The position numbers and the translations under genes were made by a program. DNA of 64,000 nt. Origin: Thermoplasmata archaeon. Lineage in GTDB: Archaea > Thermoplasmatota > Thermoplasmata > Thermoplasmatales > Thermoplasmataceae. The notes under the pieces were generated by a model. The model searched no databases. It was not told the origin of the DNA and saw only the letters and a program-made list of their open reading frames with translations. Of the stretch, positions 1-64,000 are shown piece after piece (the first letter of the stretch is position 1; every line of letters starts with the position of its first letter). Where the stretch lies: assembly GCA_021797355.1 (NCBI GenBank), contig JAJZZX010000001.1, forward strand, positions 186,001 through 250,000, given 5' to 3'.

Positions 1-100
1 ACTAGAATGCTGGCGATAAAACAAATAATGCATAATTATCTAAACGTGGTTTAATTTATTTCTCATTTTGGATAATCATAAAAATTGATCAAATGTAAAG

Positions 101-577
101 ATGAATTTATATACTCATAATTTTTCGTCAATAATGCAGGGAAAATTAGATGCAAAGGATTTGTTGATTTTGAATTACCTGAAAGACCACGGAAGAGATA
201 AGATTTCAGAAATTTCAGCAAAGCTTGAAATTCCCAGGGCTACAGTCTTTGAAAGAATGGAAAAACTAAGGAGGGACGGCTTCATTAAGCGGTACACCCT
301 TGATCTTGATTTTCCAAAACTGGGATACAGCATAATGGCGTACATCCTCATAGAATACGATTTCAAGTCCCAGGTAAGCCAGAAGCAGCTCTGCCAGCAA
401 CTAGCCGCCATGGATAACGTTCTGTCAGCATCTGTGATAGCCGGCAACTGGGACCTCATTATACTGGCCGTTGCCAAATCCATGAACGAGCTATCAGAAC
501 TGGTACTTGACAAGCTCAAGGGCATGGAGGGGATATCCAGGACTCTTTCTGTTCCGATATTTGAGCATGTGAAGTAG
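101..577 (+). CDS. Lrp/AsnC-family transcriptional regulator
   Basis: A 158-residue protein with the two-part Lrp/AsnC layout. A winged helix-turn-helix spans about residues 18-62 (LDAKDLLILNYL, then ISAKLEIPRATVFERMEKL), followed by a RAM-type ligand and oligomerisation domain at about 70-155. Such proteins bind DNA as dimers or octamers and sense amino acids or related metabolites; the ligand cannot be read from sequence. The AT-rich stretch around 48-60 (GGTTTAATTTATTT) could be the TATA region for the ATG at 101. A second in-frame ATG at 134, just before the conserved KLDAKD segment, is an alternative start. The gene stands alone, 63 bases before a tRNA. Confidence 0.85.
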   Translation: MNLYTHNFSSIMQGKLDAKDLLILNYLKDHGRDKISEISAKLEIPRATVFERMEKLRRDGFIKRYTLDLDFPKLGYSIMAYILIEYDFKSQVSQKQLCQQLAAMDNVLSASVIAGNWDLIILAVAKSMNELSELVLDKLKGMEGISRTLSVPIFEHVK

Positions 578-640
578 GCAGGAATAAGAGACAGTTCCTT
601 CTGCCTAAAATTAAATAATTCCATGGAATGGGGTAGGCAA

Positions 641-724
641 GCTGGGATAGCCTAGCCTGGTAGGGCGCAGGTCTGGAAAACCTGTTCTCTTAGTAGATCG
701 GGAGTTCAAATCTCCCTCCCAGCG
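641..724 (+). tRNA. tRNA-Ser (anticodon GGA)
   Basis: A full class II cloverleaf can be drawn. The acceptor stem is GCTGGGA with TCCCAGC and discriminator G at 724. The D stem is GCC/GGC, the anticodon stem CAGGT/ACCTG with loop CTGGAAA (anticodon GGA), and the T stem GGGAG/CTCCC around TTCAAAT. A long variable arm contains a TCT/AGA mini-stem, as expected for serine tRNA. No intron is seen and CCA is not encoded. An AT-rich TTAAATAATT at 611-620 is placed right for a TATA box. Confidence 0.95.
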
Positions 725-926
725 TCAATACTTAACTTTTCTGAAACCCATGCTTCAAAACATGCGGACACACATCACTAAATTGATCTGCCAGGCGCAG
801 GTGTCAATTGGCCCCCCATAATGCGTATCCTTGGCATTTACAGTTCATCCTTCGCCAATGGCCCATTGAAGAGAATCAGCATCTTGCAACATCAAATATA
901 AAAATATGCAATTCACATTCCCCAGT

Positions 927-1865
927 ATGATCGGTGCCATTCTAGCAGGAGGTTACGGCAAAAGGCTCAAACCAATAACTGATGAAATTCCCAAGGCCTT
1001 GGTTCAGATCAGGGAAAATTATACCATAATGGACAGGCAGATATTCGACTTTGCAAACATGGGCATCAGGGATATTTACGTTCTATCCGGATATCTTGGT
1101 GAGAAAATCGAGGAAAGATACGGGGAAAAACATTCAGGAATGCATTTTCACTACCTCAAAGAGGATAAGCCTCTTGGAACCCTCTTTTCCCTGAGGAACC
1201 TAATCAGCGAAAGGTCTGACGAGGACATTCTTCTTAGGAACGGGGACACGGTGACGGACCTGAACTTTAAGCGTTTCATCAATTTTGCCGCCTCTTCACC
1301 ATACGGAATAGTAATGTTCGTGGCCAGGATGAGAAGTCCCTTCGGCATAGTTGATACGCTGGGGGACCAGATAACCAAGTTCAGGGAAAAGCCATATCTG
1401 GACCATTACATAAACGCTGGAATATATTATATTAAAAAGGCTGCATTCAGGTATTTCTTTGAGGACTATGTGGATAAGGACGTAGAGACCACAGTATTTC
1501 CAAGGCTGGCCAATGAGAAACTGGCAGGGGCCTACAATGAAGATACTATGTGGCTAGGTATCGACAGCGAGAAGGATCTCGAACAGATAAGGAAGGATTA
1601 TTCAAACAGGAAAGACCATAGCTGGGGTTACAGCAAAACACTTTTCACATCTGGTGAAAGAAGGCTCACAGAATACTTCATCAAGGCTGACGAAAGGGTC
1701 GATCTTAACGGAGGTGAAGGCCTGATCCTGAGAATAATGGATGGAACAGGCATCCTGACTATTGGCGAACAGAAGAAATATGGCCCACAGGAGGTGTTCC
1801 ACTGCAAAGGTCCATTCACCATTGACCCGCAGTCTAACACACGCATGGAAATGATAACAATTTAA
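927..1865 (+). CDS. sugar-phosphate nucleotidyltransferase with extra C-terminal domain
   Basis: This is an NTP_transferase-fold enzyme expected to join a sugar 1-phosphate to a nucleotide for glycan or lipid-sugar synthesis. The N-terminal glycine-rich signature is AGGYGKRLKP, followed by the EIPKAL segment. A likely metal-binding Asp sits in RNGDTVTDLN, and EKPYLDHYINAGIYYI is the usual sugar-site segment. After about residue 240 there is a tail of about 70 residues (LILRIMDGTGILTIGEQ...GPQEVFHCKGPFTI) that looks like a small beta-rich, cupin-like domain; that reading is inference. The ATG at 927 is preferred over 906 because an AAATATAAAA box at 894-903 predicts a leaderless start near 927 and the catalytic domain begins there. 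Substrate is unknown. Confidence 0.82.
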   Translation: MIGAILAGGYGKRLKPITDEIPKALVQIRENYTIMDRQIFDFANMGIRDIYVLSGYLGEKIEERYGEKHSGMHFHYLKEDKPLGTLFSLRNLISERSDEDILLRNGDTVTDLNFKRFINFAASSPYGIVMFVARMRSPFGIVDTLGDQITKFREKPYLDHYINAGIYYIKKAAFRYFFEDYVDKDVETTVFPRLANEKLAGAYNEDTMWLGIDSEKDLEQIRKDYSNRKDHSWGYSKTLFTSGERRLTEYFIKADERVDLNGGEGLILRIMDGTGILTIGEQKKYGPQEVFHCKGPFTIDPQSNTRMEMITI

Positions 1866-2019
1866 CATACGAAATCATAACATAAATTCATTTCAAAATA
1901 TGGGGCTTTAAAAGAGGAGTGTGTTAGATTTGCTTCCTGATGATATTCCGATATTCGTACTTTCCTTGGACATCCGATGAGAAAGCTTAATATTTAAGTG
2001 GAAATTAGTGGCAGATTTC

Positions 2020-2379
2020 ATGGCCGTAATGACAAGGGAAGTCCTGATCAGAGCACTTGAGAAGACCTATGGTCGCAAGGGCATGGCCAGGAAGGAGGTT
2101 GAGGAACTCTGCGATTTTGTCCTTTCCTTTTTCGGCTACGAAGACTACGTTCTGGACAACGTTCTTTCGGCTCCCGAAAGGGACGTTTTCTATAATCTGG
2201 AGGAATACGGATTTCTGGAAACATTCAGGGAGGAGGTCAACATCATAAAGGGAAGGTCCTGGAGAGTTAATCAGTGGCGCTTCAAGAAGGACAATATATA
2301 CAGAGTCGCTGATTCCCAGGAAGAAGAGCTGCCAGAGACAAATATATACGATGAAATTTTCCGGGAGCTTCAAAACTAA
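2020..2379 (+). CDS. conserved-looking small protein of unknown function
   Basis: A charged, soluble protein of about 119 residues that I cannot assign. It has an N-terminal helical region (LIRALEKTYGRKGMARKEVEELCDFVLSFFG) and a central basic, aromatic stretch (RSWRVNQWRFKK). The tail is acidic. There is no signal peptide or membrane segment. The frame opens with GTG at 2008, but a TATA-like CTTAATATTT at 1986-1995 predicts a start near 2015-2020, so ATG 2020 (or 2029) is favoured. It lies upstream of cbiZ in the same direction. A T-rich run (ACTTTTTTATTTAAAG, around 2380-2396) separates them and may be both its terminator and the cbiZ promoter. Confidence 0.6.
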   Translation: MAVMTREVLIRALEKTYGRKGMARKEVEELCDFVLSFFGYEDYVLDNVLSAPERDVFYNLEEYGFLETFREEVNIIKGRSWRVNQWRFKKDNIYRVADSQEEELPETNIYDEIFRELQN

Positions 2380-2442
2380 AACTTTTTTATTTAAAGCAAA
2401 GCATTCCAGCCGGCGAAAAGCAAGGCAAAGGAGGATCACGAA

Positions 2443-3081
2443 ATGATTGCGGCACCTCTCTTCAAAATGTATGATGGATATTATGTTGTGGATTTCAGGA
2501 TGAATGTGAGGAAGTTCAGCTCAGCTCCCATCAATGGAGGTTATGGACCGTGTGAAAGATACCTGAACAGGACAGTTCCGCGCAATTTTTCAGCTGACCC
2601 GGTAATGGATGGAATCGGATTCTTGCGCAGCGAAGGAATAGACTTCAACGGAACCTGCATGACCATCACTGCGTGTGATGTAGGTGGGCACTCAAGTGGC
2701 AATGCGGAAGCAGACGGTCATAACATTTATTCATGGGTTACTGCAGGTTCAAGCAATGCGCTCAGCATGGGCAGCAACGGGGAACCCGGTGCCGGCACTG
2801 TCAACATCGCTGTTGCAACCGATGCACCTCTGTCTGATAGTGCCAGCTTCAACCTCATTCAGAGCATAGTGGAAGCCAAGTCCCAGCTTTTCAACGACCT
2901 CGGCATAAGGGACAAGTCAAGTGGAAGAATTGCCCCAGGCACATCAACTGATACGGTTTCGCTTTTCGTTATGTCCAGTCTGGGAACACTGCCATATGCT
3001 GGCAGGCTAACTGGCATCGGCAGATCCACCGCCGATCTGGTCTATGATCTGGTCGATAGGGCAATAACAATGTGCATATGA
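2443..3081 (+). CDS. cbiZ: adenosylcobinamide amidohydrolase CbiZ
   Basis: CbiZ cleaves the nucleotide loop off salvaged cobamides or cobinamide to give adenosylcobyric acid, so that exogenous B12-like compounds can be remodelled. The family hallmarks are clear: WVTAGSSNALSMG, PGAGTVNIAV and the SFNLIQSIVEAK-LGIRDKSSG-APGTSTD region. Its 212 residues fit the family. A strong Shine-Dalgarno (AAGGAGGATC at about 2427-2436) is well placed before the ATG, so the mRNA has a short leader. The product, cobyric acid, is the substrate of CbiB, whose gene lies about 26 kb away in this window next to cobQ/cbiP. The gene is convergent with the peptidase gene, whose stop lies one base away. Confidence 0.9.
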   Translation: MIAAPLFKMYDGYYVVDFRMNVRKFSSAPINGGYGPCERYLNRTVPRNFSADPVMDGIGFLRSEGIDFNGTCMTITACDVGGHSSGNAEADGHNIYSWVTAGSSNALSMGSNGEPGAGTVNIAVATDAPLSDSASFNLIQSIVEAKSQLFNDLGIRDKSSGRIAPGTSTDTVSLFVMSSLGTLPYAGRLTGIGRSTADLVYDLVDRAITMCI

Positions 3082-3082
3082 A

Positions 3083-4174
3083 TCAAATAACTGTTAGGTC
3101 TCTAGTAAAGCCATTGAACGCAGTGCATGATTTTCCATCGAACCGATTGGTATCCTCTATCCTCACTCCGCCCTTTCCCTGTATATATATGCCGGGTTCT
3201 ATGGTGAAGACCCCATTTTCCTGCACCATGGAGGTGTTGCCGGCAACAAGGTAAGGATCCTCATGCACTGAGATGCCAAGCCCATGCCCCAGGCGATGAA
3301 TGAAAAATTTGCCGAAACCTCTTCCAGAAATGACCTTGCGTGCTGCTGCATCCATTTCCTGGTATTCCACTCCTGGGGCAATTATGCCCCTTGCAGTCTC
3401 ATTTGCATCCCTGACTGCCTCGTAAATTTCCCTGAAGCCCTCTGGAACATTTCCAAGGAAAAAGGTTCTAGTGATATCTGAGGCATAGCCATTGTATCTT
3501 CCGCCAAAGTCCATGAGAAGTATATCGCCATAATCCAGTTTCCTGTTTCCCGGAACGTGGTGGGGGATTGAACTGTTTGGGCCGGATGCCACAATGGTCT
3601 GGAAAGCTGGGCCCTGAAGCCCCCTCTCGGCGAATTTCTCCTCGAGTCTCCTTGCAATGGATATTTCAGTCATCCCAGGGACAAGTGTTTCAATGGTATC
3701 CTGAAGCGCTGCCTCTGACCTGCGGACAGCCTCAGCTATTGCTGAAATTTCATGTTCATCTTTCATAATCCTTAGTTTCGCCATAAGGTCATCAGCCAGA
3801 ATGTCCTCTCCTGCCAGGAAACGGTGCATTCTCGCGTAATGCATGTAGGGAAGAGACCCGTCAATAGCAACCCTCCCCCTGGGAACAAGATTCTTGATCA
3901 TGGAATATGGATCCTGGGCGTCGTTCCATGATCTGATCTCATCAATCCAGGAATTTGCCAAAAGCTGCTCCTTCATTAAATCTGGGCATATTGCAATTAT
4001 TCCATGTCCTGTGACAATCATGGCGGCCAGGCGCTCCATGGATTCTGTCTCAAATCCCGTCAGGTAGAAGAAATTAGGTCCAGGCGGTATGATCACAGAC
4101 GCCACATCGGACTTTTCCATGAGTTCCTGAAGCCTTGCCAGCCTTTCAGTGTAAACGCTCTTCTGGATATGCAT
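3083..4174 (-). CDS. Xaa-Pro aminopeptidase / prolidase (M24)
   Basis: A creatinase-fold dinuclear metallopeptidase that removes N-terminal residues ahead of proline or splits Xaa-Pro dipeptides, useful for a peptide-scavenging cell. The N-terminal creatinase domain covers about residues 1-125 and the M24 catalytic domain about 130-360. All five metal ligands are recognisable: Asp in MDFGG, Asp in SDITRTFF, His in HRLGHGLG, Glu in FTIEPGIY and Glu in VRIEDT. The frame runs upstream to 4267, but homology begins at MHIQKSVYTERL, so the start is placed at 4174 (363 residues). Cytoplasmic; it lacks a signal peptide. Confidence 0.88.
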   Translation of the reverse strand: MHIQKSVYTERLARLQELMEKSDVASVIIPPGPNFFYLTGFETESMERLAAMIVTGHGIIAICPDLMKEQLLANSWIDEIRSWNDAQDPYSMIKNLVPRGRVAIDGSLPYMHYARMHRFLAGEDILADDLMAKLRIMKDEHEISAIAEAVRRSEAALQDTIETLVPGMTEISIARRLEEKFAERGLQGPAFQTIVASGPNSSIPHHVPGNRKLDYGDILLMDFGGRYNGYASDITRTFFLGNVPEGFREIYEAVRDANETARGIIAPGVEYQEMDAAARKVISGRGFGKFFIHRLGHGLGISVHEDPYLVAGNTSMVQENGVFTIEPGIYIQGKGGVRIEDTNRFDGKSCTAFNGFTRDLTVI

Positions 4175-4271
4175 TATAATGTCACCATTCAGTATTGAGG
4201 ACTGCCAGGAATGCACAGTATATCTAAGTTGTGCAGGGCATGCCAATAAGGCAGGGAATAATGGCACGCCG

Positions 4272-4850
4272 CTAGGCGAAATAATCCAGTGAGGGACTGT
4301 CGAATTTCTCTATTATTTTCAGCCTGGAGCCGTCCCCTCCCCTGAGCTGCAGCAGCTGCGGGTAGAGCCTCCATACGTCTTCTGAGCTCATGAGATATGC
4401 CGGGTGTTCTTTTCCGAAAGCCGCTTCGGCGACCCTTCTGGTCATCTCCCGCGCATTCCATTCCTCAATGTACCCAACAGAATGAAGGTATTCATGGGCA
4501 AGGATCATGAATACAAAGGAATTGAATTCCCTATTGTCCCTGGCAATTCTGGACATTTCCTGCAGAAGGATCTCGTTCATAACGATATAGTTCCCTCCCA
4601 CCTGCCAGAATGCACCAACTGTTATGGGGAGGTTGGACATTGCAAGCCCCAGACCGGATCTTTCCCTCCCAGTCACTATCTTAACAGCCCTCTTTACAAG
4701 AACGAAAACACCATCAAAATCGTTTTGCGCATCAAGAGCTGATGGATCGAAAATTGACACTTTAGTTCCGTTCGGAGTTGCTTCAGGAAGTTTTACATTC
4801 CCTGGTGATTTTGGAATACTTCCCTGCGATACAAACAGAAAATCGCGCAT
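4272..4850 (-). CDS. HExxH-containing protein, putative zinc metallopeptidase
   Basis: A 192-residue protein I cannot assign to a named family. Its clearest feature is AHEYLHSVGYIEEWNARE, with an HExxH zinc-binding motif at H119-E120-xx-H123 and nearby acidic residues (E129, E130) that could supply a third ligand. The hydrophobic stretch just before it (FNSFVFMIL) fits the active-site helix of gluzincin-like peptidases. No signal peptide or membrane segment is seen, so it is probably cytoplasmic. It sits 47 bases downstream of a small tail-anchored protein gene on the same strand and may be cotranscribed with it. Protease activity is an inference from the motif alone. Confidence 0.65.
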   Translation of the reverse strand: MRDFLFVSQGSIPKSPGNVKLPEATPNGTKVSIFDPSALDAQNDFDGVFVLVKRAVKIVTGRERSGLGLAMSNLPITVGAFWQVGGNYIVMNEILLQEMSRIARDNREFNSFVFMILAHEYLHSVGYIEEWNAREMTRRVAEAAFGKEHPAYLMSSEDVWRLYPQLLQLRGGDGSRLKIIEKFDSPSLDYFA

Positions 4851-4897
4851 GAATTTGCAGTAAAATCAGATATATAGCCATTTCCAGTGCAGGCAGT

Positions 4898-5272
4898 TCA
4901 CGTCTGCTTTCCGAAAATGCCCATAAGCAGGAATGAACCCAGGCCCACAGCAAGCATTGCGGCGAGAGTAAGGGGGCTGTCACGGACTAGATGAAGTACT
5001 GGATGTTTTGCGGGATCATAATGATCTACGTGAACAGCATAGTGGCCTGGATATTCCACAACATGGACCCCTCGGCTCGAGTTAGGTATGTTAGCCCTCC
5101 AGTCCGCAATCTGGCCCTTAGGTTCGCCAACAGATCTCCTGAAAAGTCCGCTGCTCTCAGGCCTTGGAGTTGGAGTTCCGCGGAAATTCATCTTTGGCAC
5201 TTTCAGGTGACCGGAAGCAAGTGCATCAGCTATTACGACACTCCAGAACTCATGGGAATCATGGTAATTCAT
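4898..5272 (-). CDS. small protein with C-terminal membrane anchor, unknown function
   Basis: A 124-residue protein, not recognised. The first 90 residues are soluble, with a proline/arginine-rich middle (FRGTPTPRPESSG...ADWRANIP) and a His-rich segment GHYAVHVDHYDPAKHP that could bind metal. The last 25 residues form one hydrophobic helix (LTLAAMLAVGLGSFLLMGIFG) with a short polar tail, the look of a tail-anchored protein facing the cytoplasm. It is divergent from the MFS gene at 5410 and lies upstream of the HExxH protein on the same strand. The long protein-like frame and that context argue that it is real. Confidence 0.55.
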   Translation of the reverse strand: MNYHDSHEFWSVVIADALASGHLKVPKMNFRGTPTPRPESSGLFRRSVGEPKGQIADWRANIPNSSRGVHVVEYPGHYAVHVDHYDPAKHPVLHLVRDSPLTLAAMLAVGLGSFLLMGIFGKQT

Positions 5273-5409
5273 AACATATTGTCATGCGAACCTGGACTAA
5301 AGCCTTATGATCAATTGGTGCATGATTCTGTGCACTGTTGCTGAAATTGTTCCAAACACTATTTATCCAATCAACTAATTATCCGGCAAGTCAACAGCGG
5401 AGCCATGGG

Positions 5410-6591
5410 ATGACGGCAGAACATAACAGGATCTCTTCAGCAGGTTCACTCATAATACCTGCACTTATAATTGTGGGCATAACAGTAACTCTCAGATCAA
5501 CAAACAACATGATGGTAACAACCATGCCCATATTTGCCAAGTCTCTGTTCAATTTTTCAAACGTATCAGTGGGTGAGCTTACTGCACTGACCTATGCCAC
5601 AACCTTCCTTGCAACATCACTTCTTAACCCCAGGCTTGAGAGCAGGCAGAGAAAGAGGGTGTTCATCCTGTCCATAGCCCTTATTGACATATCCCTTGTC
5701 CTTCTCTATTTTTCCAATGCCTATGGAGTCTGGGGGATAGCGGCTCTTTCGGGGGTAGCATTCGGCATAGTGTTCCCTAATCTTGTTACGTCAGCATCAC
5801 TTCATGGAGACCACAGGGCACAGATGAGGCTTCTGGCAATATACTCAGTTAGCCTCAGTCTGAGCCTTGTCATCGGGCCGGTACTTGAAACGCTGATTCT
5901 GCCAGTTGTCGGATACAGGGGAGTGTTTCTGGCATTTCTCCCAATAAGCATCATAGGCACTGCTATCTCTCCCGTGGTAAGGTTTCCGTCTGGGGCCTCT
6001 GAAAGGAGAGGGAGACAGACCCTTGGAAACCGGTCTCTGCATGCATCGTTCTTTTCCATCAGCATTTACAATGTGCCATTTGCTGCAATAACCTCATTTC
6101 TGGTCATTTATGCGCAGCAGAACTACCACATAGGAAGCAGCCTGGCTTATTCAGCCTTCATCATATTCTTCGCATCATCATTCTCAACGAGGCTGCTCCT
6201 GGCAATCAGGCCCCTGGAAGGGCTGAAGATCCCTTTACTGGTCTCATCTGTCATAACTGCTGTGTCACTGCTAGCAGTTCCGTTTGCCCCCACCTTTTAC
6301 TGGTTCCTAGCAGTGATGGTGCTGCTTGGAATCCCTCATGGAAGCATATTTCCCCTGACAACAATGATGATAGCGAGAGGAACTGCCCCGGAAGAGAGAA
6401 ATGCGGCAAATTCTTACTTCATGGCGTACAACAACATTCTGTTCATGGTGGTGCCAGTCCTATTCGGCTATCTGAGCTCACAGATTGGCTTCCATCTGGA
6501 CTTCATATTCCTGGGCTTTTCGGCCGCTGTATTCCTAATTGCACTCATCACAATATATGGCAGAGACAGAAGAATATTTTACAGGGAATGA
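5410..6591 (+). CDS. MFS transporter
   Basis: A roughly 393-residue polytopic protein with about 12 predicted membrane helices and typical MFS content. Short charged loops follow helices 2-3 (LNPRLESRQRKRVF), and a polar central loop (FPSGASERRGRQTLGNRS) separates the two six-helix halves. Direction and substrate cannot be deduced. The frame extends back to a TTG at 5338, but an AT-rich box at about 5358-5367 puts the transcript start near 5390, so ATG 5410 is the better start. A short inverted repeat GTGCA-N8-TGCAC lies in the divergent intergenic region at about 5318-5335. Confidence 0.8.
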   Translation: MTAEHNRISSAGSLIIPALIIVGITVTLRSTNNMMVTTMPIFAKSLFNFSNVSVGELTALTYATTFLATSLLNPRLESRQRKRVFILSIALIDISLVLLYFSNAYGVWGIAALSGVAFGIVFPNLVTSASLHGDHRAQMRLLAIYSVSLSLSLVIGPVLETLILPVVGYRGVFLAFLPISIIGTAISPVVRFPSGASERRGRQTLGNRSLHASFFSISIYNVPFAAITSFLVIYAQQNYHIGSSLAYSAFIIFFASSFSTRLLLAIRPLEGLKIPLLVSSVITAVSLLAVPFAPTFYWFLAVMVLLGIPHGSIFPLTTMMIARGTAPEERNAANSYFMAYNNILFMVVPVLFGYLSSQIGFHLDFIFLGFSAAVFLIALITIYGRDRRIFYRE

Positions 6592-6688
6592 CAGGTATAC
6601 TGCAACCTGTGCCTTTCAGTGATCCAACGATTCTGGCGTTTAGGAATATCCATAAATCATTTAATATTGTCCAATCATTACACCAGTC

Positions 6689-7531
6689 ATGCCAGGGACA
6701 GTTGCGGATATAATGACGCCCAATCCAATATGCTACAGGGTTCCAAGCACGGTTGGAGAGGTCATAAAATTACTTATAAAGAACAACATAACAGGGGTTC
6801 CCCTGACGGATTCGAATGGGAAATATGCAGGAATCATTAGCAGGAGAGACATATTTGAAAATCCTGACGAAAACCAGACCGCAATGGTCATGAGGAGAGC
6901 TGCAACGGTCACACCGGATACGCCCATTGAGAAAGCCGCCCTGGAAATGCTGTCACAGTTTCGCAGGCATCTGGCTGTTGTTACCACCGATGGGACTGTG
7001 GTGGGCATTCTCACCCCCCAGAATTTCCTGAGGGTGGTAAGGGAAAAATTTGGAAAGATCAAGGTTAAGGAGATCAGCAGGAGCATTGCTGTCCCAGTCT
7101 GGGAAGATTCACCTTTAAGTGTTGTTTCATACACAATGAGGCTTTCCAAGGTATATGCCTGCCCGGTCATAAATATAAACGGGGATTTTGTCGGCCTGGT
7201 AACAGACAGGGATATTTTTGATAATATAGACATAAAGTCAAAGTTCCAGTTCTCGGAGACAGGAATTGCGGATGATGAGGACCCATGGTCATGGGAAGGC
7301 ATCAGGAACGTAGTGACTTATATGATCGAAAAAAGCAACCTTGAGCTGCCCCACACGCCCGTCAAGAAATTCATGATTACGAAGCCGGTAGTTACCAACG
7401 CAAACGACACTCTTGAAACCGCAGCCAAGAAAATGGAGACTGGGAACTATAACCAGCTTCCAATTGTCCAGGGCAACGGACATCTTGTCGGAATGCTTCA
7501 GGATATTCAGATACTGAGCGTGTTTGCATGA
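6689..7531 (+). CDS. four-CBS-domain protein
   Basis: A 280-residue protein made of two Bateman modules, i.e. four CBS repeats and no other domain. Repeat starts can be seen at VADIMTPNPICYRV, MVMRRAATVTPDTP, VKEISRSIAVPVWEDS and VKKFMITKPVVTNAND. Each ends with a GxVVGxxTxxD-like segment (KYAGIISRRDIF, TVVGILTPQNFL, DFVGLVTDRDIF, HLVGMLQDIQIL). Stand-alone CBS proteins usually bind adenine nucleotides or S-adenosyl compounds and act as energy sensors. Its stop overlaps the start of the glycyl-tRNA synthetase gene in an ATGA, so the two are very likely one transcript with coupled translation. The partner it regulates is unknown. Confidence 0.88.
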   Translation: MPGTVADIMTPNPICYRVPSTVGEVIKLLIKNNITGVPLTDSNGKYAGIISRRDIFENPDENQTAMVMRRAATVTPDTPIEKAALEMLSQFRRHLAVVTTDGTVVGILTPQNFLRVVREKFGKIKVKEISRSIAVPVWEDSPLSVVSYTMRLSKVYACPVININGDFVGLVTDRDIFDNIDIKSKFQFSETGIADDEDPWSWEGIRNVVTYMIEKSNLELPHTPVKKFMITKPVVTNANDTLETAAKKMETGNYNQLPIVQGNGHLVGMLQDIQILSVFA

Positions 7532-8985
7532 ATACGTATGAGCAGGTAGTGGAGCTGGCCAAGCGGCGCGGCTTCTTCTGGCAGGCATTCTCCATTTACG
7601 GCGGCGAAGCAGGTTTCTACGATTATGGCCCACTGGGCGTGCTCATGCGCGACAACATTACTAAGGTGTGGAAGGAAAGCTACCTGAGGGATGAGGCAGT
7701 GTTCATAGACACTCCCGTAATAGTCCCATCAACTGTTTTCAGGGCGTCAGGGCACATTGACAAGTTCGCTGATCTGGCCACGGAATGCAGCAAGTGCCAC
7801 AACAAGCAGAAGCTGGATACAGTGGTAAAGGCCTCAGGCTTCCAGAAGACTTTCAGGAGCGTTGAGGAAGCGAACAGGTTTCTCCAAGAAAATGTTGTCA
7901 AATGTGTGGTATGCGGAAACCGTATAACACAGGCTACAGAGTTCAAGCTTATGTTCAGGATGCCAGGCCAGGGAAGCTCGGGCGACCTTTATCTGAGGCC
8001 TGAGACTGCCCAGGGCATTTTTGTGAATTTCAAGCTCCTAAGCAACTTCTACAGGAATAAGCTCCCGATGGCAGTGGCACAGCTTGGGAAAGGGTTCAGG
8101 AACGAGATATCCCCAAGGCAGACACTCATCAGGCTGAGGGAATTCACGCAGGGTGAGATCGAGGTATTTGTTGATCCGGAAAGGAAATACTGGAAGGAGC
8201 CTGCAGGATCAATGCCGGTCAATCTGAATCCCAGATCTGGAGAATCTGTTTCAATGGACGTTGTTACCGCCCTCAAAAATGGCATAATGAGCAGCAACGC
8301 AATGGCATACTTCGTGGAGAAGACAGCTTCCATACTCACGGAGGTTGGCATAGACTCCGCAAGGCTGAGATTCAGGCAGGTACCAACTGACGAGCTTGCA
8401 CACTACTCCTTTGATACGTGGGATGTTGAGGCCCTCCTGGACGATGACTGGGTGGAGGTTGTGGGAATAGCTGACAGGAACGATCTAAAGAATCATGAGA
8501 AAGCAAGCGGTGAATCCATGTCAGTACTTGTTGACGGCAAATCTATAACACCATCAATAATTGAACCGTCATACGGAATAGACAGGATATTCCTGAGTGT
8601 TCTTGTTCATGCCTTCTACGTTAGAGATAACGGCTTCAAGGTGCTGAGGCTTCCGGATGAAATTGCCCCCTATCATGCCGCAATCCTGCCACTGGTGAAC
8701 AAGGATGGAATGGACAGCATGGCAAGGGACTTCTATGAGAGGATAAAGCGCGTTGACCCTTATGTTGTGTATGACCAGTCAGGTTCAATCGGCAGGAGGT
8801 ATGCAAGGCAGGATGAAATAGGCACGCCTTACTGCATAACCTTTGACAGCCAGAGCACGCAGGATGGAACCGTAACTGTCAGGGAGAGGGATTCTGCAAG
8901 GCAGATAAGGGTGGCATCTCAGGATCTTTTGTCCACCGGAATAATAGGGAATGAGAAGATAAGATCGGCTTTCAGATCTTCCTGA
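7528..8985 (+). CDS. glyS: glycyl-tRNA synthetase, alpha2 (archaeal/eukaryotic) type
   Basis: A class II synthetase that charges tRNA-Gly. Hallmarks are the N-terminal KRRGFFWQAFSIYGGEAGFYDYGPLG segment, the motif 2 region (GKGFRNEISPRQTLIRLREFTQGEIEVFVD) and motif 3 (IEPSYGIDRIFLSVL). The C-terminal anticodon-binding domain covers about residues 375-480 (APYHAAILPLVNKDG...YCITFDSQS). A zinc-ribbon-like insert has two Cys pairs (CSKCHNK and CVVCGNR). At 485 residues it is shorter than many archaeal GlyRS, apparently through a trimmed insertion rather than truncation, since both ends are intact. The last 14 bases overlap the convergent ferredoxin gene. Confidence 0.95.
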   Translation: MNTYEQVVELAKRRGFFWQAFSIYGGEAGFYDYGPLGVLMRDNITKVWKESYLRDEAVFIDTPVIVPSTVFRASGHIDKFADLATECSKCHNKQKLDTVVKASGFQKTFRSVEEANRFLQENVVKCVVCGNRITQATEFKLMFRMPGQGSSGDLYLRPETAQGIFVNFKLLSNFYRNKLPMAVAQLGKGFRNEISPRQTLIRLREFTQGEIEVFVDPERKYWKEPAGSMPVNLNPRSGESVSMDVVTALKNGIMSSNAMAYFVEKTASILTEVGIDSARLRFRQVPTDELAHYSFDTWDVEALLDDDWVEVVGIADRNDLKNHEKASGESMSVLVDGKSITPSIIEPSYGIDRIFLSVLVHAFYVRDNGFKVLRLPDEIAPYHAAILPLVNKDGMDSMARDFYERIKRVDPYVVYDQSGSIGRRYARQDEIGTPYCITFDSQSTQDGTVTVRERDSARQIRVASQDLLSTGIIGNEKIRSAFRSS

Positions 8986-9172
8986 TCTTTATTATTTCAG
9001 CAGGACATGAGATTTCTGCCTCATGGTTTTCCTCATAGTCTTCTTGCCCTATCTCATTCTTCCTGTATGAGGCCTTACCGTCAGAATCCATGTACCAGTT
9101 GCTGCATATTGCAGTGCATATTGCATCTCCAAGGCACTTTTCCCTTTCAAAATCAATCCTGAATCTATCCAA
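8972..9172 (-). CDS. single-cluster ferredoxin
   Basis: A 66-residue ferredoxin and the last gene of the suf operon, two bases after sufU. The cluster motif is CLGDAICTAIC with a distal SCPAEIIKI. This C-x2-D-x2-C-x3-C pattern, with Asp at the second ligand position, resembles the well-studied Pyrococcus ferredoxin, which can hold a [4Fe-4S] cluster with an Asp ligand or a [3Fe-4S] form. It is probably a cytoplasmic electron carrier. It may supply electrons for sulfur reduction in cluster assembly, or be an early client of the Suf machinery; either role is inference from position. Confidence 0.88.
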   Translation of the reverse strand: MDRFRIDFEREKCLGDAICTAICSNWYMDSDGKASYRKNEIGQEDYEENHEAEISCPAEIIKIRKI

Positions 9173-9174
9173 AG

Positions 9175-9561
9175 TTACACCTTTCCAAATCCGGCCTTCT
9201 TAAGGCATTTCTGAAGGGCATTCAGAGGCAGCAATGCACACTTCTCCCGGCTTGGTCCCAGTGGGAGGCCAATCATGTCAACAATCTGCTCCGGCGCTAT
9301 GGACATAGCCTCATCCACGGTTTTTCCCCCCACGAGATCAGTAAGCATTGATGCAGATCCCTGGCTGACAGAGCATCCTCTGCCCATAAATTTTATCTCC
9401 CTGATTTTCCGGTTCTCCACAATCAGGAATATCTGCACAGTGTCACCGCAGACGGGATTGTATTCCATAAGTTCTGCTGTTGGGTTCTCTATCTTTCCAT
9501 AATTGTGGGGTGACCTGTAATGGTCGAGAAGAACCTCCATCCTCTCCTCCTCATCTGTCAT
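9175..9561 (-). CDS. sufU: SufU/IscU-type Fe-S scaffold protein
   Basis: A 128-residue protein with the three conserved cysteines of the family, in NPVCGDTVQIFL, GRGCSVSQGSASML and REKCALLPLNAL. In the SufU group these bind zinc and accept sulfur from SufS; in IscU proteins they assemble the cluster. The start overlaps the sufS stop in an ATGA (9558-9561), and the ferredoxin gene follows after two bases, so all are one operon. The conserved Asp after the first Cys (CGD), which in this family affects cluster stability, is present. Confidence 0.93.
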   Translation of the reverse strand: MTDEEERMEVLLDHYRSPHNYGKIENPTAELMEYNPVCGDTVQIFLIVENRKIREIKFMGRGCSVSQGSASMLTDLVGGKTVDEAMSIAPEQIVDMIGLPLGPSREKCALLPLNALQKCLKKAGFGKV

Positions 9562-10838
9562 CTCGAATACACCTTCACAGTATGTTCCAGAGAATGGAAA
9601 AGCCTTCTTACGTCTTCCGGAGTGTTGTATATGTAATATGATGCCCTGGATGTTGCTACCGCGTTGATCCTGTGTGTGAGCGGCATCGCACAGTGATGCC
9701 CTGATCTGACTGCAACACCTTTCCCATCCAGAGTGGAGGCAACGTCATGCGGATGCACTACAGTGCCCAGGCCTACGCCGCGATCTGCAAGGGATTCCTC
9801 AACGGACATTGGATGGATGCTTCCAATATTGAACGCATACACCGGGCCCCTGATATCAGGATTGCGGGGGCCATATGATATAAGGCCGGGGATCCCAGCC
9901 TCCGATTCAAGTGAAAATGTGATCCTCATGAGTTCTCTGCCATGATCCCTTACGTTTTCCATTCCAAGATTCCTTAGATAGTCAACAGCAGCTGATAGCC
10001 CTATGGCACCAGCTATATCTGGAGTGCCTGCCTCAAATTTCTCAGGTACGTCTGCCCATGTGGAGTGGTCAGTATAAACTTCCCTGATCATCTCTCCCCC
10101 GCCCATGAATGGTCGCATCTTCTCAAGCAGGTCTATCCTGCCGTAAAGGCAGCCAATACCTGTCGGCCCTAACATCTTGTGCCCGGAGAAAGCCATGAAG
10201 TCGCATCCTATCCTGCCCACATCTACAGGCATATGCGGGACGCTCTGCGCACCATCTACTATGAATATGGACCCGTTGTCATGTGCAATTCGGCCTATTT
10301 CAGCAACGGGATTGATGGTTCCCAGCACATTTGATACATGTGTGACGGAAACTATCTTTGTCCTTGGTGATATTTTAGATGCAAGATCATCCATGTCCAG
10401 GGTGCCGTCCTCCCTGATATCTGCGTATTTTATGCGTACACCTTTCTCCTGAAGGAACTGCCACGGCACAATATTTGAGTGGTGCTCCATTATGGTCAGG
10501 AGTATTTCATCCCCTTCCACTAGATCGTGGCCAAGGGAATAAGCAAGAAGGTTTAGCGCTTCAGTTGTGTTCCTTACAAAAACTATCTGTCTTGGATCAG
10601 AGGATCCTATGAATCTAGATACATTCTCCCTGGATCTGCCATAAAGATCTGTGGCCTCCTCACTAAGCCGGTAAATTCCCCTGTGTACGTTACTGTTGTG
10701 CCTTGAGTAAAAGTCTGAAAGGGCATTAATGACAGAATATGGCTTCTGGCTTGTTGCAGCACTGTCCAGATAGGTGAAATTTTCTCCAAGGTTATGGAAG
10801 ATGGGAAAATCTTCCTTAATCCGTTCCCAAAAAGGCAT
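9558..10838 (-). CDS. sufS: cysteine desulfurase SufS
   Basis: A PLP-dependent aminotransferase-fold enzyme that removes sulfur from cysteine as a persulfide for cluster assembly. The PLP-binding lysine lies in FSGHKMLGPTGIG, the cofactor His/Asp region in EHHSNIVPWQ and FIVDGAQSVPH, and the persulfide cysteine in RSGHHCAMPL near the C terminus, the group II (SufS) arrangement. The frame extends to 10898, but homology begins at MPFWERIKEDFPIF, so the start is placed at 10838 (426 residues). That overlaps the end of sufD by 23 bases and suggests translational coupling. Confidence 0.94.
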   Translation of the reverse strand: MPFWERIKEDFPIFHNLGENFTYLDSAATSQKPYSVINALSDFYSRHNSNVHRGIYRLSEEATDLYGRSRENVSRFIGSSDPRQIVFVRNTTEALNLLAYSLGHDLVEGDEILLTIMEHHSNIVPWQFLQEKGVRIKYADIREDGTLDMDDLASKISPRTKIVSVTHVSNVLGTINPVAEIGRIAHDNGSIFIVDGAQSVPHMPVDVGRIGCDFMAFSGHKMLGPTGIGCLYGRIDLLEKMRPFMGGGEMIREVYTDHSTWADVPEKFEAGTPDIAGAIGLSAAVDYLRNLGMENVRDHGRELMRITFSLESEAGIPGLISYGPRNPDIRGPVYAFNIGSIHPMSVEESLADRGVGLGTVVHPHDVASTLDGKGVAVRSGHHCAMPLTHRINAVATSRASYYIYNTPEDVRRLFHSLEHTVKVYSR

Positions 10839-12060
10839 CTGCCCCAAGTCCCTCTGCGTACTGGTAGATCTTCTTGGTAAATTCCGGGTTTCCGGCACGT
10901 TCTATAATAGATCCTACAAAGCCGGCTGTGATCATGCCCCTGGCTTTCTCCTCATCAATTCCTCTTGATCTGAGATAGAAAATCTGCTCCTCGTCCACAT
11001 TGCTGATGGATGACCCATGCTTTGATCTGGTATTGGCATTCTTTATCATCAGCCCAGGCTTGCTGTTGGCATAGCCATCTTTGGAGAGCAGGAGTATCCT
11101 GGAATCATAAAACCCTGTGGCGGCTATGGCTTCCTCCTCCAGGTCTATATTCCCCCGGTGAATGGTTGAACTCCTCCCGGTCACTACCCCTCTCACCTGG
11201 ATATCCGCCGATGAGGCCTTCCCCTGCTGGAAACTGCTGTCCCTTATATCCATCTTCTGGTCTCCGCTGCTGAAATTGACGCCATAGACCCTGAACGAAG
11301 AAGATTCTCCGTGCTGCACCGATTCATCGGAGAAGATTAGCTTCCCTGATCCGTGATTTATATGGTATAGGGTGAATTCCGCATACTTTGCCAGGAACTC
11401 CCTTATATACGTAATATCAGTAACACCGGTTGACTTATCCTGCAGATAGTTGTACTGTACCCTGCTGTTTTCCCCGGCGTGGCAGTAAATGTTGTGGCCC
11501 TGGACAGCTTTTCCTTCACCAACCGCAGTGTGGATATCTGTTATGTTGACTGTGCAGTCAGATCCACATATGATCACGGTCTTCTTGGCATAGGACTCAG
11601 ATGCATCCGACACATGGTCGATCTTCAGATTTGCCCTGGTATTGCTTGGTATATATAGGAAAAGCCCATTCCTCCAGGCGGAGTTTATAAGGAACTCATT
11701 CCTGTCTCTGCCAAGGCTAGAATAGACATATTTTGATACAAGTTCAGTCTCTTCGGTGAGTGCGGAAATAAGGTCTTTTGCAATTATTCTGCTGTCCGGG
11801 ATTGAGGTCCTTGCTATCCTATCATTAAAGAGAGAGATGTTGGCATCAGATGAGAATTCAAAGCTTGCATTCCCCTGGCCTGGCTTGCTGTATATCATGG
11901 CTTCCAGTTCAGCATCCGGTATCTCCACGTAGTCCTTCACTGTTGGGCTTTCCTTGTAGTTCCTTACGGGTGACTTGAGGAATGCAAGGAAAGCATCCCT
12001 CCTGTACTCGTAAGCTGGATCATTGAGTCTTGACCTTAGTATTTCGGGATAATTCTCCAT
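10816..12060 (-). CDS. sufD: SufD, Fe-S assembly scaffold subunit
   Basis: A SufBD-family beta-helix protein of 414 residues that pairs with SufB and the ATPase SufC in the SufBC2D scaffold. The C-terminal SufBD core runs from about residue 150 to 400. It includes QGHNIYCHAGENSRVQYNYLQ, DESVQHGESSSFRVYGVNF and the closing ANTRSKHGSSISNVDEEQIFYL-RGIDEEKA segment shared with SufB. The helical N terminus is variable, as is usual for SufD. It follows sufB by six bases on the same strand. It is called SufD rather than a second SufB because the more canonical SufB lies immediately upstream. Confidence 0.92.
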   Translation of the reverse strand: MENYPEILRSRLNDPAYEYRRDAFLAFLKSPVRNYKESPTVKDYVEIPDAELEAMIYSKPGQGNASFEFSSDANISLFNDRIARTSIPDSRIIAKDLISALTEETELVSKYVYSSLGRDRNEFLINSAWRNGLFLYIPSNTRANLKIDHVSDASESYAKKTVIICGSDCTVNITDIHTAVGEGKAVQGHNIYCHAGENSRVQYNYLQDKSTGVTDITYIREFLAKYAEFTLYHINHGSGKLIFSDESVQHGESSSFRVYGVNFSSGDQKMDIRDSSFQQGKASSADIQVRGVVTGRSSTIHRGNIDLEEEAIAATGFYDSRILLLSKDGYANSKPGLMIKNANTRSKHGSSISNVDEEQIFYLRSRGIDEEKARGMITAGFVGSIIERAGNPEFTKKIYQYAEGLGADAFLGTD

Positions 12061-12066
12061 GGCCTT

Positions 12067-13515
12067 TCATCCCACTGCGCCCAGCTTGCTCATTTCCAGC
12101 TTGATGAGTCTGTTCATCTCCACTGCAAATTCCATGGGTATCTCCTTCATCACATCATCAAGGAATCCAAGGACAATCATTGAACTGGCCTCATCCTCGC
12201 TCAGCCCTCTTGACCTCAGGTAGGTCAATTCCTCGGTGCCTATCCTTCCCACGGTAGCCTCATGTCCGAATGTTGCAGTTGGTTCATATATCTCGTCATG
12301 CGGGAATGTGTAGCTCTGTGACTGGTCATTGATGAGGAGTGCATCACACTGGACGTGACTCTTGGCATTTATTGCACCCTTATTCATCCTCAGAAGGCCC
12401 CGGTATATTGCCTTGCCATCCTCTATGCTGATGCTCTTTGCCACTATCCTTGAGCTTGTATATGGCGCAAGATGCAGAGCCTTTGCTCCCGTATCTTTCA
12501 CAGTTCCGGGACCTGCAAGAGAAACATTCAGGTTATGGGCAGTTGCGTGCGGCCCTCTGAGGTAGGACGACGGATAGAGCATTGTGACCTTTGACCCCAG
12601 GGATCCGCCTACCCACTCCATGTTTCCGTTTTCCTCCACCCAAGCCCTCTTCGTTGGCATGTTATAAACGCTCTTCGACCAGTTCTGCACGCTGGTGTAT
12701 CTTGCATGTGCATTTTTCTTCACGTAGATCTCAACAATTGCGCTGTGAAGTGAGTTTTTATCATACCTGGGCGCCGTGCATCCCTCAATGTAATGAACGC
12801 TGGAGCCCTCGTCTGCCACCACGATGGTGTGCTCAAACTGCCCTGTCTGTTCCCCGTTCATCCTGAAATATGTCTGAAGAGGCATGTCTATCTTGACGCC
12901 TGGCGGGACATAGAGGAAGGAACCGCCGCTCCAAACTGCACCGTTGAGCGCTGCGAACTTATTATCAGTTGCAGGCACTGCCTTGCAGAAATATTCCTTC
13001 ACGAGATCAGGATGAAGCTTCAGCGCCAGATCGAGATCCATAAAGAGGACACCCTTGTCTTCCCAGACCTTTCTGAGGTTATGGTAAACGCCTTCACTGT
13101 CATACTGTGCAACTGATCCCGCAAGATATTTCTGTTCCATCTCAGGAATACCCAGCTTCTGGAAAGTCTCCTTTATCTGGTCAGGCACCTCATCCCAGCT
13201 GTTTGTCTTAACCTCGTCTGGCCTTGTGTAGTACTTCGTGTTCTCCCAGTCTATTCCTGAAAGGTCCGGGCCCCATGTTGGGACAGGCTTGCTCTCGAAA
13301 ATCTCAAGGGCCTTCAGACGGAATCTTCTCATCCAGTCAGGCTCCTTCTTCACTTCTGATATCTCCTCAACGATCTTCCTGTTCAGCCCTGCTCCAGTGC
13401 TGTAAACAGGCTTAAGATTATCGTGAAACTCCCAGTCTTCCTTCTTTACGTTGGATTTCCTGAGGTCCTCGAGCAGTCTTTCCATTTCATCTTCCTTGCT
13501 ATATTCAGTTTCCAT
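12067..13515 (-). CDS. sufB: SufB, Fe-S assembly scaffold subunit
   Basis: The main cluster-building scaffold, 482 residues, highly canonical. Recognisable segments are WENTKYYTRPDE, GIPEMEQKYLAGSVAQYDSEGVYH, GVKIDMPLQTYFRMN, HYIEGCTAPRYD (with a conserved Cys) and the C-terminal ATFGHEATVGRIGTEEL...YLRSRGLSEDEA. The frame opens at a TTG at 13530 that overlaps the sufC stop. A Shine-Dalgarno GAGGTGG (about 13520-13526) lies just before the ATG at 13515, and the reading starting METEYSKED is therefore preferred. It forms SufBC2D with its operon neighbours. Confidence 0.95.
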   Translation of the reverse strand: METEYSKEDEMERLLEDLRKSNVKKEDWEFHDNLKPVYSTGAGLNRKIVEEISEVKKEPDWMRRFRLKALEIFESKPVPTWGPDLSGIDWENTKYYTRPDEVKTNSWDEVPDQIKETFQKLGIPEMEQKYLAGSVAQYDSEGVYHNLRKVWEDKGVLFMDLDLALKLHPDLVKEYFCKAVPATDNKFAALNGAVWSGGSFLYVPPGVKIDMPLQTYFRMNGEQTGQFEHTIVVADEGSSVHYIEGCTAPRYDKNSLHSAIVEIYVKKNAHARYTSVQNWSKSVYNMPTKRAWVEENGNMEWVGGSLGSKVTMLYPSSYLRGPHATAHNLNVSLAGPGTVKDTGAKALHLAPYTSSRIVAKSISIEDGKAIYRGLLRMNKGAINAKSHVQCDALLINDQSQSYTFPHDEIYEPTATFGHEATVGRIGTEELTYLRSRGLSEDEASSMIVLGFLDDVMKEIPMEFAVEMNRLIKLEMSKLGAVG

Positions 13516-13526
13516 TACATACCACC

Positions 13527-14267
13527 TCAAACTGCCTTTATCCAGTCATAGCCCTCTTCCTCAATCCTGAGTGAGAGCTTCTTGTCGCCATCCATCACTA
13601 TTCTTCCGTCCTTCAGAACATGAACGAACTGGGGCTCTATATCCTTGAGTATCCTCTGGTAGTGCGTTATTATGAGAAAACCCACCTGTTCACTGTAGTA
13701 TTCCTTTATCTCCTCAGCAACAAGCTTCAGTGCGTCAACGTCAAGCCCCGAATCAATCTCGTCAAGTATCACGATCTTTGGCCTGAGAACCATCATCTGC
13801 AGAATCTCGAACCTCTTCCTTTCCCCGCCTGAGAAACCATCATTTACTGACCTTGACATGAAAGACTCATCCAGCCCAACCTTCTTCATGTGCTTCTTCA
13901 TCTTGTCGTAGAACTCCTGAAGGGATGTCTTATCATCAGGATGCAGCTGCTTGTATGCTGTCCGGAGGAACGATGAAAGCTTGACCCCTACAACAGCCAC
14001 CGGGCTCTGGAATGCAAGAAAGAGGCCTGTTCTTGCTCTTTCCTCGGGCGTCTTGTTAGTCAGGTCCTTTCCGTCAAGCACTATGGATCCCCCTGTTATG
14101 ACGTAGTTAGGATGCCCTATGAGGACATTGCCCAAAGTGCTCTTTCCTGCCCCATTGGGGCCCATAAGGGCATGTATTTCTCCTCCCCTCACTGTAAGGT
14201 TCACTCCCTTCAGTATCTGCTTGCCTTCAACAGAGGCGCTAAGATTCTTAATTATCAATTCCGGCAA
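13527..14267 (-). CDS. sufC: SufC, Fe-S assembly ATPase
   Basis: An ABC-type ATPase of 246 residues that drives the SufBCD scaffold. Walker A is GPNGAGKST, the signature is FSGGERKRFE, Walker B is IVILDEIDSGLD, and the switch His is in FLIITHYQRIL. It is the first gene of the leftward suf operon. The start codon is TTG, preceded by an AGGTG Shine-Dalgarno six to seven bases upstream. A TATA box (TTATATATAA, 14301-14310) puts transcription start near 14280, so the leader is very short. A SufR-like regulator gene diverges from the same intergenic region. Confidence 0.95.
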   Translation of the reverse strand: MPELIIKNLSASVEGKQILKGVNLTVRGGEIHALMGPNGAGKSTLGNVLIGHPNYVITGGSIVLDGKDLTNKTPEERARTGLFLAFQSPVAVVGVKLSSFLRTAYKQLHPDDKTSLQEFYDKMKKHMKKVGLDESFMSRSVNDGFSGGERKRFEILQMMVLRPKIVILDEIDSGLDVDALKLVAEEIKEYYSEQVGFLIITHYQRILKDIEPQFVHVLKDGRIVMDGDKKLSLRIEEEGYDWIKAV

Positions 14268-14374
14268 TTATTGCACCTTCATCTGTGGAGGATGAATAAA
14301 TTATATATAAACACTTTCTTATGTCTAAACTGACTAAAGTATATATACCGATTTAATATCTACACCTGTTGTAG
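14268..14374. promoter_or_regulatory. divergent suf / sufR-like promoter region with palindromic operator
   Basis: The 107 bases between sufC (left) and the SufR-like gene (right) hold two TATA boxes, at 14301-14310 for suf and about 14339-14347 (GTATATATA) for the regulator. An inverted repeat ATCTACA-N5-TGTAGAT occupies 14358-14376, overlapping the regulator's predicted transcription start and its ATG. That is the position expected for an autorepression site. It is more than 45 bases upstream of the suf TATA box, so any direct effect on suf is less clear. Operator function is inference. Confidence 0.6.
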
Positions 14375-15052
14375 ATGAATAATGAATCTGAGATATCCAG
14401 CGATCTCTCCGTACTTCTTGGGCAGATGAAGGGTAACATAATCAGGGAATTGAGCTATTCCGACAGGAGCATGGATGATCTGGCTCATCTCCTGGGTATA
14501 AATAAGACCGCCGTCAAGGAACACATGGAATCTCTGGAGATGAAGGGATATGTCCAGTCATTCTTCAGGGGAGGTGGAACTGGCCGGCCAAAGAAATATT
14601 ACCGGCTTACGGAAAAGGGCATGGGGCTCTTGCCTAAGCGCTACATCTCATTCGCCACAATGCTGGTGGAAGAGCTGGAAGCTGAACTTGGAAGGGAAAA
14701 GGTAAACACAATACTGGGAAAGGTGGCAGATCGTATAGTTGGGGAATCGGGGTGGAAAAAGTCAACCGGGTCCCTTGAAAGCAGAGAAGGCAAGCTTGAG
14801 AGGCTGAAGGATTTCGTAGACACACTTAACAAGCTCGGTTACTACGCAAGGCTTGAGATAACTGACGATGTTGTCAGAATTATAAGGCACAACTGCATTT
14901 TCTATGAGCTAGCCAAGACCAACAGCAGAATCATATGCAATGCCCTTGGATCGGAGCTAATAAGGAATTCCCTAGACCAGGACTTCAAGATCAGTGAAAA
15001 GTTCTCCCAGGGAGATAACAGATGTGTTGTTGAATTCAATCTTGCAGACTGA
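14375..15052 (+). CDS. SufR-like HTH regulator with conserved cysteines
   Basis: A 225-residue protein. The N-terminal winged helix (about residues 14-85: LAHLLGINKTAVKEHMESLEMKGYV, then TGRPKKYYRLTEKG) resembles the DeoR/ArsR-like domain of SufR. The C-terminal half carries three cysteines in an arrangement like the Fe-S site of SufR: C174 in RHNCIFYELA, C188 in SRIICNALG and C217 in DNRCVVEF, spaced x13 and x28. In cyanobacteria SufR binds a cluster and represses the suf operon when clusters are plentiful. The divergent position next to sufC supports the same job here. The transcript is probably leaderless. Confidence 0.82.
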   Translation: MNNESEISSDLSVLLGQMKGNIIRELSYSDRSMDDLAHLLGINKTAVKEHMESLEMKGYVQSFFRGGGTGRPKKYYRLTEKGMGLLPKRYISFATMLVEELEAELGREKVNTILGKVADRIVGESGWKKSTGSLESREGKLERLKDFVDTLNKLGYYARLEITDDVVRIIRHNCIFYELAKTNSRIICNALGSELIRNSLDQDFKISEKFSQGDNRCVVEFNLAD

Positions 15053-15408
15053 AATGGATATCTGAATCGAATTTCCTGGCACTGGGCGGAGGTTCGCGTA
15101 GAACATGGTTTTTAGTGGGAAATGTGGGAAAGCCATCAACGTAACATCCTCCAGGGACAAAAAAGGGCTTCCCGATTCAACCAGAATACTGCCATATCTG
15201 CCTCGTTCTAGGAGCTGAACATAAGATTTAGCTAATGAAATACACAGTCATCTGCATTTCCAAGAGTAAAATTTACTAAGAGGCTAATGGAATTATACAC
15301 ATAGAGCAGCCAGGGAAAAGCACAGCGGCCTTACTTCCAATTGGCTCCTGAAAGTTGCCTCCACATGAATCACCCCACATTCTCTTGTTATGGTGGAACG
15401 GATGCAGC
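15053..15408. other. 356-base intergenic region, no convincing gene
   Basis: No reading frame here looks like a protein and no tRNA or known RNA could be drawn. It lies between the convergent SufR-like and threonine dehydrogenase genes, so promoters are not expected. One nested fold-back was noticed: ATTTCC (15071-15076) with GGAAAT (15118-15123), CACT (15080-15083) with AGTG (15114-15117), and inside it GTTC/GAAC (15092-15104). It may be a small RNA, a terminator or chance. Confidence 0.4.
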
Positions 15409-16362
15409 TTATACGCTCACGTGCATTTCCCTTAGGTTCTTTACCATATCCCTGGACATGCTGTCCAGATCGTACCTGGGGGAAAAACCCCAGTCCTCAA
15501 CCGCCGCTCTTGTATCAAGGGTCCTGGGCCAGGTATCTGCAATTTCCTGCCTGTAATCAGGCTTGTAGTCGACTCTGAAATCAGGAATGATCTTGCTTAT
15601 GGACTTATGAAGCGTCATCGGATCAAAACTGAACGCTGACAGGTTGTATTCTATGGTGTACCTGAGCTTATTTGCCGGGGCTTCATAGATCTTAATAAGA
15701 GAATCAAGAGCATCCGGCATGTACATCATTGGGAGGACTGTATCCTGCTTTAGGTAACAAGTGTATTTCTTTCCAGCTACTGCATGGTAGTACATGTCCA
15801 CCGCATAATCAGTGGTTCCTGCTGAAGGGGGTGTTTTGTAGCTTATGATTCCGGGATATCTCACACCCCTGACATCTAATCCGAATTTCCTCCTGTAATA
15901 TGATGAAAGCAGCTCTGCCGTAACCTTTGTAACTCCATACATTGTAGTTGGTCTTGTAACTGTGACCACCGGAACATTGTCCTTTGGTGTTTCTGGGCCA
16001 AATACACCTATTGTGCTCGGTATTACAACCTTATTTACGCCTTCCTTAATTCCCGCTTCCAAAACATTGAAGGTTCCCAAGGCATTGACCCTGAAGGCCA
16101 GATCTGGGTTGCGTTCCCCAAGTGCAGACAAAATTCCTGCCATATGAAAAATCTCAGTTATGGAATTGTCCCGGATCGCGCTGTGGACTGCGGTGGAATC
16201 AGAAACATCGAGCTTTATGGTTTCCACACCGCTAAAGACGTCATGCTCCGGAACCCTGACATCACTTGCGATGATCCTTGATTTTCCATACTTCTGGCTT
16301 ATTAGAGTGACAAGCTCCGTGCCTATCTGCCCAAGTGAACCGGTCACCAGTATAGTGCCCAT
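15409..16362 (-). CDS. L-threonine 3-dehydrogenase, short-chain (SDR) type
   Basis: An NAD-dependent enzyme of the extended SDR fold, similar to the Thermoplasma/Flavobacterium-type threonine dehydrogenases, which oxidise threonine to 2-amino-3-ketobutyrate. The nucleotide-binding motif is VTGSLGQIG, the active-site pair YxxxK is in MYGVTKVTAEL, and the type-specific segments RYPGIISYKTPPSAGTTDYAVDMY and LPMMYMPDALDSL are present. The frame extends to 16386, but MGTILVTGS at 16362 is the natural start (317 residues). Threonine breakdown also appears in the window as a threonine dehydratase at 59962. Confidence 0.88.
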   Translation of the reverse strand: MGTILVTGSLGQIGTELVTLISQKYGKSRIIASDVRVPEHDVFSGVETIKLDVSDSTAVHSAIRDNSITEIFHMAGILSALGERNPDLAFRVNALGTFNVLEAGIKEGVNKVVIPSTIGVFGPETPKDNVPVVTVTRPTTMYGVTKVTAELLSSYYRRKFGLDVRGVRYPGIISYKTPPSAGTTDYAVDMYYHAVAGKKYTCYLKQDTVLPMMYMPDALDSLIKIYEAPANKLRYTIEYNLSAFSFDPMTLHKSISKIIPDFRVDYKPDYRQEIADTWPRTLDTRAAVEDWGFSPRYDLDSMSRDMVKNLREMHVSV

Positions 16363-16456
16363 GCTGGTAAATCTCGAGCAAATCAATAAAAGTAATCATT
16401 TCCGGACATGTAGCTCATTGATCAGCGTTAAATACTCTTGTGCTGTCTTCATTATC

Positions 16457-16885
16457 ATGACAACGGATCCCGTCCTGACATGGGATCGTATCCAGATTCC
16501 TGATTTGATGGATTCGCCCATTTCCGGGCCCGATGACAGGAGTTCAGTATTGGCATTCGGGCGATCAGGCAAATTTTCCGACTATGATGATGTCCTAGGG
16601 ATATACTATGAAACAGATGAAGACACAGCATTGAGGGTCCTCAACAGGATAAGGCAGGATGCAATGATCAGGTTTCCAGTAAGCGATGTATACATTATCC
16701 ACAGGCTGGGAAAGATACCACTGGGTGAATACGTATACGCCGTTATAGTATCGGGAAGAAGGACTGAGGATGCATTCTCGGCGTGCAAATTTGCGGTGGA
16801 AGAGATCAATGCTGAGGTCCCAATGTGGAAGTATGAAATAAGGCGCAACAGGGACTCCCATTATCACCTGGCACAAGGCGCATAA
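16457..16885 (+). CDS. moaE: molybdopterin synthase catalytic subunit MoaE
   Basis: The large subunit of molybdopterin synthase transfers sulfur from MoaD to precursor Z in Mo/W cofactor synthesis. The family pattern is visible: VLGIYYETDEDTALRVLNRI, then VSDVYIIHRLGKIPLGEYVYAVIVSG, then DAFSACKFAVEEINAEVPMWKYE with the active-site lysine in PMWK. At 142 residues the length is normal. The frame is open far upstream, but that part is antisense to the threonine dehydrogenase gene; an AT-rich GCGTTAAATACTC at about 16424-16436 and homology both support ATG 16457. No other cofactor genes are in the window, so MoaD must be elsewhere. Confidence 0.87.
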   Translation: MTTDPVLTWDRIQIPDLMDSPISGPDDRSSVLAFGRSGKFSDYDDVLGIYYETDEDTALRVLNRIRQDAMIRFPVSDVYIIHRLGKIPLGEYVYAVIVSGRRTEDAFSACKFAVEEINAEVPMWKYEIRRNRDSHYHLAQGA

Positions 16886-16995
16886 CAATGGCAATCCAGG
16901 AAGCTGATTGTGACTTGGGAATGCAAATGGTACATTAAGGAATAGGCAAACTGGTTAGGTTATACCTATTTAATACAAGAATCAAATACTTAATT

Positions 16996-18366
16996 ATGAT
17001 GGTCAGGAGTAAGTACAGCGATTCAAAACTGATGGAAATCAGGGAGACCACTCTGCCAGAGGCTAGAAACATCATCCAAAGGTCTACAGATTCCTACCGT
17101 GAACTTCAGGAAATGCCAGGATTCAGGATTTATGATTCTCTTTTTGACATATCTGAGGCCTTAGAAAGGGATAGCTCCTCGCTTTCCGAGACAATAGCGC
17201 AGGAAACTGGGAAACCTGTGAAACTGGCGAGAGAGGAGGTAGAAGTTGCAAGCCAGCTTTTCAGGGAAGCCGCAGAGGAGGCTAAAAACAGGCATGGCAC
17301 AACGCTATCCATGGACTGGGATAAATCAGGCCTAAACAGAACGGCATATTCCTCATGGATTTCATCAGGGCCGCTGCTCTACCTGTATTCATATCACAGT
17401 CCTCTTTTGTCGGCTTCCTTGAGAGCAGCTGCGGCTCTGGCTTCAAGAAACAGCGTTATACTTAAACCTTCAAGCCAGGCTCCTGTAAGCAGCAAAATGC
17501 TCGTGGACCTGGGAAGCAGATCAGATTTTCCTGCAGGCAGCCTGCAGGCAGCATTCACTCCTGGCTTTGGGAACGTTACTAAATTCCTGGTTGACTCCAG
17601 GGAAGTGAAAGTGCTGGCATTTTCCGGCAACTGGAGCACTGCAAACAGGATTTCATCTATTGCTGGAATAAAGAAATACATTATGGAAATCTATGGAAAC
17701 GCCACAGCTATTGTCTGGAATGATGCAGATCTTGATACGGCGGCAGAACAGATAGTCAGGTCAGCTTTTGTCACTTCCACCCATACCGGCCATCATCTGC
17801 AGAGGATACTCATACACACAGAAGCATATGAATACTTCAAAAACAGGATTGCGGAAGTGGCATCTCACCTGAGATGTGGTGATCCCATGGATGCTGAGAC
17901 CGATATTGGGCCTATGATATCCACGGAAGAAGCAGACAGCACACAGAATATTATCAATCTGGCATCAAGTCTTGGAGGAACGGTAATACTCGGTGGGAAG
18001 AGGGAAGGAAATGTGGTGCAGCCCACGCTTATCGAGGGGATAAGCACATCGTCATACCTGTGGAATAATGATGTGCCAGGTGCTTTAGTTCTGATAAATC
18101 CCATATCATCAATGGCTGAAGCAGTGAAGACTGCCAACGAATGTTCATCCGGACTTTACACAGGGTTGTTCACTTCAGACCTTAATCTTGCACTCTTCGC
18201 TGGTGAAAGACTGCAGACCCCTATGATTGTAGTCAACGATTATCCTGATTTTCTTCCCGCCAAGCTGCCGCTATCAGGCACAGGGAAAAACTGGACATTC
18301 AGGAATGGAGTCTCCTACCTCATGGATGAGATGAGCGGAACAAGAGAAATGATGATAAAAAGGTAA
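16996..18366 (+). CDS. aldehyde dehydrogenase-family protein lacking the catalytic cysteine
   Basis: A 456-residue protein with the full ALDH fold (LKPSSQAP, MEIYGNATAIVWNDADLDTAAEQ, CGDPMDAETDIGPMIS, PTLIEG) but a degraded active site. The general-base Glu is E231. Exactly 34 residues later, where the nucleophilic Cys belongs, there is Gly265 (SAFVTSTHTGHHLQRILIH). The oxyanion Asn position is His134 (YHSP), and the second glycine of the NAD-binding GxxxxG is replaced (FSGNWSTANRI). The frame is intact and length normal, so it is not a plain pseudogene. It is probably not an aldehyde oxidiser; a binding, regulatory or altered catalytic role is possible. A TATA box at 16964-16973 supports the start. 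Confidence 0.8.
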   Translation: MMVRSKYSDSKLMEIRETTLPEARNIIQRSTDSYRELQEMPGFRIYDSLFDISEALERDSSSLSETIAQETGKPVKLAREEVEVASQLFREAAEEAKNRHGTTLSMDWDKSGLNRTAYSSWISSGPLLYLYSYHSPLLSASLRAAAALASRNSVILKPSSQAPVSSKMLVDLGSRSDFPAGSLQAAFTPGFGNVTKFLVDSREVKVLAFSGNWSTANRISSIAGIKKYIMEIYGNATAIVWNDADLDTAAEQIVRSAFVTSTHTGHHLQRILIHTEAYEYFKNRIAEVASHLRCGDPMDAETDIGPMISTEEADSTQNIINLASSLGGTVILGGKREGNVVQPTLIEGISTSSYLWNNDVPGALVLINPISSMAEAVKTANECSSGLYTGLFTSDLNLALFAGERLQTPMIVVNDYPDFLPAKLPLSGTGKNWTFRNGVSYLMDEMSGTREMMIKR

Positions 18367-18367
18367 T

Positions 18368-19582
18368 TTACCTTAGAGGCCTCATCCTCTTTATGACTTC
18401 AGCTGAGAATTCGCTGCACTTCAGAGGCTTTATGTTGAGAACCCTGGCGAGGTCCTGCGTTACCTTCTGATCCTTATATGCGGACATAATTGCATCCTCT
18501 AATACCTGGGCGGCCTCATTCCAGCCAAGGTGGCGGAGCATCATCTCTCCAGAAAGCATGAGTGAAGTTGGATTTGCAACATCCATCCCAGCATACTTTG
18601 GTGCAGTTCCATGCACGGCTTCGAAAATGGCGTAAACATCCCCAACATTTCCGCCCGGTGCCAGCCCTAGCCCTCCAACCTGGGCTGCAAGAGCATCTGA
18701 CAGGTAATCCCCATTCAGGTTCGTTGTTGCGATCACGTCATAGTCCTCGGTTCTTGTGAGTACCTGCTGGAACATGTTGTCAGTAATTCTGTCCTTGATC
18801 ACAATCCTGTTCGGGAAGGCTTCAGGCTGCTTTAGGTACTCCTCCTCAGTGACAGTCTTCTCACCAAATTCATTCCTGGCAACCTCATATCCCCAGTCTT
18901 TGAAGGCACCCTCAGTGTATTTCATGATGTTGCCCTTGTGCACAAGAGTGACACTCTTTCTTCTATTCTGAACTGCGTATTCAATGGCCTTTCTCACAAG
19001 CCTGGAAGAGCGGAACCTGCTGATTGGTTTTATGCCGATTCCCGTGTCGTCAGTAAGATTTATTGAGAAATTTTCGGAAAGGAATTTCCTGAGCATAATT
19101 GCTTCCGGGGAATCAAATTTCCATTCTATTCCCATGTACAGGTCTTCCGTGTTTTCCCTGAAGACCACCATGTTCATCTTTTCTGGATTCTTGACAGGAG
19201 ATGGGACCCCTGGGAAAAATTTGACAGGCCTGATGTTGGCATACAGATCAAAGTACTGCCTCAGAGTAACGTTTAGGCTCCTGAAACCCTGGCCTATTGG
19301 TGTTGTCAGCGGGCCTTTTATGGAGACTACACACTTCTTGAGAAGATCCAGAGACTCCTGGGGAAGGTGCTTGCCAGTTGTTTCCATGGCCTCTTCACCT
19401 GCGAGTACCTTTTCCCAGATGATATTTCTCTCCCCCTTGTATGCGATCTCAAGTGATGCGTTGATAGCTGCAATTGACGCCTTTGTGATGTCAGGGCCAA
19501 TTCCATCACCCTCGATGTATCCTATTGTGGGATTATTTGGAATCTCTAACCCTTTTCCCTCTATTACCTTAATGTATGCCAT
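18368..19582 (-). CDS. icd: isocitrate dehydrogenase (NADP-type)
   Basis: A 404-residue beta-decarboxylating dehydrogenase that converts isocitrate to 2-oxoglutarate in the citrate cycle. The substrate region GFRSLNVTLRQYFDLYANIRPVK contains the Ser and Arg cluster typical of isocitrate rather than isopropylmalate enzymes. The metal-binding segment is TTNLNGDYLSDALAAQ. The cofactor region HGTAPKYAGMDVANP carries the Lys-Tyr pair seen in NADP-specific bacterial enzymes. The gene is convergent with the ALDH-like gene, whose stop lies one base away. Confidence 0.95.
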   Translation of the reverse strand: MAYIKVIEGKGLEIPNNPTIGYIEGDGIGPDITKASIAAINASLEIAYKGERNIIWEKVLAGEEAMETTGKHLPQESLDLLKKCVVSIKGPLTTPIGQGFRSLNVTLRQYFDLYANIRPVKFFPGVPSPVKNPEKMNMVVFRENTEDLYMGIEWKFDSPEAIMLRKFLSENFSINLTDDTGIGIKPISRFRSSRLVRKAIEYAVQNRRKSVTLVHKGNIMKYTEGAFKDWGYEVARNEFGEKTVTEEEYLKQPEAFPNRIVIKDRITDNMFQQVLTRTEDYDVIATTNLNGDYLSDALAAQVGGLGLAPGGNVGDVYAIFEAVHGTAPKYAGMDVANPTSLMLSGEMMLRHLGWNEAAQVLEDAIMSAYKDQKVTQDLARVLNIKPLKCSEFSAEVIKRMRPLR

Positions 19583-19792
19583 GTAAGATCGTGCAGAAAT
19601 GCCATGTGATATTTTATAGTTTGAGATTCCAAACTTTAGGCATTACGAACCGATATTCTGTATCAACCTCATCGTTTCTCAATCCGGGGACACTGGCAAA
19701 CATTATTAGGAAAGATACTATGTTTTGCAAGTGCAAAACGCTTCTAACCTTGTTATGGAAGATTTGCCTGGCTCTTGCGTTCTGAATGATGA

Positions 19793-21866
<2,074 letters not shown>

Positions 21867-21976
21867 AGATGCTGATCAACTGATAGATCAAATAGATTAC
21901 CTGAATTCAGAGATATGATCTGGAATCTTCGGGCGCTCTCCAGAAAACATTTATTGCAAACCGGCATTCTATTATC

Positions 21977-23665
21977 ATGGTCATTGAAGAGAAATCCGAG
22001 TTTCACAGAAATATAAAACACGTTATTCATGCACCAAGGGGACCGCACCTCAACACAAGAGGCTGGGGACAGGAAGCTGCCCTGAGACTCCTGATGAACA
22101 ACCTAGATCCGGAAGTGGCGATGGATCCTGATAACCTCATTGTCTACGGCGGCAAGGGAAAGGCTGCAAGGAACTGGGAGGCATTCGACGAAATCACCAG
22201 CATGCTAAAGGAATTATACAACGACGAAACACTTCTGATTCAGTCTGGTAAGCCCGTGGGTGCATTCAAGACTTCAAAGTGGGCCCCCAGAGTTCTCATC
22301 GTGAATGCCCAGATAGTTCCCCGGTGGGCTACAGACGACATCTTCTGGGAACTTGAGAGGAAAGGGCTCACGATGTTTGGCCAGATGACGGCTGGCAGCT
22401 GGATCTACATTGGGTCCCAGGGTGTTCTCCAGGGAACATATGAGACTCTGGCAGCAATCGCCAGAAAGGAATTTCACACTCCTGACCTGAAGGGCAAATG
22501 GTTCCTGACTGCCGGGCTTGGCGAGATGGGGGGTGCCCAGCCACTAGCAGCAACAATGAACGGGGGCGTTGCCATAGTTGTCGAAGTAAACCCTGAGAAG
22601 ATAGAAAGGAGGATTCGTGGAAAGTATCTTGATGTATCGGCAAAGACCCTTGACGAAGCGCTGAAGATGAAGGACGAAGCCCTGGCTTCTGGAAAGGCAC
22701 TATCCATAGGCCTTCTGGGCAATGCAGCAACAGTATACGCTGACCTGGCATCAAGGAAGATAGTGCCTGACGTTGTCTCTGATCAGACAGCCGCTCATGA
22801 CCTCAATCTTGGATATATCCCTGAGGGATATACTGTCGAAACAGCCGCAGTCTTCAGGAATTCCGATCCGGAGGGCTACAAGAATGCTGTATACGCCTCC
22901 ATAGTCAAGGAGACAAAGTCCATGATCTGGTTCAAGGAGAATGGATCCAAGGTCTTTGACTATGGCAACAATCTCAGGACCAGGGCACAGGAGGGGGGCC
23001 TAAGAAATGCCTTTGACATACCGGGCTATGTTCCTGCCTATATAAGAGACCTGTTTGCAGTAGGTTCCGGGCCATTCAGGTGGGTGGCACTTTCTGGTGA
23101 TCCCAATGATATCTACGCTATTGACGATGCAATAATAGAAAACTTTGGCTACGAAGAACACCTTGTAAAATGGATCAGGCTTGCCAAGGAAAAGGTGAAG
23201 TTCCAGGGCCTTCCTGCCAGGATATGCTACGCTGGCTACGGAATGAGGGAGAAGCTCGGCCTGCTCATGAACGAGCTAGTGAGGAAGAAAGTGGTATCAG
23301 CCCCAATAGCAATTGGTAGGGATCATCATGACACTGGATCGGTTGCTTCGCCTTACAGGGAGACTGAGGGCATGAAGGACGGCAGCGACGCCATTGCAGA
23401 CTGGCCAATACTTAATGCACTCCTCAACGCCTCCTCCGGTGCAACGTGGGTCTCAGTGCACCATGGCGGCGGTACCGGCATAGGCAATTCCATACACGCT
23501 GGCTTCGTGCTGGTGGTTGACGGGACCAAGGAGGCCGACGAGAAAGTTTCGACGGTCCTAAATGCCGATCCTGGCATAGGAGTAATCAGGCATGCAGATG
23601 CGGGCTACGATAGCTCCAGGGAGCTCATAAGGAAGGGTGTAAGGTTCAAGGTTCCAATGAAATAA
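21977..23665 (+). CDS. hutU: urocanate hydratase
   Basis: The second enzyme of histidine degradation; it hydrates urocanate to imidazolonepropionate using tightly bound NAD. The 562-residue protein has the canonical start region ([30 protein letters not shown]), [43 protein letters not shown] and [12 protein letters not shown]. The FtcD and FchA enzymes acting two steps later are encoded 36 kb away at 58445-59965. HutH and HutI are not in the window, and no hut regulator is adjacent. The start follows a short AT-rich region and the transcript is probably leaderless. Confidence 0.95.
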
Positions 23666-23679
23666 CTGTGCAACACTAA

Positions 23680-23991
23680 TTATCCCTTCCATATTCCTAT
23701 GCCAAAGCCTATGACAAATAGAACAATGGAGAAAGTCACTCCAATGGTTCCGAAATTCAGCTGGCTGAAGAATGAAAATATTGTGGATGATATCTGCGAT
23801 GTGCTGACGCTGGGAATAAATGAAAGCCCCAGAAAGGAAGCAAGTATGAACGCCACAATAATGAGCACAACCGAGATGAGCGCCTTCTTAATGGCAAGGC
23901 CGAACAGAAGGCCGTCAATGAAACCAAGGAGCAGCGTTATATAAATTGCATATGGCTCAAGGCCGGCTGGATAAATAAGTGAACCAGACAT
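23680..23991 (-). CDS. small membrane protein, unknown function
   Basis: A 103-residue, very hydrophobic protein with three likely membrane helices, at about residues 13-30, 36-57 and 80-100. A short Ser/Thr-rich loop (PSVSTSQISSTIF) lies between the second and third. Charged residues are few (two lysines before helix 2, one near the C terminus). I do not recognise a family. It is convergent with hutU and lies 77 bases downstream of an MFS gene on the same strand, so it could be cotranscribed with that carrier. Confidence 0.55.
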   Translation of the reverse strand: MSGSLIYPAGLEPYAIYITLLLGFIDGLLFGLAIKKALISVVLIIVAFILASFLGLSFIPSVSTSQISSTIFSFFSQLNFGTIGVTFSIVLFVIGFGIGIWKG

Positions 23992-24068
23992 TCAAAATAC
24001 CTTGCCTTTAGAATGGAAAAGAGAATATATAAAAGTTGTCAGACAATTTCACTTTCAAATAAATGGCC

Positions 24069-25262
24069 TCATTCTGCCTTTGGGACGGCCCCCGATCTTG
24101 CATGTGAACCAACCACAAGGGTAAACGAAAGGAAAAAGCCAACCGCCACCAGTAACGAGGTAATTATGACCCCTAGCAGGGAATGCCCAAGAAAGAATGG
24201 GCCATAGAAAACAGGGATTAGTGCCACTCCAAGGTTGGTAGCCACGCTATACATTGAGGTGGAAAAACCAGATCTGGCTGGGTCCTCAACATACCTGGTG
24301 GTCGATGTCATTGCCATGGACCAGAAAGCGTTTCCAAAGAATCCAAAAGAGAAATATGCAATGGCAAGAACAGGTATGTCAGCAGTGAATGCAAGATAAT
24401 ATGTAAGAAACACAATGGATACAAGGGTAAGGGCAGATGAAAAGACCATTCCAGATCTCATGTTCCCAATTCTTTCAAAGACAGGAGGCAATATGATGGC
24501 GCCCAAGGCGGACCCCAAGAATGCCAGTCCTGTGAGTGAGCCTGAGCTTGTAAGCGCAACAGCCCGTGAGGCACCATGGCTGATTAGGTCGTTGGCAGCT
24601 ATCCCCCCGAACATAACCGATAACGAGGAAATAACGAGGCCAACATACCAGTTCTTTATCATGCCTGGCCTGAACACACCCCTGAGCGATTTTCCGGCAT
24701 ATTCCACCGGATAGTCCCTAACAACTGCCAGCACAATGAGAAAGGCTACCAGGGCAAGAATACCGTCAAACAGAAAAGTGTGAGTGAGGCTTTTTCCAAG
24801 GGCTGAGTATAGATATGGAGTGAGGAACGCTCCCATGGACATCCCCAGAAAAAGTATGCCCACGCTTATACCCACTATGGTGTGTGATCTCCTGCTGTCA
24901 ACAGACTGTGCAATTGCACCGACGGGACCAAGCGCCAGTGGATATGCAATAGCAGCAACGGTCTGGAAAACGAACAGGAAATCATAGCCCGTTGAGAAGC
25001 CCCTAGCAATAAGGCCAATGGCCGATAGGGCTCCTGAGACAATGAGCGTGATCCTAACGGAATAGCGCGCGGAAAGATATCCAGAGAGCAGCGCAAATGC
25101 CACCATGGTATATCCATAAAGAGAAATGAGCAGAAGGATTGAAGCGGAATTAACATCAAATCTTGTGCTAAGTTCAGGAACCAGCGGGGCTAGCGTGAAC
25201 CATCCAAAGCCTATTGTAAAGTTCAGGAACCAGTATGGTGCAAGCCTGAGATATCTATTCAA
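24069..25262 (-). CDS. MFS transporter
   Basis: A 397-residue polytopic carrier with about 12 helices. MFS landmarks include the loop 2-3 segment GYLSARYSVRITLI, the helix 5 region LGMSMGAFLTPYLYSALG and a central charged loop (VRDYPVEYAGKSLRGVFRPGMIK) between the two halves. The substrate is unknown. It has no close sequence resemblance by eye to the other MFS genes in this window. Confidence 0.8.
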   Translation of the reverse strand: MNRYLRLAPYWFLNFTIGFGWFTLAPLVPELSTRFDVNSASILLLISLYGYTMVAFALLSGYLSARYSVRITLIVSGALSAIGLIARGFSTGYDFLFVFQTVAAIAYPLALGPVGAIAQSVDSRRSHTIVGISVGILFLGMSMGAFLTPYLYSALGKSLTHTFLFDGILALVAFLIVLAVVRDYPVEYAGKSLRGVFRPGMIKNWYVGLVISSLSVMFGGIAANDLISHGASRAVALTSSGSLTGLAFLGSALGAIILPPVFERIGNMRSGMVFSSALTLVSIVFLTYYLAFTADIPVLAIAYFSFGFFGNAFWSMAMTSTTRYVEDPARSGFSTSMYSVATNLGVALIPVFYGPFFLGHSLLGVIITSLLVAVGFFLSFTLVVGSHARSGAVPKAE

Positions 25263-25353
25263 TGCATGACACTGATGTTCACTCTCTTCTTAAATTTATT
25301 CCGTTATGGAGTTGGAGCCGCAAAATTAATGTCTTATTTAATCCTATGAAATT

Positions 25354-26451
25354 ATGTCGCTTAAGGCAGTTGTAATGGCTGGCGGTAAAGGAACGCGTCT
25401 TCGCCCCATCACGTATTCCATTCCAAAACCTCTGGTGCCAATAGCCGGGAAACCCTGCATTGGCTATGTCCTGGATTCCTATTACGAGGCAGGGATTAAG
25501 GACGCAATAATAACTGCCGGGTATAAGTTCGAGTCTCTGATCAATGGAGTGCTGCAGTTCAAGCAGCATGACCAGAACATTCTGTTCTCAGTAGAAAAAC
25601 AGCCTGCAGGAACAGCAGGCAGCATAAAGCTAATATCGAAATTCATAGACGACACGTTCGTGGTCGGAAGCGGGGACACACTTATCGATTTCAACGTTGG
25701 GAAGATCGTAGAATTCCACAGGAAATCAAAGGCAAAGATAACCATAGTGCTAACGACGGTGGAGGATACATCGCAATTTGGTATTGTTGAGCTGAAAGAT
25801 GGCATCATAACCAGGTTCCTGGAAAAGCCCAGTCCAAAGGAAGCATTCTCTAACCTAATAAACGCCGGCATGTACGTAATGGAACCGGAAATACTGGATT
25901 ACATTCCTGAGGGTGAACCCTTCGACTTTGCAAAACAGCTTTTCCCTCTCCTACTCGGTGAAGGCGTAAAGATCCATGGATACATTGGCGATGGCACGTG
26001 GCTCGACACTGGCAGACCAAATGACATGATAAGGGCAAATCAGCTGATGACGCAGAAATATGGGACCGAGATGAACGGGGAAAACATGTCTGGCAAATTA
26101 ATAATAAACAGTTTTATGAAAGATCTGAAAGGAGCTAAAATCGAGGGTCCGACATATATTGGGTCATCAGTAAGGATGGGTAAGGGCACAGTGATCAGGA
26201 GAAGTTCAATCTATGACAATGTCCAGATAGGAGACAACGTTTTGATTGAAGATTCTATCCTAATGGAAAACGCCAGGGTAAACGACGGCAGTAAACTTGT
26301 GAAATCAGTGATCATGAAGGGCACGTCCATAGACAAGAACTGCGAAATACACGAAAGCGTGCTTGCACCGCAGCTAAAACTACAGAGCAACTCCAGGGTC
26401 TACAACGTATCACTTTCATCAGATGTCATTGAGGATGAAAACTCATCCTGA
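25354..26451 (+). CDS. sugar-phosphate nucleotidyltransferase with left-handed beta-helix domain
   Basis: A 365-residue enzyme like the archaeal glucose-1-phosphate thymidylyltransferase / GlmU-type proteins. The N-terminal transferase domain (residues 1-240) has MAGGKGTRLRPITYSIPKPLVPIAGKP, VGSGDTLIDFN and EKPSPKEAFSNLINAGMYV. The C-terminal part (about 255-360) has hexapeptide-type repeats (YIGSSVRMGKGTVIRRSSIYDNVQIGDNVLIEDSIL) that fold as a left-handed beta helix. That part may be an acyltransferase or only structural. The start is supported by a TCTTATTTAATCC box before 25354. Sugar specificity cannot be read. Confidence 0.87.
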   Translation: MSLKAVVMAGGKGTRLRPITYSIPKPLVPIAGKPCIGYVLDSYYEAGIKDAIITAGYKFESLINGVLQFKQHDQNILFSVEKQPAGTAGSIKLISKFIDDTFVVGSGDTLIDFNVGKIVEFHRKSKAKITIVLTTVEDTSQFGIVELKDGIITRFLEKPSPKEAFSNLINAGMYVMEPEILDYIPEGEPFDFAKQLFPLLLGEGVKIHGYIGDGTWLDTGRPNDMIRANQLMTQKYGTEMNGENMSGKLIINSFMKDLKGAKIEGPTYIGSSVRMGKGTVIRRSSIYDNVQIGDNVLIEDSILMENARVNDGSKLVKSVIMKGTSIDKNCEIHESVLAPQLKLQSNSRVYNVSLSSDVIEDENSS

Positions 26452-26462
26452 CAGTATTAAAT

Positions 26463-27350
26463 TTACAGGAAACCTGCTTTTTGGAGTATTAGAAGGTCCT
26501 CAGTTGTAAGCTGTTCTCCGTTTTTGAACTTTTCAAACAGCTCAGTGGCCTTACTCTGGAGTTCCCCTTCCTTCTCCTTCTTCTTGGTAGCCTTGGCCTT
26601 AGTCCTTAAGCTAGAAATCACCTTTTCGAGGTCTCTTAGATCATTCTTTGCCTGGATGAAAGCTTCATGCTCCTTTGTGGAATCCTGGCTGTATTTGATG
26701 AAAAGCTCGTGCATTTCATCGGCTTTCTTACGGGTTTCGTCAAGCTCCTGAAGGCTCTTGTTTATGTCATCGCTAAGTGCAGTTATCTTGGCTGAAATTT
26801 CATCAATCTGGACTTTCAAGGCTTCTCCAGCCTTTCTCTCAGCAGCAATCTTCTGGTTGAGATCCTTGACTGAGTCATTGCTTTCCAGCTCCTTTTCTCT
26901 AAGCTGCCTGATCTGCCGGATCTCGTTGGTAAGTTTCCTGATCTCGTGGACAATCTTCTTCTCCTCATCTTTTCCTAGCTCAGTCGTCTGCTGTTTTGTC
27001 TCAAGCCGCTGAAGTTCTTTTTCCTTCATTCTTAGGCTCTGTTTATCGACGCCTTCAACGTTCGTTTCCTGCCTGAGTTTCCTATATTCCTTCCTGAGCT
27101 CGGCCAGGTTTGCATAATGCTGCTCTTTTTCAGCCCTGAGTTTCTGCACCTGCTCTATGAGTTCATTCTTCTCGGCAATTTTCTTTTTGACCTCTTCACG
27201 CATTTCATGAACCTTATTGTTGAGAAGATCTCTTTCCTCAGCATACCTGTGGCTTTCGGCAGCAGCTTCATCCCTCTTCTTGATATGCTCTTCAACTATT
27301 CGTCTAATGTTCTCTCTTTTCTGTTCAAATTCTTCGAGAAGCTCACTCAT
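26463..27350 (-). CDS. archaeal coiled-coil protein (COG1340-like)
   Basis: About 295 residues, almost entirely heptad-repeat coiled coil (roughly residues 5-265, rich in Glu, Lys, Leu, Arg). A compact conserved-looking C-terminal tail reads LFEKFKNGEQLTTEDLLILQKAGFL. The layout matches the uncharacterised archaeal coiled-coil proteins of the COG1340 type; function unknown. The frame opens with TTG at 27359, but ATG 27350 (MSELLEEFEQKR) is the more natural start. It is convergent with the nucleotidyltransferase gene. Confidence 0.75.
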   Translation of the reverse strand: MSELLEEFEQKRENIRRIVEEHIKKRDEAAAESHRYAEERDLLNNKVHEMREEVKKKIAEKNELIEQVQKLRAEKEQHYANLAELRKEYRKLRQETNVEGVDKQSLRMKEKELQRLETKQQTTELGKDEEKKIVHEIRKLTNEIRQIRQLREKELESNDSVKDLNQKIAAERKAGEALKVQIDEISAKITALSDDINKSLQELDETRKKADEMHELFIKYSQDSTKEHEAFIQAKNDLRDLEKVISSLRTKAKATKKKEKEGELQSKATELFEKFKNGEQLTTEDLLILQKAGFL

Positions 27351-27508
27351 ACGGACCAATCAGCGCAGAAGCTTTATCTGAATGCCCGCAGGCAATAAAT
27401 AACTTTCGTAAGTCTGGCGCATTGCAGGGATAAATTTTTCTTACCGATTTTCCCTATACGGCAGAACGTTCCGAATCGCCTTTAATACATTATGGCAATT
27501 CATGTGAA

Positions 27509-28942
27509 GTGGTAGCATCTAGGAGAATTATACAGGTCCTGGGAACAAGCTCCAGCGCAGGCAAGAGTACAGTGACAATGGCTCTTTGCCGATATTTTTC
27601 AAATCTTGGATACAGTGTCAGCCCGTTTAAATCAGTAAACATGTCATTGAATTCGATTTCCATAGAGGGCGGTCACGAGATGGCCAGGTCTCAGTGGCTG
27701 CAGGCAGTTGCTGCCCGAACAGAACCTCTAACAGAAATGAATCCAATACTTCTCAAGCCTGAGGGAAACAGAACGTCCCAGGTTATCGTCCTCGGAAAGA
27801 GCAAAGGAGTTATGGATTATGCCCAATACGGAAAATTTCTTTCTGATGAAGGAAAGGAAATAGTAAGGCAGGCCCTGGAATCACTCCTTGAGAAATATGA
27901 TATTGTTGTGGCAGAGGGGGCTGGATCACCAGCAGAAATAAATCTCTATGAAAGGGACATAGCCAATATCTATGTTTCAAGCATATACAACACTCCGGCA
28001 ATACTTGTTGCTGACATAGAAAGAGGAGGGGTATTTGCCTCCATTTATGGTACCCTAAAACTAATGCCCAGGCCGGATCTGGTGAAATGGATCATAATCA
28101 ACAAGATGAGGGGTTCAGTTGATCTGCTAAAGCTAGGGATAACAAAGATTGAGGAACTTACAGGCAAAGATGTAATCGGTGTTGTACCCTTTGCAGAAAT
28201 AAGGTTGCCCGGAGAGGATTCTCTGGATTATTTAGAATCAAGAAAGAACTCTGGAAATATAGGTGTAATCCGGTATCCACTCATGGAAAATTACAGCGAT
28301 CTTGATCCACTCATACTTTCGGGAAAAGGGTTCACTTACATATCAGAGGCGGGACAATATGACGCTGAAACTTGCCGGACCCTCATATTGCCAGGGTCAA
28401 AGAACGTGGAACAGGATCTCTCATACATCAGAAGAAATGGCATTGACAAAGTGATATACGAACATAGAAGGAGAGGCGGGATAATTCTTGGAATATGCGG
28501 AGGTTATCAGATGCTAGGGAAAGAGATATCAGATCCACATAACGTTCAGATAAAGTCAGGGCAACTTAAAGGGCTTGAATTGCTGGAATCCTCAACAATT
28601 TACGACACTGAGAAAACGGTGCGCCAGGCCCGGTATCGCCTGGCGTCAGATGGGGATGGACCGCAGTATTCCGGTTATGAGATTCACTACGGGAAAGTAG
28701 TGAGCGGAGAGAGGAGTCTCCTTCAAACAGATCTGGGTCCTGAGGGTTCACTTTCCAAGGACGGAAAAGTAATTGGAACCAATATTCATGGCATTCTGGA
28801 GAACCAGAGTATTATGGAACTTATTACAGGCTCAAAGTCAACGTTTGATCATTTTAGCGAAATGGAAAAAAATATAGACCTATTCACGAAAGCTTTTATT
28901 GAAAACGTAGATATTGAGAAGGTCAAGAGATCGTTGCTATGA
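27509..28942 (+). CDS. cbiP: cobyric acid synthase
   Basis: A glutamine-dependent amidase (CobQ/CbiP, 477 residues) that amidates four corrin carboxylates to give adenosylcobyric acid. The N-terminal ATP-binding domain has VLGTSSSAGKSTVTMAL, PFKSVNMSLNS and VVAEGAGSPAEINL. The C-terminal class I glutaminase-like domain has the nucleophile region GIILGICGGYQMLG and the His/Glu region GTNIHGILEN. The start is GTG; no in-frame ATG is available nearby. It overlaps cbiB by four bases (ATGA) in a two-gene cobamide operon. Confidence 0.93.
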   Translation: MVASRRIIQVLGTSSSAGKSTVTMALCRYFSNLGYSVSPFKSVNMSLNSISIEGGHEMARSQWLQAVAARTEPLTEMNPILLKPEGNRTSQVIVLGKSKGVMDYAQYGKFLSDEGKEIVRQALESLLEKYDIVVAEGAGSPAEINLYERDIANIYVSSIYNTPAILVADIERGGVFASIYGTLKLMPRPDLVKWIIINKMRGSVDLLKLGITKIEELTGKDVIGVVPFAEIRLPGEDSLDYLESRKNSGNIGVIRYPLMENYSDLDPLILSGKGFTYISEAGQYDAETCRTLILPGSKNVEQDLSYIRRNGIDKVIYEHRRRGGIILGICGGYQMLGKEISDPHNVQIKSGQLKGLELLESSTIYDTEKTVRQARYRLASDGDGPQYSGYEIHYGKVVSGERSLLQTDLGPEGSLSKDGKVIGTNIHGILENQSIMELITGSKSTFDHFSEMEKNIDLFTKAFIENVDIEKVKRSLL

Positions 28943-29892
28943 ATCCTGCTTCCCTGGAGGTCACAATAACTGTCCTGATTGGGGCCGTTGTTCTGGACTT
29001 CATCTTTGGAGACCCAAGGAGATACGTTAATCCAGTCTCGCTAATAAGGAGAGTTGCGCTCTTCTTTGAGCCATTCTTCAGGAGCTATGGAAACAAAGCG
29101 GCTTCAGGAGCATTTTTCTCTCTGTTCATAGCGTTTCTCTTTGCAGTTCCATTTATAGGCTTTCTCCTTGTCGTATCCAGATTCACAATAATTGAAGTAA
29201 TTGCTGGTATAATTATTTTCAAGGGTTTATTTTCAGTGACAAGCTTAACGGAGAGGGTCAGCCCAATTGTAAAGGCCCTGGAGGATGGCGCAGTGGAAGA
29301 TGCCGCGGTTTATGCCTCTGCTATTGTAAGGCGCGATCTATCGGGGCAAAGTGCCGCCAGTGTTTCTTCTGCAGTAATAGATGCAATTTCCAACCATCTT
29401 CTCAATGAGGTGGCTTCTCCGCTCTTCTACTTCTCGGTGTTTGGAATCATAGGGGCACTGGTTGCAAAAGTGGTTGATGTAATGGACTCAATGGTGGGGC
29501 AGAAAAACAGGAGGAATTTTGACTTTGGGAAATGGCCGGCAATATTCCACACCATTCTTAACTATGTTCCGGCAAGAATAACGGCATTCCTCATACTTCT
29601 AGGGGCAGAATTCATGAACTACAGGGTAAGCAGCGTGCCCTTCAAGTCATTGAGGCTCGTAACAGATAGCCCAGGCGAGGGATGGGCAACCGGTGCCATG
29701 TCTGCTTCGTTAAACCTCAGGCTGGAAAGAGCAGGCTCTTATGTCATGAATGAGAATGGGTTCGAGCCATCAGTTGGCGACATAAGGCGTGCCATGAGAA
29801 TATACTACATAGGTTTCTATCTAATGGTGATAATAGTGGCGATACCAATCATACTGCTACTTTACTATGGTGGGTACTCACCGCTGAACTGA
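28939..29892 (+). CDS. cbiB: adenosylcobinamide-phosphate synthase CbiB
   Basis: A polytopic membrane enzyme of 317 residues that attaches aminopropanol (phosphate) to adenosylcobyric acid. Family landmarks are the early LDFIFGDPRRYVNPVSLIRR segment, the central YFSVFGIIGALVAKVVDVMDSMVGQKNRRNFDFGKW stretch and GWATGAMSASLNLRLE. It has about five membrane helices. The start overlaps the cbiP stop in ATGA. Together with CbiZ at 2443 it forms the step where salvaged and new cobyric acid converge. Confidence 0.92.
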   Translation: MNPASLEVTITVLIGAVVLDFIFGDPRRYVNPVSLIRRVALFFEPFFRSYGNKAASGAFFSLFIAFLFAVPFIGFLLVVSRFTIIEVIAGIIIFKGLFSVTSLTERVSPIVKALEDGAVEDAAVYASAIVRRDLSGQSAASVSSAVIDAISNHLLNEVASPLFYFSVFGIIGALVAKVVDVMDSMVGQKNRRNFDFGKWPAIFHTILNYVPARITAFLILLGAEFMNYRVSSVPFKSLRLVTDSPGEGWATGAMSASLNLRLERAGSYVMNENGFEPSVGDIRRAMRIYYIGFYLMVIIVAIPIILLLYYGGYSPLN

Positions 29893-30522
29893 TTCCAGGA
29901 TTTCCAGATTAAGTGCGCGCACCGCTTCGAGTGGATCATGCGAGTTATATACGGCCCGTCCCACAATAACAAGATCTGAGCCGGATCTAATTGCCTCCGA
30001 GGCCTTTCCTCCTTGGGCTCCTACACCAGGTGTCATTATGACCATGTTGCCTGCAAGCTTCCTTATGCGAGCCAGCTCCTTCGGGTTGTTGCCTGGACCT
30101 ATGAGTCCATATGCTCCGGCATTCCTCGACACCTCGATCAGTTCATCAGTATGCCTATTTATGAAATCACTGGAGCCGGGATGGCTCATGGAGACCACAG
30201 AGAAGACCTTAGCATTTCTTGCACTTTCCACAGCGGCCCTAAGAGAGTCCCCCCCAGTAAATGAATGGCTGATAACACCCCATGCACCCATTTTGACAAC
30301 ACTTTCGACAATCATTGAATTCGTGTTGGGAATATCTGCGATCTTGAGATCGCATATCACCTTTCCAAATCTTGAGAGTTCGCCGACTATGCCAGTCCCC
30401 TGAATCATTATGGATGGCCAGTTGATCTTGATCGCGAATACCTCTCCACCTATGTTGCCGGCAATTTCCATCAGCTTATCAGCATCAGTAAGGTCAAGAG
30501 CGACTACAAGCCTAGAATCCAA
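29878..30522 (-). CDS. pyrF: orotidine 5'-phosphate decarboxylase
   Basis: A 214-residue TIM-barrel enzyme for the last step of UMP synthesis. The catalytic K-x-x-D is in VICDLKIADIPNTN, the N-terminal VVALDLTDADK carries the first Asp, and the phosphate-binding end is TPGVGAQGGKASEAIRSGSDLVIVGRAVYN. Its 3' end overlaps the convergent cbiB gene by 15 bases. PyrE, the preceding enzyme, is encoded 2.8 kb away on the other strand. Confidence 0.95.
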   Translation of the reverse strand: MDSRLVVALDLTDADKLMEIAGNIGGEVFAIKINWPSIMIQGTGIVGELSRFGKVICDLKIADIPNTNSMIVESVVKMGAWGVISHSFTGGDSLRAAVESARNAKVFSVVSMSHPGSSDFINRHTDELIEVSRNAGAYGLIGPGNNPKELARIRKLAGNMVIMTPGVGAQGGKASEAIRSGSDLVIVGRAVYNSHDPLEAVRALNLEILESVQR

Positions 30523-30590
30523 ATCAATCCAATGATAATTTGTGGGGAAATAAAAATGTTCCCCAATGAGGTGAGGTTTTCATCAGGAGA

Positions 30591-31736
30591 TCATATTACG
30601 TCTATTCCGCTCTCTTCCCCAAGGTCTCCGAGCAGCTTCCTTATGTTTCTTGCCTCGTTCCTGCCTGATATCATGTAAGGTGATTTCACCCCGGTAAGAA
30701 GTACAAGCACTCTAATCTTGTCGCCCATTTCAGGGTCAATATTTGCACCCCATATGATCCTTGCGTCACGGTTTATCCTTTTCTGTATCTCTGACATGGC
30801 ATTCTCAGCTTCGCTCACCGTCATGTTTGGGCCGCCTATTACCCGGATGAGGCAGTTCTTGGCATCGGATATGTCTGCCTCAACAAGCGGAGACGTGATG
30901 GCGTCGTTAACTGCCGCCATGACCCGGTTGGACCCGCCACTTGCTTCACCAATGCCTATCATGGCAACACCGCCATCCTTCATAATCGTTCTAATGTCTG
31001 CGTAATCAAGATTTATGAGGCCAGTCTTTGTAATGAGTTCAGTTATGCCCTTCATGGCTTCTGAAAGAACGGAATCGGCATACTGGAAAGCTTCGGTTAT
31101 GGGCTTCTTTGGAACTTCCTTCAGAAGTTTGTCATTTGGTATTGCAATGACCGTGTCAGAGTACTGTGAGATTTTCTCCAGTCCAGCAACAGCATTTTCC
31201 ATTCTTATCCTCCCCTCAGCAGTAAAAGGAAGGGTAACAATGGAAATTACCAGGGATCCAGCGTCCTTGGCACTTTTTGCCACTATTGGCGCTGATCCGG
31301 TTCCTGTGCCGCCACCCAGGCCGCAGGTAACAAATGCAATATCTGTCCTCTGAACAAGTTTCTGGATAGATGTCAGGTCTTCCATGGCTGCCTCTTCCCC
31401 GATTTGAGGTATGGCTCCAGTTCCAAGACCTCTTGTCCTCTTCTTGCCTATGAGCATTTTGTATCTTGTCCTTATTGTTGCGAGATGGCTGGCGTCAGTA
31501 TTAAGGGCAACAAGGTCTGCACCATCAATCCCTTCATTGGCCAGCCTATTTATGGTGTTGGATCCACCCCCGCCACATCCTATTATCTTAATCCTTACCC
31601 TGAGCCGGTTTGCTATCTCAGCTATTTCCCTGTCCTCCGGTGAGGAAAAGTCTTCGTTGGCCATACTGTCCTGTCTAGGTCCCATTTCAGAATTCTCCAT
31701 AGCGGATTTGAAGAGAAGATCAACTATGTCGCTCAT
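30591..31736 (-). CDS. ftsZ: cell division protein FtsZ
   Basis: A tubulin-like GTPase of 381 residues that forms the division ring. The nucleotide motifs are IIGCGGGGSNTINRL, LNTDASHL and the tubulin signature GLGGGTGTGSAP. The T7-loop region around LINLDYADIRTIMKDGGVAMIG contains the catalytic Asp. An N-terminal extension of about 45 residues precedes the GTPase domain, and the C-terminal tail ends EESGIDVI, which may be a partner-binding peptide. A TATA-like AATATATAAT lies just upstream (about 31761-31771). It is a housekeeping gene and no neighbour is division-related. Confidence 0.95.
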   Translation of the reverse strand: MSDIVDLLFKSAMENSEMGPRQDSMANEDFSSPEDREIAEIANRLRVRIKIIGCGGGGSNTINRLANEGIDGADLVALNTDASHLATIRTRYKMLIGKKRTRGLGTGAIPQIGEEAAMEDLTSIQKLVQRTDIAFVTCGLGGGTGTGSAPIVAKSAKDAGSLVISIVTLPFTAEGRIRMENAVAGLEKISQYSDTVIAIPNDKLLKEVPKKPITEAFQYADSVLSEAMKGITELITKTGLINLDYADIRTIMKDGGVAMIGIGEASGGSNRVMAAVNDAITSPLVEADISDAKNCLIRVIGGPNMTVSEAENAMSEIQKRINRDARIIWGANIDPEMGDKIRVLVLLTGVKSPYMISGRNEARNIRKLLGDLGEESGIDVI

Positions 31737-31839
31737 ATGTCTGATAAGATAAGGAATTCAATATATAATTTTTTTGTATCCAGACTTCTTTAACTGGAGA
31801 TTTGTGAAAAGATGTATTGTCATGCAACGTCTGACAAAT

Positions 31840-33243
31840 TTATTTCTTGCTAAAGAGAAGCACAAAGGGCACCGGCACAATGGAAACAACTCCTGCCACA
31901 AAGAATGCCAGCTTTGCGGCCTGTGTGAATAGGATAGAGTATCTGATAACAGCAGGTGTACTGATGCCAAGGAATATGGAATTTACAATGGACGAAGGGA
32001 CAAAGCCTGATATTATTAGAAACACCATGGTCAGGCCTATAACCGATCCCATGTTAAGCATAAGTGTTCTGACCCCTGCAGTTTCCCCTCTCTTTCCAGG
32101 CGGCACAGAGAGCATTATCACGGTGCTGTTCGGAGTGTAGAACAAACCGTTTCCCGCGCCGGCAATAACCATGAAAATGCCATAGAGGAGATAATCGTGT
32201 GCCCTGAATGCGAAGAGACCGAGGAAAATGGCCCCCAATCCTGAAAAAAGAAGCCCAAGTGCTTCTAGTGTTGTCTGTGACACCCTTCTCTTTATAGAAC
32301 CAGAAACGTAACTCATCACACCCATGGAACCGGCAAGAGGGATTATGAAAACTCCCGCCTCCAACGGAGATATGTCCAGGGGGCCCTGCAGGAAGAGAAT
32401 CAGAATGAACATTATTGAGAATCTGGCAATTGAACCTCCAATCAAAGCAATGATGGAAACAAGAAATGTTCGAATCTTGAAGAGAACGGGGTCAATAATT
32501 GGCCTTGCAGACTGAATTTCCTGGTAGACAAATGCGGAAATTAATATAATCAAGGCAGCAAGAAGTCCTAGGAACAACGGTGAGGCAACCGAGATTCCAG
32601 GAAGGACTGTCATGAATATTATTGCAATCACCACCGCAGATGAAAGGAGCACCCCTCCAGTCAGGTCTATCTTCCCTGAGCTTCTTGACGGCATATCCCT
32701 TACATTGCGTCTTGAAGCAAAGAATCCATAGAGTGCAATTGGCATGTTAAAGACAAAAATCCATCTCCAGCTAAACTCAGTAAGTATTCCTCCAATGAGT
32801 GGGCCTATTGATGTGCCCAGTGCTATGATGGCAGCATTGATACCCATGGCTTTCCCGAGAGATGCCGTATCAAAGGTGTCTGTCAGAATTGCCAGGCTGT
32901 TTGAGAAAAGCAAAGCACCCCCTATGCCCTGAATTATCCTGCCCAAGAGTATCAGGGTACCGCTGAATGAAACTGAGGATATGAGGGATCCCAGAAAAAA
33001 TACAAGGTATCCGGAGGTGTAAAGCCGCTTCCTTCCAACCAGATCAGAATATTTTCCCAGCACCGGTGTAAGGACAGTCAGGGCAAGAGAATAGGCAACG
33101 ATGACCCAGATAGCCAGGAAGAAGCTAAGGTGAATGTCTATGATTATTGACGGTATGGCAATGAGGAGAGAAGACGAATTAACCACTGAAAGGAAGGATC
33201 CAGTGCTTGTCACCGCCAAAATCTTCTTGCCATACTCTTCCAA
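31840..33243 (-). CDS. MFS transporter, 14-helix (DHA2/EmrB-like)
   Basis: A 467-residue carrier with about 14 predicted helices. The motif A region is GKYSDLVGRKRLY and the drug-antiporter motif C-like segment is LGTSIGPLIGGILTEFSWRWIFVFNMPIALYG, both typical of the EmrB/QacA group of proton-driven drug exporters. The substrate is unknown. It is divergent from pyrE across only 53 bases that must hold both promoters. Confidence 0.85.
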   Translation of the reverse strand: MEEYGKKILAVTSTGSFLSVVNSSSLLIAIPSIIIDIHLSFFLAIWVIVAYSLALTVLTPVLGKYSDLVGRKRLYTSGYLVFFLGSLISSVSFSGTLILLGRIIQGIGGALLFSNSLAILTDTFDTASLGKAMGINAAIIALGTSIGPLIGGILTEFSWRWIFVFNMPIALYGFFASRRNVRDMPSRSSGKIDLTGGVLLSSAVVIAIIFMTVLPGISVASPLFLGLLAALIILISAFVYQEIQSARPIIDPVLFKIRTFLVSIIALIGGSIARFSIMFILILFLQGPLDISPLEAGVFIIPLAGSMGVMSYVSGSIKRRVSQTTLEALGLLFSGLGAIFLGLFAFRAHDYLLYGIFMVIAGAGNGLFYTPNSTVIMLSVPPGKRGETAGVRTLMLNMGSVIGLTMVFLIISGFVPSSIVNSIFLGISTPAVIRYSILFTQAAKLAFFVAGVVSIVPVPFVLLFSKK

Positions 33244-33296
33244 TCAGATTACCGTCTTCACAGGTATTAAATTAAGGGCTTAAATTATTACAGGCC

Positions 33297-33821
33297 ATGG
33301 AAAACAGAAGAAACGAGCTCAAAGATGCGCTGTTAAGGAAGGGAGCGATAAAATTTGGTGACTTCACACTCACATCTGGAAAGAAATCGGACTACTACGT
33401 CGATATTAAGGACGCAGCCACAGATCCCGCCATTCTCCAGGCCATAGGCCAGGAATTCGCCACAATGATTGCGGAGAAGGTCATTGCCGGCATGGAGCTG
33501 GGGGCCGTACCCCTTCTTGTTTCTACTGCACTGGCCGCAAAGATCAGGTATGTCATTATCCGAAAAGAAAGGAAGCATGGCACAGGAAAACTGAACATAG
33601 GAGAAATCTCACCAAACGACAATGTTGACATAATCGAGGACGTTGTTACCACGGGAAACTCTGTTCTGAAGTCAGCAAATTTCGTCAGGGATATGGGTGG
33701 AATAGTGAGGCGGGCTTTCTGTGTGGTGGACAGAGAGGAGGGTGGCATGGAACTTCTCCGTGAAAATGGAATTGCACTCACACCCATGTTCACAATAAGC
33801 GAGATTAGAAAGACGCGATGA
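33297..33821 (+). CDS. pyrE: orotate phosphoribosyltransferase
   Basis: A 174-residue type I phosphoribosyltransferase that joins orotate to PRPP. The N-terminal FGDFTLTSGKKSDYYVDIKDAATDP segment is characteristic. The PRPP loop is VDIIEDVVTTGNSVLKS, and the catalytic flexible-loop region is IIRKERKHGTGKLNIGE. The start is probably leaderless, with an ATTAAATTAA box about 30 bases upstream. It works directly before PyrF (29878). Confidence 0.95.
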   Translation: MENRRNELKDALLRKGAIKFGDFTLTSGKKSDYYVDIKDAATDPAILQAIGQEFATMIAEKVIAGMELGAVPLLVSTALAAKIRYVIIRKERKHGTGKLNIGEISPNDNVDIIEDVVTTGNSVLKSANFVRDMGGIVRRAFCVVDREEGGMELLRENGIALTPMFTISEIRKTR

Positions 33822-33841
33822 CTAGCCCGAACAGCATAATT

Positions 33842-34492
33842 TCATGAAAGAATATCGTCTATTCTTCCCAGCTCAACTGGCGTCGTTTCCTTCCCAACAA
33901 GGACCCCTTTGCTGTTCGCCAGTACGGATGAACCTACATACATGTTGCCAAAATTGGCCGTGCCTGTCTTAACGGGTACCTTGAACAGGTCAGCAAGGTA
34001 TTTTAACTCCTCCTCATCGGCTTCAGGGGTTACAAGCATGCCCTTTGCCGTAAGTACTGCCGCTGATCCAACAGTCTTAATTCCGCCTATGGAACCCTTA
34101 ACTACCTCAACCCCAAGGGCATCTGATATCTTCTTTATTGAAGATGCGGTATAGCCACGATGAACCATGGCAGCGTGATCATTGGTTAATATATCATTTC
34201 CAACAGCGTTTATTCTGTCCTTAAGGTAAAGGATTCTCCTTTCACCAATCATTTCATGAGGGAGCTCCTCACCATTGGAAGGAAGCACAATTCCAGTGGA
34301 ATTCAGGACCATAAGGCTTCCGATTAGGTTCGAACTATCTATCAGAATCCTGTGCACCTTTACATTCAGTCCAGACTCAATCTCGTGGAAGGACTCCTCC
34401 TCTATTGGGACAGGGACGAAGGCAACGTCCTCCCAAACCTTGGCGTATACACCTATAAAATTGCTTCTGAGAATTGTTATTTTTTTAATCAT
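33842..34492 (-). CDS. eif6: translation initiation factor aIF6
   Basis: The archaeal homologue of eIF6, 216 residues. It binds the large ribosomal subunit and blocks premature subunit joining. The five-fold pseudosymmetric repeat is visible as recurrent GxxVxxxxxGxLVxP-like units (SLMVLNSTGIVLPSNG, DHAAMVHRGYTASS, SAAVLTAKGMLVTPEA, SSVLANSKGVLVGKET). It is the last gene of the S19e-PDCD5-L39e-L31e-aIF6 cluster, four bases after rpl31e. This order is conserved in many archaea. Confidence 0.94.
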   Translation of the reverse strand: MIKKITILRSNFIGVYAKVWEDVAFVPVPIEEESFHEIESGLNVKVHRILIDSSNLIGSLMVLNSTGIVLPSNGEELPHEMIGERRILYLKDRINAVGNDILTNDHAAMVHRGYTASSIKKISDALGVEVVKGSIGGIKTVGSAAVLTAKGMLVTPEADEEELKYLADLFKVPVKTGTANFGNMYVGSSVLANSKGVLVGKETTPVELGRIDDILS

Positions 34493-34496
34493 CCGA

Positions 34497-34766
34497 TCAG
34501 GGCAGCAATACTTCAGCCGTGCCGTCCTGCAGCTTTATTATCTTTACAGTAACCTTTGACTGGACTTTCTTTCTGCCTCTTTTCCAGAGTTCCTCATTTA
34601 CCCTCGAGTCGATCCAGATTTTTGACGATTCTATCTTGGCATTTCGGGAAACGTATTCCCTGATTATGTCCAGTGCTGTATCTGCCCTTCTGGCCACGGA
34701 AGAGTTTCTTGTTCCCCTGAGGGGCACATTCATTATAATTTCGCTGGAATATTCGTTCTCTACCAT
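34497..34766 (-). CDS. rpl31e: 50S ribosomal protein L31e
   Basis: An 89-residue large-subunit protein. The family pattern is clear: MNVPLRGTRNSSVARRADTALDIIREYVSRNAK, then IWIDSRVNEELWKRGRKK, then VTVKIIKLQDGTAEVLLP. It lies between rpl39e (eight-base gap) and the aIF6 gene (four-base gap). It is a nascent-chain tunnel-exit protein. Confidence 0.95.
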   Translation of the reverse strand: MVENEYSSEIIMNVPLRGTRNSSVARRADTALDIIREYVSRNAKIESSKIWIDSRVNEELWKRGRKKVQSKVTVKIIKLQDGTAEVLLP

Positions 34767-34774
34767 ACCATCAC

Positions 34775-34930
34775 CTACAGTTTAAGGCTCCCGCGCCTCC
34801 AGTTTCTTCTTCTGGGGTTTGTGGTTACCCGCCGGTCAGTCCTCATCATGACCCACCCGGGAACTCTCCTGTTCTCCTTAACTTTCTTCATTAAACGTAT
34901 CTTTCTTCCAAGTTCCTTATTTCTGCTCAA
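34775..34930 (-). CDS. rpl39e: 50S ribosomal protein L39e (short gene, TTG start)
   Basis: A 51-residue basic protein read by hand. It begins (M)[15 protein letters not shown] and continues [31 protein letters not shown], which matches the L39e pattern and its normal 51-residue length. The start codon is TTG at 34928-34930, with a GAGGAG Shine-Dalgarno about nine bases upstream. It fits exactly between the PDCD5 and L31e genes. Its size and non-ATG start make it easy to miss. Confidence 0.95.
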
Positions 34931-34932
34931 TA

Positions 34933-35274
34933 TTATCTCCTCTCTATCTTTGTTTCTCTCTTCTTCTCTGTGAGTCTGGCCAGGATGTCCCTGATATCGG
35001 CATCTGTCAGAAGTCGGTTTATCCGGCCCATTGATGCCAGCTGGATGAGCTGATTTTCAACGTTTTCTGCTAAGTCCGGCCTTACCAGTCTCACATTTGC
35101 AAGTCTTTCCCGTGCATCTGGGGCCAAGATCTGCCTTAGAATTTGCTGCTTCCTTGCCTTCTCGACCTCCTGGAGCTTGCGTTGCTCATCGATCTCCTGC
35201 TGTTCCTGTGCATTCCTCTGCATTTCCAGCAGTTTTCTTCTTCTCAACTCTTCAAGCTCGTCGTCCCCATCCAT
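34933..35274 (-). CDS. PDCD5-family DNA-binding protein
   Basis: A small helical protein (about 113 residues) of the archaeal PDCD5/TFAR19 family. Its N terminus is a long charged helix ([41 protein letters not shown], residues 2-45). The compact core follows ([45 protein letters not shown]). Archaeal members bind DNA weakly; their exact role is unknown. The frame continues to a GTG at 35283 directly after the rps19e stop; ATG 35274 is preferred by homology. It is always found near rps19e and rpl39e. Confidence 0.9.
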
Positions 35275-35283
35275 GTCAACCAC

Positions 35284-35736
35284 TCACAGATATTTTTCAA
35301 GTGAAGGATTAGATTGCACCAGGTTTTTCATAACCTCCTTTGACGATTTATCCAGAAGCGAGGATCCTGCAGGTGAAACAGTTCTTCCGTTCCTGTCTTT
35401 TCTGACGTACCCAAGCGATTCCAGCTGGTTCAGCATTTTTCGCACTATAAATCGGCTTCCCTTTGCAGGATGATAGCTCTTTGAACCGCGATCAACTCTG
35501 CCCCCATATTCCTCACTCAGCTTTGATATTCCAATGGGCCCCATCACGTAAACCTTTCTGAGCGTGGAAGCCAACCTTCTGTAATACCAGTCCGGGTCAT
35601 CCCAAGATTTTTCCCTGTGTATGCCAGCTTTGAGAAATCCTGTCCATTCCGGAACCTCTATCCTCTTATCAGCCTTCAGAGTCTGAACAAGGTGGTTCAG
35701 AAGTAGATCAGGAGGCACTTTCCTAACATCAACCAT
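35284..35736 (-). CDS. rps19e: 30S ribosomal protein S19e
   Basis: A 150-residue small-subunit protein and first gene of the cluster. Landmarks are VRKVPPDLLLNHLVQTLK, PEWTGFLKAGIHREKSWDDPDWYYRRLASTLRKVYVMGPIGISKLSEEYGG and the C-terminal winged-helix part ending NLVQSNPSLEKYL. The operon promoter must lie just to the right, in the 35737-35790 region. Confidence 0.95.
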   Translation of the reverse strand: MVDVRKVPPDLLLNHLVQTLKADKRIEVPEWTGFLKAGIHREKSWDDPDWYYRRLASTLRKVYVMGPIGISKLSEEYGGRVDRGSKSYHPAKGSRFIVRKMLNQLESLGYVRKDRNGRTVSPAGSSLLDKSSKEVMKNLVQSNPSLEKYL

Positions 35737-35998
35737 CTAACATCACGAATAATGGTGCATTTAAAAACTCCTTATAATTCTTTCCAGATATCATTGTTTG
35801 AAATTATACCGCCAGGTTTCGGTCAAGAATATTTAAGCAAAGAATGGGCGCGTAGTGTTAAGGACATTCATATGGGATTAGAACGGAGAGCAATAAAATA
35901 TATTAATGGCAAATCTGAATCAGCTCCGCGCTAGCAGTCCCAAGATTTTGATTACAATGATTTGTTAAATATAGGCAAAGAATGATCTCCAGATTCCC
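35737..35998. promoter_or_regulatory. divergent intergenic region: ribosomal operon and ABC exporter promoters
   Basis: This 262-base region separates the leftward S19e operon from the rightward ABC transporter. AT-rich TATA-like stretches lie near 35758-35775 (for rps19e) and at about 35966-35974 (GTTAAATATAGG, for the ABC gene about 30 bases downstream). An additional box GAATATTTAAGC at 35827-35838 has no good gene after it. A 60-codon open frame at 35752-35934 was judged spurious. Confidence 0.4.
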
Positions 35999-36742
35999 AT
36001 GAGTGGCAACGAAGCAGGGTTAAACTTCAGCAATGCGTGCATAACTGCAAAAGAAGTCTGGAAGAAGTACGGGCCAAATGAAGCTCTCAAGGGACTATCT
36101 CTGAACATACAATGCGGAGATCGTGTTGCACTTATAGGACCAAACGGGGCAGGAAAATCCACAACGCTTAAGATCCTTGCTGGGCTCCTCAAACAAGATT
36201 CCGGGGAGGTCCTAATCAGAGGCCATGAACCCAACACCCTAGAGGCAAAGAAAATGATCGGTTACCTGCCTGAGGATGCCAGTCCCTACCTCACTCTTTC
36301 TGTCAGGGAGAACCTTGAGTATATAGGGGCAATAAGGGAAACGACAAACCTTGCTGAAAGAATTGATATGCTACTGGATTTGCTTGAGTTGAGGGACTAT
36401 GAAAAGTCAAGGACATCCAGACTTTCAAGGGGAAATAGACAAAAACTTGCCCTTGCCCTTGCGATTATACATGAACCTGAAATAATATTGATGGACGAGC
36501 CCCTCAACTATCTGGATATACCAACTCAGGAGCGAGTCATAAGCTTTCTGATGAAGAGCAGGGCAACCTTCCTGGTATCAACGCATATTATGTCAATAGC
36601 AGAAAGGCTTACATCAAAATGCATCATAATTTCTGCAGGTTTGAAAGTGTGGGAGGGTACTATTCCAGATCTTAGGAAAGGGGAGCCGGTTGACACTCCC
36701 ATAGAGAGCATTGTTGCCAGGCTGATGACAAATGCTGTATAA
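35999..36742 (+). CDS. ABC transporter ATP-binding protein
   Basis: A 247-residue nucleotide-binding subunit. Walker A is [14 protein letters not shown], the Q-loop region is [18 protein letters not shown], the signature is [17 protein letters not shown] (a variant LSRGN rather than LSGGQ), Walker B is [11 protein letters not shown], and the switch His is in FLVSTHIMS. This is the type paired with ABC-2-like exporter permeases. It overlaps the permease gene by 11 bases, so both are one transcript. Substrate unknown. Confidence 0.92.
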
Positions 36743-38165
36743 GGTCCTGAAGCTGCTGATTAAGACGAGGTTTTCTCCCTCATTTTTCGTCATGATATTC
36801 CTTCTAATTTTCTATTCAATTATTTCGCTGGTTGATGGCGGCCAGAGGAACATAAGCCTCATAGGCAGCATATATTTCGGCTTCATAATAACAGTTTTTA
36901 TCACAATCTCAATAATTCTGGGAGGAGTATCTGTTACTAAGTCTGATCAGGAATTCCTCCTGGTTTCAGCAATAAAGCGCAGGGATATGGTTCTTCCGCT
37001 ATTTTTTGCACAGTTCCTTGCAAGCGGACTTCTTATGCTGGCTGCTGCACTTGTGGCAATAGTTGAGTTATACAGGGGATCACCCCTCCTGATCATTGCT
37101 CTGGTTGACGTGGTATTACTTACACTTTTTTCGGTCTCGTCAGGAATAGCTCTATCCGACAGGCCGCTTTACATGCGGATACCTATCGCCGCACTTTCCG
37201 TGCTTTGGATACTCTCTCCGTATTTAGGGTTCAGATACGGTGCCATATCCTTCCTGGCCACAGATCCATATTATTCCTTGATAACGGTTCTACCAGTAAC
37301 AGTTTTGAGCCTTGTCGGGGCTGCACTGGTTCTTTCAGGCGAAAACCTACCCTTCAGGGTATCTGGGATGAGAAGGCAGGCCAGGGATTTCAGGAAAACA
37401 TCCACGTATGCTGGACTATCACCGGCAATTGCCATTATTAAGCTGGGAATCACCCAAGTGAGTATCGCCTCAAGGTCTAGCTCCCTGGGAAACATCAGGG
37501 CAACAGCAAGAAGAGTACAGTTTACAACATTCCTTTACGCTTTCACAATTGCCGCAATATTATATGCAGTAGTGGTGGCCAAGCTTAATTCATCTGACTC
37601 TTACATCCCCATATTTTCCGGATTTGGCTTCAACATCTACGCACTCATACTGGTGCTTTACGGCGGATCCGCTCCGCAGATGATGATGAGCTCTGGAGCC
37701 ATGGCATATGAAAGGGCCTGGCTCTCCTTGACATCCATGGAACCAGGGAGGTACATCAATACTCTTATAATTTCAAAGATGCTGCAGGCAGCCCTTGCTG
37801 GAATCCCACTATCAGCTGCAAATATTGCACTTCATTTCATTGGAATTAAGGGAACTCTGGGGGCAATACCAGTCTTCGAGATTGTCAGCCCATTTACTGT
37901 TGGCGTTTACCTATTCATGGCTTTCTCAGTCAGGCCATACCAAATGAAAGATGAGAACTACATTCCCGCACGCTTCAGCGCCACTCAGTTCATTATGGTG
38001 TTTCCCCTGTTCATGTTCTACGGGATAGCCTTCTCAACAATGTTCTATCTCCCCTCGCTAATAGCTACTGTGCCGCTTATGGCGCTGGTCACGGCACTGA
38101 TCCTAACAAGGCAAAGATACTGGGAAAGGCGTGTTAACAAAATGGTAGAAGCTGGCTTCATATAG
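36732..38165 (+). CDS. ABC transporter permease, ABC-2-like
   Basis: A 477-residue membrane protein with about 12 hydrophobic segments, starting inside the 3' end of the ATPase gene. The N-terminal signal-anchor-like helix ([20 protein letters not shown]) is followed by closely spaced helices and a cytoplasmic basic loop in the middle ([20 protein letters not shown], about residues 212-232). It lacks a clear family motif and is assigned from its coupling to the ATPase. Long permeases of this sort can act as both halves of an exporter. Confidence 0.75.
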
Positions 38166-38186
38166 AGAAGCAAAAACCTTCAAATT

Positions 38187-38975
38187 TTAGTTATGCGAAG
38201 ACTGCTTGAGCTTTGAAAGAGCATTTTCTAGGTCAGCAATAATAGTATCTCTGAGCTTACTGCGAATCTCATTTTCATCAGGATACCAGAATCTCTTGAA
38301 TCTGCTTATGAAGTTCAAAGCCTGCTCGTTGATCTCTCCCGTATCCAGGATCCATTTCAGGCCCGTGGCAACAACAAGAACGTCTTTCTCAATAGAAAGG
38401 CGATCCTCGAGAGTGGAAAGCCTGGTTTCTGCCATATCCAGAGCTTCCAAAGCATTTTCCGCCTGGGATTTCATCCTGCCTATCATGGACTCCACTCTGG
38501 CGGCACGGGAAAAAAGGTCGGACACCTGCTTCTCCAGATCACCCTTAATGACCTTGAGCTGATCTATCTCTGATTCAACCTGTATCCTTGCCTTCTCCAT
38601 TTCATCTCTCTGATTGAGCCATTTCATAAACTCTTCTACGTAAAGCCCCGGATCGCTCTCTCCCCCCTCGCCTTCTTTCTGGCCCTGCATCCTGTCCATG
38701 GCATCCCTGAGCTTTTGCAGAATGCGAACTTCTTCTCGGCTAGTTCCTGTCTGAGCTGCATCGTTGGATTGCATCCCACTGGTTGCGCCAGCTATCGATT
38801 TTGTCGTGTTCGCAGATTCCTGACCACTTGGCTGAACATTGCCGGATAAAACTATCCTCCTTACTGTAGTAGGTGACACTCCAAAGTCTCTGGCTATCTG
38901 GGCAGCGCTTTTTTCTCTTCTTCTAGCCTCTTCCAGAATCCTGGCCCTCGTTTCGCTGTTTACCCTTCCAGCCAT
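38187..38975 (-). CDS. HTH-coiled-coil protein, unknown function
   Basis: A 262-residue protein of unusual build. Residues 3-43 form a resolvase/Hin-like helix-turn-helix (ARILEEARRREKSAAQIARDFGVSPTTVRRIVLSG). Residues 44-90 are a Ser/Thr/Gln-rich linker. Residues about 105-215 are a long coiled coil (EEFMKWLNQRDEMEKARIQVESEIDQLK ... SMIGRMKSQAENALEALDMAETRLSTLEDRLS). The last 45 residues are basic and aromatic (ISRFKRFWYPDENEIRSKL). It could be a DNA-binding architectural, segregation or regulatory protein. A TGGGAA-N8-TTCCCA repeat lies upstream of its start. Confidence 0.7.
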   Translation of the reverse strand: MAGRVNSETRARILEEARRREKSAAQIARDFGVSPTTVRRIVLSGNVQPSGQESANTTKSIAGATSGMQSNDAAQTGTSREEVRILQKLRDAMDRMQGQKEGEGGESDPGLYVEEFMKWLNQRDEMEKARIQVESEIDQLKVIKGDLEKQVSDLFSRAARVESMIGRMKSQAENALEALDMAETRLSTLEDRLSIEKDVLVVATGLKWILDTGEINEQALNFISRFKRFWYPDENEIRSKLRDTIIADLENALSKLKQSSHN

Positions 38976-39000
38976 GATTGTCAGGATAGATAACAGTTGC

Positions 39001-39020
39001 TGGGAAATAACCTCTTCCCA
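39001..39020. promoter_or_regulatory. inverted repeat upstream of the HTH-coiled-coil gene
   Basis: TGGGAA (39001-39006) and TTCCCA (39015-39020) form a perfect six-base inverted repeat with an eight-base spacer. It lies 26-45 bases upstream of the gene start at 38975. A TATA-like GTAATATAG (minus strand, about 39030-39040) would put the transcription start near the repeat, so it may be an autoregulatory operator or part of a short leader hairpin. Confidence 0.4.
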
Positions 39021-39126
39021 ACTTCTGAATCTATATTACGGCAGGCACCCTTGGGAGTCAATATCCTCCATAATGACTGAATAGGGATAGGAAATTGTGC
39101 AACCGGAACTGGTGCATAGATCCAGA

Positions 39127-39789
39127 TTATGGAACCTGGAATTCATCTCCAGGACTTAATATAACCACCTGGGTGGATTTTCCGGCAAGCTTTTTGAATT
39201 CCTGCGGATCGGTGGCTATTCCTGGAAATGTTCCATAGTGCATTGGGATTGTGTATTTTGCCCCTATAAGCTTAGCAGCAACAGCAGCCTCCTTCGGCCC
39301 CATTGTATAGAAGCCGCCAGTTGGAAGCAGTGCAACGTCAGGGGCGTAAAGTTCGCCAATGTATTTCATGTCGCCGAACAGGGCGGTATCTCCCGCGTGA
39401 TAAATCGTCTTTCCGTCCCCTGATATCACGAAGCCAGATTCATTGCCGCTGTGGACCGCTGCAGTTAGCCCTATTGCAACATCTCCGAACTTTGTCTGGC
39501 TTCCCTTGTTCATCCCAATGAAGTGGTCCTCACCCAGCCCTTCCTTTTCAGCGTTCTGTGAAAGTTCAAACATTCCAACTATTTTGGCGCCGGTTCTTCT
39601 GGAAATTGAATAGGCATCCCCAAGATGATCAAAGTGCATATGCGTGACAAGAACATAGTCAATATCCTTCAGTTCACTTTCCTTCATGACAGCCTTTGGG
39701 TTGCTCGTAAGGAAAGGGTCAATAACCATTCTTGTCTTGCTGAATTCCACAAGCCATGCGGCGTGTCCGAGCCATTTCAATTTTACCAT
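39127..39789 (-). CDS. UPF0173-type metal-dependent hydrolase
   Basis: A 220-residue metallo-beta-lactamase-fold protein. The metal motif is THMHFDHLGD; further ligands are in AAVHSG (His), YHAGDTALFGDM (Asp) and PMHYGTFPGI (His). The N-terminal KLKWLGHAAWLVEF is typical of the UPF0173 family, found widely in archaea and bacteria. The natural substrate is unknown. Cytoplasmic. It is divergent from the DtxR-type regulator gene. Confidence 0.9.
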   Translation of the reverse strand: MVKLKWLGHAAWLVEFSKTRMVIDPFLTSNPKAVMKESELKDIDYVLVTHMHFDHLGDAYSISRRTGAKIVGMFELSQNAEKEGLGEDHFIGMNKGSQTKFGDVAIGLTAAVHSGNESGFVISGDGKTIYHAGDTALFGDMKYIGELYAPDVALLPTGGFYTMGPKEAAVAAKLIGAKYTIPMHYGTFPGIATDPQEFKKLAGKSTQVVILSPGDEFQVP

Positions 39790-39860
39790 GTTGATCTCTT
39801 CCTCATGTCTGGCGGATTAAAAATAATTAGCGGCGAGATTGATTATTCAAATTAATAAAG

Positions 39861-39894
39861 TTCATATATATGAATAAAATTAGTATGATGCTAA
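39861..39894. promoter_or_regulatory. palindromes at the DtxR-type regulator promoter
   Basis: Two palindromes lie before the regulator ATG at 39899. The first is a perfect 14-base TTCATATATATGAA (39861-39874), which also contains the only plausible TATA box. The second is TTAGTATGATGCTAA (39880-39894), symmetric except for one pair and the centre base, at the predicted transcription start. TTAG...CTAA ends are those of classic DtxR/IdeR operators, so metal-dependent autorepression is likely but is inference. Confidence 0.6.
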
Positions 39895-39898
39895 CAAT

Positions 39899-40312
39899 AT
39901 GTTAAACACAATAACACTAACAAGGAAGGAGCGCGACTGCATCGTACTGATCGGTGAGCGTGGCACATCAGATTTCCCACTTCGGCTTATTGAAGTTGCC
40001 AATAGAATGAACGTAAAACCCCCAACAGCGTTAAACCTGATAAAGAGGCTTGTGGCAAAAGGGATGCTGAAACGCGAAAGGGGAATGCTCAGGCTTACTG
40101 ATAAAGGAAAGGCGGAATGCAGCAGGATAATCGAATCGCACAGGGTAATAGAGACAATGATGGCCCGTTACGGCTTATCGGCGGACGAAGCATGCAAACT
40201 TTCATGCAACCTAGATTTCGTAATGGACGAAGAATCAGTAAACAGAATATTCACGGAGCTTGGAAAGCCAAAAGTTTGCCCCCATGGCAAAAAAATAGAG
40301 GTGGTTCAATGA
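39899..40312 (+). CDS. DtxR/MntR-family metal-dependent regulator
   Basis: A 137-residue repressor of the iron/manganese-sensing family, without an SH3 domain. The winged helix is at residues 8-68 (RLIEVANRMNVKPPTALNLIKRLVAKGMLKRERG). The dimerisation/metal domain starts with SHRVIETMMARYGLSADEA and ends with the family hallmark CPHGKKI. Between them the usual E-H ligand segment is replaced by KLSCNLDFVMDEE, giving a Cys- and Asp-rich set of candidate ligands. The transcript is probably leaderless. Its stop overlaps the start of a metal-transporter-like gene (ATGA). Confidence 0.88.
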   Translation: MLNTITLTRKERDCIVLIGERGTSDFPLRLIEVANRMNVKPPTALNLIKRLVAKGMLKRERGMLRLTDKGKAECSRIIESHRVIETMMARYGLSADEACKLSCNLDFVMDEESVNRIFTELGKPKVCPHGKKIEVVQ

Positions 40313-41301
40313 ACATCAATCTCTGGAATCCGGAAGATGTTGGCTTCATTGCAGCGCTGATCATATCTTATCTCCTAGGCATTGTTCATGGAATAACACC
40401 GGATGAGCACACATGGCCAATAACATTTTCATACTCTGTTGGGAGTTACAGCACCAAAGGCGGTTTCAGGGCTGGAGCCATGTTCTCAGCTGGATTCACT
40501 CTTCAGAGGGCCATACTTTCTGAAGTTGCTTATTTTGCTCTGGCAGGAATATTCATGACTGCATTGGCCTTTGGCTTCACATATATATTAGTTGGTGTGG
40601 CCATGGCTGCAGCAGGAATATATATAGCACGGAGGGGGCGTTACCTTCATTTTCATCCAATCGAGAATTATCTTGGCAAGATATTTCATCTACACAATCA
40701 TGAGGAGGAGCAGAACGCAGATGAACTGAACCACAAGGCCAACCCTGTCATACATGATCTGAAGCCTGTCCCTCTCAAACTGGCATTCGTTCATGGCCTG
40801 ATTGCAGGTTTTGGTTTTGGAGCTTTCGCGCTGATAATATATACAGTACTTGCCCCCGCAATGCCTTCACCATGGGTGGGTTTTGCTCCTGGCCTCCTGT
40901 TCGGCCTGGGCACAATGACCATGCAGATACTGTTTGGAATGGGATTTGGAAAATGGATGGAGTCCAGGAAGAATCTTCCAAAGGAAGGAGTTGCATTTGT
41001 GGCAAGAAACGTCAGCAGGTACGTTCTGACATATGGGGGATATGCCTTTGTAATAGCAGGGGCCTCGATTCTAGCTTTTCCACAGCTGCTTAATTATGGC
41101 ATTAACACCGGGATTCATGTTCATAATCTCCATAACCTTGGAATCGGTTTTTTCCTGGTTGTAGCAGTGGTAGTTATAATAGGCTATATGGGCTACCGCC
41201 TGTCGGTAAGCGAGGCACAGAAGGTATTCAATACAAGGCCACAGATTTCTGATCTAGCTCCGGAAGATGGCGCGAAACCTGGCAAGGGATGGATGCCTTG
41301 A
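40309..41301 (+). CDS. NicO-like metal transporter, putative
   Basis: A 330-residue membrane protein with about seven helices. The first helix carries LGIVHGITPDEHTWP (H27, D32, H34), reminiscent of the HxxxxDxH nickel/cobalt transporter signature. A His-rich cytoplasmic loop at about residues 114-145 (LHFHP...FHLHNHEEE...LNH) suggests metal binding. It starts inside the DtxR-type gene stop (ATGA) behind a GAGGTGG Shine-Dalgarno, so metal-dependent control is very likely. Import or export and the metal (Ni, Co, Mn, Fe) cannot be decided. Confidence 0.7.
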   Translation: MNINLWNPEDVGFIAALIISYLLGIVHGITPDEHTWPITFSYSVGSYSTKGGFRAGAMFSAGFTLQRAILSEVAYFALAGIFMTALAFGFTYILVGVAMAAAGIYIARRGRYLHFHPIENYLGKIFHLHNHEEEQNADELNHKANPVIHDLKPVPLKLAFVHGLIAGFGFGAFALIIYTVLAPAMPSPWVGFAPGLLFGLGTMTMQILFGMGFGKWMESRKNLPKEGVAFVARNVSRYVLTYGGYAFVIAGASILAFPQLLNYGINTGIHVHNLHNLGIGFFLVVAVVVIIGYMGYRLSVSEAQKVFNTRPQISDLAPEDGAKPGKGWMP

Positions 41302-42872
41302 AGGAAGTCAGTGAGGTGCCACTGCCCCTGAGAGAGGGGCGTCTCAGGAGGGGTACGGTTGGCACTTGGGGTGCCATAGCTGAAGAAATAGCAGCAATGG
41401 CTCCTGCCTGCGATACGGTGGCATTTATGACCTCTGCTGCTGCCTTCGCATTCGTCCTGACCCCACTGTCTTTCCTCATAGCAACCCTGACAATGTTCCT
41501 TGAAGTAAACACACTGTACCATCTTTCAAGAAGACATGCCAGTGCCGGAGGGTACTACGGTTATATTTCTACTGCCTTTGGACCCCAGCCAGCAATTGTC
41601 TCAGGGCTCCTCTATGTAATGTACCAGATTGCCAGCACAGCCGCCATACCGGTATATGTCGCAGGCGTGGTGCTTCCAGGTGTGCTGGACTATTTCTTCA
41701 GGATCAGCCTGCCTGCCTGGGTCTGGATACCATTCATACTTGTCTTCATTGTTCTTCCAATTGCACTTGCAATTCTGGGCATAAGACCGCAGATGAAGTA
41801 TGTCAGGATCGCCGCTTTCTTCGAGGTGGCATTTCTAGCAGCACTTTCGCTCATAATAATCCTAAAGGCACATGACAACACCTTCGCAGTCTTCAATCCC
41901 GGGGCTTGGCCTTCATACTCCACTAATTTCAGTTCAGTGGGTGGCCCGGTGTCGGGAGTGGGCCTGGGCATGATCTTTGGGCTGACAAGCTTCATCGGCT
42001 ACGGCGGTTCTGCTCCGCTTGGAGAGGAGGTAAAGAGCAGCAGGAACATAACAAAGTCCCTGGTCTTTGGGCTCCTTCTGGTAGGCGTAGTGCTCACTGA
42101 GGTGGCCTATGCGATGACTGTGGGGTGGGGCGTTTCAATGATGGCAACATTTGCGTCAAGCAACATACCAGGCATCATTGTGGCAACCCTTTACACCGGG
42201 CTAGCAGGGGGGTTAATGCTTGCTCTTGTAGCATTCAACTCTGCATTTTCAGATTCTGTTGCCATGCAATCAAACGCTGGCAGGGTTTACTTTGCAATGG
42301 CCAGGGATGGCATCATCCCAAAATTCTTTGCACACATTAGCGTGAGATGGATTACTCCAAGCAAAGCCCTCGCATTCATAGGATCTGTAGCAAGCATGGT
42401 TTCCATTGCGGCTGCGTTCGCAATATCTAGTTCTCTTGGCATCTCCCCAGTCAGCCTCCTATCTGGCTACGCCACAGGAAGAAGCGTTACCGTGGCTCTC
42501 TCCGACACGTTTGATCTTCTTACAACAATTGCGCTATTTGGCCTCATACTGACGCACATTCTTCTCAATACATCTGTGATAACACTGTTCAGAAGGCTAC
42601 GGGAAAGGCACAACAGAAAGATAACCAAGATAATTCACCCTATTGAGCACTATGTAATGCCGCTAGTTGCTACAGCCGTATTCCTGTTCGTGCTTTATGA
42701 GAGCGTCTGGCCCCCAGTATTCCCAGTGACGCAGGCTGTTTTAATCTCGGCAGTTTATACAGTATTTGCCGTGATATATGCAATGCAAATGAAAGCTAGG
42801 AAACCTGGAGTTGTTGAAAGGGCAGGAAGGACAGTTAATATAGTGGAGGAGGAAAAGCTCAATGCAGAATGA
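41289..42872 (+). CDS. APC-superfamily amino acid permease
   Basis: A 527-residue carrier with about 12 helices. The N-terminal helix 1 region GTWGAIAEEIAAMAPACDTVAF and helix 6 region MIFGLTSFIGYGGSAPLGEEVKSSRNITKS are typical of amino acid/polyamine/organocation permeases. The segment NSAFSDSVAMQSNAGRVYFAMARDGIIPKFFAHIS follows helix 8 as in that family. The gene overlaps the upstream transporter by 13 bases and the downstream 85-residue gene by 11, so it is part of the DtxR-led operon. Substrate unknown. Confidence 0.87.
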   Translation: MDALKEVSEVPLPLREGRLRRGTVGTWGAIAEEIAAMAPACDTVAFMTSAAAFAFVLTPLSFLIATLTMFLEVNTLYHLSRRHASAGGYYGYISTAFGPQPAIVSGLLYVMYQIASTAAIPVYVAGVVLPGVLDYFFRISLPAWVWIPFILVFIVLPIALAILGIRPQMKYVRIAAFFEVAFLAALSLIIILKAHDNTFAVFNPGAWPSYSTNFSSVGGPVSGVGLGMIFGLTSFIGYGGSAPLGEEVKSSRNITKSLVFGLLLVGVVLTEVAYAMTVGWGVSMMATFASSNIPGIIVATLYTGLAGGLMLALVAFNSAFSDSVAMQSNAGRVYFAMARDGIIPKFFAHISVRWITPSKALAFIGSVASMVSIAAAFAISSSLGISPVSLLSGYATGRSVTVALSDTFDLLTTIALFGLILTHILLNTSVITLFRRLRERHNRKITKIIHPIEHYVMPLVATAVFLFVLYESVWPPVFPVTQAVLISAVYTVFAVIYAMQMKARKPGVVERAGRTVNIVEEEKLNAE

Positions 42873-43119
42873 TCCGCTGATGATGGATTTTGCCTTCATC
42901 GATGATACCAAGGGAAAGCTTTTTCTCTACAATGACCGGCTAATTTTCCAGGCAAAGAGGGCAGAAAGGGAATTCAAGCTTTCCGAAATACGCAGCGTTT
43001 CATTTGAGAAGAAAACCTTCGTTACTTCAACCCTATTTGTGGACGGGCTTCCAATAACCGTCTGTCGCGCCCATATCTGGGCAGCCAAGATGTTTAGCCT
43101 TGGAGCGCCCCATAAATAG
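42862..43119 (+). CDS. small protein coupled to the APC permease, unknown function
   Basis: An 85-residue soluble protein, not recognised. It looks beta-rich (GKLFLYNDRLIFQAKRAEREFKLSEIRSVSFEKKTFVTSTLFVDG), similar in style to small PH-like or GRAM-like domains. It begins 11 bases inside the permease gene, behind a strong Shine-Dalgarno (GGAGGAGG at about 42844-42851). That decides the start and argues strongly that it is translated. It may be a regulator or partner of the permease; that is only positional inference. Confidence 0.65.
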   Translation: MQNDPLMMDFAFIDDTKGKLFLYNDRLIFQAKRAEREFKLSEIRSVSFEKKTFVTSTLFVDGLPITVCRAHIWAAKMFSLGAPHK

Positions 43120-43165
43120 AAGCAGTGACAGTTAATTCTATAGGGATGGAGAAATTACAACCATC

Positions 43166-43462
43166 ATGATAAATGTCGGTTTCTTCTATTCAGTGAAACC
43201 GGGCCACGAAAAGGAGTTTGAGGAGACATTCTCGGGCGTCATAGCTTACCTCCTGGGCAACAACACTGGACTCAAATCAGCAAAGCTCTACAGGGACGTA
43301 TCCAATCCGCTTGAGTACATGATATTCAGTGAGTGGGACAGCAAGGAATCCTTTTCGCGTTTCATTCAGAGCAGGCCATTCAGGGAAACAACCGAAGGCG
43401 GGAAAAGCATTCTCTCCGGCCACCCGAGGCATGTGATACTCATGGCAGAACGGGACCAGTAG
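43166..43462 (+). CDS. ABM-domain (antibiotic biosynthesis monooxygenase-like) protein
   Basis: A 98-residue ferredoxin-like-fold protein. The pattern MINVGFFYSVKPGHEKEFEETFSGVIAYL...GLKSAKLYRDVSNPLEYMIFSEWDSKESFSRFIQSRPFRE fits ABM-domain proteins, which include small cofactor-free monooxygenases and heme-degrading enzymes. The heme-ligand residues of IsdG/HmoA are not obvious. It closes the metal-regulator operon, 46 bases after the previous gene; an iron/heme link would fit but is unproven. Confidence 0.75.
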   Translation: MINVGFFYSVKPGHEKEFEETFSGVIAYLLGNNTGLKSAKLYRDVSNPLEYMIFSEWDSKESFSRFIQSRPFRETTEGGKSILSGHPRHVILMAERDQ

Positions 43463-43509
43463 GGGACGGCATATTCTCCTGCAAATTGATCTTTATTATC
43501 CAAAAGTTA

Positions 43510-44481
43510 TCAATCCGCAGATTCAGACGGGGCTGAAACGCCTCTTTCCCCTTTCTTGAAGTAAACATCGAAGAAAAGGTAGGTGAGAACAAGCAGGATT
43601 ATACCCCCCACAATTGTAGTATAAAATATCTGAGTCTGCATTGCGTTGTTGTTAAGCAGTGTGAGAAGATTGAGAGATTTTCCAAGGAGGTAGGGATATT
43701 GGGAATAAGCAAGGAAGAATACTGAGATAGACATCAGGCCCTGAAATACAAGCTTGTTTTCAACAAGTTTCTTTGTTGGGCGATACATCCAAAGGATTGG
43801 TATGAGAATTGTTATAACAGCAGGAATGACCAGAACATAGGGATTATTCATGTCACCGAGGAACAAAAATGATACCCCTCCTATGATCATTCCTGCAGCC
43901 GTAACCACAAGTGAGAGGTATCCATTGACATCAAGGCCGTAGTAAACTGATGCAAGGCCGAAAAGAAGTATTGCAGAACCAACAATGAAGCCATCGTCTG
44001 GCAGAAATTCTGCAAATTTCAATATGTTGAAACTCATGGCGCTGTAGTTAAGGCCATGGCCGCTGAGTATGGCTGTGTATATCACCAGAACCATGGCACC
44101 CAGTATGAATGTAATTACAGCGTACAGCGTATAAAGCCACCTTCTGTTGATAACCGCGCCCTTCCATATGAATTCCGCAGAGATAATAGAGGCGTTTCTA
44201 AGAACGTAAAGTATGAGAAACACAAGGATATAACTAATGAAGCTGTAAGCTACGAGGGGAAGCGCGGATGGAATAAGCGCTTCAAGGTTGACAACATAGA
44301 AAACCAGGAAAGTGCCTGTTATTTCCCATATTGGGACAAGGTACTTAAACACCTTTTTCTCAGATTCTTTATAGCTGAATACTATGGCGGAGGCTGCCAT
44401 AAGCTCAGTGGAAAGGATGGCAAAGAATACTGAAAATATTGCTATGTTGATTCCTACTTCCGGATGGATGAACTGTACCAT
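43510..44481 (-). CDS. cydB: cytochrome bd oxidase subunit II
   Basis: A 323-residue membrane protein with about eight to nine helices that pairs with CydA in the bd-type quinol oxidase. The short N terminus before the first helix (PEVGINIAIFSVFFAILSTELMAASAIVFS) and the EFIWKGAVINRRW segment fit the archaeal CydB-like subunits, which are more divergent than CydA. The gene begins 28 bases inside cydA, so the two are translationally linked. A high-affinity oxidase suits low-oxygen acidic settings. Confidence 0.85.
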   Translation of the reverse strand: MVQFIHPEVGINIAIFSVFFAILSTELMAASAIVFSYKESEKKVFKYLVPIWEITGTFLVFYVVNLEALIPSALPLVAYSFISYILVFLILYVLRNASIISAEFIWKGAVINRRWLYTLYAVITFILGAMVLVIYTAILSGHGLNYSAMSFNILKFAEFLPDDGFIVGSAILLFGLASVYYGLDVNGYLSLVVTAAGMIIGGVSFLFLGDMNNPYVLVIPAVITILIPILWMYRPTKKLVENKLVFQGLMSISVFFLAYSQYPYLLGKSLNLLTLLNNNAMQTQIFYTTIVGGIILLVLTYLFFDVYFKKGERGVSAPSESAD

Positions 44482-45818
44482 CTTGACCCCCTCACGTTTT
44501 CAAGTTGTTTTTCCACGGTTTCTCTTCTCAGGACTCTTGCTGCGAAATAAAATGTAAACGGAACTACGATCAGATAGAATATTACTATGGCTATTCCCAG
44601 GGGAATAACGGACGGGGATGTATTGGCAGCCTGGGCCACAGTCATTACGTTGTATATTATCCACGGTTGCCTTCCCACTTCATCTGTAACCCAACCCGCA
44701 TCATAGACTATCTGCAGGAGGATGCCCGATACCAGCATGCCATAGAGTGCAATCTTCCCGGTAGGGATTTTTCTCCTGATAATGATGAGATACATCAGGT
44801 ATAGTGAAAAAAGCCCTACCAGAGTGCCGCCCCCCACCATAACGTCAAACGTAAGGTGCACAAAAAGGGGTGGCCAGAGGGAAGAAGGAGCCATTGAAAG
44901 ACCTGGAACCTGGGCCTTTGAATTGAAGCTCAGGAAGGCAAGGAAGCTCTGGAGTCCGGGTATGGATATGTAGTATTCTACATGGCCGTTGACAAAAATT
45001 CCTCCAATTCTTTCAGGTGCATTAATTGCTGGATGCAGATTTAGCTCAATTGCCGCATATTTGAGGGGCTGAAGGCTTATGAGCATCCTAGCAGATGAAT
45101 CCCCACTGATCCCGGCAAGCACCAGAGCAACAAAGCCAACAACCGCAGCAAGGCTAATGGCCTTGCCATAGAACCGCCTTGATTCCTCTGCCTTATCCTT
45201 CAAATAACTGTAAGCAAGATATGCAAGCAGAAGAAATGATCCTGCAGCAATTGTTGTGGTTACAACGTGGGAAATCTCTATAAATGCAGAGGGATTTGCA
45301 ACAGCTGCCAGAGGATTTATATTAGTTGGTTGCCCATTAACCAGAGTGAAGCCTGAAGGTGTGTTCATAAACGCATTGATCATGGTGATGAAAACTGCTG
45401 ACATTACCGTTCCAACAGCCACAAATAATGATAGGGCCCAGTGTTTGTATCTGTTTTCAAAAGCGTCCCAGTAATATACATAAAGCACAAGGCTTACTGT
45501 TTCCAGGAAGAAAGCGAAGACCTCGTAATAAAATGGAAGGATGTCAACCTTTGCTATGAATACCATGAAATTTGGCCAGAGGGAGAAAAGCTCCACAGCA
45601 AGAACTGTTCCGCTTGCTGTTCCCACAGCAAAAAATATGACAAGCGCCTTTGAAAATCGCTTCGCTATGGCCTCGTAGTAGGCATCCTTAAGCCTGAGGC
45701 TCATAAGTTCTGCTATTGAGATGATCACCGAGAGGGCTATACTCATCGTGACAATGAGGATATGTGCGCCCAGGGTGTAACCCATGAGGAATCTCTCGAA
45801 TGCCACCACCGAAGTCAT
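44454..45818 (-). CDS. cydA: cytochrome bd oxidase subunit I
   Basis: The catalytic subunit of the quinol oxidase (454 residues, about nine helices). The heme b595 ligand His lies at position 19 when the start is placed at 45818 (MTSVVAFERFLMGYTLGAH), the same number as in the E. coli protein; that supports this start over the upstream one at 45893. ISHVVTTTIAAGSFLL supplies the b558 His, and GRQPWIIYNVMTV is the conserved Q-loop-adjacent motif. A TATA-like AATATTTAC (minus strand, about 45837-45845) precedes it. Confidence 0.92.
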   Translation of the reverse strand: MTSVVAFERFLMGYTLGAHILIVTMSIALSVIISIAELMSLRLKDAYYEAIAKRFSKALVIFFAVGTASGTVLAVELFSLWPNFMVFIAKVDILPFYYEVFAFFLETVSLVLYVYYWDAFENRYKHWALSLFVAVGTVMSAVFITMINAFMNTPSGFTLVNGQPTNINPLAAVANPSAFIEISHVVTTTIAAGSFLLLAYLAYSYLKDKAEESRRFYGKAISLAAVVGFVALVLAGISGDSSARMLISLQPLKYAAIELNLHPAINAPERIGGIFVNGHVEYYISIPGLQSFLAFLSFNSKAQVPGLSMAPSSLWPPLFVHLTFDVMVGGGTLVGLFSLYLMYLIIIRRKIPTGKIALYGMLVSGILLQIVYDAGWVTDEVGRQPWIIYNVMTVAQAANTSPSVIPLGIAIVIFYLIVVPFTFYFAARVLRRETVEKQLENVRGSRWYSSSIRK

Positions 45819-46020
45819 ATATCTTAATGATTCTGAGTAAATATTTAACTTGTACTGAGCATAAGAGAGCAGAAATGTGCATAAAGGGATCATGGAAAAC
45901 TACAGGGAACAGCTTGTGGCAATCCCAGATATGTGGATTGCATTGAAGCTAAAATGCTATCGGATATAGAGACAAATTTCTATTGAGAGTTCTGCATAAG
46001 GTAGACGGAGTGATATCTGA

Positions 46021-46590
46021 ATGGGGCGGGTAAACGTTTCAATGAAAAACGAACTTATTGCAGATCTGGAAAAGATTTCTCAGGAAAACGGAAAGAGCAT
46101 CAGCACAATTCTTTCGGAATCAGCTCATTTTTACATCGAATCCAGCCGCTCCGGAATAGCTCCAGATCAGATAATGAGGTCATTCCGGATACTTACCTTG
46201 TTGCAGGAAATAGATTCCGTACCCGTACCAGGGCAGCTCTTGGACTTCCTAATCAGGATGTCAATGGAATCATCGGATCGGGAGGTACTGGGCAAGTGGC
46301 ATGAGCGTGGCTTCATCATAGGTGACATTGTTAAGAAATATGCCCCCACACTGGCCGACTTCTCCAGAATGATAGAGGAATACAGGCCAATGATACCGGT
46401 AAATCTCTTCAGCATAGATATCAAGGGGTCCACCGTAAGGATCATAGTGTCGGGTGCAGGGTACAGCAAAGAGGCTTCGAGGTGTTCAGCCGAGGGTTTA
46501 TCAGGCTTCCTTGAATCCTACGGGTATCAGACAGAGAGTACAGAGGCGACAGAGGGGTTTGTCAAGATCTCTGCAAGAAACAGTTCATGA
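46021..46590 (+). CDS. ribbon-helix-helix regulator-like protein
   Basis: A 189-residue protein with an N-terminal ribbon-helix-helix (residues 1-45: RVNVSMKNELIADLEKISQENGKSISTILSESAHFYI), the DNA-binding module of CopG/MetJ/NikR types. The remaining 145 residues are not recognised. They contain a helical part (FRILTLLQEIDSVPVPGQLLDFLIRM) and a beta-rich C-terminal part (LFSIDIKGSTVRIIVSGAG). No NikR-type metal site is seen. A GGAGTGAT Shine-Dalgarno fixes the start. It is divergent from cydAB across 202 bases and could regulate it; that is untested. Confidence 0.7.
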   Translation: MGRVNVSMKNELIADLEKISQENGKSISTILSESAHFYIESSRSGIAPDQIMRSFRILTLLQEIDSVPVPGQLLDFLIRMSMESSDREVLGKWHERGFIIGDIVKKYAPTLADFSRMIEEYRPMIPVNLFSIDIKGSTVRIIVSGAGYSKEASRCSAEGLSGFLESYGYQTESTEATEGFVKISARNSS

Positions 46591-46639
46591 AATACCATCC
46601 ACTGCATTATTGATTAATATAATCATAATTTCCTGCCAT

Positions 46640-47389
46640 ATGGCAAGCATGATTGATGCCGGATTTATTGTTGTTGGACACAGAGGCCTGTCGGGGAAAA
46701 AAACGGAAAACACCATAGAGTCCTTTAAGGCGGCGGCAATGGCTGGGGCCAGGGCTGTGGAGCTAGACGTTCAGCTTTCCAGGGATGGGGTCCCCGTCGT
46801 CTTCCATGATTTCAGCACCAGCAGGCTCTGCAGTATTGATAAGCGAATTATTGACATGAGCCTGGCCGGCATCAAAGAATTGAGAATTGCCGGCAAATGG
46901 GAGATACCAACCCTGACGGAGGTCTTTAACGCCATTCCAGGGACCCACATTTTTGTAGAGCTGAAAGTATCGTTCTCCAGCAGCAGGGAAGAAAAACTGG
47001 CACTTTGCAGGGCAGTCCGCAATGCAGTATTAAAGGGCAGATCGGAAAACCGGGTCACCATAATTTCTTTCGATCCTGAATCGCTCTTATTGTATGGGGA
47101 GCTAGACAGGAAGGCTTTGCTTGGGCTTGACTACGATTCTGAATCTGTCGGCTACCTTGAAAATCATGGGCAAAGGATTCAAGACCTCCTTTCCAGGTTC
47201 AGAATACTGCTCCCAGACCATGAATTTCACAGCGAGGAAAATCTGTCAGATCTTGTTCGAACCGGCAAGCGGATATTACCTTGGACTGTCAACAGCCACG
47301 CACGAGCCGCCAAGTTAAAGGAAATTGGGGCAGCAGGGATAATTACAGACAATGCCGATGAGATGATCGATCTTGACACTGATTCCTGA
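46640..47389 (+). CDS. glycerophosphodiester phosphodiesterase
   Basis: A 249-residue TIM-barrel GDPD. Catalytic motifs are VVGHRG, KTENTIESFKAAAMAGARAVELDVQLSRDGVPVVFHDF (general acid/base His and metal Glu/Asp), HIFVELKV, and the closing GAAGIITDNADEM. It releases glycerol phosphate from deacylated phospholipid head groups. No signal peptide, so cytoplasmic. The frame is open back into the previous gene, but ATG 46640 is supported by an ATTAATATAATC box at 46612-46623 and by homology. Confidence 0.9.
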   Translation: MASMIDAGFIVVGHRGLSGKKTENTIESFKAAAMAGARAVELDVQLSRDGVPVVFHDFSTSRLCSIDKRIIDMSLAGIKELRIAGKWEIPTLTEVFNAIPGTHIFVELKVSFSSSREEKLALCRAVRNAVLKGRSENRVTIISFDPESLLLYGELDRKALLGLDYDSESVGYLENHGQRIQDLLSRFRILLPDHEFHSEENLSDLVRTGKRILPWTVNSHARAAKLKEIGAAGIITDNADEMIDLDTDS

Positions 47390-47435
47390 AGGGTAAGATG
47401 AAAGGTTTTTAAGTTCACTAGGGTTTTGTCACGCG

Positions 47436-49112
47436 ATGAGGGTAGATGTCGCTTTCATGCATGCACCCAGCATATATGACTTCAGGAAGCGGCATCTCAG
47501 GGAGGGCCCCATAGGCGACGTGATACCTTCCACTCCTCTATTTGAAATGTACCCTGTCGGTTTCATCAGCATGCTGAACCATCTGATAGAGAACGGATAC
47601 AGTGGGAGAATTTCCAACCTGGCAGTCCTCATGCTTTCTGATGACAGATTCGATGTGGAGAAATACGTCAAGAACATTGAAGCGGATATATTTGGCATTG
47701 ACCTTCACTGGCTCCCTCATGTTCATGGGGCATTTGAGATCGCCAAAATGATCAGGCGTCTGCATCCAGAAAGCAAAATACTGATGGGCGGTTTTTCGTC
47801 AACATATTTTGCAGAGGATATTCTGAAAGAGAACAGCGCAGTTGATTTTATTCTAGCTGGAGATTTTGTGGAGAAACAACTTGTTTCACTGGTAGATTCC
47901 GTTCAGAAGGGCCGGGATCTTGGCAATGTGCCGAATCTTGTTTTCCGTGACGGCAGCGGAATAAAGCGCAACCCCCCGCTAAAGGATGAGGATCCCTGCG
48001 AATCTGTGTTCATAAATTACCGTGTACTTGTCAGGAACTCAATAATCCACCATGATATCAGGGGACACCTTCCCTACTATTCATGGATAACGAACCCGGT
48101 TGCAATGACGCTGATACAGAGGGGGTGCCAGTATAACTGCGGTTTTTGCGGAGGCTCCAACTTTGCATACAAGGCAAAGTATTTCCCATCCTCCCCGGTC
48201 AGAAGGTCGCCTGAGAGAATTGCAGATGAGCTCCAGGCGGTAAAGGAAACAATAAATTCCCCAGTCTTCATAGCTGGCGACATCAACCAGGCAGGTGAAA
48301 AGTACTACACCAGACTATTTGAGGAGATAAGGAGCCGCGGGCTGGACATGCCTCTTCTCACGGAATATTTTGTGCCTCCCGATGGTGATTATTTCTCAAG
48401 CTTGTCAAAGTACGTTGGAGATTTTTCATGTGAGATATCTCCAGATTCTTCAATCCAGAAGATAAGAAACGAAACTGGAAGATTCTATTCCAATGAAGAC
48501 CTGGAAAAATCAATAGGCTTGGCTCGGCAGTACGGATCAAAAAAATTTGACGTGTACTTCTCCATAGGCCTCCCATTCCAGACAAAAGAAGATGTCCTGA
48601 AGGACGTTTCATATTCCGAGAGGATCATCAAGGAATACAGCACTCCGGAAATGCCTGTCTATGCCTTCATCTCCCCTCTAGCTCCATTTCTTGATCCCGG
48701 ATCGCTCTTCTACGAAATGCCTGATCGATATGGCTTTACAATCCACGCCAGACACATAATGGACTACTACAATCTTCTGGACAGAGGAAGATCATGGGAC
48801 GATTTCCTGAACTATGAGACCAAATGGATGTCAAAGAAGGACATGGTGGATGCTACATACCTTTCCGGGATAAAGATGGTGGAAGTAGGAAGTAGGCTTG
48901 GTTATATCGAATATAACGAGAAAGAGAAAATAGTAAACAATATAATGAGTTATATGAATGGTGAAGAATATACTCCACATGAGGATAAAAGCCATCACCT
49001 CACTTACCTCGTTAAGGAAATAGACTGGTCAAGAAAGCATGGGATTACCGGGGTCTCGCTTATGGTCTTCCTCTATTCTGTTTACGAGAGAATGAGAAGA
49101 GCGGTTGGGTAA
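47436..49112 (+). CDS. B12-binding radical SAM protein (Ta0216-like)
   Basis: A 558-residue protein with an N-terminal cobalamin-binding Rossmann-like domain (about residues 1-150; DIFGIDLHWLPHVHG, ILMGGFSSTYFAEDIL, FILAGDFVEKQ). A radical SAM domain follows, with its cluster motif RGCQYNCGFCGG at C231, C235 and C238. It resembles the Ta0216-type B12/radical SAM family first named from Thermoplasma; the family call is from memory, not a search. The C-terminal 150 residues are family-specific. The reaction is unknown; class B enzymes of this build often methylate unactivated carbons. Confidence 0.85.
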   Translation: MRVDVAFMHAPSIYDFRKRHLREGPIGDVIPSTPLFEMYPVGFISMLNHLIENGYSGRISNLAVLMLSDDRFDVEKYVKNIEADIFGIDLHWLPHVHGAFEIAKMIRRLHPESKILMGGFSSTYFAEDILKENSAVDFILAGDFVEKQLVSLVDSVQKGRDLGNVPNLVFRDGSGIKRNPPLKDEDPCESVFINYRVLVRNSIIHHDIRGHLPYYSWITNPVAMTLIQRGCQYNCGFCGGSNFAYKAKYFPSSPVRRSPERIADELQAVKETINSPVFIAGDINQAGEKYYTRLFEEIRSRGLDMPLLTEYFVPPDGDYFSSLSKYVGDFSCEISPDSSIQKIRNETGRFYSNEDLEKSIGLARQYGSKKFDVYFSIGLPFQTKEDVLKDVSYSERIIKEYSTPEMPVYAFISPLAPFLDPGSLFYEMPDRYGFTIHARHIMDYYNLLDRGRSWDDFLNYETKWMSKKDMVDATYLSGIKMVEVGSRLGYIEYNEKEKIVNNIMSYMNGEEYTPHEDKSHHLTYLVKEIDWSRKHGITGVSLMVFLYSVYERMRRAVG

Positions 49113-49202
49113 TAGGTTATCTTTACATGATAGGCGAATTGTTTATAACCCAGTAACTGATAAAATTCTGAGAATTCATTTTATAATGAGGAGTTGATAT
49201 GA

Positions 49203-49658
49203 ATGAATTTTGACCGGAAACTAAGTAAAATCCTTTGCGCTGTTGATTTTTCTGAGGAATCCCTAAAGGCTGTGGAATTCGCATACAGCATTATAGTTCC
49301 ACGCAACGATTCCACGCTATATCTCCTTAACGTTGTAAAACCAGTCTATGCACCAATTGGTGACGGTTCAGGTGCGGCTGAGATATTGGTTGAGGAGAAT
49401 GACCAGATGCTCAGGGAAGCAAGAGAGAAAATTGAAAGCTTGGCAAGGGACATCCGCTCAAACGGCTTCGAGAAAGTCCATGGTATTGTAAGGTCTGGTG
49501 AACCAGTGGTAGCCATTCTTGATACAGTGAATGAATTCAAGATTGACCTTGTCGTAATGGGCAACAAGAAACATGGCTTCAAAAAGGGAATACTTCTAGG
49601 TTCTGTTTCTGAAAGGGTATCAGCTAATTCACCTGTCTCAGTGCTAATAGTCCGATAA
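49203..49658 (+). CDS. universal stress protein (UspA)
   Basis: A 151-residue single-domain Usp. The N-terminal KILCAVDFSEESLKAVEFAYSI and the ATP-binding loop LVVMGNKKHGFKKGILLGSVSERVSANSPVSVLIV (G-x2-G-x9-G-S/T type) are clear. The first ATG at 49199 leads to an immediate stop, so ATG 49203 is used; GAGGAGTTGAT upstream may serve as a Shine-Dalgarno. It sits next to the P3A ATPase gene, convergent with it. Confidence 0.9.
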   Translation: MNFDRKLSKILCAVDFSEESLKAVEFAYSIIVPRNDSTLYLLNVVKPVYAPIGDGSGAAEILVEENDQMLREAREKIESLARDIRSNGFEKVHGIVRSGEPVVAILDTVNEFKIDLVVMGNKKHGFKKGILLGSVSERVSANSPVSVLIVR

Positions 49659-49911
49659 CAGGCCTGCCCAGTTGTGGTCGGAAAGGTTCATCCCTTTTCT
49701 CTTTAAGCAGTCCCAAAAAGAATAATGCACATCCAGGCCTTGTTATAAAGCACTGCTAAGATGTTGATAAATGCGGACTGCGATATGAACGAGCAATTTT
49801 TGTTGCTCACAACTGGTACTCATTAAAAGTTGAAGATGATTAAGGATTTCTGCGTAGTATGGATGGCACAGATAAATGCCTGAAGTGATTTGAAATATGG
49901 ATTCCCTATTT
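49659..49911. other. intergenic region with a stem-loop
   Basis: These 253 bases lie between convergent genes. A perfect hairpin GAGCAA (49792-49797) / TTGCTC (49804-49809) has a T-rich loop. It is preceded by a TATA-like TTATAAAGC at 49743-49751. A 21-codon frame from 49760 overlaps the hairpin but has nothing to support it. The hairpin may be a terminator for uspA or part of a small RNA. Confidence 0.35.
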
Positions 49912-52332
49912 TCACAACTCGTAATGCCTGAAAACTGAATTCTTGAAAGCATCTATAATGAACATGGATAAAAAGGTAAGAATCAGCACAAAAAGGACAT
50001 CCTGAATTGGTATGGGCGTAACCAGGATCCCTCTCCATGAAATCAAGATTACAAATAGAATATCCCCAATAGACGCAGCCATAAGCCATTTTCCGGGTTT
50101 AGATTTCCAAAATCTTGTTCTCTCCCTAACCATGTAAACCGTGAACTGTCCCGAGAAGACAAGCATATCGAATATGTATGTGTGAATCTGGCTCTGGTTG
50201 AGGCCCAACCTCATGCCAGCAAGCAAAATTATGAATGATTCCAGGACAACTGGAATTGCCAGGCCTACTGAAGTGCCAATTATTGACCCTACCCTCCATC
50301 TTTCAGGTTTTTTCGAGAAATTTACAGTGTCAGTTGCTATTGACATTGTTACAAAATCATTCGCGAACAGGAGCAGAATGACATCAAAAGGGGTTGTAAC
50401 GAAAAACCTGAAAATGAAGAAAGCTGTTGTAAGAAATACAGATACCTGGACGGTCTTTATTATCTTATTTAGTGTATATGTAAGCATCCTCTGGTATATC
50501 TTGCGGCCGTCCTCCACTGCTGAAACAATGTCCCTTAATCCTTCATGCGTCAGGACAATGCTGGCAGACGCCTTTGCAACATCAGTGGCCGAGGCAACGG
50601 CTATTCCAACCTCAGCCTGCTTCAATGCAGGAGCATCGTTCACGCCGTCCCCTGTCATGCCGGTAACATGGCCTCTTGCCTGGAGAGATTTTACAATCCT
50701 GAATTTATCCTCGGGGAACACTTCAGCAAATGCTGCACATTCCTCTACTGGCTTGGTTCCGGCTTCAATTTCCCCCACACTGCAAATGCCGCTTCCCAGC
50801 CCAACCTCTCGGGCAATTTCCGTGGCGATTGGGGTGGAATCCCCTGTAATCATCTTAGCCCTGACACCTAGGCCAGAGAGCTTCTCAATTAATTCCCTGG
50901 AATCCGGCCTGGGGGGATCATTGAGGGGTATTATCCCGCAAAATTTCCAGTTTCCATTTTCCCTGACTGCCACACCTATTGTTCTGTATCCCCTTTTCGC
51001 CAAGTCCATAACATTAGGCATCACAGTGTCTTTTACTTCCTCGCCACACATTGCAGATATGACCTGAGGCGCGCCCTTTGCAACAGTAATCTTTGCGCCA
51101 TTTATGATACAATCCGATTCGGTTCTCTTCGTTTCAGGTGAGAATGGCCTATAATCAACAATTTTGTATGGGGTCACGTCAATTCCTTTTGACCTGCCAT
51201 ATCGTATAACTGCCAGATCGATGGTGTCCAAACTGGATTCGTCAGAGGCAAGCATTGCATAGGTCATCAGATCATGTAAATCGCATCCGAATGGTACCGG
51301 ATCTCTTGCAGTAAGCAAATTCTGTGTAAGCGTACCCGTCTTATCGAAGCAGATTGTGTCCATGGAAGCCGCATCTTCCACAGCGCTTAGTCTGGTCACA
51401 AGTGCCCCCTTTTCTGCAAGATCAAGGGCACCATAAGCTGTTGCAATTGTGAACGTCGCTGGTAGGGCAACGGGTATTGATGCAATAAGCACAACCAGTG
51501 AGAATGGAACAGTCTCCACTATTGGGACTTTGTAGATGAAGGAGAATGCAAGAAGTGCTGAAACTAGGATAACATCAATGAGTGCAAGATACCTTACAAT
51601 TCCAAGTATAAGTTGCTGAAGATGTGACTCCGATTTTGCCCGGCTGACCAGTTCGGCTGTCTTGCCATAGTAGGTATGCTCTCCTGTGGCTACCACAAGG
51701 CAAGTTGACTCGCCCCTTCTCACTACCGATCCTGAGTAGAGCCCACTGTCTGTCCCTCTTGTAACTGGATTAGATTCCCCGGTGAGGGCGGACTGATCAA
51801 CCTCAACATAACCTGAGATGATAACTACATCAGCGGGAACGACATCACCCATTCTCAAATGTATGATATCGCCAGGGACAAGCTCTGCCGCTGGCAGCAG
51901 GGTCCAAACCCCATCACGGATAACGCGAGAAGCCACGGAGATCTTGCTGCTAAGCAATTCAACGGCATCACTTGCCTTTGATTCTTGAAAGAAGCTTACC
52001 AGACTATTGAAAACAAGAAGCGAAATGATTATGTATGTGTCAAGGGTCTTGCCTATGATAAAGGTAAGAATTGCTGTTATTTCGAGCATCCAGGGAACTG
52101 GGGCCCAGAATTTGCTCAAAAATACAATGGCTCGAGATTGTTTTTTCCTCCTTATTGTATTTTCTCCATATTCCAGCAGTCTGCTGCCAGCTTCCTTAGA
52201 GCTCAGACCAGCAGTGGATGTATTCAATTTCTGCATTGCCTGATTTGCAGAGAGTCCATCAAGCTGTTCACTCAATAGGGCACTTCCTTTTGTTCTCACC
52301 AAATTCAGAGATTTAAAGCGTAAAGGTTCCAT
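49912..52332 (-). CDS. P-type ATPase, P3A proton pump-like
   Basis: An 806-residue cation pump of the plasma-membrane H+-ATPase (P3A) type. Landmarks are the actuator segment VDQSALTGESNPVTRG, helix 4 IASIPVALPATF, the phosphorylated Asp D330 in CFDKTGTLTQN, the nucleotide-domain KGAPQVISAM, and the hinge TGDGVNDAPALKQAEVGIAV. No extended N-terminal metal-binding domain is present. In an acidophile it would export protons for pH homeostasis at ATP expense. It is divergent from the DUF981-like gene. Confidence 0.92.
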   Translation of the reverse strand: MEPLRFKSLNLVRTKGSALLSEQLDGLSANQAMQKLNTSTAGLSSKEAGSRLLEYGENTIRRKKQSRAIVFLSKFWAPVPWMLEITAILTFIIGKTLDTYIIISLLVFNSLVSFFQESKASDAVELLSSKISVASRVIRDGVWTLLPAAELVPGDIIHLRMGDVVPADVVIISGYVEVDQSALTGESNPVTRGTDSGLYSGSVVRRGESTCLVVATGEHTYYGKTAELVSRAKSESHLQQLILGIVRYLALIDVILVSALLAFSFIYKVPIVETVPFSLVVLIASIPVALPATFTIATAYGALDLAEKGALVTRLSAVEDAASMDTICFDKTGTLTQNLLTARDPVPFGCDLHDLMTYAMLASDESSLDTIDLAVIRYGRSKGIDVTPYKIVDYRPFSPETKRTESDCIINGAKITVAKGAPQVISAMCGEEVKDTVMPNVMDLAKRGYRTIGVAVRENGNWKFCGIIPLNDPPRPDSRELIEKLSGLGVRAKMITGDSTPIATEIAREVGLGSGICSVGEIEAGTKPVEECAAFAEVFPEDKFRIVKSLQARGHVTGMTGDGVNDAPALKQAEVGIAVASATDVAKASASIVLTHEGLRDIVSAVEDGRKIYQRMLTYTLNKIIKTVQVSVFLTTAFFIFRFFVTTPFDVILLLFANDFVTMSIATDTVNFSKKPERWRVGSIIGTSVGLAIPVVLESFIILLAGMRLGLNQSQIHTYIFDMLVFSGQFTVYMVRERTRFWKSKPGKWLMAASIGDILFVILISWRGILVTPIPIQDVLFVLILTFLSMFIIDAFKNSVFRHYEL

Positions 52333-52476
52333 TTATCCAGCCAGTAGAGGGGAATCCAGAATCTCTAGAATGGTTACGAACTTCTTTTCATTCTTGTCCT
52401 ATATATAAAAGTCTATGCTAATTTGTGAGGAATTCGATTTAACTCAATCCGGGCGATTTAAATCCGGTGATAAACA

Positions 52477-53061
52477 ATGGCACTGTTTATAGATTCTCTG
52501 GCGGTGATGCTCATTGGTCTAGCCATGGGTACATTTCTCGGTGCCTTCTATTTCTTCTTCCGGGCAAGAGGAAACGAGCAGCAGATACACAATCTGGTTT
52601 TTCCTGCTCTGGCAATAGGATTCTTTGACTTTGTAAGCGGCTACGAGATGTCGTTCACCTGGCCGCTGCCCAGCGGATATAACATGTTATTTGGAGATCC
52701 ACTGCTTCTGTTCGGTCTTTTGCTCATAGTTTCGGCCGTAATGATCTACAAGAATGCCAGCCTTGGGCTTGTGCCACTGCTGTTTGTTCTGCTTGGCATA
52801 TATGTTCTAGTTGGCGCATACAGCATAGTGCAGCAGAACCTTGAGACCGGTGAGAACCTGATTACTGCAATGGGCCTCTATCTCTTTGATGGCATTGGCG
52901 CCATACTTGCACCTGTTCTATACGTAAGGCCAGAAGGAAACGGAAGATGGCTCTACTACTTGGAATGGGTTATACTGGGTATCGGGACAATATTTGCACT
53001 GGTCATAGGATACATTGCACTTAATGGTCACTTGATAGACTTTGCAAAGTATTTCCCATAA
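52477..53061 (+). CDS. DUF981-like membrane protein
   Basis: A 194-residue protein with about six membrane helices. The pattern matches the archaeal DUF981 membrane family as I remember it: an early DSLAVMLIGLAMGTFLGAFYFFFRAR, then SGYEMSFTWPLPSGYNMLFGDPLLLFGLLLI, then a Tyr/Gly-rich helix. Function unknown. It is divergent from the P3A ATPase gene across 144 bases, and a smaller membrane protein follows 53 bases later, possibly cotranscribed. Confidence 0.75.
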   Translation: MALFIDSLAVMLIGLAMGTFLGAFYFFFRARGNEQQIHNLVFPALAIGFFDFVSGYEMSFTWPLPSGYNMLFGDPLLLFGLLLIVSAVMIYKNASLGLVPLLFVLLGIYVLVGAYSIVQQNLETGENLITAMGLYLFDGIGAILAPVLYVRPEGNGRWLYYLEWVILGIGTIFALVIGYIALNGHLIDFAKYFP

Positions 53062-53114
53062 ATTTTTTTAATGATAAATTTTATAATAAGTGTTGTTATA
53101 GAACATAGGATAAT

Positions 53115-53645
53115 ATGGGTAGAGGAAGCACAGGTGCAAAAGCAGGGGCTGTAGCAGGCATAATCTATGGCATACTTGGTGCCGTATTCGGAATTGTCGT
53201 ATTGACCATAGAGAAGAGTGCAATAATTTCGGCATTGAATTCTTATCTGAGTAATTTGTCTTCCACTGGCATATCAGTTTCAGGACTCACAGCAACTGGA
53301 TTGTATAACACTGAATTTATTACAGCACCAATTGTCGCCTTATTTGAAGGCATAATCGGAGGCCTCATACTGGGAGCCATATTTGGGGTGGCTGTGCATC
53401 GGATTCCAGGTAGGAACGACAAAGTAAAAGGCATTGCCTTCGGGATTATTTTATGGCTCATTTTTGACGTTTTGCTGGGCCTTGCAAACAGGGCAGAATT
53501 CGGCAATAGTTATTATTTACTCAGTGTCGGGTTTGGCATCATTTCCGTAGTTGTGTACGGTTATTTCCTGGGCGATCTCTTTGGAAGATGGTGGCACGAA
53601 CCCTCTTTGCAGGCAGAACCGGATAGCTTCAAGATAAACCAATGA
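53115..53645 (+). CDS. glycine-rich membrane protein, unknown function
   Basis: A 176-residue protein with about four helices. Helix 1 is glycine/alanine-rich (GAKAGAVAGIIYGILGAVFGIVVL), helix 2 is FEGIIGGLILGAIFGVAVH with two GxxxG-type motifs, and two more helices follow. The extracellular loop between 1 and 2 is Ser/Thr-rich. It is not a family I can name. It has a TATA-like TTTTATAATAAG about 30 bases upstream and so may have its own leaderless transcript. Confidence 0.6.
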   Translation: MGRGSTGAKAGAVAGIIYGILGAVFGIVVLTIEKSAIISALNSYLSNLSSTGISVSGLTATGLYNTEFITAPIVALFEGIIGGLILGAIFGVAVHRIPGRNDKVKGIAFGIILWLIFDVLLGLANRAEFGNSYYLLSVGFGIISVVVYGYFLGDLFGRWWHEPSLQAEPDSFKINQ

Positions 53646-53748
53646 AAACAAAAACTTCAATCTGAAATTAAAAACTTACCATATTTTCATTTTTTCAGGG
53701 AATACGAATTTTAAATTCTGGATTATCATTTTATTGATAGTGGAAGAG

Positions 53749-53833
53749 TGCAGGGGATGGGATTTGAACCCACGTATCCCTACGGAACCAGACCCTCAAT
53801 CTGGCGCCTTTGACCAATCTCGACAACCCCTGC
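53749..53833 (-). tRNA. tRNA-Leu (anticodon GAG)
   Basis: Read on the minus strand, GCAGGGG pairs with CCCCTGC and the discriminator is A (53749). The D arm is GTCGAGATTGGTCAAAGGC, the anticodon stem CCAGA/TCTGG with loop TTGAGGG (anticodon GAG), and the T arm TGGGTTCAAATCCCA. A long variable arm (TTCCGTAGGGATACG) marks class II leucine tRNA. No intron. A TATA-like AAATAAATATCC lies upstream (about 53858-53870). Confidence 0.95.
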
Positions 53834-53945
53834 TTGGAGTTACGCCATTGAAATGCCGGATATTTATTTTTGCCTGACAAGCTCGTTTCAGGTCAAATGA
53901 CGCTTACCTAGATAATATTAGATATTGTGAGGTGCTTTACCAGTC

Positions 53946-54392
53946 ATGAAATGGATAACCCGCGAAAGGGCCATGGTTGACAGGATAGCCTGTCCTTGGC
54001 TCATCACGAGATTTATTGATCAAAACCCTGAATTCGTGTTTGTCCCCTCTGGTGAGGTCCACAAGGCAGCCAGGGAACTAGGAGCCATACCATTTGATGT
54101 TGAGGGAGCTGAGCTAAATCACTTTCACGAGAACGGAAAGGAATACGTAACTTTTGATGCCTTCATAAGGAAATACAGGCTTGAGGACCCTGCTCTGACC
54201 ACACTTGCGGAAATCGTAAGATCAGCAGATGCCCACGATCGCGAGCTAATACCGGAAGCTGAAGGGTTAAAGGCAATAGCCACAGGGTTCAGATTAATAT
54301 CCAGAAACGACTACGAAAACATGTCAAAACAGTTTCCTGTCTACGACGCCTTGTATGAATATTGTAAATCAAAGGTCAGGGCGCACAGTTAG
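53946..54392 (+). CDS. ChrB C-terminal-domain-like protein
   Basis: A 148-residue protein matching the C-terminal domain of ChrB chromate-resistance proteins. The signature is RERAMVDRIACPWLITRFIDQNPEFVFVPSGEV, then IPFDVEGAELNHF, then FDAFIRKYRLEDPALTTLAEIVRSADAHD...GLKAIATGF. Stand-alone copies are common in archaea and bacteria and no chromate transporter is nearby, so a chromate role should not be assumed. Confidence 0.85.
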   Translation: MKWITRERAMVDRIACPWLITRFIDQNPEFVFVPSGEVHKAARELGAIPFDVEGAELNHFHENGKEYVTFDAFIRKYRLEDPALTTLAEIVRSADAHDRELIPEAEGLKAIATGFRLISRNDYENMSKQFPVYDALYEYCKSKVRAHS

Positions 54393-54529
54393 ATCCGCTC
54401 ATTATAAAATTAATATACGCTTACCATTTATTCTATGCAGTCTGAAATGAAAGTCCAAATTTTATCTGTTAAGTTAAACCATAATTCGGAAGTTGCCCCA
54501 TCAGTAAGGATGCTTGCAGGTGGTCACAG

Positions 54530-55708
54530 GTGAAAGCACCTGCAAGTAAGGCATACATAGTAGATGCAATAAGAACCCCAATAGGAAAAAGAAATGGATC
54601 ACTCCAGGCAATCCACCCTGTGGATCTATTGGGAAACCTTGTCAATGGCGAGTTAAGAAGGGTGGGAGTTGATGCGGAAAATTATGATGACATAATTGTT
54701 GGGTGCGTGAGCCAGGCTGGGGATCAGGGATTCAATATAGCTAGGAATGCCTGGCTTTCTGCCGGGCTTCCAGAATCAGTTCCAGGAACGACTGTTGACA
54801 GACAGTGTGGCTCAAGCCTCCAGGCGGCCACCTTTGCAGCCCAGGCAGTAATGTCTGGCGTGGAGCATCTAATAATGGCCGGAGGCGTGGAATCGATGTC
54901 AAGAGTCCCCATGGGAAGCACAATAAACAGCAGTGGAAATCCAATAACTCTGGGCCTTTCTGTCCGGTACGGCTTGGACAAGGAGTGGTTTAGCCAGGCG
55001 TACGGCGCAGAACTTATAGCCAGGAAATATGGTTTCAAGAGGGACGAGCTTGACGAATTCAGCTACCTCAGCCATTTAAAAGCCAGTTCTGCGCGGTCCA
55101 TAACAATGCGGGAACTTATGCCTGTCCAGGCAGACACATCCGGGGATGGGGATATCATAACGATTCTGGATCATGACGAAGGAGTAAGGGAAAAACCTGA
55201 CCTTGAGAAGATGAAGGCTCTTCCACCTGCTTTCAAGGGCCTTAACTTTATCACGGCTGGCAACTCCAGCCAGATATCAGATGGAGCCAGCGTGTCTGTG
55301 ATAGCTTCAGAAGAAGCGCTTGATAAGTATTCTCTGCATCCGCGCGCGGAGATACTTTCTATGGCCGCCGTTGGTGTAGATCCTGTAACAATGCTCACGG
55401 GTCCAATACCTGTAACCAAAAAGGTCCTTGAAAGGGCTGACCTTTCAATAAATGATATAGATATCTTTGAGGTGAATGAGGCATTTGCACCTGTTGTGAT
55501 GGCCTGGCAGAAGGAATATGGGGTTCCTTGGGACAGGATAAATGTTCATGGGGGAGCAATAGCAATAGGCCATCCACTAGGCGCAACCGGAACCAGAATA
55601 CTGGCAACGGCACTCAACGCAATGGAGAGCAGAAACAAAAAGGTAGCCCTAATTGCAATATGCGAGGGTGGTGGAATGGCAAATGGGATGATACTCAGAG
55701 CTATCTGA
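54530..55708 (+). CDS. acetyl-CoA acetyltransferase (thiolase)
   Basis: A 392-residue thiolase-fold enzyme. The acyl-accepting Cys is in VDRQCGSSLQAATFAAQAV, the catalytic His in NVHGGAIAIGHPLGATG, and the second Cys in AICEGGGMANGMI. It probably interconverts two acetyl-CoA and acetoacetyl-CoA, or works in fatty acid breakdown; the direction is not clear. The start is GTG at 54530, directly before the conserved AYIVDAIRTPIGKRNG. No HMG-CoA synthase or DUF35 partner is adjacent, unlike the usual archaeal mevalonate cluster. Confidence 0.9.
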   Translation: MKAPASKAYIVDAIRTPIGKRNGSLQAIHPVDLLGNLVNGELRRVGVDAENYDDIIVGCVSQAGDQGFNIARNAWLSAGLPESVPGTTVDRQCGSSLQAATFAAQAVMSGVEHLIMAGGVESMSRVPMGSTINSSGNPITLGLSVRYGLDKEWFSQAYGAELIARKYGFKRDELDEFSYLSHLKASSARSITMRELMPVQADTSGDGDIITILDHDEGVREKPDLEKMKALPPAFKGLNFITAGNSSQISDGASVSVIASEEALDKYSLHPRAEILSMAAVGVDPVTMLTGPIPVTKKVLERADLSINDIDIFEVNEAFAPVVMAWQKEYGVPWDRINVHGGAIAIGHPLGATGTRILATALNAMESRNKKVALIAICEGGGMANGMILRAI

Positions 55709-55728
55709 AAATCAGAGCTATCTGAAAA
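55695..55728. repeat. perfect 17-base tandem duplication at the thiolase stop
   Basis: The unit TCAGAGCTATCTGAAAA occurs twice in a row (55695-55711 and 55712-55728). The first copy carries the thiolase stop codon. Each unit is itself a small hairpin (TCAGA-GCTA-TCTGA) followed by AAAA. It looks like a recent slippage duplication of a hairpin. Confidence 0.9.
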
Positions 55729-55751
55729 AATGTGATTATTTATCACATTTT
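55727..55751. terminator. bidirectional hairpin between thiolase and nrdJ
   Basis: AAAATGTGAT (55727-55736) and ATCACATTTT (55742-55751) form a perfect ten-base inverted repeat with a five-base spacer. It sits between the convergent thiolase and nrdJ genes, with T-rich 3' arms on both strands. The last codons of nrdJ (Cys-Asp-Lys-stop) lie within it. A shared terminator is the simplest reading. Confidence 0.65.
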
Positions 55752-58090
55752 CCTGTGGGGCAGGCCGGATCGAATGTCGCCTCAAGCTTAAGATACTTGT
55801 CTGGGACCTTGGTAATTAGTTCTATGGTCTGCTTCTCTGCCTGAGGCTGCTTTGTCTCAATGGCCTTTTCCTTCTTCCTCGACTGCGTGCCTGAATACAG
55901 GACCTGCTCAGTCTTGCTTCTGTCCCTGTACACTGTGATTCCCTTGCAGTGAAGTTCATGTGCCATGAGGTAAGCCTTAGCTATATCCTCTGGGGTGGCG
56001 GTTGACGGAAGATTGATTGTCTTTGATACGCCGGAATCACAATACCTCTGGAAAGTTGCTTGCATGAGTACATGCCACTCAGGGTCAATTTCATGTGCAG
56101 TTACAAATATCCTCTTTATGTCGTCTGGCAGGGAAATGTCGTGAAGATTGCCGGTCTTGGCAACCTCATGCATCAGCTCCTCGCTATACAGGTTTCTGTC
56201 TCTCAGCATCTGCTCGAATATTGGATTCACCTCCATGAGCTCCTGCCCATTAAGTACGTGCCTTACAAAGGCAAGCGCAAAGAGTGGCTCTATTGAGGAT
56301 GAGCAGTTCGCTATTATTGAGATAGTTCCGGTTGGGGCAATTGTCGTTGTCGTGGAGTTTCTCATCTTGATCCCGTCCTTTTCGTAGAGGGAGCCATACC
56401 ATCCAGGGAAAACGCCCCTTTCCTCGGCCAGAATCCTTGATTCAGCATGGGATTCCTGCTCCAGAAAACTCATGACCCTCTCGCCCATCTCAAGGCCATC
56501 GCCGCTGTTGTACGGAATGCCTAAAAGCACTAGAAGATCGGCAAAGCCCATGTAGCCAAGCCCGATCTTTCTTGTGGTCCTGGCCATCTTCTCTATCTTA
56601 TCAACAGGGAATTTGTTAGCATCAATCACATCGTCCAGAAACTTTGTGGATAGCCTTATTACGTCCCTAAGGTGATCCCAGTCCACTTTTCCATCCTTTA
56701 CGAACTTGCTCAGGTTTATCGAGCCAAGATTGCAGGGCTCATAGGGCATTAGCGGCTGTTCTCCGCATGGGTTTGTCGCCTCGATCTCGGCTATGTGCTT
56801 GACAGGATTCTTCCTGTTTATCTCGTCCAGAAATATGAGACCGGGATCAGCCGTCTGCCAGGCCTTATTAATGATGGTATCCCACATGCTCCTGGCCTTG
56901 ATCCTGTTGACGATTTTCCCGCTCCTAGGACTCCTGAGTTCCACGTACTCATCAGCATCGAGCTTTTCAAAGAACTCATCTGTCATCCCAACGGAGATGT
57001 TGAAGTTGCTCAGTACAGTGTTTTCGGAGTCCTTGCTCATTATGAACTCCATTATATCGGGGTGGTCAAAGCGGAGTATCCCCATATTTGCACCCCTTCT
57101 CTTGCCGCCTTGCTTTATTACGTCTGTTGTTGTGTCAAAAATTTTCATGAAGGAGACAGGACCGGATGCCACACCCTTAGTAGAACCGACTAGATCATCC
57201 TTCTCCCTTAGCCTGGAGAATGAGAAGCCAGTACCTCCCCCGGATTTGTGTATCATGGCCTGATACTTCAGGGCATCAAATATTTCCTCTATGCTGTCTC
57301 CAACTGGAAGTACGAAGCACGCAGAGAGCTGGCCGAGCCTGGCTCCAGCATTCATCAATGTGGGAGAATTCGGGACAAACTCAAGCTTGGTCATTACATC
57401 ATAATACTGATCCATGATCTCCTGAGCAGATGTTGGTTTTGTGTGAACAAAATCAATGAATTCTTCAAATGTGCCAGTCAACTGTCCCTCGTTCTTGAGA
57501 TGGTTGAAGGCCCTTTCAAGGATTTCCATCTGAGTGGGCATCAGATTTCCCATGATTTTTCCAGACTTTGGGGTTTTGCCGGTCTTCTGGAAGTTCCTGT
57601 AATCGTAGAGGAGATTCACGATTCCAACGTGGTTTGCAACTCTCCTGAACATCTGGCTTGGAGTCTCAACAATCTTGCCATCCTCATCCTTGAGAAGGTA
57701 TCTTGCTTCCAGAGTCTTTATTGCATTTATAGATAGCTTCAGGTCATCCCTGACACCAATTCTCTCCTTTTCCTCCCTTATTGTGCGCCTCTTCTCCCTG
57801 TAAAGTATGTATGCTTTTGCAACCTCATTATATCTGTTTCCCTTTTTTGAGGAAGACATCAGAACCTGCTCTACTTTGTCCTGTATTTGCTCGACTGTGG
57901 GTTTCAGTGTTTCCTTTTCGACCTCGCTTATCACCCGGTCGGCAATTTCGTCAGCTTCTTTCATTGATCCAGCTTTGACAGAAAGCATGGCCTTGTAGAT
58001 TGCCCTTGATATCTTTGTCTTATCAAAATCAACTTCGCTGCCGTCCCTCTTTATGATCCTCTTGATCTTGTATTCATGTTCCGAAATCAT
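55736..58090 (-). CDS. nrdJ: adenosylcobalamin-dependent ribonucleotide reductase (class II)
   Basis: A 784-residue class II reductase that makes deoxynucleotides with a B12-derived radical. The N-terminal ATP-cone is at about residues 8-100 (KRIIKRDGSEVDFDKTKISRAIYKAM). The barrel contains LSACFVLPVGDSIEEIFDAL (redox Cys), HKSGGGTGFSFSRLR, ATNPCGEQPLMPYEPCNLGSINLS (radical Cys and Glu) and APTGTISIIANCSSSIEPLFA. The C terminus ACPTGKCDK provides the Cys pair that re-reduces the active site. GAGGTT before the ATG is a Shine-Dalgarno. Unlike most first genes here, it has a long structured leader, described separately. Confidence 0.95.
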   Translation of the reverse strand: MISEHEYKIKRIIKRDGSEVDFDKTKISRAIYKAMLSVKAGSMKEADEIADRVISEVEKETLKPTVEQIQDKVEQVLMSSSKKGNRYNEVAKAYILYREKRRTIREEKERIGVRDDLKLSINAIKTLEARYLLKDEDGKIVETPSQMFRRVANHVGIVNLLYDYRNFQKTGKTPKSGKIMGNLMPTQMEILERAFNHLKNEGQLTGTFEEFIDFVHTKPTSAQEIMDQYYDVMTKLEFVPNSPTLMNAGARLGQLSACFVLPVGDSIEEIFDALKYQAMIHKSGGGTGFSFSRLREKDDLVGSTKGVASGPVSFMKIFDTTTDVIKQGGKRRGANMGILRFDHPDIMEFIMSKDSENTVLSNFNISVGMTDEFFEKLDADEYVELRSPRSGKIVNRIKARSMWDTIINKAWQTADPGLIFLDEINRKNPVKHIAEIEATNPCGEQPLMPYEPCNLGSINLSKFVKDGKVDWDHLRDVIRLSTKFLDDVIDANKFPVDKIEKMARTTRKIGLGYMGFADLLVLLGIPYNSGDGLEMGERVMSFLEQESHAESRILAEERGVFPGWYGSLYEKDGIKMRNSTTTTIAPTGTISIIANCSSSIEPLFALAFVRHVLNGQELMEVNPIFEQMLRDRNLYSEELMHEVAKTGNLHDISLPDDIKRIFVTAHEIDPEWHVLMQATFQRYCDSGVSKTINLPSTATPEDIAKAYLMAHELHCKGITVYRDRSKTEQVLYSGTQSRKKEKAIETKQPQAEKQTIELITKVPDKYLKLEATFDPACPTGKCDK

Positions 58091-58107
58091 ATAGTCAACC
58101 TCATTGT

Positions 58108-58121
58108 TGGTAACGTTGCCA
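58108..58121. promoter_or_regulatory. TGGTAA-CG-TTGCCA inverted repeat before the nrdJ Shine-Dalgarno
   Basis: The 14 bases TGGTAACGTTGCCA are symmetric except for one pair. They lie about 18 bases upstream of the nrdJ ATG and just 5' of its Shine-Dalgarno on the minus strand. The half-site TGGTAA is the same as in the larger repeat at 58212-58239, which suggests one protein binding both, or a small hairpin near the ribosome site. Confidence 0.45.
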
Positions 58122-58132
58122 TTTGTTGGATG

Positions 58133-58209
58133 TTACTAAATCCTTTTATGACCCGATGTGGTCATAACTGAGAATCATTGATGACTATCAGTGTATAAGG
58201 ATTTAGTAA
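58133..58209 (-). ncRNA. candidate structured RNA (three-way junction) in the nrdJ 5' leader
   Basis: Three helices abut almost without gaps. P1 is a perfect 13 base pairs (58197-58209 with 58133-58145). P2 is an 11-pair hairpin with one mismatch (58182-58192 with 58167-58177, four-base loop). P3 is a perfect seven-pair hairpin (58160-58166 with 58147-58153, six-base loop). P2 and P3 touch directly; the other junctions are one and four bases. One P2 pair is G-U on the minus strand but A-C on the plus strand, favouring transcription with nrdJ. It does not look like the known cobalamin riboswitch. Function is unknown; cis-regulation of nrdJ is the inference. Confidence 0.6.
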
Positions 58210-58211
58210 AC

Positions 58212-58252
58212 AACATGGTAACGAGACTTTTACCATGTTTGATAATATAAAA
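58212..58252 (-). promoter_or_regulatory. nrdJ promoter with palindrome over the predicted start site
   Basis: On the minus strand a purine-rich element (GGGAAA) is followed by TTTTATATT (58244-58252), a good BRE/TATA pair. It predicts transcription from about 58223. A perfect ten-base inverted repeat AACATGGTAA-N8-TTACCATGTT (58212-58239) is centred at 58225-58226, right on that start, as expected of a repressor site. The resulting leader to the ATG at 58090 would be about 130 bases. Confidence 0.6.
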
Positions 58253-58444
58253 TTTCCCATCAGCTCTCTCAATTGTATAGCAATTCTATTTACACTATAA
58301 CTAATATCAAACTATCAATTCGTTTCAACACCCTCTTCATCAATTACAGGAAAGGTCGTAAAAGATTTTATAAAATGACGTTAATAATATGGTGCATTAT
58401 GAGTAACTTCAAATGTTAATATGAAAGATAGTGATATTTGCATC
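58253..58444. promoter_or_regulatory. upstream region of ftcD
   Basis: This AT-rich stretch is between the nrdJ promoter and ftcD. ATGTTAATATG at 58412-58422 is placed to drive a leaderless ftcD transcript starting at 58445. Another TATA-like AGATTTTATAAAATG at 58363-58377 has only a six-codon frame behind it (58399). No gene is seen. Confidence 0.45.
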
Positions 58445-59344
58445 ATGAAACTTGTGGAATGCGTACCTAACTTCAGCGAGGGGCGCAACAGAAGCATTGT
58501 CGATGAGATAGTATCAGCGATCAGCAAGGTCCCGACAGTAAAAATTCTTGATGTGGAGATGGACGAAAACCATAACAGATCAGTTGTCACATTCCTAAGC
58601 GATGCAACAACCGCTGTGGAAGCAGCATTCAATGGAATCAAGAAGGCGGGGGAACTCATAGATCTCAACCACCACAGGGGAGAACATCCTAGGTTTGGGG
58701 CTTCAGATGTCATTCCTTTTGTACCCATTTCAAATGTTACAATGAAGGAATGCGTGGACTTGGCTTTGAAACTAGGAAAGCGGGTGGGTGAGGAGCTTGG
58801 GATACCGGTATACATGTACGGTGAGGCTGCCCTAGTTGAGTCACGGCGGAATCTAGAAAACATCAGGACCAAATCATTCCAGTTTGAGCAGCTTAAGGAT
58901 GCCATAGGGACGGATCAATGGAAGCCGGATTTCGGCCCTCAACGCTTGGGAGGTGCCGGGGCAAGCATTATTGGGGCAAGAGATTTCCTGATCGCATACA
59001 ATGTTAACCTAAACACCACAGACCTGGAAACAGGGAAGAAGATCGCCAGAGCACTTCGGGCTAAAGATGGCGGGTTGACGTTTGTCAAATCGCTGGCATT
59101 TTTCCTGAAGGACAAAAACAAGGTACAGATATCCATGAACCTGACTAATTTTAGGAAGACGCCAATATACAGGGCCTACGAACTAGTAAAACTCGAGGCA
59201 TTGAGATATGGAATATCTGTGGCGGAATCTGAGATAGTTGGGCTCACCCCTCTTGATGCCATAGTTGAATCAGCATCCTTTTATCTGCAGATGAACAGCT
59301 TCAATCCTGGTCAGATACTGGAAACAAAGATGTGGGGTGAATAA
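58445..59344 (+). CDS. ftcD: glutamate formiminotransferase
   Basis: The formiminotransferase moves the formimino group from N-formimino-glutamate (from histidine) to tetrahydrofolate. The 299-residue protein has both folate-domain halves. Landmarks are KLVECVPNFSEGRN at the N terminus, HHRGEHPRFGASDVIPFVPI with catalytic His residues, LGIPVYMYGEAAL, and RLGGAGASIIGARDFLIAYNVNL. The frame begins at 58421, but homology and the TATA position favour ATG 58445. It is followed directly by the separate cyclodeaminase gene (stop and start adjoin); in vertebrates the two are fused. Confidence 0.93.
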   Translation: MKLVECVPNFSEGRNRSIVDEIVSAISKVPTVKILDVEMDENHNRSVVTFLSDATTAVEAAFNGIKKAGELIDLNHHRGEHPRFGASDVIPFVPISNVTMKECVDLALKLGKRVGEELGIPVYMYGEAALVESRRNLENIRTKSFQFEQLKDAIGTDQWKPDFGPQRLGGAGASIIGARDFLIAYNVNLNTTDLETGKKIARALRAKDGGLTFVKSLAFFLKDKNKVQISMNLTNFRKTPIYRAYELVKLEALRYGISVAESEIVGLTPLDAIVESASFYLQMNSFNPGQILETKMWGE

Positions 59345-59965
59345 ATGGAGGATTTTGACAGTTTTCTGGAGAGATTGGCCTCTCCCAGCCCAGCCCCTGG
59401 AGGGGGAGCTGCCAGCGCTGCAGTGGGTGTTATAGCCAGCAACCTTATCTCAATGGTTGCAGGCCTAACCAAGGGAAAAAAAGGTTACGAAGAAAAGCAG
59501 AAGATAATTGATCATGCTTTGGAGAGAAGCCGCATACTTTCCAGTGAATTTAGAAACCTTATGGCTGAAGATGAAGACGCTTTCAACAGACTCTTTGCTG
59601 CATGGAAAATGCCTAGAACTACCAATCAGGAAAAAGAAGAAAGGAAAAATGCAATGGAAGAAGCATCCAGGCTCGCAATAAGGACTCCTTGGAGGATTGC
59701 CAGGGCTGCAAGGGAAGTTATAACACTCGGGGAAAGTATGGCGTCCTCGGGCATCGCCAGTGCAGTGACTGATGCAGGTTCAGCACTGGAATTCGCCTTT
59801 GCTGCAATAAAATCAGCCATCCTCAACATAGAGATAAACATAAAATCCATGCAGGACAAGAATTTTACAGATGGTGAGAAGCTGAAAATTCGCCTATTCA
59901 TGGAGGATTCCTTAGCAGCTTACGAACATGGGATGGATACAGTGAGAAGGAGGATGACATCTTGA
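59345..59965 (+). CDS. fchA: formimidoyltetrahydrofolate cyclodeaminase
   Basis: A 206-residue all-helical enzyme that turns formimino-THF into methenyl-THF and ammonia. The family signature is LASPSPAPGGGAASAAVGVIASNLISMVAGLT, followed by the AEDEDAFNRLFAAWKMP segment and TDAGSALEFAFAAIKSAILNIEIN. Together with FtcD it feeds the one-carbon unit of histidine into the folate pool. It starts immediately after the ftcD stop and its own stop overlaps the dehydratase start, so three genes form one operon. Confidence 0.93.
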   Translation: MEDFDSFLERLASPSPAPGGGAASAAVGVIASNLISMVAGLTKGKKGYEEKQKIIDHALERSRILSSEFRNLMAEDEDAFNRLFAAWKMPRTTNQEKEERKNAMEEASRLAIRTPWRIARAAREVITLGESMASSGIASAVTDAGSALEFAFAAIKSAILNIEINIKSMQDKNFTDGEKLKIRLFMEDSLAAYEHGMDTVRRRMTS

Positions 59966-61182
59966 GAAATGGCTTGCCGGAGTTGGCTGACATAAGATCG
60001 GCTCAGGAATTCTTGGCTGGAAAAGTCAACAGAACCGAACTGCATCATTCGACCACATTCAGCCAGATGCTTGGAGGTGACATTTATTTCAAGATGGAGA
60101 ACCATCAGAAAACTGGTTCCTTCAAGGCAAGGGGAGCTATGTATCGCGTGTCAAAACTTACTCCCCAGGAAAGGGAACGGGGAATAATTACTGCCAGTTC
60201 CGGAAACCATGCCCAGGGGGTTGCATATGCTGCGATGTATAACAGGCTAAGTGCAAAGATAGTGATGCCTGAATACACGGTACCGGCTAAAATCAATGCA
60301 GTTCAGGGTTATGGGGCGGAGGTCGTGCTCATGGGCCACGATTATTCAGAGGCCCGGGATGCAGCTGAACAGATAAGAATCCGGGAAGGGAGAACATTCA
60401 TCGAAGCATTCAACGATCCATATGTAATAGCAGGGCAGGGGACAATAGGTCTTGAGATACTCAATGATATTCCGGATGTTAACAGGATCATTGTGCCAGT
60501 CGGCGGAGGAGGGCTGATTTCAGGTATAGCCATATCCGCAAAAAGCATCAATCCAAGCGTGAGCATAATTGGGGTGGAGTCTGAGCTTTCTGATTCCATG
60601 AAGAAGTCCCTGGAACAAGGCCGGATTGTTGCACATACCAGTGGAGACAGCATCGCAGATGGAATTTCTGTGAAGTATCCTGGCGATCTTACTTTCAATG
60701 CAGCCAGGGAATATGTCGACGACATAGTAACTGTAAGTGATGAAATCATAGCTCTGGCAATATATAAGCTGCTTGAACGCAACAAGACACTTGTTGAGCC
60801 CTCAGGAGCGGCAGCCTTGGCTGCAATAATGGATCACAAAGTCAATGTCACCAAGGGAAAGACTGCTGTAATACTATCTGGCGGAAACATGAACTTCCTT
60901 CTTCTTTCAAAGATCATCTACAAGTCCATGGAGATAGAATCTAAACTTGTGCGGATTGAATTCAAGATTCCAGACAGGCCAGGGACCCTCTTCCGAATAT
61001 CATCCGCCATTTCTGAATCCGGCGGGAACATATTTCATGCAGAGGTAGACAATCTTGCTAGAGACACACCAGTCGGGTACCAGACAGTCACATTCACAGT
61101 GAATGTCAGGGACGAGAAACATCTTTCCTCGATGCTTGAGAGAATAAGGGGGCTTGGTTTCAAATTCGAACTTGTCACATGA
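59962..61182 (+). CDS. ilvA: threonine dehydratase (with ACT domain)
   Basis: A PLP enzyme of 406 residues that deaminates threonine (or serine) to the 2-oxoacid. PLP Lys55 is in KTGSFKARGAMYRV, the phosphate loop in VPVGGGGLISGIAI, and the Ser-containing C-terminal cofactor site in VILSGGNMNFLL. An ACT-type regulatory domain occupies about residues 325-405 (VRIEFKIPDRPGTLFRISSAISESGGNIFHAEV). The start is TTG, overlapping the fchA stop, with a strong Shine-Dalgarno AAGGAGGATG (59947-59956). It may be catabolic, given its partners. Confidence 0.92.
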   Translation: MRNGLPELADIRSAQEFLAGKVNRTELHHSTTFSQMLGGDIYFKMENHQKTGSFKARGAMYRVSKLTPQERERGIITASSGNHAQGVAYAAMYNRLSAKIVMPEYTVPAKINAVQGYGAEVVLMGHDYSEARDAAEQIRIREGRTFIEAFNDPYVIAGQGTIGLEILNDIPDVNRIIVPVGGGGLISGIAISAKSINPSVSIIGVESELSDSMKKSLEQGRIVAHTSGDSIADGISVKYPGDLTFNAAREYVDDIVTVSDEIIALAIYKLLERNKTLVEPSGAAALAAIMDHKVNVTKGKTAVILSGGNMNFLLLSKIIYKSMEIESKLVRIEFKIPDRPGTLFRISSAISESGGNIFHAEVDNLARDTPVGYQTVTFTVNVRDEKHLSSMLERIRGLGFKFELVT

Positions 61183-61447
61183 TTACCCTGAAATCTTCAA
61201 GATTCCCTATTTCATCAACGTCAGAATGATATCTCTCCACACGGGCCGGAAATAGTTCTGTGCAGCACATCTGTATTAGTCTCTGCACAACATGCTCCTC
61301 ACCTTCCATGTGGGCCTCAACACTGCCATCTTCCAGGTTTTTCACCCATCCGTACACGCCAGTTTTCTGGGCCAGGTTAGCCACATTCCTCCTGAAATTT
61401 ACTCCCTGTACCTGCCCATAGAATCTCACACGCCTTGCCACCTTCAT
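61175..61447 (-). CDS. acyP: acylphosphatase
   Basis: A 90-residue ferredoxin-like-fold hydrolase of acyl phosphates. The active-site Arg lies in VRFYGQVQGVNFRRNVANLAQ and the catalytic Asn in GVYGWVKNLEDGSVEAHMEGE. The length and both motifs are canonical. It lies nine bases downstream of the DRG-type GTPase gene on the same strand, and its 3' end overlaps the convergent dehydratase gene by eight bases. Confidence 0.93.
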   Translation of the reverse strand: MKVARRVRFYGQVQGVNFRRNVANLAQKTGVYGWVKNLEDGSVEAHMEGEEHVVQRLIQMCCTELFPARVERYHSDVDEIGNLEDFRVIM

Positions 61448-61455
61448 AACATCAC

Positions 61456-62541
61456 TTAGTTCCTGCTTATTATCGTTATAATGTCCCCATCAAGGAGCTC
61501 ATAATCTAAGCCAACACGCAATTCTGCCTGTTTTCTCTGTGGGCCCGAAAGTATTGCATACCTATATGATTCAAGCATCTCCCTGCTTATTTTCCTAACA
61601 ACGTCTCTGACTAGTGCTCCCTTGCGCAACACGAGGGGCCTTTCCAGATCTACGTAACCTGATTTTTCCCGCAGGAAAACCCTTATGAGCGACAGAGCCT
61701 GATATATTTCCTCCTTGAGTTCAGGAATCCCCTTCTTTGTTGCTGCAGATACCTCAATTACCTTGCCCATTTTCCTCAGATCCTCTATGTCCTGGTCGCT
61801 GTGCGGAAGATCAATCTTGTTCACAACAAATATACCAGGAATGTAAACAGTGTGTCCTTTGAGATGGTCAATGAGATCATCGGAGTCGATGCTTTCTCTT
61901 ATGAAAACATCTGCATTTGTCACCTTGAATTCCTTGAGGATTTCCCGGATCTGGCTGTCGTCCACAGCCACGTTTCTTGGCTTGTGGATTCTGATGCCCC
62001 CGCTGTTGGATTTCTTTATTGAGATATTTTTCTGCTTTCTGTTCAGAACAATGCCAGCCCGATGCAGCTCATTAACAATCCTGTCCACGCCTTTCACCTG
62101 AACATCGGTAACTACCACAACCAGATCAGCACTCCTTACCATGCTCAGGATCTCACGTCCTCTGCCAGATCCGGTGGCAGCATTCTCTATTATGCCAGGA
62201 AGATCAAGAATCTGTATTTGGGCCCCATTGTAACTCATTATGCCCGGCACTACCTTCAGGGTCGTAAAGGCAAAGTTCCCAGTCTCGCTTCTCTGAGATG
62301 TAAGGTCATTCAGTAAGCTTGATTTGCCTACGTTGGGGAATCCTACCAGGGCTACGGTGGAATCTCCTGTCTTTGGAATGGCAAAACCCTCACCTCCGCC
62401 TTTTTTTTGGGAAAGAAGCTCGATTTCAAGTCTGGACATCTTGGCTTTCAGGAGTCCTATGTGCTTTTCAGTGGCCTTATTATACTCGGTTTTCTTGAGT
62501 TCTTCCTCAATCTCCTTAATTCTGTCCTGAATGGTAGCCAT
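61456..62541 (-). CDS. DRG/Obg-family GTPase
   Basis: A 361-residue translation-associated GTPase, homologous to eukaryotic DRG proteins. An N-terminal helical domain (RIKEIEEELKKTEYNKATEKHIGLLKAKM) precedes the G domain with G1 GFPNVGKSSLLNDLT, G2/G3 TTLKVVPGIMSYNGAQIQILDLPG and G4 VVNKIDLP. A C-terminal TGS domain follows (VFLREKSGYVDLERPLVLRKGALVRDVV...). The G domain is interrupted by the DRG-type insert (residues about 170-215). It probably contacts ribosomes. It is likely cotranscribed with acyP. Confidence 0.93.
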   Translation of the reverse strand: MATIQDRIKEIEEELKKTEYNKATEKHIGLLKAKMSRLEIELLSQKKGGGEGFAIPKTGDSTVALVGFPNVGKSSLLNDLTSQRSETGNFAFTTLKVVPGIMSYNGAQIQILDLPGIIENAATGSGRGREILSMVRSADLVVVVTDVQVKGVDRIVNELHRAGIVLNRKQKNISIKKSNSGGIRIHKPRNVAVDDSQIREILKEFKVTNADVFIRESIDSDDLIDHLKGHTVYIPGIFVVNKIDLPHSDQDIEDLRKMGKVIEVSAATKKGIPELKEEIYQALSLIRVFLREKSGYVDLERPLVLRKGALVRDVVRKISREMLESYRYAILSGPQRKQAELRVGLDYELLDGDIITIISRN

Positions 62542-62597
62542 TAATGTGGCACCTAATGGGGAAGTAGTTTAAATTCATGCAGTTTGAATTTCCTCAT

Positions 62598-62960
62598 TTA
62601 TTTGTCAGCAATCTCGTCCAGCCCAGCTGCAAGGTCTTCAATGGACGGGATCAGGTAATCCAGCACTTCCCTTACCAGCTTCAGCGGTTCACTGTGATCA
62701 AGAAGGAATTCCTTGCCCCTGTGGGTTATGGAATATATCTTAACCGTCCTGTTCTTGACAGTACATTCTTCCTTGACCTCTATGAATCTCCTCCTGAGCA
62801 TTGAAGTCAGCAAAACGTAGATGGTGCCGGGAGCAATCCTGCGTTTCAACCTTTCAGACACAACCTGCTGGAGGGCATACCCATGCAGGTCGTGGCGCGA
62901 CAGCTGATCGAGCACCAGCAGCGTCATTATTCCGCGCAGAATCTTTTCCCTTTCCATCAT
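62598..62960 (-). CDS. PadR-family transcriptional regulator
   Basis: A PadR-type winged-helix protein of about 120 residues. The DNA-binding part is ILRGIMTLLVLDQLSRHDLHGYALQQVVSERLKRRIAPGTIYVLLTSMLRRRFIEVKEE, then RTVKIYSITHRGKEFL, with the C-terminal dimerisation helix LKLVREVLDYLIPSIEDLAAGLDEI. The frame opens at 62993, but the first codons overlap the promoter, so ATG 62960 or 62957 (MEREKILRG) is used. It is divergent from an MFS carrier 42 bases away, a common PadR-efflux arrangement. Confidence 0.88.
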   Translation of the reverse strand: MMEREKILRGIMTLLVLDQLSRHDLHGYALQQVVSERLKRRIAPGTIYVLLTSMLRRRFIEVKEECTVKNRTVKIYSITHRGKEFLLDHSEPLKLVREVLDYLIPSIEDLAAGLDEIADK

Positions 62961-63002
62961 AATGTACATAATGATTAAATAGAATATATACATTACTTAT
63001 AG
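62961..63002. promoter_or_regulatory. shared PadR / MFS promoter with ATGTACAT palindrome
   Basis: Only 42 bases separate the two start codons. They hold an AT-rich core usable as a TATA box in both directions (about 62974-62993). A perfect eight-base palindrome ATGTACAT (62962-62969) lies next to the regulator's start. PadR proteins often bind ATGT...ACAT elements, so this is a plausible operator. Confidence 0.5.
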
Positions 63003-64000
63003 ATGTCTGACTTATCTATGGATTCTCTGGCCACTTCAAAATACACAAGCCCAGCACTTGTTTTCACCTCTCTTGGGCACTTCATTAATGACGGAACTGT
63101 ATTCTTCTTTCCACTGCTCGTGGATATACTGGTTAAAACAGATTCCCTGTCTGCAGTTACAGTAACAATTCTCCTAGGAATATTCTATGCGGCCGCATCC
63201 CTGTTCTCGGTCGAAGTAGGAAGATTAGCCTCTAGATGGAGTAACAAGGGGACGCTCATTGGCATCGGGCTTTTGCTTATGTCACTGGGGTTGGTTGGAT
63301 TCTATTATTCCATAATGGAAGCAGGCAGCATCGTTGTTATTCCTGCTGCAGCCATCTCTGCCCTCTCTGCAGGAATAGGCTCCTCATTTTATCATCCTCT
63401 TGGAGGTTCAGTTCTTCAGATGTCATATTCTGCAGAAAAAAGGGGAAAGGCACTTGGGATAAACGGATCAATGGGGAGTGTTGGCAGGGCCCTGTACCCC
63501 TCTCTTCTCTATGGGTTTGCTGCCCTGTTTACACTGGATTCCTCCTTCCTCGTATTCGGGATATTTGCAGTAGTGGCAGCCATTGCCATATGGCTGGGAC
63601 TTATGCCCATGGCCAACCACTCCAAACAGGATCATAGGCCGGCAAGCAGCAATACCAGCAAGAGAAAAAGTACCTTGTCAGCATCAATAATAATACTTGC
63701 TATTGTGGCCTTCATCAGGAGTACAGCTTCGCAGGGAATAGCATCGTGGATACCGTCTTATATATCGAATGTGCAGAAAGTTGGAATATCATCTCTGCTG
63801 GGATATTCTATAACACTTATGTTCGTGGCTGCAATTATAGGACAGCCAATATTTGGATTCCTAGCCGACAGGATGGATAAGAGGGTGCTGCTTTCTGTCA
63901 GCTCCTTTGGAACTGTGCTCTCAACTCTGGGCTACATATATACGACCGGATCCATATCCCTAGCTTTTCTCATAGTGTTCGGATTTTTCACTTTCAGCGG
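63003..64000 (+). CDS. MFS transporter, fosmidomycin-resistance-like (cut by window edge)
   Basis: An open frame from ATG 63003 that runs off the right end (332 residues seen). It starts MSDLSMDSLATSKYTSPALV. Helix 1 has LGHFINDGTVFFFPLLVDIL and helix 4 has GIGSSFYHPLGGSVLQMSY, close to the GHFxxD and HPxG signatures of Fsr-type MFS exporters. A central loop rich in Ser/Lys/Asn (NHSKQDHRPASSNTSKRKST) separates the halves. Together with the divergent PadR gene it is probably an inducible efflux system. Confidence 0.82.
   Translation, partial: MSDLSMDSLATSKYTSPALVFTSLGHFINDGTVFFFPLLVDILVKTDSLSAVTVTILLGIFYAAASLFSVEVGRLASRWSNKGTLIGIGLLLMSLGLVGFYYSIMEAGSIVVIPAAAISALSAGIGSSFYHPLGGSVLQMSYSAEKRGKALGINGSMGSVGRALYPSLLYGFAALFTLDSSFLVFGIFAVVAAIAIWLGLMPMANHSKQDHRPASSNTSKRKSTLSASIIILAIVAFIRSTASQGIASWIPSYISNVQKVGISSLLGYSITLMFVAAIIGQPIFGFLADRMDKRVLLSVSSFGTVLSTLGYIYTTGSISLAFLIVFGFFTFS

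Follow-up and report, generated by a model that had tools for sequence, protein, structure and literature searches.

The nrdJ locus and the fold of its upstream region

The window considered here is a stretch of 64,000 nucleotides (64 kb) from a genome of the family Thermoplasmataceae, and the structured element that we describe sits in the intergenic region between two divergent genes within it. On the minus strand, nrdJ (55736–58090) encodes an adenosylcobalamin (AdoCbl)-dependent, class II ribonucleotide reductase (RNR) of 784 amino acids with an ATP-cone; the product matches NCBIfam PRK06406 at 1378 bits, and its Pfam matches comprise Ribonuc_red_lgC/lgN together with ATP-cone. On the plus strand, ftcD (58421–59344) encodes a glutamate formimidoyltransferase (NCBIfam TIGR02024, 440 bits), and the divergent ftcD/nrdJ pair is retained in many genomes of the family. 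Neither a class I small subunit nor a class III RNR was found in the source genome (95.6% complete), so that nrdJ is the sole RNR found there and thus the only source of dNTPs found. As an aside on the protein itself, nrdJ in many relatives carries an in-frame insertion at approximately residue 443, which is absent from the source-genome NrdJ (carriers: L046:3001-6456, G063, G024, G082, G061, G062, G075, G077, G079, G013, G029, G033, and G097); the insertion in L046 matches Intein_splicing and LAGLIDADG domains, and is thus an intein with a homing endonuclease.

An earlier note on this DNA had placed three abutting helices at 58133–58209, and the predicted fold of the minus strand (to which all positions below refer) contains all three of them as placed. 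The longest, which we call P2, consists of 13 perfect pairs between UUACUAAAUCCUU (58197–58209) and AAGGAUUUAGUAA (58133–58145); the other two are apical hairpins, P3 (58167–58192; 10 pairs and one U/C mismatch) and P4 (58147–58166; 7 perfect pairs). The ATG of nrdJ lies at 58090, 43 bases downstream of the element, just as the note had it. The 77-nt segment from 58209 to 58133 has a predicted folding energy of −29.8 kcal/mol (z −7.3), and 0 of 200 shuffles folded as well. Scanned in 8-nt steps on both strands with adjustment for GC content, the 64 kb yielded approximately 16,000 segments of 77 nt, among which the element shows the strongest fold. At a larger scale, the region before nrdJ shows the strongest structure among the upstream regions of 214 first genes (z −5.75, with the next at −4.06) in 450 kb of sequence, made up of the window joined to further stretches of the same genome (400 kb). 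The fold had also been described as better on the nrdJ-sense strand; this holds for the 77-nt segment (−29.8 vs −26.7 kcal/mol on the opposite strand) but not for the whole predicted leader, where the sense advantage is gone (−36.5 sense, −38.1 antisense).

The predicted fold extends well beyond the segment originally singled out. P2 continues outward through P1b, in which UGUUG (58211–58215) is predicted to pair with CAACA (58124–58128), and then through P1, in which GUUACCAU (58215–58222) pairs with AUGGCAAC (58115–58122; UGAUAAC in relatives), with one A/C mismatch in the source genome's leader. The fold thereby reaches 58222 on one side and 58115 on the other, and we regard 58222–58115 as one closed predicted structure, of which the three-way junction of the earlier note would form the top. 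Within the 5′ arm of P1 lie GUUACC and, 7 nt from where the transcript is predicted to begin, an AUG. Directly 3′ of P1 come, in order, GUUACC (58109–58114; 24 nt upstream of the nrdJ AUG), a Shine–Dalgarno-like GAGG (58099–58102; 8 nt before the AUG and outside the predicted stem), and the nrdJ AUG itself. When the source leader is folded with 40 nt of coding sequence attached, partial pairing also affects GUUACC and the nrdJ start codon.

Candidate promoters and the predicted leader

A BRE/TATA promoter model trained on first genes of the source genome identifies a distal box, GGAAATTTTATATTAT (58242–58257), at 6.5 bits (p 0.003), and a possible proximal box, AAAGGATTTAGTAACA (58131–58146), at 4.5 bits (p 0.01). 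From the distal box, transcription is predicted to start at 58222, which is the first base of P1, giving a predicted 5′ leader of 132 nt (58091–58222; start at −132). The same model assigns mostly leaderless-type TATA spacing to the first genes of the source genome. These results, together with the GAGG 8 nt before the AUG, agree with the earlier description of a leader of about 130 bases bearing a Shine–Dalgarno sequence in a genome where most first genes look leaderless. A high-scoring distal box occurs at the same place in relatives belonging to two genera (g1, that of the source genome, and g16), and the distal promoter outscores the proximal one in the source genome, G001, G003, G004, and G088. 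We see a fair probability that the nrdJ leader is transcribed.

The proximal box must nonetheless be reckoned with. It falls within the 3′ arm of P2, and it could provide an nrdJ start downstream of 58133, the outcome that the earlier note had named as fatal to its interpretation; GUUACC would overlap the start of a transcript arising there. Proximal TATA-like boxes are found approximately 22–23 nt before GTTACC in several genera (for example in G008 and G012, by hand count), and a GTTACC-like (GTTACCGA-like) element precedes nrdJ in many other genera of the family (again by hand count). The GTTACCGA-like octamer (58114–58107 in the source genome), which recurs across the family before nrdJ some 22–23 nt after a TATA-like box, is perhaps an initiator, or else an operator, sited where transcription starts. 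Possibly the proximal promoter is ancestral, and the distal promoter and the hairpin were added in g1 and g16. No paper giving Thermoplasmata start-site maps or describing an archaeal nrdJ leader was found in the openly accessible literature.

The region also holds motifs that invite other explanations, which we considered individually. Neither GTTACC nor TGATAACGTTACC is enriched in the genome over a reversed control, which argues against a genome-wide operator. The element is single-copy in the genome, and hence not a repeated or mobile element of the MITE or REP type, and no tRNA or tmRNA is present at the element. A short upstream ORF beginning at the AUG in GUUACCAUG occurs in the source genome and part of g16 and is absent from G001, G003, and G004; we accordingly do not consider it a conserved one. 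In another genus (g6: L116, L119, L121, and L126), repeated TGTGATCA/TGTGATCG motifs lie approximately 100–160 nt before nrdJ in an arrangement resembling a multi-site operator.

Conservation of the basal stem among relatives

Counterparts of P1 and of the upper stem (P1b/P2) precede nrdJ in ten genomes from two genera, comprising the source genome, G001, G003, and G004 of g1, and G019, G035, G087, G088, G089, and G090 of g16. In all ten, the sequence that runs from the distal start up to GUUACC folds into a structure closed by P1 (GUUAUCA/UGAUAAC), with 95.7% of P1 cells paired across the leaders, and GUUACC is near-invariant. P1b has counterparts in GUUG/CAAC in G003 and GUUU/AAAC in G004, with register shifts in others. 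Each of the ten leaders folds better than the mean of its dinucleotide shuffles (z −1.6 to −6.9), compared with z values of −1.0 to +0.8 for control stretches of equal length upstream of the TATA box. Across the family, 10 of 61 nrdJ upstream regions reach z < −2.5, as against 0 of the controls; among the strongly folded regions outside g1 and g16 are those of a subgroup of the genus g12, whose hairpin is a different one, rich in A/T. This long hairpin, unrelated in sequence to that of the source genome, lies right before nrdJ in L107–L110 (G074, G069, G073, and G070; z −2.1 to −3.9). The sense strand folds better than the antisense in 7 of the ten leaders, by a mean of about −2.5 kcal/mol, which leans, though not strongly, towards an RNA.

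The arms of the stem show signs of having changed together. We annealed the 5′ arm of each of four lineages with the 3′ arm of every lineage, and arms from the same lineage paired best, the identity arrangement ranking 1 among 24 permutations (with four lineages, p can be no smaller than 1/24). The rank is still 1 of 24 when the nearly invariant P1 is removed, and falls to 11 for control stretches; the one exception is an off-diagonal value in the D column that beats D's own. The 5′ arms of the source genome, G003, and G088 align by hand without gaps over their first 24 nt, although MAFFT places gaps beyond column 18 in the G003 arm. Considered column by column, 93% of cells are paired, compared with 21–57% for slid partners. 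Covariation at this level is weak, as judged from the aligned leaders: a single pair shows a double change (in P1, from U-A to C-G), a result reached by 49 of 500 shuffles, and RNAalifold finds P1 as the sole helix in the ten leaders, with a covariation term of 0. The earlier note had proposed compensatory changes in all three helices as support; they are suggested for the basal helix system alone, and the two apical hairpins are not shared.

Indeed, the apical parts of the ten leaders cannot be aligned, with two hairpins in the source genome, one each in G088 and G003, and none in G087. Because the apical parts of relatives do not align, the three-way junction is, from these comparisons, a feature of the source species, and its apical hairpins are species-specific; what proves to be shared is the stem beneath it. 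The strand between P2 and P1 (CAUCCAACAAA) is similar in the source genome and part of g16 (CATCCAACAAA, CATCCAAGAGA, and CCTCCAAGAGA). In the genus g13, the 3′ block (TACCTCTAACAGATCGCAA-GTTACCGAC) is conserved and the P2-to-P1 strand nearly present, while the P1 and P2 pairs are broken. DNA BLAST against 60 relatives recovered short, weak pieces only. A covariance model built from the ten leaders, searched against 77 family genomes, matched nothing but nrdJ leaders at E < 0.02: the ten from which it was built, two from g13, and that of G097 (E 0.016). Judged by this search, the structured element is the leader of nrdJ alone and no general element.

No Rfam family accounts for it. Searches with the Rfam 15 families gave no match at gathering score in the 64-kb window or in 17 relatives, and the hits obtained at relaxed thresholds were far below the gathering scores. 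The cobalamin riboswitch model RF00174 is unmatched at the gathering score in the window and in 41 family genomes; relaxing the threshold to E up to 5 in the window and to E up to 1 in the 17 relatives likewise gave nothing. The earlier note had recognised no cobalamin-riboswitch consensus either. A conserved aptamer core, in the form of junction or loop nucleotides common to the homologues, was not found, the apical domain being unalignable and missing in G087.

Interpretation and comparison with known systems

The strength of the fold, its recurrence in ten genomes of two genera, and the complementarity of its arms through sequence change are results of direct computation. On these sequence comparisons, the structured leader is genuine and conserved in part, its top being peculiar to the species, and it is no established riboswitch. 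Of the earlier interpretation, then, a structured predicted leader of about 130 nt, whose pairing shows signs of conservation, survives; a conserved three-way junction and a small-molecule riboswitch are not supported.

The existence of the RNA, its start, and its role are inferred. The reading that we prefer, and consider about evenly balanced between right and wrong, is that transcription from the distal promoter yields a leader with a 5′-terminal hairpin, which masks the leader while presenting GUUACC, the Shine–Dalgarno sequence, and the AUG. The nrdJ transcript would start at the first base of P1 (58222), and P1, P1b, and P2 would close most of the leader (58222–58115) into one long hairpin ending directly before GUUACC; in the source species, the tip of the hairpin would branch into two further hairpins, yielding the three-way junction. 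Such a hairpin would take the long leader, including the AUG 7 nt from its 5′ end, out of play, with a short single-stranded stretch at the 5′ side left ahead of the nrdJ start; translation of the long transcript might then resemble that of a short or leaderless mRNA. Pairing of the 5′ end may also make the mRNA more stable, and the apical part would be free to vary. Counting against this reading, the early AUG is lacking in G001, G003, and G004, and GUUACC and the nrdJ AUG take some part in pairing when the start of the gene is included in the source leader's fold.

The most serious competitor, possible though on our assessment unlikely, places the element at the level of DNA: nrdJ would be transcribed from the proximal promoter (TTTAGTA, with a start within GTTACC and a short leader), and the repeat would bind a regulator or serve divergent transcription, either as an operator or as the core promoter copied in inverted orientation (GGATTTAGTAA...TGGCAAC vs GGATTTAGTAA...TGGTAAC on the other strand). 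If the proximal promoter alone were used, the hairpin would be DNA, and the earlier interpretation would fall with it. The proximal boxes and GTTACC-like elements of other genera fit this reading, as do the g13 sequences, which keep the 3′ block without the 5′ arm, and the source leader, which as a whole folds as well antisense as sense. A fixed operator, however, would not be expected to have arms that change between lineages and yet stay complementary to their own partners; moreover, the repeat is single-copy, GTTACC is not enriched, and in the five genomes named above the distal promoter scores higher. What favours RNA is that the start predicted from the distal promoter falls exactly at the base of the stem and that arm complementarity is lineage-specific. 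The same behaviour of the arms, the structure in 10 of 10 leaders relative to controls, and the lack of a second copy in the genome make it very improbable that we are looking at a neutral palindrome or a functionless mobile-element remnant, even though the apical part is seen in the source species only and divergence is fast.

Regulatory versions of an RNA leader fare less well than the masking hairpin. A protein-bound or antisense-responsive leader, controlling nrdJ translation or mRNA decay through a putative site made up of the basal stem and CAUCCAACAAA, is suggested by the P2-to-P1 strand, which the source genome shares in similar form with part of g16 and nearly with g13, but that strand could equally be conserved as promoter DNA, and the Shine–Dalgarno sequence is exposed in the predicted fold; we consider this reading improbable. 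Sequestration of the Shine–Dalgarno sequence was rejected on similar grounds: the predicted folds leave its region largely unpaired in most of the ten leaders, and there is therefore no sign of a resting OFF state. The riboswitch for AdoCbl, dATP, or ATP proposed in the earlier note is suggested by its location before a B12-dependent, nucleotide-regulated enzyme and by the three-way junction of the source genome. Against it stand a junction and hairpins that are unconserved even within the genus, the loss of the apical domain in G087, the absence of Rfam matches in the window and 17 relatives and of RF00174 in the 41 family genomes, and the exposed Shine–Dalgarno sequence. In addition, an OFF switch responding to AdoCbl would presumably be self-defeating, since nrdJ is the only RNR found and turning it off would remove the only dNTP source found. 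We therefore give the riboswitch scarcely any credence. The broadest proposal, of a new kind of regulatory leader RNA in archaea by which the sole RNR would be controlled upon a protein or metabolite trigger, through the basal stem and the conserved strand between P2 and P1-GUUACC, with an apical domain that evolves freely and a stem from the first transcribed base, strikes us as rather unlikely.

To our knowledge, few structured mRNA leaders have been described from archaea, least of all from Thermoplasmata, a group with mostly leaderless-looking genes. If the masking-hairpin reading is true, a leader folded from the first nucleotide on, upstream of the only RNR found, would suggest how a long leader fits translation of the leaderless type, and would offer a handle on the control of DNA precursor supply in these archaea. 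Among systems with which the nrdJ leader may be compared, the cobalamin riboswitch RF00174 is likewise an RNA leader of a ribonucleotide reductase gene; in Streptomyces, according to PMC4991794, which cites Borovok 2006, the known B12 riboswitch sits before the class Ia genes nrdABS, and so controls a class Ia enzyme, in contrast to the nrdJ leader with neither an RF00174 match nor a conserved aptamer-like core. The nrdJ region also recalls archaeal tandem promoters and inverted-repeat operators, in that it has a pair of TATA-like boxes with GTTACC after each and an inverted repeat spanning one of the boxes, but the arms of the nrdJ repeat vary between lineages while remaining complementary. 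Structured 5′ UTRs of prokaryotic mRNAs, with their long leader hairpins, are similar in that a stable helix separates the mRNA start from the ribosome binding site of a single gene and that its pairing is apparently retained; the nrdJ leader differs in matching no Rfam family and in the predicted position of its stem, which would start with the first nucleotide of the transcript in a genome with mostly leaderless-looking first genes.
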